A DNA stretch of 64,000 bases. It comes from Mucilaginibacter sp. PAMC 26640 (GTDB taxonomy: Bacteria; Bacteroidota; Bacteroidia; Sphingobacteriales; Sphingobacteriaceae). Of the stretch, positions 1 through 64,000 are shown piece by piece. Within the stretch, counting starts at the first letter, position 1; the number at the start of each line of letters is the position of its first letter. The notes under the pieces were generated by a model. It worked only from the letters and a program-made list of their open reading frames with translations. It did not search any database and was not told where the DNA came from. A program made the position numbers and the translations under genes. The DNA is taken from positions 4,092,001 through 4,156,000 of the forward strand of contig CP014773.1 in NCBI GenBank assembly GCA_001596135.1, given 5' to 3'.

Positions 1-1226
1 TGGCCGTCCGCCCGCCGTGGGATGATGGATTTACTTGGACGCGCGACTCCACCGGCCATAACTGGCTGGCCATCACCGCCGAGGGCACAGGCGGCAAAAT
101 ATACTATCCTTGCAAAGATCACCCGTCTGATGAGCCAAATGAAGGTGCAGAATTGATCATTACCGTTCCAAAGGATTTGGTTGTTGCAGGACCTGGTATC
201 TTGGTAAAGAAATCTACTAATGGCGATAAAGCTACCTTCCACTGGAAAACCAACTACACCATCAATAACTATAGCATACTGTTCAATGTAGGCGATTATA
301 AACTGGTTAAACGCACTTACAAAAGCGTAGCCGGTCGTACCGTACCCATGGAGTTTTATGTACTGAATGAACATGCCGGCAAAGCAGCAAAGCTGATGGA
401 CATCTGGGAGCAAACGATCCACGAGAAGGAAAAATATTTTGGCGAATATCCCTGGGCAAAAGAAAAAGCCGGTTTGGTAGAAACGCCCCACCTTGGTATG
501 GAGCACCAAAGCATGGTGGCTTATGGCAATAAGTTCAGGTACGTAAAAGTTGGCGGTCAGGATTACGACTGGCTGCTGCACCATGAATTCGGTCACGAAT
601 GGTGGGGCAACAAAGTTACCGCTATTGACTGGGCCGACTATTGGATCCATGAGGGGATCAATACTTATGCAGACGCGTTGTTTACTTTAGAGTTCGCAGG
701 GAAGCCTGCTTACATCAAGCTATTCCAAAATTCAGTTAAGGGATTTCAGAATAAATTACCGATCGTATTGGGTAAAGATATCGACGAGGAATCTGCCTAT
801 AACGGAGATATTTATGGCAAGGGCGGGTTCTTTATGCACACCCTTAACTATGTTATGGGCGATAGCCTGTTTTTCCCCACCCTAAAAGGTTTTGTCACCG
901 ATCCGAATCATACCTACGATCACCTGAACAATACCGATGATGTGGAGCAATATTTCAGCAAGGCCTATGGCAAAAGCCTGAAACCTATGTTTGACCTCTA
1001 CCTGCGTACTACCAATAAGGTAGAGTTTGATATAGTAGCGCAACGACAAGAGGGCAAATATTTGATCAAACTTCAAAACCTGGATATGGCGTTACCGCTG
1101 GATGTTACTACGGATGCGGGTGTTCAACATGTTACGGTAACTGCCAAAGGAGTAAGCGTCACGAGCAAGACTATGCCGGTCATTGATGCGGACGGCTGGT
1201 ATTTTAAGAAGGTGAGCTATGAATAG
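1..1226 (+). CDS. M1 family zinc metallopeptidase, C-terminal part (5' end outside window)
   Basis: The reading frame is open from base 3 to the TAG at 1224-1226, so the gene starts upstream of the window; a TTG at 153 is only an internal leucine. The M1 (gluzincin) aminopeptidase signature is complete: an exopeptidase-like motif GMEHQ near base 500, the zinc motif HEFGH at 582-596 followed by EWWGN, and the third zinc ligand in HEGINTYAD about 18 residues later. The family removes N-terminal residues from peptides, in Bacteroidota usually outside the cytoplasm. The protein ends about 200 residues after the zinc site with a small beta-rich tail and no ERAP1-type C-terminal domain, as in the short bacterial M1 group. 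The first exon-like piece YPCKDHPSDEPNEGAE is typical of the family. Signal peptide and neighbours upstream cannot be seen. Confidence 0.93.
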   Translation, partial: AVRPPWDDGFTWTRDSTGHNWLAITAEGTGGKIYYPCKDHPSDEPNEGAELIITVPKDLVVAGPGILVKKSTNGDKATFHWKTNYTINNYSILFNVGDYKLVKRTYKSVAGRTVPMEFYVLNEHAGKAAKLMDIWEQTIHEKEKYFGEYPWAKEKAGLVETPHLGMEHQSMVAYGNKFRYVKVGGQDYDWLLHHEFGHEWWGNKVTAIDWADYWIHEGINTYADALFTLEFAGKPAYIKLFQNSVKGFQNKLPIVLGKDIDEESAYNGDIYGKGGFFMHTLNYVMGDSLFFPTLKGFVTDPNHTYDHLNNTDDVEQYFSKAYGKSLKPMFDLYLRTTNKVEFDIVAQRQEGKYLIKLQNLDMALPLDVTTDAGVQHVTVTAKGVSVTSKTMPVIDADGWYFKKVSYE

Positions 1227-1386
1227 ATCATAGCTCCAAATTCTCAGATTTTTGCAAGACTCGGCATAAGCTAAGAGCAAATTGGCGGATAAACAATCTC
1301 ACCCGAAGTAGTTGACTACTTATCCTACAAGATTGATTTGTTTTGGCAAGTCATGAAAAGGTTTATCACAGGAATAAAAGCATAAA

Positions 1387-1416
1387 AAAGCCCCGAATCA
1401 AACGATTCGAGGCTTT
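1387..1416 (-). terminator. Intrinsic terminator of the rplU-rpmA operon
   Basis: AAAGCC...CGAATC pairs with GATTCG...GGCTTT around an AAAC loop, with one mismatch. Read on the minus strand the stem is followed by a run of T. It lies 24 bases past the rpmA stop codon. Confidence 0.85.
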
Positions 1417-1440
1417 CTCAATATTGTGAGCTTGCTAAAA

Positions 1441-1821
1441 TTATTCAGCAGCTGCTTCTTCTTTTTTAGCTTTTGGTGCCTTCTTAGCAACAGACTCTTC
1501 TGCAACGGGTGCAGCTTCAGCAGCAGCAACAGGTGCTGGTGCAAGGTCTTCCGCTACAGCTGAGATCTCAAAAGGAATAACAGAAACGTAAGAACGGTTA
1601 TCTGCTTTCTTTTTAAATACTACATGTCCGGCTGTTAAAGCAAATAAGGTATGATCCTTACCAATGCCTACGTTTAAACCCGGGTTATGTTTAGTACCAC
1701 GCTGACGAACGATGATGTTACCTGCAATAGCTGGTTGACCACCGAAAATTTTGATACCTAAACGCTTGCTATGTGATTCGCGGCCGTTTCTTGAACTACC
1801 GGCCCCTTTTTTGTGTGCCAT
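1441..1821 (-). CDS. rpmA: 50S ribosomal protein bL27 with Ala/Lys-rich tail
   Basis: bL27 sits near the peptidyl-transferase centre of the large subunit. The N-terminus [16 protein letters not shown] and the block [18 protein letters not shown] are diagnostic. It starts directly with MAHKKG, so it lacks the cleaved leader found in Firmicutes. The protein is 126 residues against a usual 85 or so; the extra roughly 40 residues are a low-complexity tail rich in Ala, Pro, Glu and Lys. rplU lies 50 bases upstream on the same strand, the standard L21-L27 operon, and a terminator follows. Confidence 0.98.
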
Positions 1822-1871
1822 TTCTTAATTTCTTTTGTGAGCAGACGTTGATCGGCCCGGTTAAAATTTAA

Positions 1872-2180
1872 TTATAATGTGATACCTGTGATCTCGATCT
1901 TGGTAAATTGCTGACGGTGACCATTTTTCTTCTGGTAGCCTTTTCTTCTTTTCTTTTTGAAGATAATTACTTTATCACCTTTTAAATGAGACACGATCTT
2001 AGCTGAAACTTTAGCGCTTGCCAGGTCTGAACCTAATTTAAAGCTACCTTCGTTTTCTGCTAACAATACTTGGTCAAATTCAATACTAGCGCCTTCATCT
2101 CCCTGTAAACGGTGTACAAAGATCTGCTGGTCTTTTGCAACTTTAAATTGCTGTCCGGCTATACTTACTATTGCGTACAT
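1872..2180 (-). CDS. rplU: 50S ribosomal protein bL21
   Basis: The protein binds 23S rRNA in the large subunit. MYAIVSIAGQQFKV at the start and the C-terminal block KKRRKGYQKKNGHRQ are hallmark bL21 sequence; its 102 residues are the normal length. The ATG at 2178-2180 follows an A-rich leader of about 33 bases after a TATGTTTG box. First gene of the rplU-rpmA operon. Confidence 0.98.
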   Translation of the reverse strand: MYAIVSIAGQQFKVAKDQQIFVHRLQGDEGASIEFDQVLLAENEGSFKLGSDLASAKVSAKIVSHLKGDKVIIFKKKRRKGYQKKNGHRQQFTKIEITGITL

Positions 2181-2213
2181 TGTTGATTAATTATTGTTTT
2201 AAATTTTGAGGTG

Positions 2214-2244
2214 CAAACATACGGATTAATAAATTAAATTCCAA
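2214..2244 (-). promoter_or_regulatory. Bacteroidota-type promoter of rplU
   Basis: On the minus strand TATGTTTG (2221-2214) fits the TAnnTTTG -7 element, and a TTGG (2244-2241) lies about 19 bases upstream, the usual spacing for the -33 TTG element. The predicted transcript would begin about 28 bases before the rplU ATG. Confidence 0.6.
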
Positions 2245-2248
2245 TGCG

Positions 2249-2746
2249 TTATTTGATGTTTTTTTGACGCGATTCCGCACCCGACAGCATCTTCTGCAAC
2301 TCTTTAATAAGGCGCTGGTTGGCATCAACCAGTTTCTCGTGCCCGTCAAAATTGGCATCAAACGTAACTTTTTTGCTTTTACGTTTATAGTTATACTGAA
2401 TAATGAAGCGGGGTACACGCGCTTTAGATTCATTGTTAGTCTCGTCAGCCGGGAAATCCCAAAAACCCAGCTCTGCTGCTTTACGGTGCAGGTAAAGCAG
2501 ATCATCGTTAGTTAAACGCAGGTGGATTTTAACTAATGAATCCTTCCGGTTAAGATATTGGTAACTATCGGTGCGGGAATCATACTTATTCAGCATGCTA
2601 TCGCGATATCCATACTGAAACTGGATAGACTGAAGCTCCGAAAACTTATACGGTGCATTTTTTACCATCATACCGTAATAGTATATACAGTAAAACAAAA
2701 TAGGAACGATTATACTTAAAACAAGGAAAATCTTTTTAGAACGCAC
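2249..2746 (-). CDS. Membrane-anchored protein of unknown function
   Basis: I do not recognise this 165-residue protein. Residues 5-26 form one hydrophobic segment, so it is probably anchored in the inner membrane with the rest in the periplasm, or exported. The remainder is charged and tyrosine-rich, with alternating beta-like stretches and a Lys-rich, probably helical C-terminus. The only plausible start is GTG at 2746, since no in-frame ATG precedes the hydrophobic segment. It lies upstream of rplU on the same strand, but rplU has its own promoter. Confidence 0.7.
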   Translation of the reverse strand: MRSKKIFLVLSIIVPILFYCIYYYGMMVKNAPYKFSELQSIQFQYGYRDSMLNKYDSRTDSYQYLNRKDSLVKIHLRLTNDDLLYLHRKAAELGFWDFPADETNNESKARVPRFIIQYNYKRKSKKVTFDANFDGHEKLVDANQRLIKELQKMLSGAESRQKNIK

Positions 2747-2756
2747 GGGGATAATT

Positions 2757-2793
2757 AATTAGTGAATGAATGAGTTAGCGATTGAGTGAATTT
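2757..2793. repeat. Left copy of an imperfect inverted repeat (AGTGAAT-type)
   Basis: This stretch is built from short AGTGAATGA/AGTGAAT units. Its reverse complement recurs at 3231-3270 on the other side of the four-helix-bundle gene; both outer ends read AATTAGTGAA. Confidence 0.6.
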
Positions 2794-2797
2794 AGAA

Positions 2798-3172
2798 TTA
2801 TCTATCTTTAGAAACTGTCTTTCTCGCAGCGGAGGTGACTCTCAGGATTTGATTAGCTTCTTCCAACAAAGTGATTAAATCCGTATGTTTAACAACGTCG
2901 GATTCTACAAGAACCTCCATCCAAAAAGCAGACTCATCCGCCTCTTCTACCACGATAGATAGCTTGGCGTGGAATTCCGCTTGTGACCTTGCCCGACAAG
3001 CGGCGCGATAATTGGAGCCTACTGAAGAAGATGATCTCAGTAATTGTCGACCAATAATTTTGGCTTCCTCTGTTTTCGGCAGCGTTCTGAAGAATTTGAT
3101 ATTATCTACAACAAATCTTTTAGTTCGATTTCTGAATGCCTCAGCAAAGTCAGCTTTATTAGTATCTGGCAT
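2798..3172 (-). CDS. Four-helix-bundle protein (23S rRNA intervening-sequence family)
   Basis: This 124-residue protein matches the small all-helical family (TIGR02436) first found encoded within 23S rRNA intervening sequences and now known as free-standing genes in many Bacteroidota. Diagnostic pieces are the central QLLRSSSSVGSNYRAACRA and the Glu-rich third helix VVEEADESAFWMEVL. Its biochemical role is unknown. The gene stands alone between two imperfect inverted repeats and is unrelated to its neighbours, which suggests it moves as a small cassette. No rRNA is nearby. ATG start at 3170-3172. Confidence 0.92.
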   Translation of the reverse strand: MPDTNKADFAEAFRNRTKRFVVDNIKFFRTLPKTEEAKIIGRQLLRSSSSVGSNYRAACRARSQAEFHAKLSIVVEEADESAFWMEVLVESDVVKHTDLITLLEEANQILRVTSAARKTVSKDR

Positions 3173-3230
3173 AATTAAAATAATCGGAACAAAGTAAGTA
3201 TTTATTTAACTAAGTTTCGCCACGCGCCAG

Positions 3231-3270
3231 TCAATAATCACTAAATCAGTCATTCACTAATTCACTAATT
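3231..3270. repeat. Right copy of the inverted repeat flanking the four-helix-bundle gene
   Basis: The reverse complement begins AATTAGTGAATTAGTGAATG and matches the left copy at 2757-2793 with gaps. Its outer end runs into the last codon and stop (TAG, 3265-3267) of the symporter gene, so that stop codon lies inside the repeat. Confidence 0.6.
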
Positions 3271-4638
3271 ATCCAGCTCTCCCTCCCATTTGCTCACTAC
3301 GGCAGTAGCCATAGCATTACCCAATACATTGGTTGCAGATCGGCCCATATCAAGTAAGGGATCTATGCCTATTAACAGGGCCAGGCCCGCTTCCGGAATA
3401 TTAAATAATGATATTGTACCTGCAATTACCACCAAAGATGCACGGGGCACGCCAGCTATCCCTTTGCTGGTCAGCATCAATACCAGCAGCATGGATAATT
3501 GCTGACTGAACGATAAATGAATGCCGTAGGATTGTGCCAAAAACAGAGATGCAAAGGTCATGTACATCATCGAACCATCGAGGTTGAATGAGTAACCTAA
3601 CGGGAGCACAAAGCTTACGATCTTGTTATTGCAGCCAAAGCGTTCCAGTTCAAGCAGTACTTTGGGATAAGCTGCTTCGCTTGTTGATGTGCTAAAAGCG
3701 ATCAGCATGGCATCCTTGATTCCGGCAACCAGGTTAAACGCCCGTTTTTGCAATACTGCAAATCCGGCCAACACGATAACCGTCCACAGGATCAACAGCG
3801 AGAAATAAAACTCACCAATAAAAATGGCGTAAGTGGATAAAATACCGAGCCCCTGTTTGGCTATAATCGCTGTGATCGCTCCAAAAACCGCCAGCGGTGC
3901 CAGCTTCATTACATAGCCGGTGATCTTTAAGATCACGTGCGCTATGGCATCCAATGCTTTGATGACAATCAGTCCCTGCTCTCCAATTGCAGCGGTAGCT
4001 ACACCAAAAAAGAGAGAGAATACGACAATCTGCAAAATCTCATTATTGGCCATCGATTCTATAAAACTTTTGGGGACAACGTGCCCTATAAAGTCGCGAA
4101 GCGATAAAGCTGTTTTTTGAATACCTGTAGCTAAGTGACTATCAGGCAAGGGCAGGTGCATGGCCTCACCCGGTTTAAAAAAGTTAACCAGCATCATGCC
4201 AAGCAATAACGAAACAAGGGTGGCGCTCAAGAACCAAAGCAGCGTTTTTCCTCCAATTCGCCCTACCGACTTAATATCCCCTACCTTGGCAACGCCCACC
4301 ACCAAAGTGGTAAACACCAGTGGTGCTACGATCATTTTTATAAGTCTTAAAAAAATATCGCTGAGCACAGTAAAACCAACAAGTTTATCTTCCCTTGCGG
4401 TATCGTTTTCTTTGCGAACTTTTACTTCGTCTTTGCGTTGTGTTTTAAGCGCGGTATAAACTGCGGTTGTGGTATCTTTACTGGCCAGCAAGCGGGTGTC
4501 TATGGCTTTTATATTTGCCTCGGCAACACTCATTTTATTATTGATGGAATCTATAATGGTTACATTATAAATGTAGCCGGCAATAACGCCAAGTACCAGC
4601 GCAATGAAAATATACAGAGTGAGTTTGTTTTTTTGCAT
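3265..4638 (-). CDS. Dicarboxylate/amino acid:cation symporter (DAACS family)
   Basis: Inner-membrane secondary transporter of the GltP/DctA family, which imports glutamate, aspartate or C4-dicarboxylates with Na+ or H+. The re-entrant loops are visible: the serine-rich STSTSEAAYP, then PLGYSFNLDGSMMY, GIAGVPRASL, and the substrate/cation motif DMGRSATNVLGNAM near the C-terminus. The 457 residues include an unusual charged, coiled-coil-like stretch of about 60 residues between the first and second membrane helices (about residues 28-85); the rest has normal family length. ATG start at 4636-4638. The exact substrate cannot be told from sequence. Confidence 0.93.
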   Translation of the reverse strand: MQKNKLTLYIFIALVLGVIAGYIYNVTIIDSINNKMSVAEANIKAIDTRLLASKDTTTAVYTALKTQRKDEVKVRKENDTAREDKLVGFTVLSDIFLRLIKMIVAPLVFTTLVVGVAKVGDIKSVGRIGGKTLLWFLSATLVSLLLGMMLVNFFKPGEAMHLPLPDSHLATGIQKTALSLRDFIGHVVPKSFIESMANNEILQIVVFSLFFGVATAAIGEQGLIVIKALDAIAHVILKITGYVMKLAPLAVFGAITAIIAKQGLGILSTYAIFIGEFYFSLLILWTVIVLAGFAVLQKRAFNLVAGIKDAMLIAFSTSTSEAAYPKVLLELERFGCNNKIVSFVLPLGYSFNLDGSMMYMTFASLFLAQSYGIHLSFSQQLSMLLVLMLTSKGIAGVPRASLVVIAGTISLFNIPEAGLALLIGIDPLLDMGRSATNVLGNAMATAVVSKWEGELDN

Positions 4639-4694
4639 TTGATTTGATCAGTGCCGCTAAACTACAAATTTTACTATGCTGCAGAAACTTTAAT

Positions 4695-5222
4695 ATGAGC
4701 ATCACTACTTACGGTCTACAACAAATAAAGAAAGAAATACAGCACCTGCCGCAAGAGCAACTAGCCGAGTTGTGCCTGCGACTGGCACGTTACAAAAAGG
4801 AGAACAAAGAATTGCTGGCCTACTTGCTGTTTGAGGCTACCGCGGAGCAGGATTTCATAGAAAGCATTAAAGCTGAAGCTGGGTTTATGTTCAGCCAGTT
4901 GCCTCCCCAAAGCTATTTTACGGCAAAAGGTCTCCGCAAGATCTTGAAGATGCTTAGCAAATACACCAAGTTTATTGGTACAAAACCCGCCGAGATAGAA
5001 TTGTTATTGAATTTTTGCCAAAATTACCTGCAGTACGTTGTTCGCCAAACTTCTTATAAGCCCATTCGGCTGATTTTGACCCGGCAACTGGAAAAAGTTA
5101 AAACTTCTATTGGAAAACTGCATGAGGATCTGCAGTTTGATTACAGCCAGGAATACAATGCTTTACTGGAAGATGCCGACAATAAATTGCCATGGCTAAA
5201 TAAAAAAAGTTATATGTTGTAA
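4695..5222 (+). CDS. Conserved hypothetical helical protein
   Basis: Unrecognised 175-residue soluble protein, predicted almost entirely alpha-helical, with no signal peptide or membrane segment. Patterns include LPQEQLAELCLRLARYKKEN near the start and a C-terminus with DNKLPWLNKK. I chose the ATG at 4695; a TTG at 4644 would add 17 Cys/Leu-rich residues and overlap the symporter's promoter region. It lies 53 bases upstream of the sigma-factor gene and may be cotranscribed. Confidence 0.72.
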   Translation: MSITTYGLQQIKKEIQHLPQEQLAELCLRLARYKKENKELLAYLLFEATAEQDFIESIKAEAGFMFSQLPPQSYFTAKGLRKILKMLSKYTKFIGTKPAEIELLLNFCQNYLQYVVRQTSYKPIRLILTRQLEKVKTSIGKLHEDLQFDYSQEYNALLEDADNKLPWLNKKSYML

Positions 5223-5275
5223 CAAACACCATATATCTTCGTCGAAACTATAAAAATCTACTAAACTATTAACAA

Positions 5276-5776
5276 GTGGCCGATAATAAAGAAGAAGCTT
5301 TCAGGAAGGTATATGAAGCCAATTCGAAGAAAATTTTCCACTTGTGCTACGGTTACACGGGTGATGATGATGCCGCCAACGATCTGTTGCAAGAAACGTT
5401 TTTAAAGGTTTGGCAAAATCTGCACAAGTTTCGTAATCAGGCGCTGATATCAACCTGGATCTACCGAATTGCGGTTAACACCTGTTTAACCTACCTGCGG
5501 TCGGAAAAAAGGCAGGCAAAGGATGAGCTGACCCCAACCATTGCTGAAACCAAACGCGAGGAGTTTTCTGAAAAGAATGAACAGGTGGCTTTGTTGTACA
5601 AGTGTATATCTAAACTGGAGGAGTCGGAAAGAATTATAATAACGCTGGTACTCGATGAAGTGCCATACCCCGAAATAGCAGATGTTTCGGGTATATCAGA
5701 GGGGAATTTAAGAGTGAAGATATATCGTATCAAACAAAAATTAACAGAATTATACAACCATTATGAAAGACTTTGA
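5276..5776 (+). CDS. ECF-type RNA polymerase sigma-70 factor
   Basis: Cytoplasmic extracytoplasmic-function sigma factor of 166 residues. Region 2 is seen in DLLQETFLKVWQNLHKF with the following STWIYRIAVNTCL, and region 4 in PYPEIADVSGISEGNLRVKI, a helix-turn-helix for the -35-like element. The start is GTG at 5276. Its last 14 bases overlap the next gene, which suggests translational coupling. No FecR-like anti-sigma gene is adjacent, so the membrane protein downstream is the obvious candidate regulator. Confidence 0.93.
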   Translation: MADNKEEAFRKVYEANSKKIFHLCYGYTGDDDAANDLLQETFLKVWQNLHKFRNQALISTWIYRIAVNTCLTYLRSEKRQAKDELTPTIAETKREEFSEKNEQVALLYKCISKLEESERIIITLVLDEVPYPEIADVSGISEGNLRVKIYRIKQKLTELYNHYERL

Positions 5777-6353
5777 TCATTTATTGATGGTTTGGCAGGG
5801 ACAGCCAAAACTGGAGCCGATAGCGGTTGATGAAATATTAAAGCAGGTTAAAAAAGGAATGAGTAACTTAACCCGTAACTTATTCTGGAGTATTACGGGC
5901 ATGTTGCTGGCTTTATCCGGGATTTTTGCCGTGATGCTATTCTTTGTATTTCAATCCTGGATAACCTATATGGGCATCGCGGTGATCCTGTCTACCATGG
6001 TGGGTTATGTTATTATGATGATTAGAGATTACCGCCTTATCAACAAGCAGGATCTAACAACAAATCCATCGGCATACCTGGAAGACTTAAAACAATATCA
6101 AAAAAGTCGTGCTACCATCTACGGTTGGATGTATTATCTTTACGTACTGCTGCTGAGCATCGGACTTACACTTTATTTCTTCGAAGTATTGCAAAGCGCG
6201 TCCACCACATTTAAATTGCTGGCTTACGGTTTAACGGCTTCCTGGCTATTGTTTTGCACTTTTTATCTAAAGGGTCGGATTTTTGCCAGTGAACAGGAAA
6301 AGCTGAATTTAATGATAGACCGACTGGTACGATTGCAGGATCAGTTTGATTGA
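5763..6353 (+). CDS. Four-helix membrane protein, candidate anti-sigma partner
   Basis: Unrecognised 196-residue protein. About 40 N-terminal residues (MKDFDHLLMVWQGQPK and on) are soluble, followed by four predicted membrane helices in two pairs (about residues 40-63, 67-88, 120-143, 150-168) and a short C-terminal soluble helix. The start overlaps the sigma-factor gene by 14 bases. Membrane proteins with a cytoplasmic N-terminus encoded in this position often hold the sigma factor inactive at the membrane; that role here is inference from context, as there is no zinc-binding anti-sigma motif (HxxxCxxC). Confidence 0.75.
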   Translation: MKDFDHLLMVWQGQPKLEPIAVDEILKQVKKGMSNLTRNLFWSITGMLLALSGIFAVMLFFVFQSWITYMGIAVILSTMVGYVIMMIRDYRLINKQDLTTNPSAYLEDLKQYQKSRATIYGWMYYLYVLLLSIGLTLYFFEVLQSASTTFKLLAYGLTASWLLFCTFYLKGRIFASEQEKLNLMIDRLVRLQDQFD

Positions 6354-6366
6354 GTATTTTCACGAA

Positions 6367-6888
6367 ATGCCGCCGAAACTTACTATAGTCCGGGTTCCCA
6401 GTGATCATGCACTAACCCTGCTGGAGCTTAGCCGCGTAACCTTTTTTGATGCGTTTGCCCATCTCAATAAGGCAGCAGATATGGAAATATTTGCTGCTAA
6501 TGCATTTACGCTCCCATCTTTTGAAAAACAGCTTAGTAACCCCAATTCGCATTTCTATTACGCGTTAGTCAATGGCGAGATTGCCGGTTATATCAAATTA
6601 AATTACAACACTGCCCAAACAGAGTTTAAGGATCCGGACGCTTTGGAAATTGAGCGGCTTTATGTGCTGCAAGCCTACCAGGGGCAGCAAATAGGCAAAC
6701 AGCTGATAGATTTTGCTATTAAAAAAGCTATGGAAAATAAGTTTAGTTATATCTGGCTCGGCGTGTGGGAGCATAATCCAGGAGCGATTCGCTTTTACGA
6801 AAGCCAAGGGTTCGCTGTTACCGGGAGCCATCCATTTATGCTCGGGAACGATCTGCAAACCGATCTGTTGATGAGGAAAAGTCTGTAA
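6367..6888 (+). CDS. GNAT family N-acetyltransferase
   Basis: Cytoplasmic acetyl-CoA-dependent acyltransferase, 173 residues from the ATG at 6367. A TTG at 6346 overlapping the previous stop codon is an alternative start. Motif A, which binds the pyrophosphate of CoA, is LYVLQAYQGQQIGKQLIDFA; motif B follows at IWLGVWEHNPGAIRFYESQGF, typical of the group that acetylates small amines or protein N-termini. The substrate cannot be inferred. It follows the sigma-factor/membrane-protein pair closely and may be in the same operon. Confidence 0.9.
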   Translation: MPPKLTIVRVPSDHALTLLELSRVTFFDAFAHLNKAADMEIFAANAFTLPSFEKQLSNPNSHFYYALVNGEIAGYIKLNYNTAQTEFKDPDALEIERLYVLQAYQGQQIGKQLIDFAIKKAMENKFSYIWLGVWEHNPGAIRFYESQGFAVTGSHPFMLGNDLQTDLLMRKSL

Positions 6889-6910
6889 ATCTGCACAGTA
6901 AGACCAATAG

Positions 6911-7756
6911 TTAGATGTGTTGCCTGAGCACTTTCTCTATTCTACGCGCTTTAGTTATCAAATCCTTATCAGCAATATAACTGTCTACATTTATCACTTT
7001 ACTTATCAGATTTTTTTTAAATATCGTGCTGAAATTACAGTAAGTAAGGTCAAATTTCCAGTTTTCAATTAAATGATTAAACACTTTTTTATCATATTCA
7101 AACAAATCCCGATGATCAACCACTATAAAATGGCTGGCGGGCAGCGTTTGAATATTTTTCAGGATTTCCTCATTATAACTTAACCATATCTGCAGGTAAA
7201 ATGCTGCGCGCTCATGGTAAAATTTATTCATTTTCCTCGCTCTTCGTAATTTTAGCCACACCTGCTTTGAGAGCCATGGCCTTATTAAGTATTTGGCTTC
7301 AAATTCCATAAAGTCCCTACGAATCATGGAGCTTACCGTTGATTTATAATCACGTACGATATTTAAATAGTAAGCGCCCGGCAAAAACTCCCTATAATGC
7401 AACAGAAACAGGCAGGTACGCGGATCTTTCCAACCCCATTGTCCTTGCGTCTGACTTTTAAAATCGATGATCCATTGGAGTTTTTCTTTCTGGCGCGGTG
7501 ATAATAGTTCTATTGATTTTGTGGTAAATCCGGAATTTGCGAGATTGTTGGCATCCAGTATATCGCTATGAAACCGCAAAAAGTCCAAATCTTCAAAATG
7601 TCCGTCCAAATTGCCCGAGCTGGCACCCAGCATGTCATCGCCCAGGTTTAAGCCGCAGCGGTTTAACCACTGGCTTATTAAAGATGTACCCGAGCGGTGC
7701 ATACCGGCGATTATTAATGTGTTAGCAGGCACGTACCAATTGTTTTTGGTTAACAA
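6911..7756 (-). CDS. Sulfotransferase family protein
   Basis: P-loop sulfotransferase-like protein of 281 residues. The 5'-phosphosulfate loop is IIAGMHRSGTSLISQWL near the N-terminus, and the 3'-phosphate-binding motif is NIVRDYKSTVSSMIRR. Such enzymes move a sulfate group from PAPS to a hydroxyl on a glycan, lipid or protein. It overlaps the APS kinase gene by 35 bases, which makes the PAPS source its immediate neighbour and supports a real sulfotransferase. The start is uncertain: TTG at 7756 or GTG at 7732, both inside the end of the kinase gene. The acceptor is unknown. Confidence 0.87.
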   Translation of the reverse strand: MLTKNNWYVPANTLIIAGMHRSGTSLISQWLNRCGLNLGDDMLGASSGNLDGHFEDLDFLRFHSDILDANNLANSGFTTKSIELLSPRQKEKLQWIIDFKSQTQGQWGWKDPRTCLFLLHYREFLPGAYYLNIVRDYKSTVSSMIRRDFMEFEAKYLIRPWLSKQVWLKLRRARKMNKFYHERAAFYLQIWLSYNEEILKNIQTLPASHFIVVDHRDLFEYDKKVFNHLIENWKFDLTYCNFSTIFKKNLISKVINVDSYIADKDLITKARRIEKVLRQHI

Positions 7757-8261
7757 TGAAATTGTAAAGCATATAAGTACAGTCCTCTACGCTGTTGATA
7801 TTTGTGTTAATATAAAGATCTGGCTGCAGGGGCCTATCAAACTGGTCGTTGATCCCGGTGAGATTAGGCAGCTTATGGGGGTGCTCCTCTGGCAACATAG
7901 CCCTGCTGTAAAATCCTTTAGTGTCACGCGAAATCAGCACTTCCAATGGGCAATCCACAAAAACAGTGTATAAATCGGGGTAGGATACTAACAGTTCATT
8001 CCTGATCTGTTCATAAGGATTGATGGCGCTAATGATGGTTACAATGCCATGATTGCTAAATTTGCCCGCAATAAAACCCAGGCGGCGAATGTTCTCAAAC
8101 CTGTCTTGCCGGGTATAAGTCAATTCTTTAAATAGCTTAGTGCGGTATTCGTCGCCATCTATAATTTCAACGGATTTGCCGCTAGCCTGAAGCTTTAACT
8201 TTACCTTTTTTGCCAGCGTAGTTTTACCGGCCCCTGATAGGCCACAAAGGAGAATAATCAT
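7722..8261 (-). CDS. cysC: Adenylylsulfate (APS) kinase
   Basis: Phosphorylates APS with ATP to give PAPS, the sulfate donor. The Walker A loop is GLSGAGKTT at residues 6-14, then DGDEYR, ENIRRLGFIAG, and the conserved VDCPLEVLISRDTKGFY. The 179 residues are the normal length for a stand-alone CysC. The usual SPY(R) segment reads AINPYEQIRNEL. The gene is upstream of and overlaps the sulfotransferase gene; no ATP sulfurylase (cysD/N or sat) or PAPS reductase is in the window, so this pair looks specialised for sulfation rather than sulfate assimilation. Confidence 0.92.
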   Translation of the reverse strand: MIILLCGLSGAGKTTLAKKVKLKLQASGKSVEIIDGDEYRTKLFKELTYTRQDRFENIRRLGFIAGKFSNHGIVTIISAINPYEQIRNELLVSYPDLYTVFVDCPLEVLISRDTKGFYSRAMLPEEHPHKLPNLTGINDQFDRPLQPDLYINTNINSVEDCTYMLYNFIVNQKQLVRAC

Positions 8262-8548
8262 TTCAGTAGGTATTTTGATGTTAACTAGCAGGCAACACGC
8301 AATCTTTCACATCGGTATGATTCGAAATTTATCCTTGATGCCTTAGGCCAAATTCAGTCAAAAAAAGTGTGCCCCACGTTAAGAATCGGCAAACAGGACG
8401 TTTGTACCGATAAACAAAAAGGCTAACAAAATGTATCGAAATTTTTACTTTTAAGCAAAGACGCTCAAAGCTTTATATCAGAATTGTTATAGTACGTACG
8501 ATATTCAAGCATTAATTTTGCAGTTTCCAGTCATTGGCAAACAAACGC
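8262..8548. other. Gene-free stretch between dinB end and cysC start
   Basis: About 290 bases without a convincing open frame, RNA or terminator. It should hold the promoter of the cysC-sulfotransferase pair, but I could not pick a clear -7 box on the minus strand. Confidence 0.4.
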
Positions 8549-9733
8549 CTAGCTTTTCATAAAAGGATTAAAGGTCCTTGCTCCGATCTCCATACCCGCG
8601 GCGCGGCAAACCGTCTTATCGCCAAACTTAAAATTGATATTATCCATAGCCTGGTAAAGACGGATGCGCTCTTCGTTATCTTCAAATAAATTGATCTGAT
8701 AACTGCCGGTACAAAGGTTGCTGAGCTTTACACCAATGAGCCGGATGGGCCGGTGCTGGTTCCAGGCCTTGTTCAACAAATTTTTGATACCTGGTATAAG
8801 GATATGCTCAGCAGCCGTAAGGGAGATTTTTTGCTGCTGAGTGTGGGTTTCAAAATTAGCATACCGAATTTTGATGGCAAGGCAACTACTCACCTTATTT
8901 TCCCGGCGCAATTTGCCCGCAAGTTCTTCGGTCATACTTACCAGTACGTTTTCCAGGGTGCGCTTGTCGTTCACGTCACTCTCAAAGGTTGTTTCAGTAG
9001 AGATGGATTTTCTGCCTTCGTGAGGAACGATTTCGCTATCATCAATTCCGTTGGCTTTATTATAAATGTAAGTGCCGGATTTTCCAAAAACGGTTTCCAG
9101 AAACTTAATATTTACTTTTTGAAGATCGCCTATTTTCTCAATACCATACTGATAAAGCTTTTGGCAGGTATGCTCGCCCAGTCCCGGAATCTTCCGGATA
9201 TTCAACGGAGCCAAAAAAGCTTTCTCCTCCCCTGCTTTTACCCATAGCTGCCCGTTTGGCTTTGCCTGGTTAGTAGCCATTTTTGCAATGGTTTTGCCCG
9301 TCGCCATCCCAAATGAGATGGGCAGTCCAGTTTCACGCATCACTGTTTGGCGCAGTTCGCTGGCTATCTGGTATGGGTCATGAAATCGTTCCATACCACT
9401 CAGATCTATATAGAACTCATCTACTGATGTTTTTTGGTAAAGCGGCACACTGCGGTGGATGATCTCTGTAACTTCTCTTGAGGCCTCGCTATAGCGCCCA
9501 TGCCTGCCATGGATAACAATAGCATGCGGGCAAAGCTTCAGGGCCTGGCGCGTAGGCATCGCTGAATGCACCCCAAAGGCCCTGGCCTCATAACTGCACG
9601 AGGCAACCACACCACGATCTGCCGAGCCGCCAATAATTACCGCCTTACCGATAAGGGAAGGATCGAACTTCCGCTCCACGGAAACAAAGAAAGAATCGAG
9701 ATCTATATGTACAATATGCCGCTGCGCATCCAT
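8549..9733 (-). CDS. dinB: DNA polymerase IV (Y family)
   Basis: Translesion DNA polymerase of 394 residues. Catalytic acidic residues are in IDLDSFFVSVE (residues 10-20) and SVDEFYIDLSG near residue 105. The thumb helix-hairpin-helix motif reads IRKIPGLGEHTCQKL, followed by the little-finger domain. It ends GARTFNPFMKS without a canonical QLxLF clamp motif at the extreme end, though NLFEDN about 40 residues earlier resembles the Bacteroidota clamp-binding form (QINLFEDN). The start at 9731-9733 faces a divergent LigT-like gene across 70 bases with a palindrome. Confidence 0.95.
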   Translation of the reverse strand: MDAQRHIVHIDLDSFFVSVERKFDPSLIGKAVIIGGSADRGVVASCSYEARAFGVHSAMPTRQALKLCPHAIVIHGRHGRYSEASREVTEIIHRSVPLYQKTSVDEFYIDLSGMERFHDPYQIASELRQTVMRETGLPISFGMATGKTIAKMATNQAKPNGQLWVKAGEEKAFLAPLNIRKIPGLGEHTCQKLYQYGIEKIGDLQKVNIKFLETVFGKSGTYIYNKANGIDDSEIVPHEGRKSISTETTFESDVNDKRTLENVLVSMTEELAGKLRRENKVSSCLAIKIRYANFETHTQQQKISLTAAEHILIPGIKNLLNKAWNQHRPIRLIGVKLSNLCTGSYQINLFEDNEERIRLYQAMDNINFKFGDKTVCRAAGMEIGARTFNPFMKS

Positions 9734-9757
9734 TCACAAATATGAAAATTAAGTTTG

Positions 9758-9773
9758 AAATACTAAAGTATTT
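9758..9773. promoter_or_regulatory. Palindrome in the dinB/LigT-like divergent promoter region
   Basis: AAATACT-AA-AGTATTT is a perfect inverted repeat with 7-base arms, 25 bases upstream of dinB and 31 bases upstream of the divergent gene. Its place suits an operator for a dimeric repressor acting on both genes. Whether it is LexA is unknown; it does not resemble the E. coli or Bacillus SOS boxes. Confidence 0.5.
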
Positions 9774-9803
9774 AGCAATTTTTGTACTGATAAATCGTGT
9801 GAT

Positions 9804-10436
9804 ATGACCGGCTATACTGATTACCTTTTCCTGCTGACACCACCTGAAGTGATCAAAACCGAAGTCATGCGTTATAAGAAGGCATCGGCAAAATATATCG
9901 GCGATTTCCCTGGCTTGCAATCCCCGGCTAATATTATCGTAAACCAATTAGACCGGCAAAAACCATACATGACTGAAACCGCGATGGAAAACCTGCATGC
10001 CAGACTAAGCGTCATGCCGCCTGTATTATTACACATGGATGGCTTTAAGAACATTTCCCAATTGCATGGTAAATTTGCCATTTACGCCTACATGCGGAGT
10101 ACACCTGCTATGGAGAGTTGGTTTGCACTGCTTTGCAAAAATCTGAACATAAAAAAAACGGTATTCCCCCACATTCCTGTTGTGCGGAATATAGCCGAAG
10201 TAGACTTTAAGAAATTATGGCCAAACTTTCAGCATAAGAAGTTAGCGGAACCGTTTTGGTTAAGAGAACTAAAAGTACTTCAACGGGAAAGCTTTGGTAC
10301 GACACACGGAAAGTGGGAGCCTTACAAAACAATTGAGTTTAAAAATGCGACGGCAATGCTGGAGAAAAATACGTGGAAAGCCCAGCAACTGGCAAAGGCA
10401 GAGATAGCTGCCGAGAAACAGGTTAAGTTTTTTTAA
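9804..10436 (+). CDS. LigT/2H-phosphoesterase-like protein with altered motifs
   Basis: This 210-residue protein looks like the 2'-5' RNA ligase/2H phosphoesterase fold: an N-terminal LFLLTPPEVI strand-helix unit, an early SPANIIVNQL segment and a later FPHIPVVRNI segment, followed by a C-terminal helical tail. In active family members both HxT/S motifs are conserved. Here the first position is N43-I-I45 and the second H123-I-P125, so only one of four catalytic residues remains. It may be inactive or a nucleotide-binding relative. It is divergent to dinB, with only 70 bases between the start codons. The family call rests on pattern recognition only. Confidence 0.62.
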   Translation: MTGYTDYLFLLTPPEVIKTEVMRYKKASAKYIGDFPGLQSPANIIVNQLDRQKPYMTETAMENLHARLSVMPPVLLHMDGFKNISQLHGKFAIYAYMRSTPAMESWFALLCKNLNIKKTVFPHIPVVRNIAEVDFKKLWPNFQHKKLAEPFWLRELKVLQRESFGTTHGKWEPYKTIEFKNATAMLEKNTWKAQQLAKAEIAAEKQVKFF

Positions 10437-10673
10437 GCTAACCTGAGGATGATTATTGCAAATGATTGCGGGAATGCATTTATTTTTTGCGTTGGCTATA
10501 TTATGACGCGTCCTGATGCAATCAAAGGCTTCACCTGCCTATAACCAGCATTGTTAAATCATCTACTGCAACCTTCAAACTACTGCAAACAAATCTTTCG
10601 TACTGATAATGAGGCAACAGTAAGCAAAAAGAGCTTTTTTAACAATTTATTAACCGTAAACACATCATTTTTC

Positions 10674-10681
10674 TATCTTTG
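10674..10681 (+). promoter_or_regulatory. -7 box of the SRP RNA gene
   Basis: TATCTTTG fits the Bacteroidota TAnnTTTG consensus and ends 4-5 bases before the predicted 5' end of the SRP RNA. No clear -33 element was seen. Confidence 0.65.
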
Positions 10682-10684
10682 CGC

Positions 10685-10783
10685 CGGGGTAAGTCTTTTA
10701 CGGCCAGCTCCTCTTGAACTCCCCCAGGGTGGGAACACAGCAAGGGTAGAGAGTTGAGCGGCGCGATAAAAGTAGCTTACCCT
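10685..10783 (+). ncRNA. ffs: Signal recognition particle RNA, small bacterial type (4.5S)
   Basis: The ends GGGTAAG (10687-10693) and CTTACCC (10776-10782) pair to close one long hairpin of about 98 nucleotides. The apex holds CCCCCAGG, then GTG-GGAA-CAC (a GGAA tetraloop), then AGCAAGGG, which is the conserved Ffh-binding asymmetric loop of SRP domain IV. A TATCTTTG box precedes it and a T-rich tract follows. The RNA works with Ffh and FtsY to target membrane proteins. A 68-codon open frame across it is spurious. Confidence 0.93.
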
Positions 10784-10958
10784 TTTTTATTTTCCTTTTT
10801 TCCAAAATTCAACTTTTCCTGATCTAAGAAACCATCATGCAGAAAATTTAAATCTGGATGAAATTGTTAATACCCTTGCAATCGTTATAGCTAGCTCGAA
10901 ATTATTAAGACTATATTATAGATTTTAGAAAGACTTCGTCAAATTTCGTTATAGTCGA

Positions 10959-10996
10959 ACGAATGGGCGCCCATTAATGTATGTACACCCATTCGT
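10959..10996. repeat. Inverted repeat downstream of the M13 peptidase gene
   Basis: ACGAATGGG (10959-10967) and CCCATTCGT (10988-10996) are perfect 9-base arms around a 20-base loop that itself starts with the palindrome GGGCGCCC. It lies 13 bases past the peptidase stop, where a terminator is expected, but has no clear T-run. The rest of 10784-10958 is AT-rich with nothing else visible. Confidence 0.5.
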
Positions 10997-11009
10997 AAAG
11001 ATATGTTTA

Positions 11010-13028
11010 CTACCAAATCTTGATTCTTTGGTCAGGTGCCTTGTAATTTTGATCACCTGGCTTTACGGCAAATGCCTGGTAAAATGGCTCAAAATTCATC
11101 AAAGGCCCATTTACACGCCACATGGCCGGTGAGTGCGGATTGGTATTTACATATGTGCGGAGAAATGCATCTCTGGTTTTCACACGCCAGATCCTGGCGA
11201 TAGACAGAAAAAAGCGCTGGTCTGGTGTAAAACCATCAATCTTATCATTGCCTTTACCCTGTTGGGTCATCTTAAATGCATCATAGGCAATTGCTATTCC
11301 GCCGTTGTCTGCGGTATTTTCTCCCAATGTAAGCGCGCCTTTTATATGCACCGTGTCTAAAACGGTAAAAGAACCATATAGCTTGGCTAACTGGTTGGTT
11401 TTATCCCTGAACTTTTGATAATCACCCTTTGTCCACCAATTTTTCACATTGCCATCCTTATCGAACTGTGCACCCTGGTCGTCAAAAGCGTGCGTCATTT
11501 CATGACCGATTACCATACCGATACCCCCATAATTGATAGCATCGTCAGCTGAAAAGTCAAAATAAGGAAATTGCAGAATACCAGCCGGGAAAACAATTTC
11601 ATTAAAAGGCGGATTGTAATAAGCGGTAACCGTAGCCGGCGTGGTACCCCATTCCGTCTTATCAACCTGCTTGTTCAGTTTGGCTAATTGAAACTGATAG
11701 TCATTCTGTTTAAGCAACACAATATTTTCAAAGTATTTTGTTCTGCTGATCTGTACGTTATCATAATTCCGCCATTTATCAGGGTATCCTATTTTTTTGG
11801 TGATTGCATATAATTTTTCCCGGGCTTTTTGTTTGGTGCTATCGCTCATCCAATCCAGCTGATTAATCCTGTTTTCAAAAGATTTTTGAAGATTGTTTAC
11901 CAATATTAGCACGCGTTTTTTTGCATCTTCGTTAAAATAACGCTTTACATATAGTTGCCCTAATGCTTGCCCTAAATAGCTATCTACGTTTTGGGTCATG
12001 ATTTGCCTGCGGGATTTTTGCGTATTCTGACCGTACAATACCTTGTTGAATTCGAAAGAGGCATCTACAAAGGGTGTGCTTAGTGTTTCAGCATAGTTTT
12101 GCAGCGTGTTGGCTTTCAAATAGATCTTCCAGTCATTTAGCGATATCGATTTAAGCAGGCCGTTTAACTTGCTGTAATACACTGGCTGAGCCATATCTAT
12201 TGAATCGGTTTTGGCACCCAGATAGCCAAGTAGTTTTGTCCAGCCTATATTAGTTTGTGATTTGTTAATGGATGCAACCGCTATTTTATGGTAATTTGCG
12301 TTAATATCCCTTAACTCTATATTGGTTTTATGAGACGCAGCATTTTGTTTCTCGATGCCGTAAACGATATTTGCATTCCTGGTAGCGTTTGCAAGCGTGC
12401 TCCCTGTTAATTGGAATAGCGTGCGCAAATATTTTTTATAGGCTTGCTGAATGCGGATCGTAGGTGCATCCGATTTAAAATAATAATCTCTTTCAGGCAA
12501 ACCTATGCCAGTTTGATAAACATGGGCAATATTGATACTGCTGTTTTTGTTATCCGGAGAAACATCAAAACTAATAATCTGGCCATTTCCTGTTCTAAGT
12601 TGCTCCGCTATAAATTTCATCAATGATGGTACGCTGGCGATAGCATCTATATGTGCGAGTATGGGTTTAACAGGCTGATACCCGCGCTTATTTATAGTTG
12701 CGATATCCATACCCGAGGCATAGAAATCGCCTACTTTTTGGTCAATGCTTCCTGTGAGATTGTTAGTTCTTGAAACACTATCCAGGATGTTTTGCAGCAG
12801 CTGCTTTTGGGGTATGTTCATGAAACTGTATGAGCCCACTCCTGATTGGTCACCAGCGATTTTTGCGGTGTCGTACCAGCGGCCGTTAACAAAGCGAAAG
12901 AAATTATCACCGGGTTTAATCAGGGAATCAATTCCTGCTACATCAACAAAACTTTTCCGTTGATCATCCAGGTAACTCCAGGCACTTAGAACTATCAATG
13001 CTGCACAGAGGTAGAACGCTTTATTCAT
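11010..13028 (-). CDS. M13 family metallopeptidase (neprilysin/PepO type)
   Basis: Exported zinc endopeptidase of 672 residues. A hydrophobic N-terminal segment (AFYLCAALIVLSAWSYL) is a signal peptide or anchor. Mature features are GDNFFRFVNGRWYDTAKIA near the start (PeptidaseM13_N domain), TAYYNPPFNEIVFPAGILQ as substrate cleft, the zinc motif GHEMTHAFDDQG, and LGENTADNGGIAIAY carrying the third ligand Glu. The C-terminus IKIW resembles the family's CxVW end without the Cys. ATG at 13026-13028 preferred over an upstream TTG at 13037. It likely degrades peptides in the periplasm. No operon partner. Confidence 0.95.
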   Translation of the reverse strand: MNKAFYLCAALIVLSAWSYLDDQRKSFVDVAGIDSLIKPGDNFFRFVNGRWYDTAKIAGDQSGVGSYSFMNIPQKQLLQNILDSVSRTNNLTGSIDQKVGDFYASGMDIATINKRGYQPVKPILAHIDAIASVPSLMKFIAEQLRTGNGQIISFDVSPDNKNSSINIAHVYQTGIGLPERDYYFKSDAPTIRIQQAYKKYLRTLFQLTGSTLANATRNANIVYGIEKQNAASHKTNIELRDINANYHKIAVASINKSQTNIGWTKLLGYLGAKTDSIDMAQPVYYSKLNGLLKSISLNDWKIYLKANTLQNYAETLSTPFVDASFEFNKVLYGQNTQKSRRQIMTQNVDSYLGQALGQLYVKRYFNEDAKKRVLILVNNLQKSFENRINQLDWMSDSTKQKAREKLYAITKKIGYPDKWRNYDNVQISRTKYFENIVLLKQNDYQFQLAKLNKQVDKTEWGTTPATVTAYYNPPFNEIVFPAGILQFPYFDFSADDAINYGGIGMVIGHEMTHAFDDQGAQFDKDGNVKNWWTKGDYQKFRDKTNQLAKLYGSFTVLDTVHIKGALTLGENTADNGGIAIAYDAFKMTQQGKGNDKIDGFTPDQRFFLSIARIWRVKTRDAFLRTYVNTNPHSPAMWRVNGPLMNFEPFYQAFAVKPGDQNYKAPDQRIKIW

Positions 13029-13185
13029 AATTATCAATTTGCTTAAAGATAATTATTTTCTGTTAAGTAGCACAAAAATTTGCCCGACCATCAGTTTTGG
13101 CATCGGCACCAAAAAACAATGCCATACCAGGTGGATTAAGATAATCTCACTGAGTACGGCATTTAAAATCTACGAAGTTGCTATA

Positions 13186-13647
13186 TTATGCTTTCGGAAC
13201 AATCTTTACCTTAATGGCATTCAGGCCTTTTTGACCCTGCTCGGTTTCAAAGTTGACCTTGTCGTTTTCTCTTACTTCTTCTGTTAAGCCATTAACGTGT
13301 ACAAAAATGCTTTCCTGCGTAACATGATCACGGATAAAGCCGAAGCCTTTAGCGCTGTTGAACATGGTTACCGTACCGGTTCGCAATCTGTCTTGCTCAG
13401 TCAGTTCCGCTTGTTTTGGCACACTGATCTGGATGTCTTCGGTAACAATCTTCTTGCGTTTGTTAGGATCTGGTGGCGTAGAGGTAATGTTACCATCTTC
13501 ATCGATATAAGCCATCATGTCATCAAGCGATTTGCCCTTTGAGCCATTTGCCTTACGGTCTTCTGCCTTTTCTTTTTTCTCTTTTAACTTGATAGATTTT
13601 TTCTTCTCGCGTTCTTTTTTACTAAATGTTTCTGTGGATCTGCCCAT
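13186..13647 (-). CDS. Cold-shock domain protein with basic N-terminal extension
   Basis: The last 60 residues of this 153-residue protein are a cold-shock domain: TGTVTMFNSAKGFGFIRD contains RNP1 (KGFGFI) and SIFVHVNGL contains RNP2. Such domains bind single-stranded RNA or DNA. The first roughly 60 residues are highly charged (KKEREKKKSIKLKEKKEKAE), probably helical, and also likely nucleic-acid binding; a middle linker has MMAYIDEDGNITS. This extended architecture is common in Bacteroidota. Start chosen at the ATG 13645-13647, divergent to topB with a 76-base gap. Upstream codons in the same frame run into topB and are not coding. Confidence 0.93.
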   Translation of the reverse strand: MGRSTETFSKKEREKKKSIKLKEKKEKAEDRKANGSKGKSLDDMMAYIDEDGNITSTPPDPNKRKKIVTEDIQISVPKQAELTEQDRLRTGTVTMFNSAKGFGFIRDHVTQESIFVHVNGLTEEVRENDKVNFETEQGQKGLNAIKVKIVPKA

Positions 13648-13723
13648 AATTACAAATATAACATCATTTCTCCACATTGGTTGCACCTGGCTGCGTATTT
13701 CTCTACTTTCGCCGGCATTCCTT

Positions 13724-15529
13724 ATGAAAGTTATCATTGCCGAGAAACCCTCTGTTGGAAGAGAGATAGCAAAAGTGTTTGGTGCCACCACTAAAAAAGA
13801 CGGGTATATTGAAGGCAAGGGCTACACTTTTACGTGGGCTTTTGGCCATTTGCTGCAGCTTGCCCCGCCGCAGGAATACGGCTTTTACGGATGGAATGTG
13901 CAGAACCTGCCCATGCTGCCAGCTAAATTCAAGCTTTCTATCCGTAAGATAAAAACAAAAGATGGTATGGTGGAAGACCCGGGTGTGCGCAAACAGCTGG
14001 ATATTATCAAAGCGCTTTTTGATGAGGCCACAGAAATAATTGTTGCTACCGATGCCGGGCGCGAGGGAGAATTGATCTTCCGCTATATCTACTATTATCT
14101 TAAATGCAAAAAGCCATTCAAAAGGCTTTGGATCTCTTCACAAACTGATGCAGCAATTAAGGATGGTTTTCGCAATCTTAAACCCGGATCGGACTACGAT
14201 ACCCTTTTTAATTCCGCGCATTGCCGCTCTCAGTCTGATTGGCTGGTGGGAATGAATGCCACACAAGCCCTAAGTCTATCATCTGGCACACAGGCGGTAT
14301 TGTCGCTTGGCAGGGTACAAACGCCTACCCTGGCGATGATCTGCGCGCGCTACCTGGAAAATAAAAACTTTATACCGCAGTCCTTTTATCAGGTCAGCAT
14401 CGAGCCGGATAAAAACGGGCAGCGTTTTAAGGCCATATCAGAAAAAAACTTTAAAACCAGGGAAGAAGCGCAAGCCGTTTTGGAACTGGTAGAAGCCACA
14501 GGCGTGGTAGAAAATGTGGACGCCAAACCACGTAAAGAGCCCCCTCCGCTATTGCATGATTTGAGCAGCCTGCAACAGGAAGCCAATAAACGAAAGGGCT
14601 TTACTGCCGACCAAACCCTTGGTTTACTGCAGAACCTTTATGAAAGCAAACTGGTAACTTATCCACGTACGGGGAGCCGGTACATTGGTGATGATGTTTT
14701 TGCGGAAGTTCCCGCCCTGATTGCTAAGTTTTCCGATCATCCAGAATTTGGTAAACAGGCAACTTTTCTGGTAAGTGCCAAACTGAACAAACGGAGTGTG
14801 AATGCAAAGAAGGTAACAGATCACCATGCCATATTGCCCACCGGTGAGCAGGCTCGAAATTTATCAGCCGACCAGCAGGCTATTTATGATATGGTAACCG
14901 GCCGGATGCTGGAAGCATTTCATACGGATTGCATTAAAGAAATCACCAGGATCACGGTACTATCAGGCACTAAATTCGTAGCAAGCGGCACGGTAATCAA
15001 AACAGCCGGCTGGCGGGCGGTATTTAATGATAAGGATGAAGAAAAGAAAGATGAAGAAAACGCAACGCTGCCTAAAGTGAAACAGGGTGATATACTGCCT
15101 ATTAATGATAAATTACTGCTGGAAAAACAAACCAAACCAAAACCGCTGTACAACGAAGCCAGCCTGCTCAAAGCGCTTGAAACCGCCGGTAAAGAAATTG
15201 ACGACGAGGAACTTCGCCAGGCCATGAAGGATAGCGGACTGGGTACCCCTGCAACCCGTGCAGCCATGATAGAAACGCTATTGAAGCGCAGCTACATCGC
15301 CCGCGAAAAGAAAAACCTGGTACCCACTCCAATGGGCCTTTCGGTTTATGAAGTTGTAAAAAACCACCGAATAGCACAAGCCGAACTTACCGGCAACTGG
15401 GAAAAAAGATTGGAAGAGATCAGAACAGGTGCATCGGTAGCTGAATTTCAGGAAGAAATAAAAACATACACCCGCGCCATTACACAAGAGTTGCTTACAG
15501 CAGGTAAGGCTATGGTATTGGCTAAATAA
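13724..15529 (+). CDS. topB: DNA topoisomerase III (type IA)
   Basis: Type IA topoisomerase of 601 residues that passes single DNA strands, decatenating replication and recombination intermediates. The TOPRIM domain starts MKVIIAEKPSVGREIA with the acidic triad region ATDAGREGELIFRY; the active-site tyrosine is in SKLVTYPRTGSRYI. The domain order is standard, but the protein stops after the core (ELLTAGKAMVLAK) and has no C-terminal zinc-ribbon domains, so it is shorter than E. coli TopB. ATG at 13724 chosen; an upstream open frame of about 69 codons lies in the divergent promoter and the cold-shock gene. Confidence 0.95.
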   Translation: MKVIIAEKPSVGREIAKVFGATTKKDGYIEGKGYTFTWAFGHLLQLAPPQEYGFYGWNVQNLPMLPAKFKLSIRKIKTKDGMVEDPGVRKQLDIIKALFDEATEIIVATDAGREGELIFRYIYYYLKCKKPFKRLWISSQTDAAIKDGFRNLKPGSDYDTLFNSAHCRSQSDWLVGMNATQALSLSSGTQAVLSLGRVQTPTLAMICARYLENKNFIPQSFYQVSIEPDKNGQRFKAISEKNFKTREEAQAVLELVEATGVVENVDAKPRKEPPPLLHDLSSLQQEANKRKGFTADQTLGLLQNLYESKLVTYPRTGSRYIGDDVFAEVPALIAKFSDHPEFGKQATFLVSAKLNKRSVNAKKVTDHHAILPTGEQARNLSADQQAIYDMVTGRMLEAFHTDCIKEITRITVLSGTKFVASGTVIKTAGWRAVFNDKDEEKKDEENATLPKVKQGDILPINDKLLLEKQTKPKPLYNEASLLKALETAGKEIDDEELRQAMKDSGLGTPATRAAMIETLLKRSYIAREKKNLVPTPMGLSVYEVVKNHRIAQAELTGNWEKRLEEIRTGASVAEFQEEIKTYTRAITQELLTAGKAMVLAK

Positions 15530-15552
15530 AATTAGCTACAGATGTTCATCTC

Positions 15553-15804
15553 CTAAAGTAGTTTTAATAGTGGGGCAATACAGCGTAAGTGTGACATCGC
15601 TGAAACACCCGTAGGCAAACACTTTGGCGTTTCTGTGTACTTCGGCACATATGCCGAGCCAAACTCTACAACTCCCCTAGTTGATGCATACAGCGTAATC
15701 TTCCGCATTTCCAAACGCCTACGGCATGGCCCGTATCTAAGCCACGCTGCGAAATCTAAAAAGAAATTTGATCGTTCAAACAATAGCATCAAAAGGCTTT
15801 GCAA
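15553..15804. other. Structured intergenic block, possible repeat element or RNA
   Basis: Between topB and pgpH lie bases rich in inverted repeats: CCGTAGGC (15609-15616) pairs with GCCTACGG (15717-15724), GGCGTTT with AAACGCC, and TCGGCA-CATA-TGCCGA forms a local hairpin. ATACAGCGTAA occurs twice. An 83-codon open frame on the minus strand crosses it but looks unlike a protein. Confidence 0.45.
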
Positions 15805-17874
15805 TTAATAATCAATTCGCACGTGATAGATGCTCATCAGCATGCGCTTAAAAATGGTTTTAATCGTTTCCAGGTCTTTCAACGTGATGTTACTATCTTT
15901 CAGCTGGTTTTGATCTAGTTTGTACTTAATAATCCTATCCACCAGCACACTTATAGACTCTTCATCCGGTTCTTTCAACGAGCGAGAGGCTGCCTCAACA
16001 GAATCCGCCAGCATGAGCACACCCGCCTCCTTAGAAAATGGAATAGGCCCGGGATATCTGAAAATATTCTCGTTGATAAACTTTTCAGGAAAGTTCTTTA
16101 AAAACGACTGATAAAAATAATCAACCCGGGTGTTACCGTGGTGCGTACGTATAAAATCAATCACTATCTCTGGCAGGTTAGCTTTCCGGGCCATTTCAAT
16201 CCCTTTACTTACGTGGCGGATGATGATCTGGGCACTCTCTTCATACGGCAGCTTATCATGCGGGTTAAAATGCGAACTCTGGTTCTCGATGAAAAACAAC
16301 GGATTTTGAAGTTTACCGATATCGTGATACAAAGCCCCTGCCCTCACCAGTAAAGCGTTACCGCCGATGGAATAAATGGCATTCTCGGCAAGATTGGCTA
16401 CCTGCAGGGAATGCTGAAAAGTGCCTGGCGCACTAAAGGCCATCTCTCTTAATAACGGTGCGTTGGTATTTGTTAATTCGATCAGGGTAATATCCGAGGT
16501 GATGGCAAATATCTTTTCGAACAAATAAATGAGCGGGTAGGCCAGCAAGGTTAATCCTACACTACCTACAAAAGGCAGGAAGTCGGTCCAGTCGATAGTT
16601 GTTATAGAACCCTCTCTGATTAACGATACCCCTACGAACGATACAAAGTAAGATAAGGTGATAATTACCGCCGAAATGAGGAATTGCTCGCGCCTGATAA
16701 GGTTTTTGATGCTATAGATGGATACCATCCCTGCTGTGATTTCGAAAAAAGCAAACTCAAAGCTATTCGGCACAAAAAAACCGGCGATCAGCACTACCAA
16801 CAGGTGGATGTTTAACGCAAGCCGGGTATCAAATAAAATGCGGATTATTATAGGTACTATGCAGTAAGGGATGTAATACAAATTGCTGGGCCATTGCAGC
16901 TTAATAGCTAAAGATAACGTGGCAAGCATAGCAGTGACCACCAGCAGGATCAGGCTCACCAGGCGGTTGTCGTCATAAATATCCCGTCTGAACAAATACA
17001 AGAATATCATTAGCAGGGTGATTACCAGGCCAACTAATAAATATTGCCCTAATAATACTAGCCGGTAATTACCATTGATTCTGGCATTATCTTCAAAGGC
17101 TTTTTTGTAAGATGCCAATTTTTGAAACGCTTCATCATTAATTACAGAGCCTTTGGTAATGATGGTCTCTCCTTTTTGCACCATGCCTCTTGTTATAGAA
17201 AGATTATCAATCACCTCCTGCTCCAAACGTTCGGTGAGTTTATTATCATAAGTAAGGTTGGTTTGCAGCCTATCCTGGATCAGGTTCAGCAAAAAAGCCT
17301 TGTCAATATTGGGGCTTTTACTAATTATATCGTCGCAATATGCTATAGCTTTTTCACGGGTAAAAAGATCGGCCGTATTACGCTCAGCAGCGATATTATT
17401 ATCCAGAATGGTGATCTTGTAATTTAAATTGCTCTGCTGATACTTTGGATTAAGTTTGAGAACACCCCTATTGTAAACTTCAGTCAATAAATTGGTTCCG
17501 GTTTGCAAATATTTTGGTTTGTAATTATCGCTGATACCCGCATTATGCCATTTTATTTCCAGGTCGTTTTTAAAGCCTTCCAGCAATTGCTTGCTCACTT
17601 CCGGGTTATATTGATAAACCGGGGTAATAGTAGCAAGAGCCGATTTCTGATCGGCGTCTATTTCCGGATTGGTTTTCAGGATTGCAAAATTGTAAGGCGA
17701 TATGAGATCTTTCTGGTTCCAGATCCTCCCCTTTTCATATTCGTAGGCAAACTTTGCCTGTTTAGGCAGCGCAAAAACGATAACGCTTACGCTCACTATC
17801 ATCATAAAAAATTTAACATTAAGGGCGTATTTACGCAATAATGCCTTCTGCCTCGACGATGATAATTTTGCCAT
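15805..17874 (-). CDS. pgpH: 7TM-HD phosphohydrolase, probable cyclic-di-AMP phosphodiesterase (PgpH type)
   Basis: Inner-membrane protein of 689 residues. After one N-terminal helix (about residues 22-38) comes an extracytoplasmic 7TMR-HDED domain of about 240 residues, then seven closely spaced membrane helices (about 270-460), then a cytoplasmic HD domain. Metal-binding residues are visible in HSLQVANLAENA, GALYHDIGK, THHGNTRVDYF and ADSVEAASRS. Family members hydrolyse cyclic-di-AMP and affect wall and osmotic homeostasis. ATG at 17872-17874. It stands alone, divergent to the SPFH gene. Confidence 0.93.
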   Translation of the reverse strand: MAKLSSSRQKALLRKYALNVKFFMMIVSVSVIVFALPKQAKFAYEYEKGRIWNQKDLISPYNFAILKTNPEIDADQKSALATITPVYQYNPEVSKQLLEGFKNDLEIKWHNAGISDNYKPKYLQTGTNLLTEVYNRGVLKLNPKYQQSNLNYKITILDNNIAAERNTADLFTREKAIAYCDDIISKSPNIDKAFLLNLIQDRLQTNLTYDNKLTERLEQEVIDNLSITRGMVQKGETIITKGSVINDEAFQKLASYKKAFEDNARINGNYRLVLLGQYLLVGLVITLLMIFLYLFRRDIYDDNRLVSLILLVVTAMLATLSLAIKLQWPSNLYYIPYCIVPIIIRILFDTRLALNIHLLVVLIAGFFVPNSFEFAFFEITAGMVSIYSIKNLIRREQFLISAVIITLSYFVSFVGVSLIREGSITTIDWTDFLPFVGSVGLTLLAYPLIYLFEKIFAITSDITLIELTNTNAPLLREMAFSAPGTFQHSLQVANLAENAIYSIGGNALLVRAGALYHDIGKLQNPLFFIENQSSHFNPHDKLPYEESAQIIIRHVSKGIEMARKANLPEIVIDFIRTHHGNTRVDYFYQSFLKNFPEKFINENIFRYPGPIPFSKEAGVLMLADSVEAASRSLKEPDEESISVLVDRIIKYKLDQNQLKDSNITLKDLETIKTIFKRMLMSIYHVRIDY

Positions 17875-17984
17875 TGATGTGTTTATCCTATCAAAATTAA
17901 TATAAGTTTCTGTTATCTGTATTATTTCTTGTTTTTATCAAACCAAAGTTGATATCTTTATGATATCATTTTAAATCACAAACC

Positions 17985-18842
17985 ATGAATACCGAAAAAA
18001 TTATCACAGCACCTTCCGGCTACATAGCCTTGATTTTATTCTTCTTACTCGGTGGAGTCTCAGCTTGGCTGATCGTAGCCCAGCACCCAGTCCCGGGAAT
18101 CATCCTGGCTATTGTAGATGTTTTAATTGTCCTGTCGGGCCTCATTATCGTAAACCCCAATGAATCAAGGGTTTTGATCTTGTTTGGTAACTATGTAGGT
18201 ACGGTTAAAACGGGAGGTTTTTACTGGGTTAACCCTTTTACCGTAAAAAAGAAGATTTCGCTGCGGGCGTTTAACTTAAATGGCCAGCAATTGAAAGTGA
18301 ACGATAGTGTAGGTAACCCCATTGAAATTGCTGCCGTAATTGTTTGGCAGGTAAATGAAACTGCCAAAGCAGTATTTGCTGTTGAAAACTATCTGCAGTA
18401 TGTAAATATACAAAGCGAAGCGGCGGTGCGCCATTTGGCAAACTCCTACCCCTACGATCACATAGAAGACGAAACCGCGAGCATAACGCTGCGTGGCGGC
18501 GCCGAAGAGGTAAGCCGGATGCTGGAGCAGGAATTGAACGAACGACTTAGCCGTGCCGGTATCGAGGTGATAGAGGCGCGGATTTCGCACCTGGCTTATG
18601 CGCCGGAAATTGCACAGGCTATGTTGCAGCGCCAGCAAGCGTCTGCTATTATTGCCGCCCGTAGGCTAATCGTTGAAGGTGCTGTTGGTATGGTAGAAAT
18701 GGCCTTAAATAAAATGGCGGAAAAAAATATTATTGAATTAGATGAAGAACGCAAGGCGGCAATGGTAAGCAACTTACTGGTTGTTTTGTGCGGGGAACGT
18801 GCCGTATCTCCTGTTGTTAATACAGGTACTTTATATCATTAA
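17985..18842 (+). CDS. SPFH/band-7 domain protein
   Basis: Membrane-associated scaffold-type protein of 285 residues. Two hydrophobic segments (about residues 10-33 and 37-55) precede an SPFH domain: [19 protein letters not shown], then [28 protein letters not shown] and the amphipathic [17 protein letters not shown]. The C-terminal helix has the [13 protein letters not shown] stretch typical of band-7 proteins. A second gene begins 4 bases downstream and an Arc-like gene follows, a conserved trio in Bacteroidota. Function in this setting is not established; family members organise membrane domains or proteases. Confidence 0.92.
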
Positions 18843-18846
18843 TTGC

Positions 18847-19389
18847 ATGAGCTACTTTAGAGATTTTGCAATGATTAAAACAAACCAGCTATCTATTAGC
18901 CGGAAAGGTTGGTTCAACCCCTGCTTTGAACTTACCGACGGGCAGTTTGTGTACGGAAAACTGAGCCACTCGGGGACTTTTAAACGGACTGTACGGATAG
19001 AAACAGCCGATGGCTATTGGACACTTAAACGCGGTAGCCTATTTAGCCGGGTGATGGATTTAAGGAGGAATGAAGACGAACGATCAGGCACCCTTTCCCC
19101 CGAGATTTGGAAAAACAAGATCGTTTTAAAAATGGCTAATGGCTTCGAAGCGGAGTTCATCCGAAAAAAACTATTGAGTTCATCTCACACGTGGGACGCC
19201 GGGCTTTATGGCGAATTATTGCAGATAAAGTTGAAACCTTTTTCGTTTAAGACTCCCTATGTAGTTACAATCAATACAGATAACACGAAAAGCGAAAAAT
19301 CGGGTATTCCGCCTTTGCCATTATTGACATTGATGGGCGTAAGTATCATTATTCACCGCCAAAAGGAAGCGGCCGCCTTAGGGATTTAA
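18847..19389 (+). CDS. Hypothetical protein encoded between SPFH and Arc-like genes
   Basis: Unrecognised 180-residue soluble protein rich in beta strands, beginning MSYFRDFAMIKTNQLSISRK, with a GYWTLKRGSLFSRV segment. A short hydrophobic stretch near the C-terminus (PPLPLLTLMGVSIII) could touch the membrane. The ATG at 18847 is 4 bases after the SPFH stop codon; an open frame upstream to 18781 is the overlap with that gene. Tight spacing suggests one operon with both neighbours. Confidence 0.78.
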   Translation: MSYFRDFAMIKTNQLSISRKGWFNPCFELTDGQFVYGKLSHSGTFKRTVRIETADGYWTLKRGSLFSRVMDLRRNEDERSGTLSPEIWKNKIVLKMANGFEAEFIRKKLLSSSHTWDAGLYGELLQIKLKPFSFKTPYVVTINTDNTKSEKSGIPPLPLLTLMGVSIIIHRQKEAAALGI

Positions 19390-19400
19390 TCAGACAGAGC

Positions 19401-19565
19401 ATGGCAGAGAAAAAAGCATTTGTTTTACGCATAAATCCCGAAGTGCTTAAAGAAATAGAGTGTTGGGGAGCAGATGAATTCCGCAGTACCAACGGGCAGA
19501 TAGAATTTTTGCTGCAGTCGGCGCTCAATGGGCGCAAGAAGAACGCACGCAAAAAAAAGGAATAA
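19401..19565 (+). CDS. Small Arc-like ribbon-helix-helix DNA-binding protein
   Basis: A 54-residue gene below common length cut-offs. MAEKKAFVLRINPEVLKEIE gives the beta strand and first helix of a ribbon-helix-helix fold, DEFRSTNGQIEFLL the second helix, and a Lys/Arg-rich end follows. It matches the Arc-family small proteins seen in Bacteroidota as (K)KPFVLRI..EFRSTNGQIE. It starts 12 bases after the previous stop and is the third gene of the SPFH unit. It may autoregulate that operon; this is inference. Confidence 0.88.
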   Translation: MAEKKAFVLRINPEVLKEIECWGADEFRSTNGQIEFLLQSALNGRKKNARKKKE

Positions 19566-19693
19566 GCAAATGCAGCTACAATAAGTTAAATTACTGAAAC
19601 ATTCCATAGCGCGTTTATTTGAATTTATTACCTCAAAATACTATGCACGCATAATAAATTAAGGATATATCGTTATTCTTTAATCAAAAAATA

Positions 19694-19701
19694 TAAATTT
19701 G
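19694..19701 (+). promoter_or_regulatory. -7 box of the thiolase gene
   Basis: TAAATTTG fits TAnnTTTG and lies 27 bases upstream of the thiolase ATG. Confidence 0.5.
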
Positions 19702-19728
19702 CCCCACCAATCATAAAATGTTTGCGTC

Positions 19729-20907
19729 ATGAAAGAAGTGTATATCGTATCGGCAACCCGTACGCCTGTTGGCAGTTTTGGTGGCAGTTTAGCAGCCTTA
19801 TCGGCAACGCAGCTAGGCGCGGTGGTAATTAAATCGGCTATAGAAAAAGCCGGTCTCCAACCAATTGATATACAGGAAGTATTTATGGGCAATGTGCTAT
19901 CTGCCAACCTGGGCCAGGCACCTGCCACGCAAGCTGCGATATTTGCCGGCTTGCCATATATACCAGCTACTACGGTAAACAAGGTTTGCGCTTCGGGCAT
20001 GAAAGCTGTTATGCTGGCGGCCCAAAATATTGCCAATGGCGATAATGATGTTGTATTGGCCGGTGGTATGGAAAGTATGAGTAATGTGCCTTATTACCTG
20101 GATAAAGCACGCAATGGTTATCGTATGGGTAATGGGCAAATAACAGATGGCTTACTTAAAGACGGCCTTTGGGATGTTTACAACGATTATCATATGGGCT
20201 CGGCGGCCGAACTTTGCGCCGTAGATTGCAATGTTACGCGTGAAGAACAGGATGCTTTTGCCATAGAATCCTATAAACGTGCGCAAGCAGCACAAACGGC
20301 AGGTAAATTCAGGGACGAAATAACCCCGGTAGAACTTAAAGATAAAAAGGGTGAGGTAACCTGGTTCAGCAATGATGAAGAACCAGCCACCGTAAAATTC
20401 GATAAAATCCCTACGCTCAAACCTGTTTTCAAAAAAGACGGAACGGTGACAGCCGCAAATGCATCAACCCTGAATGATGGTGCTGCTGCCTTAGTACTCA
20501 TGAGCAAAGAAAAAGCGGAAGCTATGGGGATAAAGCCCCTGGCAAAAATCATTGCTTTTGCAGACGCACAGCAAGCCCCTGAATATTTTACGACGGCACC
20601 AGCAAAGGCTATTCCGCTCGCTTTACATAAAGCAGGACTTACAGCGGATCAAATAGATTACTTCGAGATCAATGAAGCTTTTTCAGTAGTATCACTGGCG
20701 AATAATAAATTATTGAAATTGAAAGAGGACAAAGTCAATGTAAATGGTGGCGCAGTGGCTATCGGTCACCCTTTAGGCGCTTCCGGTGCAAGGATAATCG
20801 TTACGTTGATCCATGTGCTCCAACAAAACAAAGGTACTTATGGAGCTGCAGGTATTTGCAACGGAGGTGGCGGCGCAAGTGCAATTGTGATAGAGAACTT
20901 GATTTAA
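19729..20907 (+). CDS. Acetyl-CoA C-acetyltransferase (thiolase)
   Basis: Condenses two acetyl-CoA or cleaves acetoacetyl-CoA, 392 residues, cytoplasmic. Active-site Cys87 is in NKVCASGMKAVML; the GGMESMSNVPYYL loop, the NEAFSV motif, the His in GGAVAIGHPLGASGARI and the second Cys in GICNGGGGASAIVIE are all present. The length and the motifs fit the biosynthetic/degradative acetyl-CoA acetyltransferase group (AtoB/ThlA-like). No beta-oxidation or polyhydroxyalkanoate genes are adjacent, so the direction of use is not clear. Confidence 0.95.
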   Translation: MKEVYIVSATRTPVGSFGGSLAALSATQLGAVVIKSAIEKAGLQPIDIQEVFMGNVLSANLGQAPATQAAIFAGLPYIPATTVNKVCASGMKAVMLAAQNIANGDNDVVLAGGMESMSNVPYYLDKARNGYRMGNGQITDGLLKDGLWDVYNDYHMGSAAELCAVDCNVTREEQDAFAIESYKRAQAAQTAGKFRDEITPVELKDKKGEVTWFSNDEEPATVKFDKIPTLKPVFKKDGTVTAANASTLNDGAAALVLMSKEKAEAMGIKPLAKIIAFADAQQAPEYFTTAPAKAIPLALHKAGLTADQIDYFEINEAFSVVSLANNKLLKLKEDKVNVNGGAVAIGHPLGASGARIIVTLIHVLQQNKGTYGAAGICNGGGGASAIVIENLI

Positions 20908-21028
20908 CGATTATTGTAATTTACCTAAATTAGCCATAGACTGTTTCGAGTATCTGGCAGGATAACAGCTCAATAATGCAGAATTAATTTCAATATTTCC
21001 ATTTTTAGGACATAACAAAATAAACACA

Positions 21029-21955
21029 GTGCAAAAAAGAACAATCATTTTATTTTTACTTCTTTTTAGCTCAGCGTTGGCCTTCGCCCAACATTCTGAT
21101 GAAAGCGGCAGCAGTAAACAACTCCGCGTTTTCCAGGACAGCCTTGCCCGGCTCGGGAAAAGGTTTATCAATGATACTAATGATCTAGACCGCAAAGCCG
21201 CGAATTATAAATTTATCCCTACGCTTGTCGGAGCTTTGAAGATACCCCATTCTTTTAATTTTCCATTCGATTCGGTTAAGGCGGTAAGCATTACTACAGC
21301 GCCAGATAGCCGTTTCAGAATTTTTAGCTGGCATATCATGAATCAGGATGGCAGCTATCGCTTTTATGGTGCCATACAAATGAATACTGGCGAAAAGTTG
21401 CAGATGTACCCTTTGGAAGACTACTCGCCCCTGCTCAAAAATCCCGAGGATTCGATACTAACCAACCGGCATTGGTTTGGTGCACAATACTATAAAATAA
21501 TCCGAATCAGTGCTGATAAACCTTATTATGTGTTATTAGGGTGGAAAGGCAATACTGTACGGTCAACAAAAAAGGTGATCGATGTTTTGTCTTTCAACCG
21601 GGATGGCTACCCGGTTTTTGGAATGCCGGTATTTTATGGAAATAATAAAAACCGAAAGCGGGTTGTGTTTGAATATGCCAGGCAAACCTCTATGCTGCTG
21701 CGTTACGTGCCGGAAGAAGGACTCATCGTATTTGATCACCTGTCCCCGCCTGATCCCAAAATGAAAGAGCCATCGAGTTTTGGCCCCGATTTAAGTTATG
21801 ATGGCTATAAGCTCAAAGACGGCAAATTTCAGTACGTAAACGATTTGGATATGCGTAACATCCCCGAAGCGCGCGATGCTGAATATGTTGACCCTAAAGC
21901 CCAGGCGCTAATCGACCGGGGCGAAATACCGGTTAGAAAGAAAACAAAACCATAG
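21029..21955 (+). CDS. Secreted protein of unknown function
   Basis: Unrecognised 308-residue protein with a clear signal peptide (ILFLLLFSSALAFAQ), starting at GTG 21029. The mature part is beta-rich and has a central FRIFSWHIMNQDGSYRFYGA segment and YYVLLGWKGNTVRSTKKVID, suggesting a repeated beta fold. The C-terminus is charged, with DRGEIPVRKKTKP. It seems to be conserved in Sphingobacteriia-type genomes, but I know no function. Single gene between thiolase and POT transporter. Confidence 0.8.
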   Translation: MQKRTIILFLLLFSSALAFAQHSDESGSSKQLRVFQDSLARLGKRFINDTNDLDRKAANYKFIPTLVGALKIPHSFNFPFDSVKAVSITTAPDSRFRIFSWHIMNQDGSYRFYGAIQMNTGEKLQMYPLEDYSPLLKNPEDSILTNRHWFGAQYYKIIRISADKPYYVLLGWKGNTVRSTKKVIDVLSFNRDGYPVFGMPVFYGNNKNRKRVVFEYARQTSMLLRYVPEEGLIVFDHLSPPDPKMKEPSSFGPDLSYDGYKLKDGKFQYVNDLDMRNIPEARDAEYVDPKAQALIDRGEIPVRKKTKP

Positions 21956-22066
21956 CAAACAAAGCCCATACACAATATAAACATACTGGCATGTAATAAT
22001 TTCGGTATAAAATTTTGGTATGGCAGATTTATATTACTTTAGACAAATTTTATCCCCAGAACAGTA

Positions 22067-23569
22067 ATGCAGGAAACTCCAGTCGTAACCGCCAAAACCG
22101 GCAAGATCCCCAGAAGTGTACCTTTTATAATTGGCAACGAATTTGCCGAGCGGTTTAGTTTTTATGGTATGCGCAGCATATTGGCTGTATTCTTGGTTCA
22201 CCAGTTTTTCAGTAATGATGCTACTGCCATCGCCAACGCAAAATCCAGCAGTATCAACCATATGTTTTCTACGTTGGTTTACGCAACTCCCCTGTTAGGT
22301 GCCATATTAGCCGATTGGTTTTTTGGCAAATACCGGGTAATTTTAATCGGCTCACTAATCTATACCATAGGTCACTTTTTGTTGTCAATGTTTGATACTA
22401 ATCTTCTTGGCTTCCAAACGGGATTAATTATCATCGCTTTTTCTGCAGGTGCTATTAAATCCTGCGTTTCAGCCAATGTAGGCGATCAGTTTGACCATAG
22501 CAATCAGCATTTAATGAGCAGCATTTACAGCTGGTTTTATTTTAGCATCAATGCAGGTTCTATGGTTAGTTTAGCTATCATTCCCGTTATATATGAAAAA
22601 TACGGCGCAGCCTGGGCTTTCGGTGTACCCGGTATATTAATGGCACTAGCTACAATAATTTTCTTTTCAGGCCGCAAATCTTATGTAAAGCTGCCGCCGA
22701 AAGGCATTAATAAAGACAACTTTGTATCGGTAAGTTTATACGCGCTGATCAGCAAATTAAATGGTAAAGCAAAATCAACAGGAAAAACAGGCTGGGAATG
22801 CGCTGAAGCAAAGTATGGTGAAGAAAAGGTAGATGGTATAAAAGCTGTTTGGCGGGTAATGGCAGTATTTGCCTTTATACCTGTATTCTGGTCGCTTTGG
22901 GATATGAATAGTGCCGAATGGGTTCTGCAATCAGAAAAGCTGGACCTGAGTTTGGGAATCTTCGGCTGGAAAGTACTACCCTCACAAATACAAACCGTTA
23001 ATGCATTTTTCCTGTTAGCATTCATTCCTATTTTTAATTACGGGTTATACCCGCTGGTAGAAAAACTGGGACTAAAACTCACGCCATTGCGTAAAATAGG
23101 TTTCGGTTTGTTTGTTACAGGTTTTAGTTTCGTTATCATAGCACTTTTGCAGGAGAAAGTTGACAAAGGCCTCCATCCATCGGTATGGTGGCAGATCTTC
23201 GCTTTTGCAGTGCTTTCGGCAGGCGAAGTTTTGGTTTCTATCACTGGCTTAGAGTATGCCTATACACAATCACCTCCGTCTATGAAAAGTACAATGACAG
23301 CCATTTGGTACTTTACTTATTCGATAGGCTCGTTTTTTAACGCCGTAGTGACCAATAGTATTGCCGGGGGCGGACTTTTCAGCGGCTTTACCGGTGCATC
23401 GTTTTTTTGGTTATTCGTTGGCATTTGTTTCGGGTTTGTTATCTTGTTTGTGTTTATTAGTCCTTTCATTAAAGAAAAGGCATATTTCGCTGCAGATGTG
23501 CTGGCAAAGGGTATGAATATCCAGGATAACAAAACTTCGACTATCCACCCAGATAATCCAATTGTATAA
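22067..23569 (+). CDS. POT family proton-coupled oligopeptide transporter
   Basis: Major-facilitator-type importer of di- and tripeptides, 500 residues with about 14 hydrophobic helices. The POT signature NEFAERFSFYGMRSIL (the ExxERFxYYG motif) lies at residues 24-39, and GAIKSCVSANVGDQFD matches the second family signature. The second half carries GEVLVSITGLEYAYTQSPPSMKS, also typical. ATG at 22067. A terminator follows at 23627. It is one transcription unit. Confidence 0.95.
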   Translation: MQETPVVTAKTGKIPRSVPFIIGNEFAERFSFYGMRSILAVFLVHQFFSNDATAIANAKSSSINHMFSTLVYATPLLGAILADWFFGKYRVILIGSLIYTIGHFLLSMFDTNLLGFQTGLIIIAFSAGAIKSCVSANVGDQFDHSNQHLMSSIYSWFYFSINAGSMVSLAIIPVIYEKYGAAWAFGVPGILMALATIIFFSGRKSYVKLPPKGINKDNFVSVSLYALISKLNGKAKSTGKTGWECAEAKYGEEKVDGIKAVWRVMAVFAFIPVFWSLWDMNSAEWVLQSEKLDLSLGIFGWKVLPSQIQTVNAFFLLAFIPIFNYGLYPLVEKLGLKLTPLRKIGFGLFVTGFSFVIIALLQEKVDKGLHPSVWWQIFAFAVLSAGEVLVSITGLEYAYTQSPPSMKSTMTAIWYFTYSIGSFFNAVVTNSIAGGGLFSGFTGASFFWLFVGICFGFVILFVFISPFIKEKAYFAADVLAKGMNIQDNKTSTIHPDNPIV

Positions 23570-23626
23570 ATTATTTAAAACTGTTGATCATACAGATAAT
23601 ATAAAACATACATACAACGTTACCAT

Positions 23627-23662
23627 AAATTACAGGTTGGCAAATGCTTTCCTGTAATTTTT
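23627..23662 (+). terminator. Intrinsic terminator of the POT transporter gene
   Basis: AAATTACAGG and CCTGTAATTT form a perfect 10-base stem followed by a T-rich tract. Confidence 0.8.
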
Positions 23663-23727
23663 ATTTTATGGCAAGGTAATTTGAGTTACTTTAGCCGCAA
23701 CATTTAGCAAACCTCAAGAATTTTTAA

Positions 23728-24459
23728 GTGCCTGATAGCATAGTAATTATACCTACCTATAACGAAAAGGAGAACATCGAGCGGATGATTCACAAGGTAT
23801 TTTCACTTGTGCATGATTTCCATCTCCTGATTATCGATGACGGATCACCAGATGGTACCGCGAAAATTGTAAAATCTCTGCAGCACGACTACGGCGAAAA
23901 ACTTTTTTTAATAGAGCGCGCCGGAAAACTCGGCTTGGGAACTGCCTATATACGTGGTTTTAAGTGGGCTATAAAACAGCAATACGACTATATTTTCGAA
24001 ATGGATTCAGATTTTTCACATAATCCTGATGACCTTTTACGCTTGCGCCAGTGTTGTATTGATGGAAATGATGCCGTAATAGGTTCTCGGTATATAAAAG
24101 GCGTCAATGTTGTGAACTGGCCAATGAGCCGCGTATTGATGAGCTATTTCGCATCTGTTTACGTGCGCTTTATAACCGGCATTAATGTACAGGACGCTAC
24201 GGCTGGTTTCATGTGCTACAAACGTAAGGTGCTGGAAACAATCAATCTCGACAAAATAAAATTTGTAGGCTACGCTTTCCAAATTGAGATGAAGTATACG
24301 GCTATTAAACATGGCTTTAAGGTAAAAGAGATCCCAATCATCTTTACGGACCGAACCGCCGGAACTTCTAAAATGTCAAAAGGAATTTTTAAGGAGGCAG
24401 TCATCGGCGTTCTCCAAATGAAACTCAACAGCATATTCAGAAAGTATCCTGAGGGATGA
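23728..24459 (+). CDS. Polyprenyl-phosphate mannosyltransferase-like glycosyltransferase (GT2)
   Basis: Family 2 glycosyltransferase of 243 residues, resembling dolichyl/polyprenol-phosphate mannose synthases, which move mannose from GDP-mannose to a lipid phosphate at the membrane. The N-terminal PTYNEKENIERMI, the nucleotide-binding IIDDGSPDGTA, the DxD motif in EMDSDFSHNPDDL and FVGYAFQIEMKY all fit. It lacks C-terminal membrane helices, so it is the soluble type. Start GTG at 23728. Single gene; the intended glycan is unknown. Confidence 0.93.
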   Translation: MPDSIVIIPTYNEKENIERMIHKVFSLVHDFHLLIIDDGSPDGTAKIVKSLQHDYGEKLFLIERAGKLGLGTAYIRGFKWAIKQQYDYIFEMDSDFSHNPDDLLRLRQCCIDGNDAVIGSRYIKGVNVVNWPMSRVLMSYFASVYVRFITGINVQDATAGFMCYKRKVLETINLDKIKFVGYAFQIEMKYTAIKHGFKVKEIPIIFTDRTAGTSKMSKGIFKEAVIGVLQMKLNSIFRKYPEG

Positions 24460-24647
24460 ATGGAACCCGGAGGCAGAAAGCCCAAAGTCTGCAAGTCATA
24501 GCGATAACTTACCTACCCAATATCTTCAACATTTGAAGACAGGAATTTCGCTGAATTTTATATTGAAACTCTCACCCAAATATTTCTTCCGGACTTTAAG
24601 GTCCACCGACTTTCGGACTCAAAGAAAAAATACTAATTTCGTTGGCA

Positions 24648-25670
24648 ATGAATGAGAATCTTGACCCGGAACGCGAGCGCCTTTCCCCAGCCGAACGTGA
24701 TATAGAGAAAGTATTGCGGCCACAGGCTTTTGAAGATTTTACTGGTCAGCATAAGATCCTGGCTAACCTAAAAATCTTCGTACAGGCTGCGCGTTTACGT
24801 GGCGAAGCGCTTGATCACGTATTGTTGCACGGCCCCCCTGGTTTGGGCAAAACTACGCTATCATACATTGTGGCTAACGAAATGGGTGTTGGCATCAAGA
24901 TCACATCAGGGCCGGTTTTGGATAAACCGGGCGACTTAGCTGGTTTATTAACTAATCTTGAAACGGGCGATATTCTTTTTATAGACGAGATTCACCGACT
25001 GAGCCCACTGGTTGAAGAATATCTGTACTCTGCCATGGAGGATTTTAAGATAGATATTATGCTGGAGAGTGGCCCAAATGCACGCTCTGTTCAGATCTCC
25101 CTTAATCCATTTACGCTCGTTGGTGCTACTACCCGCTCTGGTTTGCTTACTGCCCCGCTAAGGGCTCGCTTTGGAATCAATGCAAGACTGGAATATTATG
25201 ATGCTAAGTTACTTACAACTATTGTATTACGGTCTGCATCGATATTGAAAACACCTATCAGCGATGAAGGCGCTTATGAAATTGCACGACGGAGCCGTGG
25301 TACTCCCCGCATCGCAAATGCCCTTTTACGCCGCACCCGCGATTTTGCCCAGATAAAAGGCGACGGAACTATAGACACTGCTATTGCTAAATATGCCCTT
25401 AACGCACTTAATGTGGACGAGCATGGATTGGATGAGATGGATAATAAGATCCTTTCTACCATTATCGACAAATTCAAAGGTGGCCCTGTGGGCCTTAAAA
25501 CCATTGCCACGGCAGTTGGTGAAGAGGAAGGTACCATTGAAGAAGTTTACGAGCCATTTTTGATACAGGAGGGATTTTTAATGCGTACCGCACGAGGCCG
25601 TGAGGCTACGGAAAGCGCCTATAAGCACCTGGGCAAGATTAAACTGGGTGGAAATCCATCGTTGTTTTGA
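24648..25670 (+). CDS. ruvB: Holliday junction branch-migration ATPase RuvB
   Basis: Hexameric AAA+ motor that drives branch migration with RuvA. Walker A is GPPGLGKTT, Walker B is [10 protein letters not shown], sensor 1 is [20 protein letters not shown], and the C-terminal winged helix has [16 protein letters not shown]. Length 340 is normal. ATG at 24648 is preferred to a TTG at 24642. The start codon lies 6 bases after a TAATTTCG box, so the transcript may be nearly leaderless. Confidence 0.97.
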
Positions 25671-25838
25671 CGCAACCAACAAATTTGTTACTTTTTACAA
25701 TAGCCTCATAAATCACTGGTGGTCAACAATTAACAAATGTGTGATTATTACGCAATGTAGAATTATCTTAACATTTGAGCAACTTTCAGTTGCAGTTGCT
25801 GTTAATTTTTCATTATTTGCCTGCACCAATATTCACCT

Positions 25839-26435
25839 ATGTTTGAGCAGATATCTACTGAAAAAGAGCTTCTTTTGAAGGTTGCGCATGGAAATGAGCA
25901 TGCTTTTAGCGAGCTTTTTAGCGAATATCATCAATTATTAGCGTCGCATATTTTCCGAATTACAGAGTCGGTGGAGCTGGCTGAAGAAATTGTGCAGGAT
26001 GCCTTTCTAAAAATATGGTTAAACCGGGAAGCACTTACCAACGTACAAAATTTCAGGGCTTACCTTTTCGCAATATCTAAAAATCACGCGCTTAACTGCC
26101 TGCGGAAACTGGCTAAAGAACGCAGCCATCAAAGGTCTATTGAAGCAAATGCTGTAATGACGCCAACAGCCCATGATGGTGGCTTAGATGGCTATTATGA
26201 GCTGTTAGATCAGGCGATAGATCATTTACCGCCGCAACAGCAAAAAGTTTACTTGCTTAGCCGACATAAAAGGTTAAAATACGATGAAATAGCTAATCAA
26301 TTGGGCCTTTCACGCGAAACAGTTAAGAAATACCTGCAATCATCCACGCTATCGATCACTAATTTCGTGCAAGCCCACAACGATGTGGCAACGCTGGTGA
26401 TTGGTATATCTTTGTCGCTTACACTTTTATACTAG
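25839..26435 (+). CDS. FecI-type ECF sigma factor
   Basis: ECF sigma factor of 198 residues of the kind that works with FecR and a SusC-type TonB-dependent transducer. Region 2: EIVQDAFLKIWLNREALTNV and FRAYLFAISKNHALN; region 4: HKRLKYDEIANQLGLSRETV followed by VKKYL. The C-terminal end (TLVIGISLSLTLLY) is hydrophobic, as often in this group. Its expected partner fecR is not adjacent: an arsenic operon of about 3 kb lies between, after which fecR, susC and susD follow on the same strand. Pairing with that fecR is inference. Confidence 0.93.
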   Translation: MFEQISTEKELLLKVAHGNEHAFSELFSEYHQLLASHIFRITESVELAEEIVQDAFLKIWLNREALTNVQNFRAYLFAISKNHALNCLRKLAKERSHQRSIEANAVMTPTAHDGGLDGYYELLDQAIDHLPPQQQKVYLLSRHKRLKYDEIANQLGLSRETVKKYLQSSTLSITNFVQAHNDVATLVIGISLSLTLLY

Positions 26436-26499
26436 CATTTACATGCTCCATTCATCCTTATTGAAAAAAAATATACATAAAATTTTGAAGGTTCCAATA

Positions 26500-26520
26500 T
26501 CAATCGTAATATTGCAATAA
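26500..26520 (+). promoter_or_regulatory. ArsR operator candidate 1
   Basis: TCAATCG-TA-ATATTGCAATAA contains the perfect palindrome TATTGCAATA (26510-26519) just upstream of the arsR ATG at 26524. A near-identical 21-mer precedes the next gene. Its position would let ArsR repress its own operon. Confidence 0.65.
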
Positions 26521-26523
26521 ATA

Positions 26524-26853
26524 ATGGGCTTAACAAAAACCGAAATATTTACAGATGAGCAAAATAAATTAGCAGTAATGCTAAAAGCTATTGCTCATCC
26601 TGCTCGCATTGCCATTTTACAGGAGATCATCAAGTCTAATACTTGTATCTGTGGCGATTTGGTAGGTGAACTTGGCCTGGCGCAGCCAACGATTTCGCAG
26701 CATTTGAAAGAACTTAAAAATGCAGGTCTCATCCAGGGAACGATAGAAGGCGTTAGCGTTTGCTATTGTATTAATCCGCCGGTTTGGAATGAGCTAAAAG
26801 AACATGTGGGAGGCTTTTTTGCGGCATTTAATGTTAAAACCAACTGTTGCTAA
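26524..26853 (+). CDS. arsR: ArsR/SmtB family arsenic-responsive repressor
   Basis: Winged-helix repressor of 109 residues that releases DNA when it binds As(III). The metalloid-binding CxC is in SNTCICGDLVGEL near the recognition helix; the helix itself is LAQPTISQHLKELKNAGLIQ. A CC pair ends the protein. It heads a five-gene arsenic operon. The same palindromic sequence lies before this gene and before the following one, fitting autoregulation. Confidence 0.95.
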   Translation: MGLTKTEIFTDEQNKLAVMLKAIAHPARIAILQEIIKSNTCICGDLVGELGLAQPTISQHLKELKNAGLIQGTIEGVSVCYCINPPVWNELKEHVGGFFAAFNVKTNCC

Positions 26854-26868
26854 AAAAAATTGCTCAAA

Positions 26869-26889
26869 TCAATCGCCATATTGCAATAA
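26869..26889 (+). promoter_or_regulatory. ArsR operator candidate 2
   Basis: TCAATCG-CC-ATATTGCAATAA differs from candidate 1 in two bases and keeps the palindrome TATTGCAATA (26879-26888). It lies between arsR and the DUF6428 gene, 19 bases before the latter's ATG, so it may control a second internal promoter. Confidence 0.62.
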
Positions 26890-26907
26890 TATAATTATAA
26901 AAAAATT

Positions 26908-27477
26908 ATGGAAAATAGTGAAGCAGTTACCTGGAACATTTTTAAAGATACCCTTTTGCTGTATCCTGATCTCGAACTGCAATTCCAATATGGAAAAGGC
27001 AAATTGGTTGATGCAGCTTATCATATTACAGAGATTAAACAAGCACCTGTCACATCGGTAGATTGTGGCGGCATAATGAATGCCTGGACGGAAATTATTG
27101 TACAGTTATGGGTACCTGAAGGCGAAGAGCAAAGCCGATCGATGAAAGTAACGAAGGCATTGTCGATTATCAACATCGTAGAAAAAATGCTGCCGCTTAA
27201 CCCAAACGGATTGGTGAAAATAGAATTCGGCAATGCGGATTTTGATACACGACAAATGTTTCCGTATGAAATGATCGCTCACGACGATACATTAACTATA
27301 AATCTTCGCCCCGATGCAGTACAATGTAAGGCACAATCACGTGGCGGCAGTTGCGGCACTAATGATAAAGGAGAGGAATGCTGTACCCCTGCCGCAACCG
27401 AAAAACCAAAAATACAACTGATAAACCTTGCTGCAACTGCCGAGGCTTGCTGCACCCCTGGCGGTGGTTGCTGTTAA
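26908..27477 (+). CDS. DUF6428 family protein of arsenic operons, with Cys-rich tail
   Basis: A 189-residue protein of the DUF6428 type, found almost only next to arsR, arsC and ACR3 in Bacteroidota. The first 145 residues look like a globular alpha/beta domain with YEMIAHDDTLTINLRPD. The C-terminal 45 residues carry Cys pairs and singles in CGTNDKGEECCTP and ACCTPGGGCC, spaced to bind a soft metalloid. Function is not established; an As(III)-binding chaperone or sensor role is inference. It starts 54 bases after arsR, with a second operator candidate in between. Confidence 0.87.
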   Translation: MENSEAVTWNIFKDTLLLYPDLELQFQYGKGKLVDAAYHITEIKQAPVTSVDCGGIMNAWTEIIVQLWVPEGEEQSRSMKVTKALSIINIVEKMLPLNPNGLVKIEFGNADFDTRQMFPYEMIAHDDTLTINLRPDAVQCKAQSRGGSCGTNDKGEECCTPAATEKPKIQLINLAATAEACCTPGGGCC

Positions 27478-27488
27478 ATCGTTAATAT

Positions 27489-27914
27489 ATGCGCATCCAT
27501 AACGCCCTACCCTATAAAGAAATGGTCGTAGCATTGCTGAAGGCTGAAAATTTGCCGGTGGCAGATTTGCCATATATGCTGGACAACTTTTTTGTAGCTA
27601 TACAAAACGATGAAGTGATAGGTGTTGTAGGTTTGGAGATATACAATGATTGTGGATTACTCCGGTCCTTTGCGGTACATCCCGGTTATAGAGGATTAGG
27701 AATTGGAAGTAACTTGTTGGCACGACTTGAAAATTTAGGCAAACTAAAAACGCTTTCAGTATTATACCTTCTCACTGAAACTGCAGTGTCTTACTTTGAG
27801 CAAAAGAATTATATAAAAACTACACGTGAAAATGTTCCTCCAGAAATTCTGCGATCGCCGCAATTCAGTCACGTTTGCCCCTTGTCGGCAGTTGCTATGA
27901 AAAAAACATTATGA
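27489..27914 (+). CDS. arsN2: ArsN2-type GNAT acetyltransferase of the arsenic operon
   Basis: GNAT fold protein of 141 residues. The acetyl-CoA loop is AVHPGYRGLGIGSNLL, and the C-terminal VPPEILRSPQFSHVCPLSA with a final M.K is the mark of the ArsN2 group found in arsenic operons. The substrate may be an organoarsenical or a thiol; for this member it is not known. Its TGA stop overlaps the arsC start (ATGA). Confidence 0.86.
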   Translation: MRIHNALPYKEMVVALLKAENLPVADLPYMLDNFFVAIQNDEVIGVVGLEIYNDCGLLRSFAVHPGYRGLGIGSNLLARLENLGKLKTLSVLYLLTETAVSYFEQKNYIKTTRENVPPEILRSPQFSHVCPLSAVAMKKTL

Positions 27915-28333
27915 GCAAAAAAAACATATTAGTATTGTGCACAGGCAATAGTTGCCGCAGCCAACTAGCAGAAGGTTACCTGCGTTACTTTGCAGGTGAT
28001 AAAGCCAACATTTACAGTGCCGGTATTGAAACTCACGGAGTAAACCCAAAAGCCGTTCAGGTTATGGCTGAAGATCATATAGACATCTCCGGGCATACCT
28101 CCAATCATGTGGATGAATACCTGGCCATTCCTTTTGACCTGGTGATCACCGTTTGCGATAATGCCAACGAGGCCTGTCCCTATTTTCCTGGCAAGGTAGT
28201 ACGCTTTCATCACAATTTTCCTGATCCGGCTAAAGCAATTGGTTCACCGGAGGAGGTGATAAACGAGTTCCGCAGGGTTAGGGATTTGATCAAATTTTAT
28301 GCGGCCGACTTTGTAAGCAAGCAATTAGCATAA
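27911..28333 (+). CDS. arsC: Arsenate reductase, low-molecular-weight phosphatase type
   Basis: Reduces arsenate to arsenite using thioredoxin; 140 residues. The catalytic P-loop CTGNSCRSQLAEGYL (CX5R) starts at about Cys9; the two other redox cysteines are in TVCDNANEACPYFPG. This is the thioredoxin-coupled class, not the glutaredoxin (E. coli ArsC) class. ATG at 27911, overlapping arsN2 by four bases. Feeds arsenite to the ACR3 exporter encoded next. Confidence 0.95.
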   Translation: MSKKNILVLCTGNSCRSQLAEGYLRYFAGDKANIYSAGIETHGVNPKAVQVMAEDHIDISGHTSNHVDEYLAIPFDLVITVCDNANEACPYFPGKVVRFHHNFPDPAKAIGSPEEVINEFRRVRDLIKFYAADFVSKQLA

Positions 28334-28381
28334 CTATTAGTGTGTCGTTAAAATAAAAAGTCAATTTTCTATAGAAAGAAC

Positions 28382-29467
28382 ATGTCTGCAAATACTTGCG
28401 CCCCGATAGCCGAACGAAAAAAACTGAGCTTTTTAGATAGGTACCTTACTTTATGGATATTCCTTGCAATGATTATTGGTGTATCCGTAGGTTACTTTGC
28501 ACCCTCATCTTCAACATTCATCGATTCTTTTTCCAGCGGGACAACTAATATCCCATTAGCATTTGGTTTGATACTCATGATGTATCCGCCATTAGCGAAA
28601 GTTAAATACGAAAACATGGGTAAAGTATTTAAGGATACCAAGGTCTTGAGTGCGTCGCTTGTCCTCAACTGGATCGTTGGGCCTACACTCATGTTTGTAT
28701 TGGCTATTACCTTGTTGCGTGATCACCCTGCATACATGGTCGGCCTGATCCTGATTGGATTGGCGCGGTGTATCGCAATGGTAGTGGTATGGAACGAACT
28801 TGCAGAAGGCAACAGGGAATATGCGGCGGGCCTAATAGCATTGAACAGCATTTTCCAGGTTTTACTATATAGCGTATACGCGTATTTATTTATCACTGTG
28901 CTGCCACCACTGTTTGGAATGAGCGGCTTGGCAGTGAATATTACTATAGGCGAGATTGCCAAGAGTGTCGGCATTTACCTTGGTGTCCCATTTCTGGCCG
29001 GAGTTGTCAGTCGTTATGCTTTAATACATTTAAAAGGCGAAGAATGGTTCCAAACCAAATTCATTCCTTTTATTTCCCCAATCACTTTAATTGCGCTGCT
29101 TTTCACGATCATCGTGATGTTTAGCTTAAAAGGCACCCTGATCGTTCAGATTCCATTCGATGTATTTCGTATTGCCATTCCTTTAGTCATCTACTTCACC
29201 ATCATGTTTGTATTGAGTTTTATCATAGGGAAATATTTCGGTGCAGATTACTCCAGGACTACAGCAATTGCCTTCACGGCAACCGGCAATAATTTTGAAT
29301 TGGCAATTGCTGTGGCTATTGGAGTCTTCGGGATCAACTCAGGTGAGGCATTCGCAGGTGTCATCGGGCCCTTGGTTGAGGTACCCGCGTTGATTGCTTT
29401 AGTTAACCTGGCCTTTTACTTTCGTAAAAAATATTACAGCACTAAACCATCAGTCAACGCACAATAA
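28382..29467 (+). CDS. Arsenite efflux transporter, ACR3 family
   Basis: Inner-membrane arsenite exporter of 361 residues with ten hydrophobic helices. The conserved Cys needed for transport is in [18 protein letters not shown], the family motif [20 protein letters not shown] is in helix 9 and [16 protein letters not shown] in helix 10. Last gene of the arsenic operon, 48 bases after arsC. A 316-base gap with a strong palindrome separates it from fecR. Confidence 0.96.
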
Positions 29468-29660
29468 TCTAGCAGTGCTTTATCAGCATTGCTTTTAATT
29501 CTTCAAGCTATACTCAACCTTGCTTTCGTTTTTGCATTAAACAACTGTAGAACTTTGATTTTTTTTCTAATTGTCTGAAAATCAATGTTAAATACAGAAG
29601 GAAACGACCAGCCTATCGCTTTCCAAATAATTTAAAAAGTAAGGACTGCACAACTCTCGG

Positions 29661-29700
29661 GCTCCCAACCAAAAAATAATTTTATTTTTTGGTTGGGAGC
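29661..29700. repeat. Perfect 40-base inverted repeat between ACR3 gene and fecR
   Basis: GCTCCCAACCAAAAAATAA (29661-29679) is followed by TT and its exact reverse complement (29682-29700). It could be a bidirectional terminator for the arsenic operon or the scar of an insertion. The other bases of 29468-29783 are AT-rich with no gene. Confidence 0.75.
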
Positions 29701-29783
29701 TACCCCCTTTTTCAATCTATTCGGTGTCTTGTAAAAGAAGACCTCCAATTCTTCCGCCCTGCCAATACCTATTTAAAACATAC

Positions 29784-30986
29784 ATGAATACCACAAAGCA
29801 AAGGTTAACGTACCTTTTTAATTGCTACTATGCAAAAATCGCCACGCCTGCCGAGCGCGACGAACTTTTTGCTTTGATAGCGACGGAGTGTGTAAGCGAT
29901 GAGGAATTAGGGAGGATAATGCAGGAATGTTGGGTCAATCTTGAAATTGACAAATCTTTATTTAATACTGCTAAAAGTGACCAAATCTTAAAAACCATTT
30001 TAAATAGCGCCCAGCAAAAGTCAAAACAGATAAAAAATAATAGTTCAATTATTTTATGGACAAAATTGGCAGCAGCGGCTGTAGTCATGTTTTTTTTAAG
30101 CGTTGGTGTTTACCAGCTTCTCTTTACAAAAACAGTTGAACATCATTATGCCATAAAACCTGCCTCCCGCCCGCAGCATGACGCACTGCCCGGTAGTAAT
30201 AAAGCTGTGTTAACGCTTACCAACGGGAAAACAATTGTGCTGGATAATGCGCAAAATGGTACGCTGGCGAAACAGGGCGAAACTGTTGTAAATAAAACAA
30301 ATGATGGCCAGCTAGTTTACAACGCTTCTATTGCAGGAAAGGCAGATGAGCCGGTTGCTATTAATACGATAACAACACCGCGCGGAGGCCAGTATCAGAT
30401 CAAACTACCGGATGGCACCCAGGTTTGGCTCAATTCAGCCTCGTCCCTTAAATTCCCAACTCGTTTTAGTGGAGACTCCCGCAATGTGGAAATAACTGGT
30501 GAAGCATATTTTGAGGTTTTTAAAAATCCACTAATGCCATTTAAGGTTAAGACAAGCCGGGCCGAAATTGAGGTATTGGGTACCCATTTTAACATTATGG
30601 ATTATACCGATGAAAGTGTTATGAAAACCACTTTACTGGAAGGTGCTGTGAACGTGATAACCGGAACGTCTTCAAAAAAGCTAAAGCCAGGGCAGCAGGC
30701 GCAAATAAAAACCGGCGGACAAACAAAGGTAGTGGACGACGTGGATGTTGACGATGAAACAGCCTGGAAAAACGGCATCTTTCAGTTTAACGACGCAGGG
30801 GTTGACAAAATTTTGCGCCAGGCGTCACGCTGGTATGATGTGGATGTTGTTTACAAAGGCAAAGTTCCAGACAGGGAGTTCACTGGGCGTATCTCCAGAA
30901 ATGTAAAGGCATCAGAATTATTAAACATGTTAAAGTACACGGGGATAGATTTAAAAATTGAAGGAAAAAATATCATCGTATTATAG
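29784..30986 (+). CDS. FecR-type anti-sigma factor
   Basis: Single-pass membrane regulator of 400 residues. About 85 cytoplasmic residues (RLTYLFNCYYAKIATPAERDEL) precede a membrane helix (WTKLAAAAVVMFFLSVGVYQ), then the periplasmic FecR domain with TTPRGGQYQIKLPDGTQVWL, NSASSLKFPTRF and TGEAYFEV, and a C-terminal DUF4974-like part (RISRNVKASELLNMLKYTG). It binds the sigma factor and reads the TonB-dependent transducer SusC. ATG at 29784 chosen over a GTG at 29724. Its sigma gene is 3.3 kb upstream beyond the arsenic operon. Confidence 0.95.
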   Translation: MNTTKQRLTYLFNCYYAKIATPAERDELFALIATECVSDEELGRIMQECWVNLEIDKSLFNTAKSDQILKTILNSAQQKSKQIKNNSSIILWTKLAAAAVVMFFLSVGVYQLLFTKTVEHHYAIKPASRPQHDALPGSNKAVLTLTNGKTIVLDNAQNGTLAKQGETVVNKTNDGQLVYNASIAGKADEPVAINTITTPRGGQYQIKLPDGTQVWLNSASSLKFPTRFSGDSRNVEITGEAYFEVFKNPLMPFKVKTSRAEIEVLGTHFNIMDYTDESVMKTTLLEGAVNVITGTSSKKLKPGQQAQIKTGGQTKVVDDVDVDDETAWKNGIFQFNDAGVDKILRQASRWYDVDVVYKGKVPDREFTGRISRNVKASELLNMLKYTGIDLKIEGKNIIVL

Positions 30987-31133
30987 AGAGCCAAAAGAAC
31001 ATCACTATACAATAATTAATTTCACCTAAAAAACACCACATGATGAGAATGATACGAAGACCAAGTTAGCCCGCAAGGCGAACCCGGTTGTCCCTACTAT
31101 TTAGTAAAGGCGCATCGAAAGAGCATAAAAAAA

Positions 31134-31162
31134 CCGGGAAGTGTTTCGACCCACTTTCCCGG
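31134..31162 (+). promoter_or_regulatory. Hairpin in the fecR-susC leader
   Basis: CCGGGAAGTG and CACTTTCCCGG pair with one bulged T around an 8-base loop, preceded by seven A. On the plus strand no T-run follows, so it is not a simple terminator for susC; on the minus strand it would be one. A nine-codon frame MMRMIRRPS (31039-31068) lies just upstream. A leader-attenuation or processing role for susC expression is possible. Confidence 0.5.
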
Positions 31163-31236
31163 CTATGTATCTGGGTTCCCCATCCATTGCAATTGACGAA
31201 TTGAAACTTTTTGTTTAACCCAAACTCAACAAACTT

Positions 31237-34200
31237 ATGAATTTTAATTCTAAGGCTGCGCCCTTCGCGTGGCCTAAAATTTCCAAAATCCTATTGGTTA
31301 TGAAACTCACTGCTATTTTAATAATCGCAGCTATTACCAATGTACTTGCAGCCAAAACTTACAGCCAGGTTGTGTCTATAAAGGAGAAGAACACCTCCGT
31401 TCAGAAGGTACTGAAAGCAATAGAAAAACAAACCGGATATCATTTTTTATATGACAAACGGGATGTATCGAAAGCAAATGCCATCAATATCGACGTGTCT
31501 AACGTTAGTATTACTGATGCACTTGATAAAGCTTTTCAGGATCAGCCGCTTACCTACAAAATTTTCCAGGAAACTATTGTAGTTAAAAAGAAAGAAACTG
31601 GAAATACCGCTAATGCTATTGCTGCATTTGAAGTCAGTGGTACAGTATCTGATGCAAAAGGAACCTTACCAGGCGTGAATGTCAAATTAAAAGGAACCAC
31701 TATAGGGGTAAGTACCGATGTTAACGGTAAATATAAACTAAGCCTTCCGGATGGTAATGGCACTCTTGTTTTTAGCTTTATAGGCTATACTACTCAGGAA
31801 ATCCCTGTAGGCAACCGCCAAACGGTGGATGTATTGTTGGCTGAATCGCCCAAATCACTTAGTGAAGTTGTGGTGGTAGGCTACGGTACGCAAAAACGAG
31901 CGGATCTTACCGGTTCCGTTGGGAGTGTAAGTTCCAAACAACTGCAGGAAAGGCCGCAAACTAACCTGGAGCAAGAACTAGCGGGAAAAATTGCCGGTGT
32001 AAACGTTTCACAAAGCTCGGGAGAGCCGGGTGGTGATACCAAAGTACGCATCCGTGGGTACAGTTCCATCAACTCCAATACCGACCCGCTTTATGTTGTA
32101 GATGGTGTAATTTGGCCACAGGGTGGTAATACGATTAACCCTAATGATGTAGCGAGTATCGATGTATTAAAAGATGCATCGTCTACCGCAATTTACGGTA
32201 CCAGGGGTACAAATGGTGTAATTTTAATTACCACCAAAAGGGGATCGCAAAACAAGGTAAGTACCGTAAGTTACGACAGCTATGTTAGCGTAAGCCGAAT
32301 GGCTAAAGAAATTCCTGTTCTTAATGCCAAACAGTTTTTAGATCTGGAAGATAAAGCCTATGCAAACATTCAGAAATACGACCCGGTGGGCTGGGCAGCT
32401 GGCAATTATGTAAGCAAAAACCCAAAAACAATTCGCACAGCGCTTATAGGTAAGCTGTTCGATGCTAACCTGAACCCTTTGTATGATGTAGATTGGCAAA
32501 AAGCTACTACCCGTACGGCTTACAGCAACAATCACAATCTTTCGGTTACCGGAGGGTCTGACCATATCAACTATGGCTTGTTTCTTAACTATGCCGATGA
32601 CCAGGGTATTATTCTAAATAGTAGTTTAAGACGGTACAATGCCCGTTTAACCGTTGATGACCAGATTAAACCATGGTTAAAAATAGGTACAACCATCAAC
32701 TACAACTCTCAGGATCAACAATTGGGTAATTACGGAACCGGTGGAAATAACATACCACGTACACTCATCGAAATGCCGCAATTTATTCCCATCAAGTATC
32801 CTGATGGCACTTATGGTAAAAGAACTGATTACCCTAACCTTGAAGGCGGTGACAACCCGGTTGCACAGGCTACCGAGATACAGCAATTGCGCAGATTGCG
32901 TTTATTTAGTGGAAACGGTTATGCTAATATCACGTTTTTTAAGGGGCTCGATTTTAAATCTGTAATTGGTGTAACGCGGGCTTCAAACTTCTACCCGTAT
33001 TCGCAAAGCGGATTAGTAGGCGGCCCAACAGCTGATCAGTCTTACAGTAATGCCGGTATAAGTGAAGACAATAACACTTTTTGGCAATGGCAAAATTACC
33101 TTACCTATAACACTAAGCTTAATGAGAAAAATTCATTAAACGTTGTTGTAGGTTCCGAGCGTTCTAATTATCAGCAATTAAGTTTAGGCGCATCTACGCG
33201 AAACCTTTCTGACAACTTTTACCAATATTATAACTTGGGAGCAGGGTCAATTCCAGGCCTGCCATCATCAAACTTTACAGCGTATCAGATTCAGTCCTAT
33301 TTTGGACGTGTAGTTTATAATTACAACGAACGATACCTGTTAACAGCTACGGGTCGTATTGACGGTTCATCCAGATTCGGTTCTGATAAAAAGTTTGGAT
33401 TCTTCCCTTCAGCAGCATTTGCCTGGCGTGCATCGCAGGAAGAATTCCTGAAAGACAATAAAACAATTTCTGATCTGAAACTGAGGGCAAGCTATGGACT
33501 TACCGGTAACTCGGAAATTGGCAACTACCCGTCGCTTGCCAGCATAAATACAACTAATTACGTATTTAACGGTGCACAGGCTATAGGAACAACACAAACG
33601 TCAATTGGTAACCCGGGTCTCGGCTGGGAAAAAACAGCAGAGTATGATCTTGGAATCTCTTTCGGTTTGTTCAATAACCGCATTACTTTAGAGGCCGACG
33701 CATATCTGAAGAAAACGCAGGCATTGTTACTTAATGCCCCCTTACCGCAAACCAGTGGCTTTAGCAGCGTGTTTAAAAACATTGGTAAATTGGAGAACAG
33801 GGGTCTTGAATTTACGATCAATACGATCAACATTAAGAACCAAAATTTCTCCTGGTCAAGCAATTTCAACATTTCGTTCCTGAGCAATAAAGTTTTGGCA
33901 CTTGGCTCATCTAACGATGATATTTTCCTTGACCCGGTATTTTTATCCCAATTCAACCTGGTTCGCGTAGGCTTACCGGCAGGTAGTTTTTACGGGTACA
34001 AAGTTTTAGGCACCTGGGGCACGGCTGAAGCCACGCAAGCGGCAAGTTACGGATTGCTTCCTGGCGACCTGAAAATTCAGGATACCAATGGTGATGGTCG
34101 GGTTACATCTGCTGATAAAGTAGTTTTAGGAAAATCCATTCCGACTGGATATGGCACCTTTACCAATAATTTTGCTTACAAAAACTTTGATTTAGGAGTA

Positions 34201-34644
34201 GAGTTGCAGTTTAATTATGGTAACCAGATCATGAACCTTACACAGCACTCTGCACAGGATCGTACGGGACAAGCCAATAGTTATACTACTGTTTTGAACG
34301 CCTGGACACCAACCAATCAAAATACCAACATTGCTGAAACGAGACCAGCGTATGTTCGCTACCAAACAGAAATTTATTCTACAAAAGTAGAGAACGGTAA
34401 TTTTATACGCGGCCGTGCGGTAACTTTGGGTTACAACTTTGCCCCTACCCTGGTATCTAAATTGAAGCTGACACGGTTGAGATTGTACGCACAGGCACAA
34501 AATCTGTTTGTTATTACTAAATACTCTGGTTATGATCCTGAAGTATCTACTTATAACGGATCGAGCAACTTTGCACAAAACATACAGTTTTTTGATTATC
34601 CAAAACCAAGAGTGTTTTTGATTGGGGTAAATGCAAGTTTTTAA
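31237..34644 (+). CDS. SusC/RagA family TonB-linked outer-membrane transducer with STN domain
   Basis: Outer-membrane importer of 1135 residues for glycan pieces, with SusD as lid. Order of parts: signal sequence (about residues 15-45), STN signalling domain (about 50-115, VQKVLKAIEKQTGYHFLYDK), CarboxypepD_reg-like domain (about 130-200, SGTVSDAKGTLPGVNVKLKG), TonB box SEVVVVGYGTQKR, plug (about 215-330) and a 22-strand barrel. The STN domain fits signalling to the FecR encoded just upstream. Its last strand ends in VFLIGVNASF, the usual outer-membrane insertion end. Followed closely by susD. Confidence 0.96.
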   Translation: MNFNSKAAPFAWPKISKILLVMKLTAILIIAAITNVLAAKTYSQVVSIKEKNTSVQKVLKAIEKQTGYHFLYDKRDVSKANAINIDVSNVSITDALDKAFQDQPLTYKIFQETIVVKKKETGNTANAIAAFEVSGTVSDAKGTLPGVNVKLKGTTIGVSTDVNGKYKLSLPDGNGTLVFSFIGYTTQEIPVGNRQTVDVLLAESPKSLSEVVVVGYGTQKRADLTGSVGSVSSKQLQERPQTNLEQELAGKIAGVNVSQSSGEPGGDTKVRIRGYSSINSNTDPLYVVDGVIWPQGGNTINPNDVASIDVLKDASSTAIYGTRGTNGVILITTKRGSQNKVSTVSYDSYVSVSRMAKEIPVLNAKQFLDLEDKAYANIQKYDPVGWAAGNYVSKNPKTIRTALIGKLFDANLNPLYDVDWQKATTRTAYSNNHNLSVTGGSDHINYGLFLNYADDQGIILNSSLRRYNARLTVDDQIKPWLKIGTTINYNSQDQQLGNYGTGGNNIPRTLIEMPQFIPIKYPDGTYGKRTDYPNLEGGDNPVAQATEIQQLRRLRLFSGNGYANITFFKGLDFKSVIGVTRASNFYPYSQSGLVGGPTADQSYSNAGISEDNNTFWQWQNYLTYNTKLNEKNSLNVVVGSERSNYQQLSLGASTRNLSDNFYQYYNLGAGSIPGLPSSNFTAYQIQSYFGRVVYNYNERYLLTATGRIDGSSRFGSDKKFGFFPSAAFAWRASQEEFLKDNKTISDLKLRASYGLTGNSEIGNYPSLASINTTNYVFNGAQAIGTTQTSIGNPGLGWEKTAEYDLGISFGLFNNRITLEADAYLKKTQALLLNAPLPQTSGFSSVFKNIGKLENRGLEFTINTINIKNQNFSWSSNFNISFLSNKVLALGSSNDDIFLDPVFLSQFNLVRVGLPAGSFYGYKVLGTWGTAEATQAASYGLLPGDLKIQDTNGDGRVTSADKVVLGKSIPTGYGTFTNNFAYKNFDLGVELQFNYGNQIMNLTQHSAQDRTGQANSYTTVLNAWTPTNQNTNIAETRPAYVRYQTEIYSTKVENGNFIRGRAVTLGYNFAPTLVSKLKLTRLRLYAQAQNLFVITKYSGYDPEVSTYNGSSNFAQNIQFFDYPKPRVFLIGVNASF

Positions 34645-34666
34645 TTAAATGCTAATAGCTATTATT

Positions 34667-36163
34667 ATGAAATTTAACTTAAAAAAATACAAAATAGGTT
34701 TGTTATTGATCCTCACTGTTGCTGTTAGCAGCTGTAAAAAATATCTGGATGAAGACAATAAGAGCAACTTCGTAAAGAACACATATTTTCAGAATCCTTC
34801 GCAGGCGCGATCTTTTGTGAATGGTATTTACACGTCTCTTTACTTCTTCCAAAACGGTGATGCCTACGGTGAAAGCCCATTCATCACTATGGAATTATTT
34901 GCCGGCCATGCAACTTCATTGGGCCAAAGTGTTAATAATGGTAACGTTATAAATCAACGTACAGATGCCGTTAATCCCGGTTTTGAAACTGTTTGGCGTG
35001 GCAGCTACAACGCTATCGCCAATGCAAACCTGGCTATTGAGCAAATTCCAAACGTACCTTTAATAACTGAAGCGCAAAAGAACCAGCTGTTAGGCGAAGT
35101 TTACTTCTTAAGAGCTTTCTTTTACTACCACTTGGTGCGTTTGTATGGAGATGTTCCACTGATCACTAAAACCGTTGGTGTGGATAGCCCGGATCTTTAT
35201 CCATCCCGCTCGGCTACAACAGCCGTTTATGACTTGATCCTGAGCGATCTGCTTGCAGCACAAGCCTCGGGGTTACCGGCAACAGATCAAACCGGAAAGG
35301 TGTCTATTGGAGCCGTAAACACATTGCTGGCCAGCGTGTACTTAACTACCGCAGGTTTTCCGTTAAATAAAACCGAAAACTATGCAAAGGCCGCCGCTAC
35401 AGCAGAACTGGTGTTACCATCTTACACCCTATTTGATAAGTACGATTATCTGCATGATAATGCGCACAAAAATCAGGGTGAATTGATTTTTCAAAGTCAG
35501 TACCTTGTAGGTGTTAGAGATAATGCGATCCCACAACTTATATTACCTTTTAACCTTCCGGTAGGTGCTTATGGTGATCACCTGGGCGCTATGATCCCTA
35601 CTGATGCATTTTTCAATAGCTACGAAGCCAACGATCTGCGTACTCAGGATCGTCAGTTTTATTTCTCCAGCTATCCGCAGTACGGCAATCCTGCCGTAAC
35701 AGTTACTTTCGGAGTACACGCATTATACAAATATTTTCATGTTGAAAGTGCTGCCAGCAGCGGTATCAGCGATGAAAACTGGACTTTCTTACGCCTTCCG
35801 GAAGCCATGCTGATTTATGCAGAAGCCTCTAATGAAGTGGGCGGTCCAACCGATAAGGCTTATCAGCAGTTAAATGCAATCAGGGCACGGGCAAAGCTGC
35901 CTGCCTTAAGCGGTTTAACCAAAGACCAGTTTAGAACAGCTATCTGGAAAGAGCGCTATCACGAACTGGCCTATGAAGATAAAGCGTACTTTGATATACA
36001 GCGTACCCACAAAATTTATGATGTGAGGAATAACACCTTCGGCGATGCAACCTCTACTGCAAACGAACAGGGAGTTATAATGAAGGATCAGTATTACCTT
36101 TGGCCCGTTCCGCAGCGTGAAATCAATACTAACATCAATCTGAAACAAAACACTGGTTGGTAA
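34667..36163 (+). CDS. SusD/RagB family outer-membrane lipoprotein
   Basis: Surface glycan-binding lid of the SusC importer, 498 residues. Signal peptide with lipobox VAVSSCKKYLDEDN; the N-terminal TPR-like region carries YFLRAFFYYHLVRLYGDVPL, and the C-terminal part has WTFLRLPEAMLIYAEASNE and KERYHELAYEDKAYFDIQR. The ATG at 34667 is preferred to 34649, since only it gives a standard signal peptide. Ends in a strong terminator. Cotranscribed with susC. Confidence 0.95.
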   Translation: MKFNLKKYKIGLLLILTVAVSSCKKYLDEDNKSNFVKNTYFQNPSQARSFVNGIYTSLYFFQNGDAYGESPFITMELFAGHATSLGQSVNNGNVINQRTDAVNPGFETVWRGSYNAIANANLAIEQIPNVPLITEAQKNQLLGEVYFLRAFFYYHLVRLYGDVPLITKTVGVDSPDLYPSRSATTAVYDLILSDLLAAQASGLPATDQTGKVSIGAVNTLLASVYLTTAGFPLNKTENYAKAAATAELVLPSYTLFDKYDYLHDNAHKNQGELIFQSQYLVGVRDNAIPQLILPFNLPVGAYGDHLGAMIPTDAFFNSYEANDLRTQDRQFYFSSYPQYGNPAVTVTFGVHALYKYFHVESAASSGISDENWTFLRLPEAMLIYAEASNEVGGPTDKAYQQLNAIRARAKLPALSGLTKDQFRTAIWKERYHELAYEDKAYFDIQRTHKIYDVRNNTFGDATSTANEQGVIMKDQYYLWPVPQREINTNINLKQNTGW

Positions 36164-36175
36164 CAAATTCAACAT

Positions 36176-36204
36176 AAAAGACTGGCAATAACCGCCAGTC
36201 TTTT
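36176..36204 (+). terminator. Terminator of the susCD operon
   Basis: AAAAGACTGGC and GCCAGTCTTTT are perfect 11-base arms around AATAACC, followed by TAT-rich bases. Confidence 0.88.
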
Positions 36205-36243
36205 ATATTTACAGCTGTTTTATATCTATTAAGTACATATTCA

Positions 36244-38526
36244 ATGAAAAAAAGGCTACTCCTCATTCCTGTTCTTTTATTTACCGCTAATATTTTTGCG
36301 CAAAACGTTACGAAAGTAGCTGACCCCGTTGAGTGGATCAACCCACTTATGGGTACCCAGTCCAAATATGATCTGAGCAATGGCAACACCTATCCTGCAA
36401 TTGCTTTGCCGTGGGGTATGAATTTCTGGACACCGCAAACCGGTAAAATGGGCGACGGCTGGCAGTATACCTATGATGCTTACAAGATCAACGGCTTTAA
36501 GCAAACCCACCAGCCATCCCCATGGATGAATGATTATGGTCAGTTTGCTATTATGCCGGTTACCGGCAAATTACGGGTTACTCAAAACCAACGTCAAAGC
36601 TGGTTTTCACATAAAACCGAAATAGCCAAGCCGTACTACTACAGCGTTTATCTGGCAGATCATGACGTAACTACCGAAATAACCCCTACCGAACGTGCAG
36701 CGCAGTTTCGTTTCACCTACCCTAAATCTGACAGCTCTTTTATTGTTATAGACGCGTTTGACAAAGGTTCTTATATCAAAATCATTCGTGGTGAAAATAA
36801 AATTGTGGGCTATTCAACGAAGTATGCCCGCGGGCCCCTCAAAAATTTTAAAAACTACTTTGTAATTTATGTTGATAAGCCAATTGCTATGGCGCAGGTT
36901 TACAGCGATTCTGTTTTGAATGATGGCAATGAATTAACAGCGAGGCACGTAAGCGCTGTGTTGGGCTTTAAAACGGCCAAAGGCGAGAAAGTGAATTTAA
37001 GAGTAGCATCATCATTCATCAGTATTGAGCAGGCGGAGATCAGTTTACAGCGGGAAATTGGTAAAAACAGCTTCGATGTTACCAAGGCCAATGCAAAAGC
37101 TACGTGGAACAAAACACTTAGCCGCTTACAGGTTGAAGGCGGAAGTACCGACCAGGTACGTACCTTTTATTCCTGCCTTTACCGCATGTTATTCTTTCCA
37201 AACAAGATGTATGAGATAGATGCGAAAGGACAACCCGTACATTACAGCGCACAAAATGGCAGTATTCAACCCGGTTACAAATTTGCAGGTACAGGATTTT
37301 GGGATACTTTTCGTGCTTTATACCCTTTCCTTGACTTGGTTTATCCATCTATCAACAAAGAGATGCAGGCCGGCTTAGTCAATGATTATAAAGAAGGCGG
37401 CTGGTTGCCCGAATGGAGCAGCCCGGGCTATTCAGACGTAATGGTGGGCAATAACTCTGCTTCGGTAGTATCAGGCGCTTATTTAAAAGGTGGCCGTGGT
37501 TACGATATCAACACCTTGTACGCCGCTTTGATCCATGGTGCCAACAATGATGGCCCTGCGGCAACAGGCCGCGATGGTGTAGATTATTACAACAAACTTG
37601 GCTACGTACCTTATGATGTTAAGATCAACGAAAACGCAGCCCGCACATTGGAGTATGCCTATGATGATTTTACCATTTATAAATTGGGTAAAGCATTAGG
37701 CAGACCGGCATCTGAAACTGATATCTATAAAAAACGCAGCATGAATTACAAAAACCTGTTTGATCCGCAAACTGGTTTGATGCGCGGAAAGAATAAAGAC
37801 GGCCAGTTTCAAAGCCCTTTCAATCCACTAAAATGGGGTGATGCTTTTACCGAAGGTAACAGCTGGCATTACACCTGGAGTGTTTTTCACGATATCGACG
37901 GCTTAGTTAATTTAATGGGTGGTAAACAAAAATTCGTAACGAAGCTGGATTCAGTTTGGACTATGCCACCAACATTCGACGATAGCTATTATGGTGAGGT
38001 GATCCACGAGATCCGTGAGATGCAGATTGCGGGTATGGGCCAGTATGCCCACGGAAATCAGCCAATCCAGCACATGCCCTATCTGTACAATTACGCAGGT
38101 GAGCCCTGGAAAACACAATTGCATGTACGCGATGTAATGAATAAACTATATAAAGCTACACCAGATGGTTATTGCGGCGACGAAGATAACGGGCAAACAT
38201 CCGCCTGGTATGTTTTTTCGGCAATGGGCTTCTATCCGGTAACGCCGGCCAGCGATCAATACGTTTTAGGTGCACCGCTTTTCCAAAAAATAACACTTAC
38301 ACTTGAGAATGGTAAAAAGGTTGTGATCAATGCGCCAAATAACAGTGCCGCTAATCGCTATGTTACCACACTAAAAGTAAATGGTAAACCTTACGATCTT
38401 AACTGGCTTAGCCACAAATCTTTATTACAAGGTGGTGTATTAAATTTCAATATGTCGGCAACGCCAAATAAAAGCCGTGGTATTAAAGCCGAAGATGCCC
38501 CATATTCTTTGTCAACTGAAAAATAG
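36244..38526 (+). CDS. GH92 family exo-alpha-mannosidase
   Basis: Exported glycoside hydrolase of 760 residues with a signal peptide (LLLIPVLLFTANIFAQ). GH92 enzymes are calcium-dependent alpha-mannosidases (most often alpha-1,2). Recognisable blocks are DPVEWINPLMGTQS at the mature start, FWDTFRALYPFL, the region FTEGNSWHYTWSVFHD, and the C-terminal GDEDNGQTSAWYVFSAMGFY containing catalytic acidic residues. It has its own unit after the susCD terminator, and points to alpha-mannan or high-mannose glycans as the substrate of the locus. Confidence 0.95.
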   Translation: MKKRLLLIPVLLFTANIFAQNVTKVADPVEWINPLMGTQSKYDLSNGNTYPAIALPWGMNFWTPQTGKMGDGWQYTYDAYKINGFKQTHQPSPWMNDYGQFAIMPVTGKLRVTQNQRQSWFSHKTEIAKPYYYSVYLADHDVTTEITPTERAAQFRFTYPKSDSSFIVIDAFDKGSYIKIIRGENKIVGYSTKYARGPLKNFKNYFVIYVDKPIAMAQVYSDSVLNDGNELTARHVSAVLGFKTAKGEKVNLRVASSFISIEQAEISLQREIGKNSFDVTKANAKATWNKTLSRLQVEGGSTDQVRTFYSCLYRMLFFPNKMYEIDAKGQPVHYSAQNGSIQPGYKFAGTGFWDTFRALYPFLDLVYPSINKEMQAGLVNDYKEGGWLPEWSSPGYSDVMVGNNSASVVSGAYLKGGRGYDINTLYAALIHGANNDGPAATGRDGVDYYNKLGYVPYDVKINENAARTLEYAYDDFTIYKLGKALGRPASETDIYKKRSMNYKNLFDPQTGLMRGKNKDGQFQSPFNPLKWGDAFTEGNSWHYTWSVFHDIDGLVNLMGGKQKFVTKLDSVWTMPPTFDDSYYGEVIHEIREMQIAGMGQYAHGNQPIQHMPYLYNYAGEPWKTQLHVRDVMNKLYKATPDGYCGDEDNGQTSAWYVFSAMGFYPVTPASDQYVLGAPLFQKITLTLENGKKVVINAPNNSAANRYVTTLKVNGKPYDLNWLSHKSLLQGGVLNFNMSATPNKSRGIKAEDAPYSLSTEK

Positions 38527-38537
38527 TATTTGAACCG

Positions 38538-39707
38538 ATGGTAAAATTTTCAAGAATTTTATGGTGCCTGTTCATCTTATCAGGTTCAGTTAAATCAATT
38601 TCATTTGCCCAGGTAGTGCCGGCTGAACAGCCGGCATCTCCTGTATCGGTGGCACTGGCAGCTGTACCATTTGTGCCGGTGATGCCATTAAGCACCCTGC
38701 GATTAGGGATTGCCGGCCTGACACATGATCATGTTAACGGCATTCTTAACGATTATCATGAAGGAAGGGTGATCATAGTAGGTATAGCTGAGGCTGATAA
38801 ACAGCTCCGGGCCAAATACCAGCAAAAATACAAACTGCCGGATTCCATCTTTTTCGATGATCTGAAAAAAATGGCACTCACCAAGAAACCTGATGCGGTT
38901 CTTGGTTTCAATGCAGTAGCCAAACACATAGATGTAGTAGAGATCTGTGCGCCATTAGGTATCAGTGTAATGGTAGAAAAGCCGTTGGCTGCAACGCTTG
39001 CACAGGCCAAACGCATGGAGTTTTTAGCCTTGAAATATTACATAAAACTGCTTACCAGTTACGAAACGACTTGGTATCCGTCCTATCAGCATGTGTACAA
39101 TATGGCAGCGAAGGATTCGATAGGCCATATTCGCAAAATGGTGGTACACGATGGGCACCAGGGGCCTAAAGAAATTGGCTGCAGTAAAGAGTTTTTAAGC
39201 TGGTTAACAGATCCTGATTTAAATGGTGGTGGAGCGCTCATCGATTTTGGTTGCTACGGTGCCGATTTGATGACCTGGTTAATGGATGGCCAAAAACCGG
39301 TTGCCGTAACCGCCGTGGCCCGCCATTTTAAACTTAATGTTTACCCCAAAGTGGAAGATGATGCTAATATTATTATTGAATATCCAACCGCAACCGGTAT
39401 TATAGAAGCGTCATGGAACTGGCCCTTCTCCATTAAAGACCTGGAAGTTTTTGGAGACAGCGGCTATATGCATGCATTTGATAAAAACAATACGCTAACG
39501 CGGATCCATGATGTTGCAAACACCGCAAATATCACCAACACCCTGGAAGCCCCCTTGGATAACCCGGTAAGTTATTTGCAACTGGTATTGAAAAACCGGC
39601 TACTGGGAATAAATGACAGGTCATCTCTAAAATATAATATGGTGGTAATGCAAATCCTGGACGCCGCCAAAAGATCAATAGCGGAGGGCAAACGCATCGT
39701 ACTTTAA
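38538..39707 (+). CDS. Exported Gfo/Idh/MocA-type oxidoreductase
   Basis: NAD(P)-dependent sugar-oxidoreductase fold, 389 residues. The N-terminus has a signal peptide (WCLFILSGSVKSISFAQ) and a low-complexity Ala/Pro/Val linker of about 25 residues before the Rossmann strand LRLGIAGLTHDHV. The catalytic motif is MVEKPLAATLAQAKRM, the usual EKPxA. The conserved DFGCYGADLMTWL fits the GFO_IDH_MocA C-terminal domain. The gene starts 11 bases after the GH92 stop codon, so both are cotranscribed. Export of a nucleotide-dependent fold is unusual, though some members hold the cofactor tightly. Confidence 0.9.
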   Translation: MVKFSRILWCLFILSGSVKSISFAQVVPAEQPASPVSVALAAVPFVPVMPLSTLRLGIAGLTHDHVNGILNDYHEGRVIIVGIAEADKQLRAKYQQKYKLPDSIFFDDLKKMALTKKPDAVLGFNAVAKHIDVVEICAPLGISVMVEKPLAATLAQAKRMEFLALKYYIKLLTSYETTWYPSYQHVYNMAAKDSIGHIRKMVVHDGHQGPKEIGCSKEFLSWLTDPDLNGGGALIDFGCYGADLMTWLMDGQKPVAVTAVARHFKLNVYPKVEDDANIIIEYPTATGIIEASWNWPFSIKDLEVFGDSGYMHAFDKNNTLTRIHDVANTANITNTLEAPLDNPVSYLQLVLKNRLLGINDRSSLKYNMVVMQILDAAKRSIAEGKRIVL

Positions 39708-39796
39708 TTTGCCGGGTATTTATTTACAGTTAATAATATATCCTGACTAATTGTATTATTTTAGCCGCTTCAACTTATAATAATTCATCCTTGCAT

Positions 39797-40705
39797 ATGT
39801 TCAAGCAATTTTCTGCCCTACTACCACTACTTATGGCAGGCATGGTATCCTGTCAATCCAAACCCTCAGCAACAGAAAAAAAAGGCGTCGATAGCACTTC
39901 GGCGAACATTGAAACACCTTCGGGCAATGTAAAACTAGCTACCGGCCCGGTTGATAATGCGACTGTAATGGCGCGTAAACAAGTGCCGATTGTTTGTTAC
40001 CACCAGATCCGCGATTGGAAAGCAACCGACTCCAAAGGAGCTAAAGATTATATTGTGCAGGTAGCTGCTTTTAAAGAGCATTTGAAAATGCTGTCCGACA
40101 GCGGTTACCACACTATCCTCCCTGATCAGTTATATAATTATTTAACAACGGGTGCTGCCTTGCCAAAAAAACCCATTATGCTTACGTACGACGATTCCGA
40201 CCTGGATCAATTCACTATTGCAGCGCCTGAAATGAAGAAATATGGCTTTAAGGGTGTATTTTTCGTGATGACGGTTTCTCTCGGACGCCCGCACTACATG
40301 ACAGCCGAAATGGTTAAAAAATTATCTGATGATGGTAACGTGATTGCCAGCCACACCTGGGATCATCACCGCGTTGACAAATACTCGCACAATTCAACCC
40401 TAAAAATAATTGGAAAAAACGGCAAAGTAACTGAGCGCGCCGTTGATGATTGGGTTACGCAGATTGATAAACCAACAAAAAAACTGGAAGAGATCACCGG
40501 AAAAAAAATAAACTACTTTGCTTACCCATTCGGCGTTTGGAAAAAGCCGGTATTGCCGGAAATACAAAAAAAAGGCTTTAAAATTGCCTTCCAACTTGCC
40601 GACAAACGAGATCCGGAATACCCTTTAATGACAGTTCGCCGCATCCTGGATAGTGGTTATTGGACTACTAAGACCTTCAGCAATAGTGTAAGAAATAGTT
40701 TCTAA
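39797..40705 (+). CDS. Polysaccharide deacetylase-like lipoprotein (NodB domain, CE4)
   Basis: Lipoprotein of 302 residues; the lipobox is LMAGMVSCQSK. The NodB domain has motif 1 in LTYDDSDLDQF (the usual TFDDG is altered), motif 2 SHTWDHHRVD with two metal-binding His, motif 3 FAYPFGVW and motif 4 near ILDSGYW. The enzymes remove acetyl groups from sugar polymers such as peptidoglycan, chitin or acetylated glycans. ATG at 39797; a TTG at 39791 is an unlikely start. The gene follows the GH92 pair by 89 bases and ends in a strong terminator. Confidence 0.9.
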   Translation: MFKQFSALLPLLMAGMVSCQSKPSATEKKGVDSTSANIETPSGNVKLATGPVDNATVMARKQVPIVCYHQIRDWKATDSKGAKDYIVQVAAFKEHLKMLSDSGYHTILPDQLYNYLTTGAALPKKPIMLTYDDSDLDQFTIAAPEMKKYGFKGVFFVMTVSLGRPHYMTAEMVKKLSDDGNVIASHTWDHHRVDKYSHNSTLKIIGKNGKVTERAVDDWVTQIDKPTKKLEEITGKKINYFAYPFGVWKKPVLPEIQKKGFKIAFQLADKRDPEYPLMTVRRILDSGYWTTKTFSNSVRNSF

Positions 40706-40724
40706 CCTAATGTTATTGCTAATC

Positions 40725-40759
40725 AACAAGGCCCTTTTGAGTTTCAAAAGGGCCTTGTT
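40725..40759 (+). terminator. Terminator after the polysaccharide deacetylase gene
   Basis: AACAAGGCCCTTTTGA and its exact reverse complement form a 16-base stem with a GTT loop, then a T-run. Confidence 0.93.
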
Positions 40760-40786
40760 TTTTATATCGAATTACTATATTTAGCC

Positions 40787-41266
40787 ATGCATTTTAAATT
40801 TCAACCATTCCTTACTGCCTCATTTTTTTCATTATTCATCATTTCTTGCAACCAACAACCTGAGAAACCGGTTATAGATAAAAAGGAACAGGCGCATTCG
40901 CTGATCCAGGAACATTTCAGGTATTTGAACGATCATGACCTTAAAAGTGTTGTAAGTCAATATGCAAAAAAAGCAAGCATTACATCTAGTGATTGGAAAG
41001 GTACGGCGAACGGACCTGAAGGAGCGGATGAGATCTTCCACCTGGAGTTTTATGTATCGCCGGATGCAAAATACCTTGTCGACAAAACCATCAATACTGA
41101 TTCGACCGTGGTAGTGGAGTACGACGTAATTGGTTTGAAAGACAAGGCTAACGGCGGTGTGCGTTTCGATGTACGCAAGTGCAGCATTTTTAGGCTAAAT
41201 GATAAAAACCAAATTGCCAGCGAAGCAACCTACATCAATACGCTCGCTTACCATAGTGGAAATTAG
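40787..41266 (+). CDS. Putative NTF2-like lipoprotein
   Basis: Lipoprotein of 159 residues; the lipobox is LFIISCNQQPEKP. The mature part (SLIQEHFRYLNDHDLKSVV, then a beta-rich stretch ending in ASEATYINTLAYH) looks like a SnoaL/NTF2-like fold, which often binds small ligands, but no catalytic residues can be named. The ATG lies only 3 bases after a TATATTTA box, so it may be nearly leaderless. Independent gene. Confidence 0.75.
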   Translation: MHFKFQPFLTASFFSLFIISCNQQPEKPVIDKKEQAHSLIQEHFRYLNDHDLKSVVSQYAKKASITSSDWKGTANGPEGADEIFHLEFYVSPDAKYLVDKTINTDSTVVVEYDVIGLKDKANGGVRFDVRKCSIFRLNDKNQIASEATYINTLAYHSGN

Positions 41267-41302
41267 TTAATAACTATTAAAATCACCGGATCAATAGTTT
41301 AA

Positions 41303-41500
41303 ATTATTGATTTACTGGGGCAGTATATCATAAAAAATCTAGTATTACTTTCATCTGCAGTTGTCATCGGGGCTACAGTTCAGGGCGGTGCAATTATTGC
41401 TAACGCAGCCGTGGCATCGAAAGCGGTCATCACTCAGAGCCTTGTGGCAAGATACCGCCGACGTTTCAATGAGGAACCTATTCTTAAATCAAAAGTATAA
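41303..41500 (+). pseudogene. DoxX-like membrane protein, C-terminal remnant
   Basis: A 65-codon frame begins right after a TAA stop and has no ATG, GTG or TTG before its middle. The peptide IIDLLGQYIIKNLVLLSSAV followed by VIGATVQGG closely resembles the last membrane helix of DoxX/DUF417-type proteins (GQYxxKNLVLL). Its end RRRFNEEPILKSKV is followed by a terminator. This looks like the relic of a longer gene whose 5' part has gone. Confidence 0.62.
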
Positions 41501-41508
41501 AAAATTAA

Positions 41509-41538
41509 AAAGCCGCTTAACAAATTTTAAGCGGCTTT
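41509..41538. terminator. Bidirectional terminator
   Basis: AAAGCCGCTTAA and TTAAGCGGCTTT form a perfect 12-base stem. It can serve the DoxX-like relic on the plus strand and the 77-residue gene on the minus strand. Confidence 0.88.
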
Positions 41539-41545
41539 ATATTCA

Positions 41546-41779
41546 TTATAAGTTTTCTCCGGCTGGTCCTTGTCCTTTATTGGATGCACTTTGAGGTTTC
41601 GGATTTTCCAGTTCCGGTGTGTCGTTATCTGGCGTTACCGTTGGTATTTCTTTTGCCTTATCCTTATCATCGGTGTTTTGCTTAAGCATGTCATTGCCAA
41701 CATTAGCAACGTTTCCTGCGGTATCATGATTTTGACCCTGGCCATTGGCCCTGTCAAATCCTTCTGGTTTGTTTTCCAT
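41546..41779 (-). CDS. Small hydrophilic protein of unknown function
   Basis: Predicted 77-residue protein, start ATG at 41777-41779 after an A-rich leader; a TTG at 41818 is an alternative. It is very polar, with no hydrophobic segment: ENKPEGFDRANGQGQNHD, then many Asp, Lys, Pro, Thr and Asn, so probably unstructured. No family recognised. A terminator follows, which supports a real gene. Confidence 0.62.
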   Translation of the reverse strand: MENKPEGFDRANGQGQNHDTAGNVANVGNDMLKQNTDDKDKAKEIPTVTPDNDTPELENPKPQSASNKGQGPAGENL

Positions 41780-41977
41780 TTTAGTAGTTGTAAATTTATT
41801 ATTTGTTTGTCCCGCCAATTAAGCAGGCAATATGATGATAGAAAAAACCGTACCAATAATTGGAAGGTGATAGATCAGGGAGATCGTTTAAACGACAATT
41901 CTCAATTTTGATTGCCAAATTTTGGTATAAAAAGTAATTCCATCTTTCAAACTAGCCAACTCTTAGCACATTCAACC

Positions 41978-41985
41978 TATCTTTG
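41978..41985 (+). promoter_or_regulatory. -7 box of queG
   Basis: TATCTTTG, identical to the SRP RNA box, ends 6 bases before the queG ATG, which implies a leaderless or nearly leaderless mRNA. Confidence 0.6.
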
Positions 41986-41991
41986 TGCAAT

Positions 41992-42924
41992 ATGACAAAT
42001 CGCGCTAGCTATTCTCAATTGATAAAGACTGAGGCAAAAAACCTAGGCTTTATTTTTTGCGGGATAGCTAAAGCTGAGTTCCTGGAAGAAGAAGCGCCAC
42101 GGTTAGAGACCTGGTTGAAAAAAGGGATGCATGGCGAAATGAAATACATGGAAAACTATTTTGATAAGCGCCTTGATCCGCGTTTGTTAGTAGATGGTGC
42201 CAAATCAGTGATCTCGCTTGGCCTTAATTACTATAATGAGAATGTTCAGTTAGATCCATCTGCACCTAAAATCTCAAAGTACGCCTATGGCTCTGACTAC
42301 CATTCGGTTATAAAAGGCAAATTAAAAGAATTATTAGATATAATTAACAGGCAGGTTGGTGAAGTGGGCGGCAGGGCATTTGTAGATTCGGCACCGGTGC
42401 TTGACAGAGCCTGGGCAAAAAAAGCAGGTCTTGGTTGGATCGGGAAAAATTCCAACTTGCTTAGCAAAAAGGTTGGCTCGTTTTTTTTCCTGGCAGAGCT
42501 TATTGTAGATATTGAACTGGAGTGCGACATTGAACCCACTGCTGACCATTGCGGAAGTTGTACAAAATGCATCGATGCCTGCCCTACCGACGCCATTGTC
42601 GGGCCGTATATTGTAGACGGCAGCCGATGTATTTCTTATCTTACTATTGAACTAAAAAACGAGATACCGCAAGAATTTAAGGGCAAAATGGATAATTGGA
42701 TGTTTGGCTGCGATATTTGCCAGGACGTTTGCCCCTGGAACCGCTTCTCCATCATCCATAACGAGCCCTCATTTCATCCACACCCGGAGCTTCCCGGCCT
42801 AAAAAAACAGGATTGGGAAGATATCACTACCGATGTATTTCAGAAGGTTTTTAAAAACTCGGCGGTGAAACGCACTAAATTTGATGGGCTGAAGAGGAAT
42901 ATTGAATTTCTGAAAAAAATTTAA
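41992..42924 (+). CDS. queG: Epoxyqueuosine reductase
   Basis: Cobalamin- and iron-sulfur-dependent enzyme for the last step of queuosine synthesis in tRNA; 310 residues. Two [4Fe-4S] motifs lie near the C-terminal third: [16 protein letters not shown] and [11 protein letters not shown]. The N-terminal part has [16 protein letters not shown] and the [19 protein letters not shown] family block. The ATG at 41992 is chosen; the upstream TTG at 41983 lies inside the -7 box. A long hairpin follows. Confidence 0.96.
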
Positions 42925-42940
42925 AAGGATTCAGAATCAA

Positions 42941-42983
42941 GATCCAAGTAAGCCAACTTTAAAAATGTCGGCTTACTTGGATC
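42941..42983. terminator. Terminator-like hairpin between queG and the exonuclease gene
   Basis: GATCCAAGTAAGCC and GGCTTACTTGGATC are perfect 14-base arms around 15 bases. There is no T-run on either strand, but the place between two convergent genes fits transcription stopping. Confidence 0.7.
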
Positions 42984-43008
42984 ATCAATCTTTACCTTTG
43001 ATACTGCT

Positions 43009-44037
43009 TTATGCACCCTTCCCAAACTTATTCTTTAATTGTGCCAGCATATCTTCGTCAACAGGTTTGGCTGGCTCCTCTTTCTTTTTAAAAGACTGGT
43101 TATTATTATAAGGCCTGTTTAATGCAGGCGATGTTTTAGGGCCATTATTTTGAAATGCCGGTTTAGGCTGCTCGGTGCGAGGTGCCGGTGCTGCAGATTG
43201 CGCAGGTTTTGCTGCCTGGCGCTCCGCCGATTTTTTTGCACTCCAGCGTTTATGGATCTCTTCCAGTTTGCGTTTGGTATATAAAGGAAAGTCGCCTTGC
43301 ATGATCCATGAATAATAGCTTGGTTCCACATTCAGCACGTCTTCTACCCTTTTACCTTTATGCTTACCAAAGTTTATCAGCTCTTCACCTTCTTCATTAT
43401 AAACCATTCGGCCAGCAAAATCAACAGGGCGGCTCAAATTGGTAAATTTATGTAAGGCTTCTACATCTCCGGTAACTGGTATACTCCTGTTACCTTTTTT
43501 ATCTTCATACTCGGTATCAATATAACGGTCTACCTGGGCCAGTAAAACCTCCATAGTTGCACGGGTATCGGCTTCGGCAGAGTGTGCGTTGATAATATCT
43601 TTCTCGCAATAAAATTTATAGGCCGCTTTAAGCGTACGCTGCTCCATCTGGTGAAAAATATTTTGCACATCTACAAAGAAGCGGTTCTCCAAGTCAAACA
43701 TTATCCCTGCTCGTAAAAACTCCTCCATCAGCATGGGTATGTCAAATTTATTACTGTTGTAGCCGGCAAGGTCACTATCGCCAATAAAGGCCGCCACAGA
43801 TTCACCAAGTTCATGAAAGCGCTTTTCATCCTGCACATGTTCATCGTAAATACCGTGCACGATGGACGATTCCAGTGGAATTGGAATTCCCGGATTAACT
43901 TTAAAAGTCATTACTTCTTCGCTGCCATCGGGATTCAGCTTAATAACAGATAATTCTACAATACGGTCAGCGCCGATGTTTGTACCGGTAGTTTCTAAGT
44001 CAAAAAAGGCAAGAGGCCGCTTTAAATTTAATTTCAT
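43009..44037 (-). CDS. DnaQ-like 3'-5' exonuclease with DUF3820-like module
   Basis: DEDDh exonuclease of 342 residues related to the DNA polymerase III epsilon subunit. Exo I is FFDLETTGT, Exo II GYNSNKFDIPML, and the His/Asp of Exo III is in INAHSAEADTRAT. After it, residues about 230-275 (LINFGKHKGKRVEDVL and YYSWIMQGDFPLYTK) match the small DUF3820-type module seen behind such exonucleases. The last roughly 60 residues are a Pro/Ala/Gln-rich tail. ATG at 44035-44037. It may proofread or trim DNA ends; the partner polymerase is not in the window. Confidence 0.92.
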   Translation of the reverse strand: MKLNLKRPLAFFDLETTGTNIGADRIVELSVIKLNPDGSEEVMTFKVNPGIPIPLESSIVHGIYDEHVQDEKRFHELGESVAAFIGDSDLAGYNSNKFDIPMLMEEFLRAGIMFDLENRFFVDVQNIFHQMEQRTLKAAYKFYCEKDIINAHSAEADTRATMEVLLAQVDRYIDTEYEDKKGNRSIPVTGDVEALHKFTNLSRPVDFAGRMVYNEEGEELINFGKHKGKRVEDVLNVEPSYYSWIMQGDFPLYTKRKLEEIHKRWSAKKSAERQAAKPAQSAAPAPRTEQPKPAFQNNGPKTSPALNRPYNNNQSFKKKEEPAKPVDEDMLAQLKNKFGKGA

Positions 44038-44157
44038 TTTCACAAATAAAGAGAACTGCAAAGGTGGCAAAACTCTTAAAATTATTGGCTTTTATTTTTT
44101 GAATAATATATCGCAGTAAATCGCTATTTTCATTGCGCTCTTTTAACTTAAACCATT

Positions 44158-46131
44158 ATGAATAAATTTTTATTTGCTATTTTTTTCTTTTTAGTAACAT
44201 CCAAATTTGCCCAGTGCCAGGACTTTAAATACCTGGATTATGCACCCGGCGATATGGATATGAAGAAATACGCTAAGGATACTGCAGCAAATGCCGTAGT
44301 GCTTGAAGAGTATGGTGTGGCAAAGATCAACGTAGCCAGCGATGATAACATCAAAATATTATACGATTATCACGTAAAGATCAAAATCTTCAATGCTAAA
44401 GCTTTTGATAAAGGGACAGTTGAAATCCGATTGCCCATCTATAACCAATCTGAGGACGAAGTAACCGAGCTGCAAGGTGCAACTACTTACCTGGACGATA
44501 ACGGCAGCACGCAGCGGTCTGAGTTGAATGTTTCTTCTGCTTTTAAAGTGAAGCAGAATAAATACTTTAATGTATACAAATTCACCATGCCCAACCTACG
44601 TAATGGATGCATCGTTGAGTATAAATACTCGATGACCTCATCAAACTGGGGGCTTTTTCCAGAATGGCATTTCCAGGATGACATTCCCAAAATGATCTCT
44701 AGATATGATGCTTTTATACCGGGCTTCTGGAATTTCAATGTGGCACTTCGGGGTAATTTGAAACTAACCAAAAACAAAGCAGATTTGGAACGGGGCTGCT
44801 TCACCACGCATGGTTCATCTGCCGATTGCTCACATTTAACCTTTGAGATCGATGATATTCCGGCATTCATCGAGGAAGATTATATGACGGCGCCAAAAAA
44901 CTTCATGTCGGCTATCTACTTCCAACTGGCTGACTTTACCAATCCATTTACCGGGGTGAAAAAGAAGTGGACGCAGGAATGGTCGGACATTGATTACAAT
45001 ATGAAGCATTCGGACTATTTTGGTACGCAGCTAAAGAAGAAAGATCAGCTTAAACCATACATTGCGCCCGTAATTGCCGGCATAACTGATGATCTGGCAA
45101 AAGCTAAAGCCGTATTTGCCTACATAAAAAAAAATATTAAATGGAATGACCTTTATGCTACCGGGAGTAGCGGTGGAAAGAAAGCGCTGGATAGCCACAG
45201 CGGAGATGTCGGAGATATCAACATAACACTTGCAACTGCCTTGAGCGCAGCAGGTTTAAACACTGAAGCTGTTTTGCTAAGCACCCGCGGTAATGGCCTC
45301 ATCAATAAGCTTTATCCAGTTGAAAACGATTTCAATTATGTAGTAGTAAAGCTTAACATTGGCGATAAAAGCTACATGCTGGATGCTACCGACCCCTTAA
45401 TGAGTTTTGATATGCTGCCGCTAAAATGCCTTAACGACCAGGGCCGGGTAATGAGCCTGGATAAGCCAAGTTACTGGATAGACCTTACCACCAGGCAGCG
45501 CAAGGCCCAAACCAGTGCATATGAACTTACCATGCAAAATGATGGTAAAATAAAAGGTACAATCACTGTATACTCTACAGGTTACGAAGCTTACGAGGGC
45601 CGTAAAGCAATAAAAAAATTTAACAGCGAGGATGAGTACGTTGAAAACCTGGATGAACGGTTGGCCAAAATAAAAATTCTCAAATCGGAAATCACCAATG
45701 TTGATAGTCTCGATCTGCCGCTTACCGAAAAATATGAAGTAGAGATAGATGCTTTTGATAACCTTAATCACAACAAACTATCTTTCAATCCCTATATTCT
45801 TGGCAGAATTACTAACAATCCTTTTAAATTGAACGAACGGACCTTTCCGGTAGATTGGGGAATGCCATCGGACGACCGCTTTGTATTGATCATGCATTTG
45901 CCGACAGATTACGTTGTTGATAGCGCACCGCAAGCTACCGCCCTCGCACTACCAAATGCCGGTGGCAAGTTTATTAATAATTTCACAACGGAGGGTAATT
46001 CCTTTACTTTCTCAAATGCGCTGCAATTCAATAAATCTGTTTACGAAACAGAAGAATATCCCTATTTAAAAGAATTGTACAACAAAATTATAGCCACCGA
46101 GAAATCAGAAATAGTGTTTAAGAAAAAGTGA
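44158..46131 (+). CDS. DUF3857/transglutaminase-like exported protein, probably catalytically dead
   Basis: Exported protein of 657 residues with a signal peptide (LFAIFFFLVTSKFAQC). The N-terminal half is a DUF3857 beta domain (EYKYSMTSSNWGLFPEW). The centre is a transglutaminase-like domain (AKAVFAYIKKNIKWNDLY), and the C-terminal part is beta-rich (DUF3858-like). The catalytic Cys of the family's GDCKD motif is Val351 here (SGDVGDI) and the His of NHVI is Tyr394 (FNYVVV); only the Asp in LDATDP (409) remains. Overlaps the next, related gene by one base. Confidence 0.9.
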   Translation: MNKFLFAIFFFLVTSKFAQCQDFKYLDYAPGDMDMKKYAKDTAANAVVLEEYGVAKINVASDDNIKILYDYHVKIKIFNAKAFDKGTVEIRLPIYNQSEDEVTELQGATTYLDDNGSTQRSELNVSSAFKVKQNKYFNVYKFTMPNLRNGCIVEYKYSMTSSNWGLFPEWHFQDDIPKMISRYDAFIPGFWNFNVALRGNLKLTKNKADLERGCFTTHGSSADCSHLTFEIDDIPAFIEEDYMTAPKNFMSAIYFQLADFTNPFTGVKKKWTQEWSDIDYNMKHSDYFGTQLKKKDQLKPYIAPVIAGITDDLAKAKAVFAYIKKNIKWNDLYATGSSGGKKALDSHSGDVGDINITLATALSAAGLNTEAVLLSTRGNGLINKLYPVENDFNYVVVKLNIGDKSYMLDATDPLMSFDMLPLKCLNDQGRVMSLDKPSYWIDLTTRQRKAQTSAYELTMQNDGKIKGTITVYSTGYEAYEGRKAIKKFNSEDEYVENLDERLAKIKILKSEITNVDSLDLPLTEKYEVEIDAFDNLNHNKLSFNPYILGRITNNPFKLNERTFPVDWGMPSDDRFVLIMHLPTDYVVDSAPQATALALPNAGGKFINNFTTEGNSFTFSNALQFNKSVYETEEYPYLKELYNKIIATEKSEIVFKKK

Positions 46132-48041
46132 TGAGACTATTATATACCTTATTCTTTGTGTTGCTGCTATGGTCAATGGCCAATGCACAACAAAATTATG
46201 ATGTGAGCCTTATTCCAAAAGAGTTACTGCCTTACGCCAGCGCTGTAGTGCGCAACGAGGAGGTGAACTGTGAAGTGAAAGACCTGGATAACGTGGTATA
46301 CCATATTAAACGCGCGGTAACGGTGCTCAATAAAAATGGCGAGGACAACGTTAATATTGTTGTTTTTTACGATAAGAAAACATCTATCAAATATATAAAA
46401 GGCATTATATATAATGAATTTGGCAAGCAGACAGACAAGTTTACCGAAAAACAGTTTGGCGATCATGCTGCTATCAGCAATTTTTCGTTATTTGAAGATA
46501 ACCGTGTAAAGACCTTTAGTCCAGGTGCATCCGGGTATCCTTACACGGTTGAGTATGAGTATGAGGTACGTTACCGGCAATCGTTAAATTTCGACGATTG
46601 GCAGCCTAATCCGGCGGATGGATTATCAGTGGAAAAAAGCAGCTACACATTTGCCGCCAGCCCGGGTTTCGGGATTAATTATAAAGAAATCAACCTGCCT
46701 GCTAAAGTAACTATGGGCTCTACCAAAGAAGGTCTTAAAACTTATACCTGGCAGGTAAGCAATCTCAAAGCATTTAGAGATGAACCCTATAGTCCAAATT
46801 CTGATGACTACTTGAGCGTGCTAAAAATTGCACCGCTTAATTTTAAATATGAGGGACTGACAGGATCGTTCAACAACTGGAAAGAACTTGGCAAATGGAG
46901 CTATGATAAGCTGTTGGCCAATCGGCAGACCTTACCCGCTGAAACTGTTGAGCACATTAAACAAATTACCGAAGGCATTACCGACGAAAAGCAAAAAGCT
47001 AAAAAGATTTACGAGTATATGCAGGGTAAAACCCGTTACATTAGCATACAGGTAGGTATAGGCGGCTATCAGCCTTTTTTGGCCAGCGAAGTTGACCGTA
47101 ACAGCTATGGAGATTGTAAAGCACTGGTAAACTACACCCAGGCTTTGCTAAAGGTGGGCGGTATCGATTCCTGGTATTGCGTTGTACAGGCTGGAAGCGA
47201 AAAAGTAAATTTCTTAAAAGATTTTGCAAGCATGGCGCAGGGTAACCATGTTATTTTATGCCTGCCGTTTAAAAACGATACCACATTTACAGAATGTACC
47301 AGCCAGAAGATCCCATTTGGTTTTTTGAGTGATTTTACAGACGACCGTACAGTGCTTGCCTGCACCCCTGAAGGTGGTAAACTGATGCATACCCCAAAAT
47401 ATACTGCACAGGCAAACCTTCAGGAACGTAAAGCCAATTTCACTATTAACGACAACGGAGATCTTTCCGGACAGATCACTACTCTATTTAAAGGCACACA
47501 ATATGATAACCGTGAGCATATGCTTGATGATCCGCGACCCGAGCAATTAAAAATTTTTCCGAAGTTATATCCGGCAATCAACAATCTGGAGGTAGATACA
47601 TATAATTTTAAAGAGGATAAAAGTATAATGCCTTCCATTGCAGAAAATATTAAATTGAGTGCGCGTGATTTTGCCACGAGTAATAATGGCCGGCTTTATT
47701 TTTCTATAAATCCGGTTAACCGCACGGGGCGTTCTCCAAGAGAGGTGCGAAACCGGGTTACCGCCCTTTATATCAACCGGGGTTACACTGATGAAGATGA
47801 TATAGTTTATAAGATCCCGGACGGCTATAAATCAGACCTAAACGAGCTGCATATAACATTAGACAAACCTTTTGGCAAGTTCAGCGCTACAATGTCTATC
47901 AAAGATAATGAGATCACTTTTAAGCGCCACATACAACTGATTGACGGAACCTATAAAAAAGAACTTTACAACGAATTTGTAAACTTTTTTCAGCAGGTAG
48001 GCGAAGCAGACAACTACAACGTAACGCTCGTAAAAAAGTAA
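46131..48041 (+). CDS. DUF3857/transglutaminase-like exported protein with Cys-His retained
   Basis: Exported protein of 636 residues, with a signal peptide (LFFVLLLWSMANAQQN), related to the preceding gene product in domain order. The transglutaminase core keeps Cys329 in YGDCKALVNYTQALL and His373 in GNHVILCLP; the third position is Glu388 rather than Asp. A TGATG overlap with the upstream gene implies coupled translation. Possible roles are peptide or amide-bond cleavage at the cell surface, but no substrate is known. The pair may form a complex. Confidence 0.9.
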   Translation: MRLLYTLFFVLLLWSMANAQQNYDVSLIPKELLPYASAVVRNEEVNCEVKDLDNVVYHIKRAVTVLNKNGEDNVNIVVFYDKKTSIKYIKGIIYNEFGKQTDKFTEKQFGDHAAISNFSLFEDNRVKTFSPGASGYPYTVEYEYEVRYRQSLNFDDWQPNPADGLSVEKSSYTFAASPGFGINYKEINLPAKVTMGSTKEGLKTYTWQVSNLKAFRDEPYSPNSDDYLSVLKIAPLNFKYEGLTGSFNNWKELGKWSYDKLLANRQTLPAETVEHIKQITEGITDEKQKAKKIYEYMQGKTRYISIQVGIGGYQPFLASEVDRNSYGDCKALVNYTQALLKVGGIDSWYCVVQAGSEKVNFLKDFASMAQGNHVILCLPFKNDTTFTECTSQKIPFGFLSDFTDDRTVLACTPEGGKLMHTPKYTAQANLQERKANFTINDNGDLSGQITTLFKGTQYDNREHMLDDPRPEQLKIFPKLYPAINNLEVDTYNFKEDKSIMPSIAENIKLSARDFATSNNGRLYFSINPVNRTGRSPREVRNRVTALYINRGYTDEDDIVYKIPDGYKSDLNELHITLDKPFGKFSATMSIKDNEITFKRHIQLIDGTYKKELYNEFVNFFQQVGEADNYNVTLVKK

Positions 48042-48164
48042 CTAGCTGAATATAATAATTCCAAGAATGATGCCTACGATCATGATCACATAAAGCATAA
48101 TTTCCGTACCGGCAAAGCGCTTGTATTTTGTCCAGAAAGAGTAATCTTGTTTTGGTTCCGACAT
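48042..48164 (-). CDS. Small single-pass membrane protein (40 residues)
   Basis: The frame begins MSEPKQDYSFWTKYKRFAGT and ends in a hydrophobic helix (EIMLYVIMIVGIILGIIIFS). ATG at 48162-48164, stop TAG directly abutting the stop of the convergent gene. The charged, aromatic cytoplasmic end followed by one clean helix is what real small membrane proteins look like. Not a known family to me. It is on the same strand as the NlpC gene and 99 bases downstream of it. Confidence 0.68.
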   Translation of the reverse strand: MSEPKQDYSFWTKYKRFAGTEIMLYVIMIVGIILGIIIFS

Positions 48165-48263
48165 AATAAACAAATTTACCAAATAAATCCGGCAATCTGC
48201 CCGGAATAAACATTACTCAGCAGCACATGTAGCATTAATTGAATAAATAAAATTAAAGCTAAC

Positions 48264-48878
48264 CTAATCTTCACCTGCGGTGGCGGCCGCTTCAGTAGGA
48301 GCTATCACAGAACCGCCCCTAGAGAAGTATTTGTAAATACCAAGATCGTGCAGCCTGGCTATCATTACCCCTTTGCGGGTGCTGGCGTGCACAAAGTAGC
48401 CATTTTGGAGATATACCCCTACGTGGCTAAATTGCTTACCATCAAAATCAAAAAACACCAGGTCACCCTCCTTCAACTCTTCTTCGTACTTGCGCTTAAT
48501 GTTGTTTACTTGCAAAGCACAGGTGCGTTGTACCGGCATATCATAAACTTGTAGTTGCAATAGAAAAACCAATCCCGAGCAGTCTACGCCATCTTTATCC
48601 ATACCGCCAAAACGATACGGTACGCCCATCCATTCGTCAATAAATGTATATAGCCTGCCATTTTGGATATCATTGCCTTTTAGACCCATGAGTGCGGAAT
48701 ACTTGTCGGCAATTTCCTTATCCGGTTTCACCATCACATATGGTCCGCGTTTTACTACTGCCGTAGGGCTAGCGTTACCATAACCACTTTTAACAGTCAT
48801 TTTCCGCGAATGACAAGCAGAAAAAACTATGGCCAGGGCACAATAAAGGATGATTTTATAATGGCGGGAAATAATCAT
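48264..48878 (-). CDS. NlpC/P60 (C40) peptidoglycan endopeptidase lipoprotein
   Basis: Cell-wall hydrolase cutting D-gamma-glutamyl bonds in peptide stems. Lipobox AIVFSACHSRK; the start chosen is the ATG at 48876-48878, as upstream codons do not form part of a signal peptide. Catalytic Cys is in GVDCSGLVFLL, the first His in FSHVGVYLQ, the second polar/His residue in YFVHASTRKG. Length 204. It lies between mutS and the small membrane-protein gene on the minus strand. Confidence 0.93.
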   Translation of the reverse strand: MIISRHYKIILYCALAIVFSACHSRKMTVKSGYGNASPTAVVKRGPYVMVKPDKEIADKYSALMGLKGNDIQNGRLYTFIDEWMGVPYRFGGMDKDGVDCSGLVFLLQLQVYDMPVQRTCALQVNNIKRKYEEELKEGDLVFFDFDGKQFSHVGVYLQNGYFVHASTRKGVMIARLHDLGIYKYFSRGGSVIAPTEAAATAGED

Positions 48879-48983
48879 GAGCTCAATAAAATAGACGAAG
48901 TTTGGATGGCAAATCAACTTTGATGTAGCGACAGATTTGCTGATCATTTGCCCAATTGCATTTTTGAAACTTGCTTACATAAA

Positions 48984-51593
48984 TTAACCTTTTATCACTC
49001 GCTGTATTTCATCCAGCTTCATTAAGGCTTCCACAGGGGTAAGAGTATTTACATCTAAATTATTCAGCGTATCACGGATTTTTACCAGCACCGGGTCGTC
49101 TATCGAGAACATTTGCATCTGAACCGCCTGTTTTTGCACTTTGCGGATACTTTCCTTAATATGCTCTCCGCCCGTACGTTCGTTCTCTAATTTTTTCAGG
49201 ATCTCATGGGCACGGTTCAGTACCTTTTGCGGCATACCTGCCAATTTAGCCACATGGATCCCGAAACTGTGCTCACTCCCCCCTGGCACTAGCTTACGCA
49301 GAAAAATGATCTGCTGACCGACTTCTTTTACTGATACATTAAAGTTTTTGATGCGATTAAAACTATTGCTTAACTCATTCAACTCATGATAATGCGTAGC
49401 AAACAGTGTTTTGGCCCTGGCCGTAGTTTGGTTATGCAGATACTCCGCTATTGACCATGCGATCGAAATACCATCATATGTTGATGTACCCCTGCCGATC
49501 TCATCAAGTAAGATCAAACTCCGGTCGCTTAAATTGTTGAGGATACTGGCTGTTTCGTTCATTTCCACCATAAAGGTAGATTCGCCCGACGACAAATTAT
49601 CGGATGCGCCCACCCTGGTAAAGATCTTATCCACCAAACCAATGGATGCGGCCTTAGCAGGAACAAAGCACCCCATTTGTGCCATCAACACAATAAGACC
49701 AGTTTGCCGTAACAGCGCCGACTTACCGGCCATGTTTGGCCCGGTAATGATGATGATCTGCTGGGAATCCGAATCGAGGTACACATCATTAGTGATATAC
49801 TCTTCCCCCAGCGGCAGGTTTTTTTCAATCACCGGGTGGCGGCCGCCCTTTATATCCAGCACACGGCTGTCGTTCACATCTGGTTTTACATAGTAATTTT
49901 TGATGGAGATGGTAGCAAAGTTCAGCAATACATCTAATCTTGCTATCAACTGTGCATTTAGCTGGATAGGCTTGATGTACTCGGCCAGCGCATATAGCAA
50001 GTCGTTGTATAACTTTGTTTCCAGCACCAGAATCTTCTCCTCGGCACCTAGGATCTGCTCTTCATATTCCTTAAGTTCCGGGGTTATATAGCGTTCGGCG
50101 TTCACCAGCGTTTGCTTTCTTATCCACTCGGCAGGCACTTTATCCCGGTGACTATGGGTTACTTCTAAATAGTATCCGAAGACATTGTTGAACGAAACCT
50201 TCAAAGAAGGAATGCCCGTGAGCTCTGCCTCCCGTTTTTGAATCTCCAATAAATAACCTTTACCACCAAAGGCGATCTTACGCAGCCTATCCAGCTCCTC
50301 ATTGATACCGTCGCTCATCACCGAACCTTTTACCAGCATTACCGGTGGCTCCGGGTGCAATTCACGGGCAATTTTTTCGCAGATAGATGTGCAGGGATTT
50401 AGTTGTTCACCTATGGCCCTTAGCGGCTCGCTATCGGTAGTTTCTGCTATCTTTTTAATACTTTCTATCGCGACCAATGCTTTCTTCAGCTGGCAAACTT
50501 CACGGGGATTAGCTTTTTGTAAACCTATTTTAGAGATTAGTCTTTCCAGATCTCCTATCTGGCGAATCTGGTTTTGGAAGGTTTCCCTTAGCTCTTCCTG
50601 TGCTATGAGATAATCCACTACGCCGAGGCGGTCATTAATTGGCTTAATTTCCTTCAGGGGCATCACTATCCAGCGACGAAGAAGGCGGGCACCCATAGGC
50701 GTGCAGGTATGATCCAGTACATCAACCAATGTTAAGGCATTCTCGTTTGCAGAGCCAACCAGCTCCAGGTTGCGGATACTGAACCTGTCCAGCCACAAGT
50801 ATCGGTCCTCTTCAATACGGCCAATGGCACTAATGTGCTGCAAATTACGGTGCTCGGTTTCATTGAGGTAATGAAGGGCCACGCCGGCTGCAACTATGCC
50901 AAGGCTAAGTTTATCTATGCCGAAGCCTTTTAATGACTTTACACCAAAGTGCTTTAAAAGCGTTTCGTGCGCATAATCGCCACTGTAGGGCCATTCATCC
51001 AGCGTATAGGTATAAAAGCGATCTCCGTATGTGTCTTTAAAATCGTGCTGGCGGCTTTTAGGAAAGATAACCTCGCTCGGCGCATAGCTTTGCAAAAGTT
51101 TATCGATGTATGCCGTATTGCCCTGTGCGGTTAAGAATTCGCCAGTAGAGATATCAATCAGTGCAATGCCTATCGTATTTTTTTCAAAATAAAGCGAAGC
51201 CAGGTAATTGTTATTCTTCTGTGTGAGGATATTATCGCTGGTGGCAACGCCGGGCGTCACCAACTCGGTTACGCCCCGCTTTACAATGGTTTTGGTTGTT
51301 TTTGGATCTTCCAGCTGATCGCAGATGGCTACCCTTTGCCCTGCCCTAACCAGCTTGGAGAGGTAAGTATCCAGCGAGTGATGCGGGAATCCGGCTAGCT
51401 CAATATGAGTTGCGGCTCCGTTTGCCCGGCGGGTTAACACTATTCCCAGGATACCGGCAGCTTTGACGGCATCCGCGCCAAAGGTTTCATAAAAATCACC
51501 TACGCGAAAAAGCAATAAAGCACCGGGATACTTTGCCTTTATGGCGTTATACTGCTGCATTAATGGGGTTTCTTTCGTTTCAGTCTTGGCCAA
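48984..51593 (-). CDS. mutS: DNA mismatch repair protein MutS
   Basis: Recognises mismatches and starts repair; 869 residues. The mismatch-reading Phe-X-Glu is in [11 protein letters not shown]; Walker A is [14 protein letters not shown], Walker [16 protein letters not shown], and the [10 protein letters not shown] motif follows. The start is TTG at 51593 ([18 protein letters not shown]), since an MAK...[16 protein letters not shown] beginning is typical of Bacteroidota MutS; the ATG at residue 12 is less likely. Confidence 0.97.
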
Positions 51594-52168
51594 GTGTTTG
51601 CTTTTAATAATCTGCTAATTTAATTGATTGCGCCTGCATTAAAGCCATTGTGGAAAAGTTGACGGATTGTGGAGAGCGGTGGGTGGTGAGGTGGAAATGG
51701 TAAGCAGTAAATGAAAAGCGTTAGGAATAATTATTAACCGCGATAAGAGCACTCAAAATAACAGCTTGATGTATAGATATTTCAGGACGGGTTACAGGGT
51801 TAACACAACTTAACACAATTCAATGTTAAACCTATATAAAATAGTAATATTCAATTACTTATATAATTTATGGTTTTTGATGGTAACCCAAATCAGTGTT
51901 TTTATTTAAGGTAAAATTCATCTGACCGAGTGTAAACCCCGGTCAAATAAACCTAGAAGCTTGTACGTAAAATTTAGAATATTTAACTCATCTCCCGTAA
52001 TTCCTCAACAGGCGAACCAACATTGTAAGCGAAAACGCTTACAATGTTGGTATTAAAATCAGCCTTAATTAAACCTTATTTTAAGATAACATCCTTAAAT
52101 AAAGTTCTGGATTTTTCAGATGATGACAAAATAACTTAACTCCCCTTTTTCAATAGTGATAAATGACA
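51594..52168. other. Gene-free AT-rich stretch upstream of mutS
   Basis: About 575 bases with no convincing frame. It should contain the mutS promoter (minus strand). Two direct TTAACACAA copies lie near 51803-51818 and the perfect hairpin at 52016-52051 is the only other structure. It is visibly richer in A+T than the flanking core genes. Confidence 0.5.
52016..52051. repeat. Perfect 16-base inverted repeat with AAAA loop
   Basis: ACCAACATTGTAAGCG-AAAA-CGCTTACAATGTTGGT. It is 117 bases past the 3' end of the broken gene at 52169 and has no T-run on either strand. Confidence 0.8.
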
Positions 52169-52566
52169 TTATGCATCTTGCCTAAATTCAAAATATATAA
52201 TAGCTCTATTTCTGAGGGTAACTATTAAGATGTCTTTTAAATCATCTGTATTAAATTTCTTTTTCACCCCTATAAAATCATTGTAGCGAAATATTTCAAA
52301 TTTTGACCTATCGAGTTTGCTATTAGCTTTTACCAGCGTGTCAATCATATACCTTATTACACCTTCTTTTTGTACCATTGAAATAGTATCATTCGAAGGT
52401 AGATACATGTATTTTGCAATGATCGTACGGGTATCTTTTTTATCTTGTAAAACATCTGTTAAAAAACCTTGACGCTTGAACTTCGCTTGGAAAATAGATC
52501 CTGAGCTTCGGCCAAATGACCAAAGAGAGTTACAATAATAAATATAACGATATGGATTTTTTTCAA
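52169..52566 (-). pseudogene. Small secreted protein gene, broken by a one-base shift
   Basis: From TTG at 52566 the frame gives a good signal peptide (IVIFIIVTLFGHLAEAQ) and DLFSKRSSSVKVF, then meets a TAA just after a T6 run on the minus strand (A6 at 52461-52466). One added base there joins it in frame to LTDVLQDKKDTRTIIAKYM and the 79-codon downstream frame ending YFEFRQDA. The restored protein would have about 132 residues. Family not recognised, but it resembles the broken gene at 53410-53830. Confidence 0.72.
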
Positions 52567-52605
52567 CAACGTGTGTCCGAAATTAATGAGAATTACAGAT
52601 ATTGA

Positions 52606-53199
52606 CTATTGGTAAGTGATGCTTGATTTGCTACTTCCATCAAACGTTATGGAGTCAATTAGCCAACTACTTTCGTTTTTTGTTAAAGTGAACACAAGTT
52701 CTACAAACCTTGAAATTTTAAATTTCAAAAGGCCATTATGGTAAATTAGATAAGTGTTTGAAAATCTTCCTTTATCAATGTAATCTAAAACGTCATCTTC
52801 CCCAAATCCAAATAATATGTCAGCTCCCAAACCCGGAACCGGGCCAAAGTAATCTTTCAAAGGATGAACTTTTAAACTATCGGATACGCTGATGTAGACT
52901 TGTCTTAAGTTATTTATAAAGTTTTCTGACACGTAACCAGATTGTTTAAAATTTGTTAAATAATTTTCAACAGCTTTCATGTCAATATGTATTACGCTAT
53001 CCTTTTTTATAGTATCCTCATTAAATCCCTTTACTATAGGCAAAGGCGATAGGTGATACTTGTTTTGCCTATACCACTTTAAAAATGATACAGATACTTT
53101 TTTCATTCTATTAATCTCAATAGTTTGATTTTGGATTTGAGCTAAACTTGCTGAAGATAGCAGGGAAACAAATAATCCGGTTAAAAATATCTTCATCAT
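52606..53199 (-). CDS. Secreted protein of unknown function (DUF3828-like)
   Basis: Protein of 197 residues with a signal peptide (IFLTGLFVSLLSSASLAQ). The start of the mature domain, VSVSFLKWYRQNKYHL, together with later beta strands (YLIYHNGLLKFKISRFVELV), recalls the DUF3828 family, but this is a weak match. The only intact gene of the accessory cluster. It is flanked on both sides by broken small secreted-protein genes on the same strand. Confidence 0.75.
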   Translation of the reverse strand: MMKIFLTGLFVSLLSSASLAQIQNQTIEINRMKKVSVSFLKWYRQNKYHLSPLPIVKGFNEDTIKKDSVIHIDMKAVENYLTNFKQSGYVSENFINNLRQVYISVSDSLKVHPLKDYFGPVPGLGADILFGFGEDDVLDYIDKGRFSNTYLIYHNGLLKFKISRFVELVFTLTKNESSWLIDSITFDGSSKSSITYQ

Positions 53200-53409
53200 T
53201 TTTTAATGCTTTTACTACTGGGTTGATGATTTACTTATGATAAATAAGGAACGCGACATACGTTGACTATTACGAACTGTTTAAACATATCATTCTTATC
53301 GAAGCTCAACCATTACAGTTCTACTTCGGGCATGTTTGAACATTGTTGTTACCAATAAATCCAGTTCCAATCAAAAAGCAACAAAATACGACAAATCCTT
53401 ACGCCCTTT

Positions 53410-53830
53410 TTAAATTGTAAAGAACGATTTGATCTTATCACGATCAAACGAAACGTACATTAGTACCCGTTTTTCATTTACTAAAGCAAAAATATTGTTC
53501 TGTGGAGCTTAGTAAACACAGCACAATTCTCCAATGATTTCAGATTTATATAGGGCACAAAACCAATTCGTTCTTTTGAATAATTCCATCTATATAGCGT
53601 ATCTAACGAATTCCTCATAACACTTATCAGATTTTTAACTTTTAATCGCTGTCACCTGTAGGTTCCTGCAATGACATAAATTTGGTGATAATATCCTCCG
53701 GTTTATCTGACGAAATAAAAAGACTATTAGCAAAACTGTCGAGTATCCTAAGCCTATTTTTTTCAGTAGGCTGGCTAAAGCATGAGGTGCAGAAAAGAAT
53801 TACTAATGTAATTACAAATAAGGTTTTCAT
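53410..53830 (-). pseudogene. Small lipoprotein gene, broken by two frameshifts
   Basis: ATG at 53830 starts a lipoprotein signal (VITLVILFCTSCFSQ). The frame runs to QEPTGDSD and stops; the continuation LKVKNLISVMRNSLDTLYRW up to VFTKLHR lies in another frame, and the last part NNIFALVNEKRVLMYVSFDR to the TAA at 53410-53412 in a third. Both shifts look like one missing base. Pieces IITKFMSL and the last strand resemble IIAKYMYL and DILIVTLRNRAIIYFEF of the broken gene at 52169, so the two seem paralogous. Confidence 0.66.
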
Positions 53831-53831
53831 A

Positions 53832-54162
53832 TTATCCAACTTTATTCAGTGTAGTTTTGTATCCGGCTGATTTGTCGACTATACTACCTGTAGGCGGCAC
53901 CAGATTTCTGATAACTTCTCCTAAGTCGCCTGGATTTCGACCACTACCCCAAGTTTGCCCTAAAGCTTGGTAAGAACCCGTCAAGATAGTCCCCGACTTT
54001 ATGAGTATTAAACAACGATTTGATAGCAGCACAAAGAATACTTTTAAATTTAGAAATTGAATTTTGGAAAGTTGGCGAATTAGCAATTTTTTGAGATTGT
54101 TCTTTTTTGCAAGCAATAAATAAAATTATTAGTGCCAATAAAGAAAAAAGGCTTTTTTTCAT
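53832..54162 (-). pseudogene. Small lipoprotein gene, broken at a G4 run
   Basis: ATG at 54160-54162 begins a lipoprotein signal (LLALIILFIACKKEQ) and runs to SLFNTHKVG. There the frame goes wrong at GGGG (CCCC at 53991-53994 on the plus strand). Removing one G joins it to TILTGSYQALGQTWGSGRNP and the end TGSIVDKSAGYKTTLNKVG with stop at 53832-53834. The restored protein has about 109 residues. No family recognised. Its stop lies 2 bases from the next gene's start, so the two probably were one operon. Confidence 0.7.
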
Positions 54163-54230
54163 TTTGGATAAGGTTTGGTTTTGCGAAAAACACCATATTA
54201 TTTATCAAATAATAAAATAAAAAAAAGATT

Positions 54231-54308
54231 TTATGGCAGAGTTTGCGCGGCCCGGGGTTTCTCTGAAAAAGCCCCTAATGACCACCAATCTACAGCCCTA
54301 TCAATCAT
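54231..54308 (-). other. Short open-frame remnant in the 54.2-54.4 kb gap
   Basis: A 25-codon frame with the sequence WWSLGAFSEKPRAAQTLP and TAA stop lies in a locally GC-rich patch, unlike the AT-rich surroundings. It includes a hairpin (GGGGCTTT with AAACCCC). It may be a mobile-element or gene fragment; nothing firmer can be said. Confidence 0.35.
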
Positions 54309-54386
54309 TCAAAACACAATTCTATACCCGAAGAAAAACTATACCCTTTGGGCTTACGGTAGCGAATGTTAATGAACCAATTGTCG

Positions 54387-55805
54387 CTAAAATCCTAATT
54401 CCTTCTTTGCATTCTGCAAAGCTTCATCAGATGTAAAATATTTGGCCACTATCTTGTCGCCCAGGGCTTTGTCGGTAATAGAATTTTTAAAACTATTGAG
54501 CAGAAAATCATAATTGGCGTGGTCGGATCGTGAGGCAATCATGCCATTCAGCCATTGCCACATGGCCGGGCGGCCAATTTCCTTTTCTATCGCCATAAAT
54601 AATACCGGGGCATAGTAATACAAATAATACTCCCGGTTGCCATAGTCATTTTCAGTTTTTACCTGTGCGAATGGCTTGTAGTTACGCAGGTATTTGAGAC
54701 TTTTTATCTTGTTGCTCAATAAAGCTTGATAGACTTGTTCACCTTCCAGGTCCTGCGTTAGTTTGTACGACAAATACTCTGCAAAACCCTCACCAATAAC
54801 ATGCCCAAACTCATCGGCGGGTTTTACCACCGTGCCAAAGTAATAGTGAGCAAGTTCATGGGCCATCACCTGTTTGTGCCGGGCACTGTCTGCATCGCTA
54901 AATAAATTTTGCAAACCGTATTTACCCGCTCCCACATTAAACGTGGTGGGCGACGAATAAAAAGAGAAAGCCCAATCCTTTGGTTCAGCAACGGGTGTTG
55001 TTTGTATAAAAGAAAGATTGCCTTTATAAGGGGTTTTAAATTGTTTCTCATAATAAGCCTGGTAACGACCTGCAATATTGAAAAGCTTTTGCTCATCATC
55101 TTTTGCCATTTTTGCGTTTAGCAACCACACCCCTTTGCGCTCTACGGCTTTATAATCGCCGCAGAACATCGACATTTCATATGGTGCATTGCTTTCAAAC
55201 CTGGCCTGCCTGGCCCTAACCGGGCTGCTGCCGTTAATGAACAACATGCTACAATCGCTGCAAGTTACCGTGATATTATAGCGCACACGCTCATACCGTT
55301 TTCGTTTGTCTTTATCGTAAAGCACCGGATACCAATCGCCCTGGATACCTTCGGCACGTACCGAATAACCATTAAAGGCAATGTTGCCCCGCCAGTCCTG
55401 CCCCATGTAGCCACTGGTAGAATCTTTTATAACCGGGTACATGCCCAGGTATTTCACCTCCAGTTCCTTAGGAATATAGCGCGCCGGGTTGCCGGTATTT
55501 TCATGCAGGTAATAAGCCTTTGTCTCGTCCGACAGAACACTGTCCTTTGTATCCATATCATAATACAAAGGGCTGTTGCTGCGCTGTAAATCCTTAAAAT
55601 AATGGATGTTCATACCCGAGTTGAGCCTGATCACATAATTTTTGATCTCCGGCAAATTGCTTAGGATTAAATCGCAGGCAATGGTTCCTTTTTTTACGGA
55701 AATTTCTACGTTCCCCTTTATCAGCGGTGATGTTTCCTGCGCCGATGCGGTTGTTACAGTAGTGATTAGAAAAAGTATAATGAAGACAGGCTTTAGGTTT
55801 AACAT
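54387..55805 (-). CDS. Exported M1-like metallopeptidase
   Basis: Exported protein of 472 residues with a signal peptide (VFIILFLITTVTTASAQ). The zinc motif VMAHELAHYYFG is followed by the third ligand in IGEGFAEYLSYK, the M1/gluzincin arrangement. The N-terminal part is beta-rich like the M1 saddle domain, with CSDCSMLFING. It lacks a clear GxMEN motif, so it may be an M1-related protease rather than an aminopeptidase. ATG at 55803-55805. No relation to the window-start M1 gene beyond family. Confidence 0.86.
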   Translation of the reverse strand: MLNLKPVFIILFLITTVTTASAQETSPLIKGNVEISVKKGTIACDLILSNLPEIKNYVIRLNSGMNIHYFKDLQRSNSPLYYDMDTKDSVLSDETKAYYLHENTGNPARYIPKELEVKYLGMYPVIKDSTSGYMGQDWRGNIAFNGYSVRAEGIQGDWYPVLYDKDKRKRYERVRYNITVTCSDCSMLFINGSSPVRARQARFESNAPYEMSMFCGDYKAVERKGVWLLNAKMAKDDEQKLFNIAGRYQAYYEKQFKTPYKGNLSFIQTTPVAEPKDWAFSFYSSPTTFNVGAGKYGLQNLFSDADSARHKQVMAHELAHYYFGTVVKPADEFGHVIGEGFAEYLSYKLTQDLEGEQVYQALLSNKIKSLKYLRNYKPFAQVKTENDYGNREYYLYYYAPVLFMAIEKEIGRPAMWQWLNGMIASRSDHANYDFLLNSFKNSITDKALGDKIVAKYFTSDEALQNAKKELGF

Positions 55806-55878
55806 GGTGTATTTAATTATATCCAAATTTAAGTTCTTGAATGATCAGTGCAAAAAAAAAGCAACCTTACAACACAAT

Positions 55879-57117
55879 TTACCCGTTAGATAACCTCTTG
55901 GCCAGTGGCCCGATTGTGAGCCCCTGCACCAATATAGAAAAAACCACGATCATATAGGTGATCAGTACAAATTCGTCCTTATACATATGTGTACCTAGCG
56001 ATAATGCTAGTGCTACTGAGATGCCGCCACGCAGACCGCCCCAGGTAAGGATAGCTACAGCGTGCCGCTCGAACTTGATGCGGAACAGCATGAAAAATAC
56101 AGGCACCGTTACGGATACCCAGCGGGCCAGCAAAACAATAACGATCATGATACCACCGATCATCAGCACCACCGGGTTGATCTTAATTACCAGCATCTCC
56201 AGCCCTATCAGTAAAAACAGAACCGCGTTGAGGATCTCGTCTATCAGTTCCCAAAACTTGTTGAGATAGTCTCTTGATACGGCCGACATGCCCTCATGAT
56301 CGTGCCTAACCTTATTACCTGTAATAATCCCTGCCACCACCATTGCCAACGGACCGGAAATATGCAGTTTGCCGGCAAGGAAATAGCCGCCTGTAACCAG
56401 GGCAAGTGTAATTAGCACCTCTACTTTATAGTCATCGATAGAACGCAGCGCCCAATAACCTAAATAACCAAGCACGGCACCAAACAGCAACCCTCCTACA
56501 GCTTCCTGTAAAAAAAGCTTGGTAACGCTCAGCATCGAAAAATCACCAGACTGTGCCACCTCGGCAATACTGATAAAAATAACAACCGCCACACCGTCAT
56601 TGAATAATGATTCACCGGAGATCTTCAGTTCCAGCGATGCGGGGATCTTAGCCTGTTTCAAAATGCCCAGTACGGCAATCGGGTCGGTAGGTGAAATCAG
56701 CGCCCCAAATAACAGGCAATAAATAAAAGGTACGTTAATACCAAAAGCAATGAAAATATAATAGGTAAAACCGCCAACGATGAACGTAGAAATAATAGTG
56801 CTGGCAGAAGCCAGGATGATAATTGGCCAGCGTTCTTTTTTTAAGCCCGCACCATCGATATGAATGGCACCGGCAAAAAGTAAAAAGCTCAACATAAAAT
56901 TCATCAGCACATTTTCAAAATCAACAGACGCCGCTAACTGGCGGGCTTTGTCCATTAGAAAGGAATTGGAATTGCCTAAAAGAACCAATAAAATGGAGCT
57001 AACGAGTGAAAGCACCATGATACCGATAGTAGGCGGCCATTTGATAAAACGGTGGTTGATATACGCGAAAGAGGCGGTGATTACGATAATGAGCGTTAAT
57101 ATTTCCTGAATCTGCAT
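55879..57117 (-). CDS. Sodium:proton antiporter (CPA1/NhaP type)
   Basis: Inner-membrane Na+/H+ exchanger of 412 residues with about 12 hydrophobic helices. The ion-binding motif is FGALISPTDPIAVLGILK, followed by SGESLFNDGVAVVIF, both CPA1 hallmarks. A later LTWGGLRGGISVALALSLG contains the conserved Arg. It ends soon after the last helix (LAKRLSNG), without a cytoplasmic regulatory domain. ATG at 57115-57117; an upstream TTG at 57129 is less likely. Confidence 0.95.
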   Translation of the reverse strand: MQIQEILTLIIVITASFAYINHRFIKWPPTIGIMVLSLVSSILLVLLGNSNSFLMDKARQLAASVDFENVLMNFMLSFLLFAGAIHIDGAGLKKERWPIIILASASTIISTFIVGGFTYYIFIAFGINVPFIYCLLFGALISPTDPIAVLGILKQAKIPASLELKISGESLFNDGVAVVIFISIAEVAQSGDFSMLSVTKLFLQEAVGGLLFGAVLGYLGYWALRSIDDYKVEVLITLALVTGGYFLAGKLHISGPLAMVVAGIITGNKVRHDHEGMSAVSRDYLNKFWELIDEILNAVLFLLIGLEMLVIKINPVVLMIGGIMIVIVLLARWVSVTVPVFFMLFRIKFERHAVAILTWGGLRGGISVALALSLGTHMYKDEFVLITYMIVVFSILVQGLTIGPLAKRLSNG

Positions 57118-57312
57118 GAGTTGCCGCAATTTACGAATTACATAGGTAAAAGGTCATTTACATGGACATTAATTCAGTCTGGTTTTTCCGACCAGTTAGA
57201 CGAACTTTCATGTTTCTTTAGAAGCAGTTTTCAAAGCAGTACGGTAGCCAAAAATTTAGTTTGTGCTATAGTAATCCTATAATAGACGGACAAATTACGC
57301 AAAGAAAATGCA

Positions 57313-57348
57313 CAAAGGTCATAAAGCTTGAAACCTTTATGACCTTTG
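57313..57348. terminator. Hairpin downstream of ccmF
   Basis: CAAAGGTCATAAAG and CTTTATGACCTTTG are perfect 14-base arms around CTTGAAAC. Position fits the end of the ccmE-ccmF unit; there is no long T-run. The remaining bases of 57118-57406 show nothing else. Confidence 0.65.
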
Positions 57349-57406
57349 CGGGATGTAAACCAGAAAATCTTCGGGCGCTGTGTGTTAATAACAACCTGCG
57401 CTATAG

Positions 57407-59884
57407 CTAAGCGGTTTTAACTTTTGCAGGTTGCTCTTTATTTCTTCTCAAAATCGACAGGAAGAATCCAATCACCATGATAACCGTACCTGCCCAGAAG
57501 AAGTTAATATACGGGAATTTAATAGCTTTCATCACAATATATTTCTTTTGGCTTTCCGGCTGCTGGTAAACGGTGATCTCTATTTTGTTCTTATCAGGCA
57601 AAATTTTGGAGAATCGAAGCTTCAAACCTGCATCATCCACTTTTTTAGCGAAATCAAATACGCCTTTACCCTTAATCAGGTAGATAGGCTCGGCCTTATA
57701 GGTTTTACCGTGCGATACAATTTCCAGCTCGGCCCCAACCGAGATATCATCGCTTTTCAGTGGGATGTTCTCCACCTTAACGCCTTTGTTTAGCTTCTTT
57801 AAAACGATGAATCCTTCGCGGTACGGAATGGTATCCCCTATCTGCACCTCGTGCGGCACAGGGGCATCATAGGCTTTATCATCGTTGGTGGCATCGTGCT
57901 CCTCACCTTCTTTACCAGGTTCCTCGCTTACGCTGATGGAGTTGGTCATGGTGATGTGCGTATACAAATCATGGAACAGGTAATGCTTGGTATCCGGTGA
58001 GGCCGCCAAAGCACCTTTATTCACCTGCGCCTTAGGGAACAAAGTAAATTCATCAATCACCTTTCCTGCACCATCCATTTGCTTGTAGTTCACTTTATAA
58101 AAGTGGTCTGGCGCAGCGATAGAGTCGCCGGTATAGGTTACCATATAGTCGCCCATTTTCAAAGGTTCGTTACGGTAAACCAAAATATTTTCGCGTGGAT
58201 TATTGTCCTTCGCAAATTCTGCTGAGAAGCCTTCGCCCGTGTTATTGATCGAGATCACGGTACTGGTACCTGCAGAGATTAACGCCCCGATCATCAATAA
58301 CCCAAAACCAATGTGTGCCACAGCCGAACCGGCCAGTTTAAACTTACCTTTAAGCGCATCGGCAAGTACTTTACCATTGGCGATAACCGAATATACCGAT
58401 CCCCACATCACCAGAACAAATACAAAATTAAGTTTATAAAGGCCCGAGGCATAAACGATCAAAGCCGCAATCAGCCCGGCAAATACCAGGTAAACTGCTG
58501 TAGTGATAAAAAAACGCGTAACGTCCGTTTTTTTATATTTTAAGAACTGGGTAACCGCTGTAAGTATGGTAATTACAAATACAAAGGAAGATTGGATAAC
58601 GTTGTAATGCCTCATCCTTGCGGCTTCAACGGGCGGTGCTATATTGGTATGAAAAATGGCATTCCAAACCGGTATAGATGTTACAATAATCAGGTGAAAA
58701 CAAGAGAGGCCCAAAAATACCGCACCAACAAACATCCAAAATTCGCGGGAGTAAGTTTCTTCGTCTTTTTTGGTAATTGGAAGTTCTTTCCAGCGGACAA
58801 CCAAAAACCAAACCGATAAAGCCAGGAATATCCCTACGCCAATAACCAGTTGCCAAAACATTCCCAAGTCGGTAAAGGAGTGCACGGAAGTGTCACCCAA
58901 AATCCCGCTCCGGTTAAGGAATGAGGAATACCAGGTTAGCACAAAGCTGATCAATACTAAAAATGTTGCGGTAAAATAAGAGTGGCCGGTATTTTTAAAT
59001 ACAATAAGAACGTGCAGCGCGGCTACAAGCGTAATCCATGGGAAGATAGAGGCGTTCTCAACCGGATCCCAGGCCCAGAAACCGCCAAAATTAAGCGACT
59101 CATAAGCCCAGAACGAACCCATTACCACGCCGGTACCTAGTATCATACAGGCAAACAGTGTATAAGGGATAGCAGGCTGGATCCATTCTTTATATCGTTT
59201 TTGCCAAAGGCCGGCAATTGCGTAAGCAAACGGCACCACCATGGAAGCAAACCCCAGGAACAATGTAGGCGGGTGAATGATCATCCAGTAGTTCTGGAGA
59301 GACGGAACCATTCCCTGCCCGTCTTTAATGAACGACATGTAATCCGGATTGGAAAAGATGGGGCCCTCCATATCATTCCGCAGCAGCAAAAATGGCGAAC
59401 TCCCCAATTTAGCACCAAAGATCTCAACACCTAGCACCATGGTAGCTAATACCACCTGTGATAAAGCAATAACCGACATGACCGGGCGCTCCCAGGTTCC
59501 TGATTTAACGATCAGAATTAGCCCTAGAACAGCCTGCCAGAATAGCCACAACAAAAAGCCGCCCTCCTGCCCGTTCCAAAATGCGGAAATAACATAACGC
59601 ACAGGTAACGACCGGGAAGTATACGCCCAGGCATAATGATATTCAAAATAGTGGTTGTAAATAATATAAAAGAGGCAAACACCAATACCTATGATTGAAA
59701 AGGAGTTGAGATAAAAGCCGATCCGGCCGAGCTTTTGCCATTGGCTGTTAGCTTTTCCGGCATCATCTGTAGTAGAAAAAAAATAACCTAAAAACGAAAG
59801 TAATGCTGCCCCGAATGATAGTACGATGAAAAACTGGCCAATTTGCCCGGGTAAAAGGTGTTCACCTTTAAAATCTATATCCAT
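57407..59884 (-). CDS. ccmF: Cytochrome c-type biogenesis protein CcmF (heme lyase)
   Basis: Large inner-membrane protein of 825 residues with about 15 helices. The heme-handling WWD motif is FGGFWAWDPVENASIFPW, and conserved periplasmic His residues are in IIHPPTLFLGF and HSYF. It joins heme to apocytochrome c in the Ccm system. A long periplasmic C-terminal domain ends before the last helix (WAGTVIMVIGFFLSILRR). ccmE lies 10 bases upstream on the same strand. Confidence 0.94.
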   Translation of the reverse strand: MDIDFKGEHLLPGQIGQFFIVLSFGAALLSFLGYFFSTTDDAGKANSQWQKLGRIGFYLNSFSIIGIGVCLFYIIYNHYFEYHYAWAYTSRSLPVRYVISAFWNGQEGGFLLWLFWQAVLGLILIVKSGTWERPVMSVIALSQVVLATMVLGVEIFGAKLGSSPFLLLRNDMEGPIFSNPDYMSFIKDGQGMVPSLQNYWMIIHPPTLFLGFASMVVPFAYAIAGLWQKRYKEWIQPAIPYTLFACMILGTGVVMGSFWAYESLNFGGFWAWDPVENASIFPWITLVAALHVLIVFKNTGHSYFTATFLVLISFVLTWYSSFLNRSGILGDTSVHSFTDLGMFWQLVIGVGIFLALSVWFLVVRWKELPITKKDEETYSREFWMFVGAVFLGLSCFHLIIVTSIPVWNAIFHTNIAPPVEAARMRHYNVIQSSFVFVITILTAVTQFLKYKKTDVTRFFITTAVYLVFAGLIAALIVYASGLYKLNFVFVLVMWGSVYSVIANGKVLADALKGKFKLAGSAVAHIGFGLLMIGALISAGTSTVISINNTGEGFSAEFAKDNNPRENILVYRNEPLKMGDYMVTYTGDSIAAPDHFYKVNYKQMDGAGKVIDEFTLFPKAQVNKGALAASPDTKHYLFHDLYTHITMTNSISVSEEPGKEGEEHDATNDDKAYDAPVPHEVQIGDTIPYREGFIVLKKLNKGVKVENIPLKSDDISVGAELEIVSHGKTYKAEPIYLIKGKGVFDFAKKVDDAGLKLRFSKILPDKNKIEITVYQQPESQKKYIVMKAIKFPYINFFWAGTVIMVIGFFLSILRRNKEQPAKVKTA

Positions 59885-59894
59885 TAAAAAATTG

Positions 59895-60311
59895 TTAAAT
59901 GCTGGCCTGTTTAGATGTGGCCTTAAACTCTTTGGTATCTAACTTATCCTGGGTGTATTTAGAGGGGCATTTCATCAGGATTGTAGACGCGTGAAACTCA
60001 TTACCAACCATTTTTCCGGTCAGTACTATCTGTTCCGATTTCTCGAAATCTTCGGGCTTGGTGCCGGTATAAACCACCTTGCACTCTTTGCCTTTATTAT
60101 CTTTCATGTAAAACGAAAAGTAATTGGCATCTTTTGTAGGCTCGTAAAACAATTCTTTGGATTTATTCACCTTACCCACCACGTGCAGTTCACTGCTGGT
60201 TTCTTTGGCTTCACTGAATGACCCGTAAGTGCTTGTACTTGAATAAGTACTGATGATAACAGCTATGGCAATAGCGATAACGATTATCCCGAATATTGAA
60301 CTTTTCTTCAT
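59895..60311 (-). CDS. ccmE: Heme chaperone CcmE, CXXXY type
   Basis: Periplasmic heme-carrying chaperone of 138 residues, with an N-terminal membrane anchor (residues 6-21) and an OB-fold domain (VVGKVNKSKELFYEP, VVYTGTKPEDF). In most bacteria heme is bound by a His in the LAKHDENY motif; here the place reads ILMKC115PSKY119T, i.e. CXXXY, the variant known from archaea and some deltaproteobacteria in which Cys takes the role. ccmF follows at 10 bases. Confidence 0.92.
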   Translation of the reverse strand: MKKSSIFGIIVIAIAIAVIISTYSSTSTYGSFSEAKETSSELHVVGKVNKSKELFYEPTKDANYFSFYMKDNKGKECKVVYTGTKPEDFEKSEQIVLTGKMVGNEFHASTILMKCPSKYTQDKLDTKEFKATSKQASI

Positions 60312-60487
60312 TAATTGATTAGTGCTGAAAAAGCGATTTACAAAAATACAAAACGCTTAGTTAATAATGTTTATTACAAGGCATATATACTATTTAGAAT
60401 TGTTATTGATAAATTTAATTGAAAAGGTGAATGCAGGTAACGAACGGTAAGTTTTAAAATTCTGGAAATTTTTACATTGTGAGAATT
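60312..60487. other. AT-rich upstream region of ccmE
   Basis: No gene seen. It should hold the ccmE promoter on the minus strand, but no clear TAnnTTTG was picked. Confidence 0.4.
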
Positions 60488-60616
60488 CTGATTCAGATAA
60501 TTAATCATGGCGCCCCCTGCGGGCCGGGCTTTGCAGGGCTGCGCTTTGCTCCGGCCCTTCGGGCTAAACCCTTACAATCCCTGGCGCAAATTACTGATCA
60601 ATGATTATTGAATCAG
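60488..60616. repeat. GC-rich, terminally inverted element of about 130 bases
   Basis: CTGATTCA (60488-60495) and TGAATCAG (60609-60616) are perfect outer arms, with further matching ATAATTAATCAT/ATGATTATT inside. The core from about 60508 to 60589 is strikingly GC-rich (GGGCCGG pairs with CCGGCCC, and GCCCTTCGGGC is a small hairpin). It resembles the REP-like repeats seen in related genomes. The flanking bases up to 60843 show no other gene. Confidence 0.6.
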
Positions 60617-60843
60617 CAATTGAAATTCAATTTGGTAAGCACTGGCTAAAACCAACTGTCGTGGGGCAATAAGCGGGCTTTTGAAAAAATTAATACTACC
60701 ATAGCCTGCTATTCACTATATTTAGCCTATTAAAATCGCCCTGTAAATCACTCATCTCTGTACACTGCCTGGTGGGCATGTTGTATCATTCGGCCCTAAA
60801 AAGACTGACTAAAACTTCTATTTAATTTTTTACAGAGCACATT

Positions 60844-61485
60844 ATGCCACAAAATTTGAAAGTCGCTATTATTGGCGGCACCGGTAAAGCCGGTAAATAC
60901 GTTGTTAAGCAATTGCTTAGCCGCAATATCCCTGTTAAATTTCTGCACCGCAGTCCCGAGGAATTGCAGATAGATAACCCCCTCATCCAGTTTATTAAAG
61001 GTGACGCACGCGATTACGATGCGCTGCTTGAATTATTGAAGGGTTGTACAGCCATCATTAACACGGTTGGCCAGCCTATAGGCGAACCTCCGCTTTTTAG
61101 CGATGTAACTACTAAGTTATTAAAGGCTATGGCCAAACTTAACATCAGGCGTTATATCTCAGCGACAGGCCTAAATGTTGATACCCCATTAGATAATAAA
61201 AGCGCCAAAACTAAATTCGGCACCGACTGGATGTACCAGCATTACCCTAAAACCACCCGGGATAAACAAGTGGAGTATGAACTACTGGCAGCAAGTATGC
61301 TCGACTGGACACTTGTGCGGCTACCCATGATCCAGCAAACGGATGAATTGCCGGCAACGATAACCAGCCTGGAGGATTGCCCGGGTGATTTCATCAGTGC
61401 TTCAAGCTTGGGTGCCTGGATGACAGACCAATTAACGAGTGACAAGTTTATCAGAAAAGCACCGTTTATCGCGAACGCCGGATAA
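60844..61485 (+). CDS. NmrA/SDR-like NAD(P)-binding protein
   Basis: Rossmann-fold protein of 213 residues. The cofactor-binding VAIIGGTGKAGKYVVKQLL (GxxGxxG) is at the N-terminus, and Arg36 (HRSPEE) suits NADP(H). The YISATGL segment stands where SDR enzymes have their Ser; no YxxxK pair is evident, so it may be an NmrA-type redox sensor rather than a dehydrogenase. It lies between ccmE and the glutamate dehydrogenase gene on the opposite strand and ends in a terminator. Confidence 0.87.
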   Translation: MPQNLKVAIIGGTGKAGKYVVKQLLSRNIPVKFLHRSPEELQIDNPLIQFIKGDARDYDALLELLKGCTAIINTVGQPIGEPPLFSDVTTKLLKAMAKLNIRRYISATGLNVDTPLDNKSAKTKFGTDWMYQHYPKTTRDKQVEYELLAASMLDWTLVRLPMIQQTDELPATITSLEDCPGDFISASSLGAWMTDQLTSDKFIRKAPFIANAG

Positions 61486-61496
61486 ACAATTTCTAA

Positions 61497-61533
61497 AAAA
61501 GTCGGATCCCGGGTTTACCGGGCTCCGTCTTTT
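61497..61533 (+). terminator. Terminator of the NmrA-like gene
   Basis: AAAAG-CGGA-CCCGG pairs with CCGGG-TCCG-CTTTT with two single mismatches; the T-run ATTTT follows. Confidence 0.8.
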
Positions 61534-61673
61534 ATTTTGCACCGCTGATGCCTAAGCCGCCTTTCTGCTACCAAACCAGTTTATACCCTGCCCCTCTTAT
61601 GCTATCTGGATATTGGGATCTACAATGATTTCCCTAAGTAATTTCTATATCAAACTAAACCATAAAAAATAAA

Positions 61674-61701
61674 AAAGGCTGGAATGTCGATCCCAGCCTT
61701 T
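61674..61701 (-). terminator. Terminator of the glutamate dehydrogenase gene
   Basis: AAAGGCTGG and CCAGCCTTT pair; read on the minus strand a long T-rich run follows the stem. It lies 28 bases past the stop codon. Confidence 0.85.
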
Positions 61702-61728
61702 ACAACTCTTAAAATTTTCCCAACGTGA

Positions 61729-63165
61729 TCACGGCCATACACCTAAATTCATGTAAGATACCGCAATTTTATTAATAGCGCCTACCATGGCTGCGTTGCG
61801 CAGTGTACCCACTTTAGGATTATTTTTGTAGATCTCACGGATCTCATGGTAGGAACGGATCATGGTATCTTCCAATCCGGAGTTAACCAGTTCCAGCTCC
61901 GATGCTCCTTTTATAATAGTTGAGCGTTGCATTGGTGTTAATGCAGTACCGGTAATGCCTTCAACCATGTTTACCAAATTCAGGTTAGAGGTTTCCTCAA
62001 ACCTGCGGTTGATGCGGCCAAATGCCACATGGCTTAAATTCTTTAACCACTCAAAGTATGATACCGTAACACCACCTGCGTTAGCATACATATCCGGGAT
62101 GATCATGCCGCCATTAGCATAAAACGCCTCCTCAGCTTCCGGTGACGTTGGCCCATTCGCGCCTTCAGCAATGATTTTTGCCTGAATATTGTTTACGTTC
62201 TGACTCGTGATCTGGTTCTCCAGAGCAGCCGGCACCAAAATATCGCATGGTTGCTCCAGGCCGTCCATTGTATTTTTGAATTCTTTTTTCGCGCCTGCAT
62301 AACCCAGGATGGTACCCGTTGCCTTACGGTGCTGAAACACCGCTTCAACATCCAATCCGTCCTCATTATAAATGGCACCTTCAAATTCACAAAGGCCTAC
62401 GATCAATGCACCAAACTCCGAAAGGAATTTCGCAGAATAGTAACCTACGTTACCCAAGCCCTGAACAATGATCTTTTTACCACTCAAACCTGCTGTAAGG
62501 CCTATCTTTTGCATATCCTCTGCCACGCCAACGCACTCGCGCACGGCAATAGCAACGCCACGGCCGGTAGCTTCTCTCCTGCCCGCAATACCGTGTAACG
62601 CAATAGGCTTGCCTGTTACAGCCCCTAAAGCATCAAGCTGGCCCGGGTTCATGGTAGCGTAGGTATCAGCAATCCAGCTCATCTCTCGTTCGCCCGAACC
62701 GTAATCCGGCGCCGGTACGTCGATGCTTGGGCCGATAAAGTTTTTCTTGATCAACTCTACCGTATAGCGGCGGGTAATATTTTCCAGTTCGCCTACTGTA
62801 TAATTTTTAGGATTGATTTTGATGCCGCCTTTAGCACCTCCAAACGGTACATTTACAATAGCGCATTTGTAAGTCATCAAGGCAGCAAGTGCCATCACCT
62901 CATCCTCGTTCACCATTTCGCTGTAACGAATACCGCCTTTGGTTGGGCTTTGGTGGTGAGAGTGTTCTACGCGCCAGGCGTCTATCACTTCAAAGCCATT
63001 ACCTTTTCTAATTGGGAAACGAAAACGGTATACACTGTTACATGACTTTATCTGGTCTAATAAACCGGCATCATGCTGGGTAAATTGTGCTGCATGATCA
63101 AAGTTTTTACATACATCACCAAAAAAGTGTGTATCCTGATCTGCAGTTGGATTATTGATATTCAT
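61729..63165 (-). CDS. gdhA: Glutamate dehydrogenase (Glu/Leu/Phe/Val family)
   Basis: Interconverts glutamate and 2-oxoglutarate plus ammonium; 478 residues. The catalytic Lys is in [16 protein letters not shown], a further substrate block is [14 protein letters not shown], the Rossmann loop is [14 protein letters not shown], and [21 protein letters not shown] is typical. The sequence fits the Glu-type rather than the Leu/Phe branch, but specificity is inferred. It sits inside the ccm cluster, between ccmD-like and ccmE genes. Confidence 0.95.
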
Positions 63166-63315
63166 AATTTATAATTGGCTAAAAAATTAATTCCTTAAAA
63201 AACTGCGCAAAGTTGATGCTTTTTTTATCAACTACGTAATTTTTTAAGGAATGTATCTGTTTAAGATGTAAACAAAGTGAAACCCTTTTGTTAAACAGTT
63301 TAAGGGCAGATTGGT

Positions 63316-63525
63316 TTAATCTTGCTTCTCTATTTTTCTGAGGCGGCGATCCATACTGAACAGGTAAATAGCCAGGCCGATGAATACAATGGTGATGGTT
63401 ACTACAACCACATAGATTCTGCCGTTTGACCGCAGGGCATCGGCCATTTCTACATCCTTACCCGGCTGGGCATTAGCGATAAAAAAGCAAAGCAGCATAG
63501 CCGCTAATAAAGCAAGTTTTTTCAT
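63316..63525 (-). CDS. CcmD-like small membrane protein
   Basis: Protein of 69 residues with a signal/anchor (LALLAAMLLCFFIANAQ) and a second helix (IYVVVVTITIVFIGLAIYLF) followed by the basic RRLRKIEKQD tail. The last helix plus RRLxKIE is what CcmD proteins look like, though here an extra N-terminal signal segment precedes it. It starts 1 base after the ccmC stop codon. CcmD helps release heme-loaded CcmE from CcmC. Confidence 0.8.
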   Translation of the reverse strand: MKKLALLAAMLLCFFIANAQPGKDVEMADALRSNGRIYVVVVTITIVFIGLAIYLFSMDRRLRKIEKQD

Positions 63526-63526
63526 A

Positions 63527-64000
63527 TTAGTTTACGGCGTTCTTTTTGTATTCAATTAAACGGATGCGGTAGCGTAGTGTTGCGATCCAAACGGCGATTA
63601 ACGCCCAGGCAATAAAGGCCGGATAAAGCACTATACGCATATTGTTATCCATATCGAGCCTACCAAAGGCAGGGTTCCCACCGTTGCCGGGGTGCAGCGA
63701 ATCGGTTAAACGTGGCAGTACCATAATCAGCACCACCATGATTGGGAAAGCGAAAATATTGTAAATGGCAGAGATCTTTGCGCGCTTTTGCTCCTCATCT
63801 ATAGAATTACGAAGTACACTGTAGGCGCAGTAGAGCAAAAAGGCAATAGCAGCGCTGTTTTGTTTTGGGTCGTTACTCCAATATTCACCCCAGGTATATT
63901 TGGCCCAAAGCATACCTGTTATCAGGCCAAGCGCAAAAAAGAAAAGGCCCGTATTGGCACATTCAACAGCTATCAGATCATCTTCCTCTTTGCCGGATTT
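63527..64000 (-). CDS. ccmC: CcmC heme-handling protein, partial (start outside window)
   Basis: The frame is open from the window's right edge to the TAA at 63527-63529; an ATG at 63913 is internal. The WWD-type motif TGMLWAKYTWGEYWSNDPKQN marks the CcmC heme transporter; the rest holds three hydrophobic helices ending in RLIEYKKNAVN. CcmC loads heme onto CcmE. It is followed by the CcmD-like gene at 1 base, and ccmE/ccmF come after gdhA. Confidence 0.92.
   Translation of the reverse strand, partial: KSGKEEDDLIAVECANTGLFFFALGLITGMLWAKYTWGEYWSNDPKQNSAAIAFLLYCAYSVLRNSIDEEQKRAKISAIYNIFAFPIMVVLIMVLPRLTDSLHPGNGGNPAFGRLDMDNNMRIVLYPAFIAWALIAVWIATLRYRIRLIEYKKNAVN

Follow-up and report, generated by a model that had tools for sequence, protein, structure and literature searches.

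At one locus of Mucilaginibacter sp. PAMC 26640, five arsenic genes are found between the gene for a FecI-type ECF sigma factor and its probable anti-sigma partner fecR, which precedes the sugar-uptake genes susC and susD. This arrangement raises the question of whether read-through links the sugar regulator to arsenic exposure or whether a neutral insertion has come to rest there, the two possibilities offered by an earlier reading of the letters without database searches (the sequence-only reading). The window referred to below is the whole stretch of 64,000 nucleotides that was analysed.

Genes of the locus

All genes from the sigma gene through the ars genes, fecR, susC and susD to a GH92 hydrolase gene are on the plus strand (Table 1). 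This is the order that the sequence-only reading had described, and gene calls and protein profiles confirm its five arsenic genes on a single strand between sigma and fecR. The sigma protein scores 73.6 against the superfamily model TIGR02937 (cut-off 42.9), and 123.7 bits against the curated model for FecI-type factors of Bacteroidota, TIGR02985, which is below the cut-off of 126.4. The inserted genes include the ArsR repressor, arsenate reductase and arsenite efflux pump that make up an ars operon. ArsC falls below the cut-off of TIGR02691 (158.4 versus 174.3 bits), and for acr3 the genome gives a single match, with no second copy found.

The FecR protein carries both the FecR and FecR_C domains (PF04773, 68.6 bits; PF16344, 56.5 bits). 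For this gene, the ATG at 29784 appears to be a better start than the GTG at 29724 because orthologs align from the former position and the GTG is part of the GTGTC of the conserved linker described below. Together, the susC-susD pair and the glycan enzyme gene constitute a SusCD polysaccharide utilisation locus. The region between fecR and susC also contains a micro-ORF that is conserved, together with a candidate for a DonS-like antisense RNA. Terminators in fecR-susC gaps were counted in 8 of this genome's own 10 gaps (the other two are 10 nt long) and in the gap of the window.

Table 1. Coordinates of genes and sequence elements in the window
Feature	Position	Strand	Remarks
FecI-type ECF sigma gene	25839-26435	+	198 aa; TIGR02937 above cut-off
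Inserted segment	26436-29700	+	About 3.25-3.28 kb; empty sites in orthologs; linker resumes at 29701
Putative ars promoter	26484-26514	+	TTTG-N19-TAATATTG; Bacteroidota -33/-7 type, read from sequence
ArsR-type operator 1	26499-26520	+	Overlaps ars promoter
arsR	26524-26853	+	NF033788 above cut-off
ArsR-type operator 2	26868-26889	+	5' of DUF6428
DUF6428 protein gene of ars operons	26908-27477	+	PF20001 above cut-off
arsN2, N-acetyltransferase	27489-27914	+	NF040501 above cut-off
arsC, thioredoxin-type arsenate reductase	27911-28333	+	PF01451 above cut-off
acr3, arsenite efflux transporter	28382-29467	+	TIGR00832 above cut-off
Intrinsic-terminator-like hairpin after acr3	29471-29493	+	9 pairs, then TTTAATTCTT
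40-nt inverted repeat, right end of insert	29661-29700	.	19-nt arms, 2-nt spacer; right edge adjoins linker
Conserved linker	29701-29728	+	TACCCCCTTTTT-N11-GTGTC; putative ECF sigma-dependent promoter of fecR-susCD
fecR, anti-sigma gene	29784-30986	+	PF04773 and PF16344 above cut-offs; start from orthologs
susC	31237-34644	+	TIGR04056 above cut-off
susD	34649-36163	+	PF07980 and PF14322 above cut-off
GH92 alpha-mannosidase-type hydrolase gene	36244-38526	+	PF07971, TIGR01180

Breakpoints, empty sites and origin of the insert

The right breakpoint is sharp, with the 40-nt inverted repeat ending at 29700 and the conserved linker beginning at 29701. The left end can be placed only to the last ~8 codons of the sigma gene, which the insertion may have altered, or to the bases just 3' of its stop codon. 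Empty sites are found throughout the close relatives: in all 11 of the first orthologs whose sigma proteins share 56% identity or more, in five named species (M. terrigena, M. rigui, M. aurantiaciroseus, M. pankratovii and M. glaciei), and at 29 of 29 other loci of the genus that bear the linker motif, three sets that overlap. At these 29 loci the sigma gene ends 0-18 nt before the linker, fecR follows, and ars genes intervene at none of them (0/29); ruvB is nearby, within a 1.5-kb flank, in 16. Apart from this genome, 31 genomes bear the motif, and 29 of them are represented here (the loci of G170 and G020 are missing, the latter being covered in the ortholog comparison). The gap between sigma and fecR is roughly 90-120 nt in close relatives.

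These comparisons uphold the statement of the sequence-only reading that sigma, fecR, susC and susD normally form one run, as well as its view that a true sigma/fecR pair was separated by insertion of the ars operon. Orthologs of the two genes adjoin in all 29 genus loci, as is characteristic of a FecI-type sigma factor, and each of 11 sigma orthologs with 56-74% identity is directly 5' of fecR (one sigma alignment was made without L018). No better sigma partner for this fecR appeared. None of the loci compared in relatives shows the interrupted order, including the two outgroup loci of Terrimonas and Chitinophaga, neither of which has ars genes at the site, and the ars operons of relatives are located elsewhere. 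Because the uninterrupted order prevails in relatives, the ars insertion at the sigma-fecR junction is, by this comparison, derived and lineage-specific.

The reverse history, in which the ars genes are ancestral at this site and were lost in relatives, has in its favour only that the polarity of the change is judged from a tally of relatives; the same tally, together with both outgroups and the different location of the relatives' ars operons, makes it exceedingly unlikely. An assembly artefact or chimera is also very unlikely. There is no comparison strain of the same species, which leaves room for one, but the locus is within a 5.6-Mb contig, the break coincides with a conserved element, and the insert resembles the window in G+C content (0.41 versus 0.42).

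This base composition provides no foreign signal. No transposase or integrase gene was found in the insert, where the genes identified are ars genes only, and the sole 6-mer common to 26400-26460 and 29680-29720 is the AT-rich TTTTAT, although shorter target-site duplications are possible. The insert does not have the features of an IS, a transposon or an integron cassette, and we claim no mobile element. The perfect 40-base palindrome that the sequence-only reading had noticed at the right side of the insert is indeed present, with arms that are 100% complementary. It is the longer of the two fully complementary entries in a list of 19 inverted repeats for the window, its 101-nt context has a folding z of -4.8, and there is no U-tract directly 3' of the resulting 19-bp hairpin. 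With up to 3 mismatches allowed, a search for further copies located its 38-nt core at a single genomic site. For the DNA from 29468 to 29700, only two matches at E <= 0.001 (24 and 33 bases) were found in 119 other genomes of the genus.

Acr3 is 91% identical to the proteins of G010 and G015, two genomes in which RuvB shares 92% identity, and only 72-88% identical to those of the seven species with a RuvB identity of 96-97%. This mismatch hints at transfer of the ars cassette, and is not decisive. In a tree of Acr3 from 29 of 30 loci (L076 and second copies left out), the placement of this genome's copy has a support of 0.05. Among 29 loci drawn from the 46 other acr3 matches, a DUF6428 gene is located within 1.5 kb of acr3 in 15, and 28 have no sigma or fecR match in flanks of this size; the sole such match is weak (E 3e-4, 25% identity).

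Candidate control elements of the two units

The linker remains intact in this genome despite the insertion. Its strict form occurs in 32 of 149 genomes of the genus, this one included, always once per genome and with 0 control matches. At the 29 other loci it is located between sigma and fecR and has a spacer of N11 every time, although N11-15 was permitted; the sequence is ATACCCCC in all 29 and CTACCCCC in the window. The first ATG of a long ORF follows 42-72 nt after the linker in 28 of these loci, and in the remaining one (L214) an in-frame ATG touches the linker and the fecR alignment begins 64 nt after it. The core is also recognisable in Terrimonas and Chitinophaga (the alignment is of chosen rows, and that of G006 is cut within the motif). 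Thus, the linker has the -35 and -10 blocks, the fixed spacing and the position upstream of a regulon that characterize an ECF promoter, and we infer that it is the sigma-dependent promoter of fecR-susCD.

However, the linker may be no promoter at all, since its strict form is absent from the 10 other sigma-fecR gaps or fecR upstream regions of this genome, and G026, G021 and G019, three of the 11 first orthologs, carry variants. Two published systems also count against the promoter reading. In the available portion of one report, E. coli fecIR forms one sigma70 transcript that is not autoregulated, and FecI works at the fecA promoter (PMC9249621); in that of another, a probable sigma-dependent start of Bacteroides PUL24 precedes susC and falls in the 3'-terminal part of the gene for the anti-sigma factor (PMC11501099). 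A 2020 paper states that EcfO of B. fragilis has a known motif and that the ECF sigma factors of B. thetaiotaomicron have none known (PMC7366714). Among the papers listed in literature searches, none describes a promoter of the linker type in its title or opening abstract.

A relaxed linker pattern gave 3 matches in the genome and 4 for the reversed control, and thus only the strict form is informative. A -10-like word, GTC-N1-3-TA, is present in 6 of the 10 other sigma-fecR gaps of this genome versus 1.7 expected, a count that is post hoc because the word was spotted by eye. It also occurs in 8 of 14 usable unrelated sigma-fecR gaps of relatives versus 3.4 expected, which was equalled or exceeded in 5 of 1000 first-order Markov shuffles (the original 17 loci included 3 that were set aside, one lacking an ATG and two lacking a fecR match). 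These counts are only suggestive of a general -10-like element in such gaps.

The ars genes have candidate control elements of their own. The putative promoter 5' of arsR resembles the Bacteroidota consensus TTTG / TAnnTTTG, as quoted in the accessible part of PMC7366714. The ArsR-type operator pattern matches twice in 64 kb versus 0.01 expected, both times within the insert, a post hoc count in that the pattern was derived from those same two sites. Operator-like sequence is also found 5' of arsR or DUF6428 in ars loci of relatives. In the window, no such operator is close to fecR even with 3 mismatches allowed. The terminator-like hairpin begins 3 nt 3' of acr3 (-11.6 kcal/mol, z -3.9); it is moderate in strength and may leak. 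There is no strong structure in the gap between sigma and arsR (z = 0.2).

Consequences of the insertion and comparison with known systems

With high probability, to judge from the arrangement of these elements, a lineage-specific insertion set a complete, self-regulated ars operon between the gene for the ECF sigma factor and the fecR-susCD-GH92 operon with its promoter, and was near-neutral for arsenic-to-sugar signalling. If the linker is a sigma-dependent promoter, the sugar unit would retain its own control. The ars genes would be driven from the ArsR-controlled promoter, with transcription predicted to end at the hairpin 3' of acr3. Two units controlled in this manner would make the insertion near-neutral, and the insert probably adds arsenic resistance without placing sugar uptake under arsenic control. 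As a likely side effect, transcription from the sigma promoter may now enter ars instead of fecR.

The read-through proposed as one option by the sequence-only reading would have ars transcripts extend into fecR, such that arsenite raises the anti-sigma factor (or fecR-susCD as a whole) and alters sugar uptake. Every gene is on one strand, 316 nt separate acr3 from the fecR ATG, no U-tract immediately follows the 19-bp hairpin, and the 9-bp hairpin could leak. Nevertheless, this coupling is improbable because a terminator-like hairpin and then a strong 19-bp hairpin follow acr3, the promoter-like linker is preserved 5' of fecR, and the operators are confined to the insert. Of the two options originally proposed, a neutral insertion therefore fits the anatomy better. 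Another possibility, which we regard as doubtful though worth considering, is a rewired circuit wherein the supply of fecR transcripts from the sigma promoter is cut, the anti-sigma factor is produced only from the putative sigma-dependent promoter, and ars gains basal input from the sigma promoter. The unstructured sigma-arsR gap would allow read-through from sigma into ars, and the hairpins after acr3, the short sigma-fecR gap of close relatives and the single fecIR transcript reported for E. coli are consistent with this loss of supply. However, co-transcription of sigma and fecR in relatives is presumed, and 3 of this genome's 10 other fecR genes likewise have no sigma gene directly upstream. 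If such rewiring is true, the strain is a natural experiment on uncoupled sigma and anti-sigma factors, and it also marks to about a base where the ECF promoter of a sugar locus begins on its upstream side.

For a near-neutral insertion, the arsenic side is modest: resistance operons move, and this copy has settled where its neighbours are spared. The useful by-product would be the exposed linker, a candidate recognition site for the ECF sigma factor of a sugar locus. The insert acts as a natural upstream replacement at the linker, making the linker easy to test.

The DUF6428 protein may correspond to the ArsU of M. gossypii P3. The ars operon of that strain reads arsR-mrarsU-arsN-arsC-hp-acr3-mrme1-mrme2 (PMC10652896), and is similar in that arsR is followed by DUF6428, an arsN-type acetyltransferase gene, arsC and acr3. 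In contrast, the insert has no metallophosphoesterase genes after acr3 (a relative, L055, has two), arsC and acr3 have no additional gene between them, and its genes are placed within a sugar locus. A cluster of Mucilaginibacter robiniae (NZ_CP051683.1; 73% identity over 74% of the insert) also keeps DUF6428, a GNAT gene, arsC and acr3 together, but is plasmid-borne. Other sigma/fecR pairs of the same genome are split by a metallophosphoesterase gene (L147) or an opposite-strand Fic gene (L144), which are single intervening genes and not a resistance operon. The locus shares with FecI/FecR-regulated SusCD loci of Bacteroidota its sigma gene, fecR with FecR_C, susC, susD and glycoside hydrolase gene on one strand. 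The order of these genes is conserved in relatives, whereas 3.3 kb of ars genes have been seen between sigma and fecR in this genome only.

Gene order and evidence for an insertion

The window belongs to a 5.6-Mb genome, and the relatives available from its genus include named Mucilaginibacter species. Gene order and profile matches agree with the sequence-only reading that arsenic genes lie between a sigma gene and fecR on one strand. A GTG at 29724 is an unlikely start for fecR, as ortholog alignments begin at the ATG listed in the table.

Features of the locus and other elements in the window
Feature	Position	Strand	Remark
Bacteroidales small SRP RNA	10680-10786	+	RF04183
ruvB		+	start of run, before sigma gene
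ECF sigma gene	25839-26435	+
arsR, DUF6428, arsN2, arsC, acr3	26524-29467	+
Inverted repeat	29661-29700		40 nt, perfect
Linker	29701-29728		putative ECF promoter
fecR	29784-30986	+	start ATG 29784, where orthologs align
susC, susD, GH92 enzyme		+	after fecR
Micro-ORF	31040-31069	+	MMRMIRRPS; between fecR and susC
Candidate DonS-like cis-antisense RNA	31127-31236	minus	between fecR and susC

The comparison with close relatives proposed in that reading finds the sigma-fecR-susC-susD locus uninterrupted in 11/11 orthologs, 5/5 named species and 29/29 linker-bearing loci, which are overlapping sets whose counts are not additive. The 11 relatives, from a first search for sigma orthologs of at least 56% identity, lack ars genes in this run, and three keep the upstream MFS-glycosyltransferase-ruvB neighbourhood. 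The same ars-free run occurs in M. terrigena, M. rigui, M. aurantiaciroseus, M. pankratovii and M. glaciei, all with this neighbourhood. The linker is carried once each by 32 of 149 genus genomes, counting the one under study, with no control hits. In the 29 other loci examined it begins 0-18 nt after the end of sigma, with the fecR alignment starting 43-83 nt past it, ruvB within the 1.5-kb flank of 16 and an ars gene in none; in the window, 3265 nt separate the sigma stop from the linker. On these comparative grounds, the ars operon is judged to be an insertion.

The palindrome suspected of marking the right side of the insert does abut the linker. The inverted repeat stops at 29700 and conserved sequence (ATACCCCC in all 29 other loci, CTACCCCC in the window) resumes at 29701, although chance matching may displace this junction by 1-2 bases. 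The left junction falls within the last ~8 sigma codons, which vary among orthologs, or just past the sigma stop. TTTTAT is the sole 6-mer common to both junction areas, and the genes identified in the insert include no transposase or integrase. An own-genome search for further copies of the palindrome, as had been suggested, found it to be single-copy, and matches to 29468-29700 across 119 other genus genomes were limited to two short stretches, one of 24 and one of 33 bases.

This locus is not the only one in which sigma and fecR are apart. Of the ten other fecR genes in the genome, seven immediately follow a sigma gene, one is accompanied by a divergent sigma and two have a gene in between. 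A metallophosphoesterase gene splits one pair (L147:840-2339) and an opposite-strand Fic gene another (L144:4134-5252). The unusual feature is an entire resistance operon within the gap, of which we found no published description, judging by titles and abstract openings.

The region between fecR and susC

The candidate antisense RNA has a minus-strand hairpin and T-run at 31127-31162, and a conserved block, with a mean identity of 76%, that reads TTTG-N19-TAA(G/C)TTTC in 10 of the 13 loci aligned; the window itself has AAAGTTTC as the -7. DonS itself is described in sections of PMC7366714. There is no Rfam match at the locus, and a model of the RNA yields one strong match in the genome (the window locus) and one at E 0.89. 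Terminator-like hairpins facing against the downstream gene occur in four of nine fecR-susC gaps of this genome (L145, where that gene is a putative susC, L148, L149 and L152; 0.06 expected), the window's own hairpin falling outside the filter, and sense-strand hairpins in none of the nine. The antisense hairpins thus suggest antisense RNAs at several such loci.

A micro-ORF of 9-10 codons is found at a similar position in 15 of 16 loci, two with an additional in-frame codon; ten of the 15 begin with MM(K/E)EI. Possibly it encodes a leader peptide.

Predicted control of the insert and of fecR-susCD

A -35-like block and, at a fixed distance from it, a GTC -10 are typical of ECF promoters. The linker has this form, TACCCCCTTTTT-N11-GTGTC, with N11 in all 29 loci measured in a search permitting N11-15. 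Its core is discernible in Terrimonas and Chitinophaga, three of the first 11 orthologs carry variants (G026 is shorter by one base, and G021 and G019 have changed ends), and a weaker GTC-type word precedes other fecR genes too. Because the insertion leaves the linker intact, fecR-susCD most likely retains its control.

Contrary evidence comes from E. coli, where fecIR is a single sigma70 transcript without autoregulation and the fecA promoter is where FecI works (PMC9249621), and from Bacteroides PUL24, in which the anti-sigma gene has a probable sigma-dependent start within its 3' end (PMC11501099). By analogy with PUL24, there could be an additional susC promoter here. This evidence therefore slightly lowers our confidence in the full explanation, a near-neutral, lineage-specific insertion of a self-regulated ars operon between sigma and the putative fecR-susCD promoter, which we nevertheless consider very probable.

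Within the insert, a promoter-like sequence, TTTG-N19-TAATATTG (consensus from sections of PMC7366714), is overlapped by ArsR-type operator 1, and operator 2 precedes DUF6428. Allowing up to three mismatches, the operator pattern, itself derived from these two sites, matches only them in the window; relatives have a similar sequence upstream of arsR or DUF6428. A 9-bp terminator-like hairpin begins 3 nt past acr3, and folding found no strong structure between sigma and arsR. The idea that read-through links arsenic exposure to the sugar-uptake regulator is not supported by this anatomy. The neutral alternative fares better, in that the anatomy supports a near-neutral insertion, with the caveat that transcripts from the sigma promoter may be diverted away from fecR and into ars. 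Unlike in the window, metallophosphoesterase genes follow acr3 both in a relative's locus (L055, Acr3 90%; two genes) and in the ars operon of M. gossypii P3 (PMC10652896).
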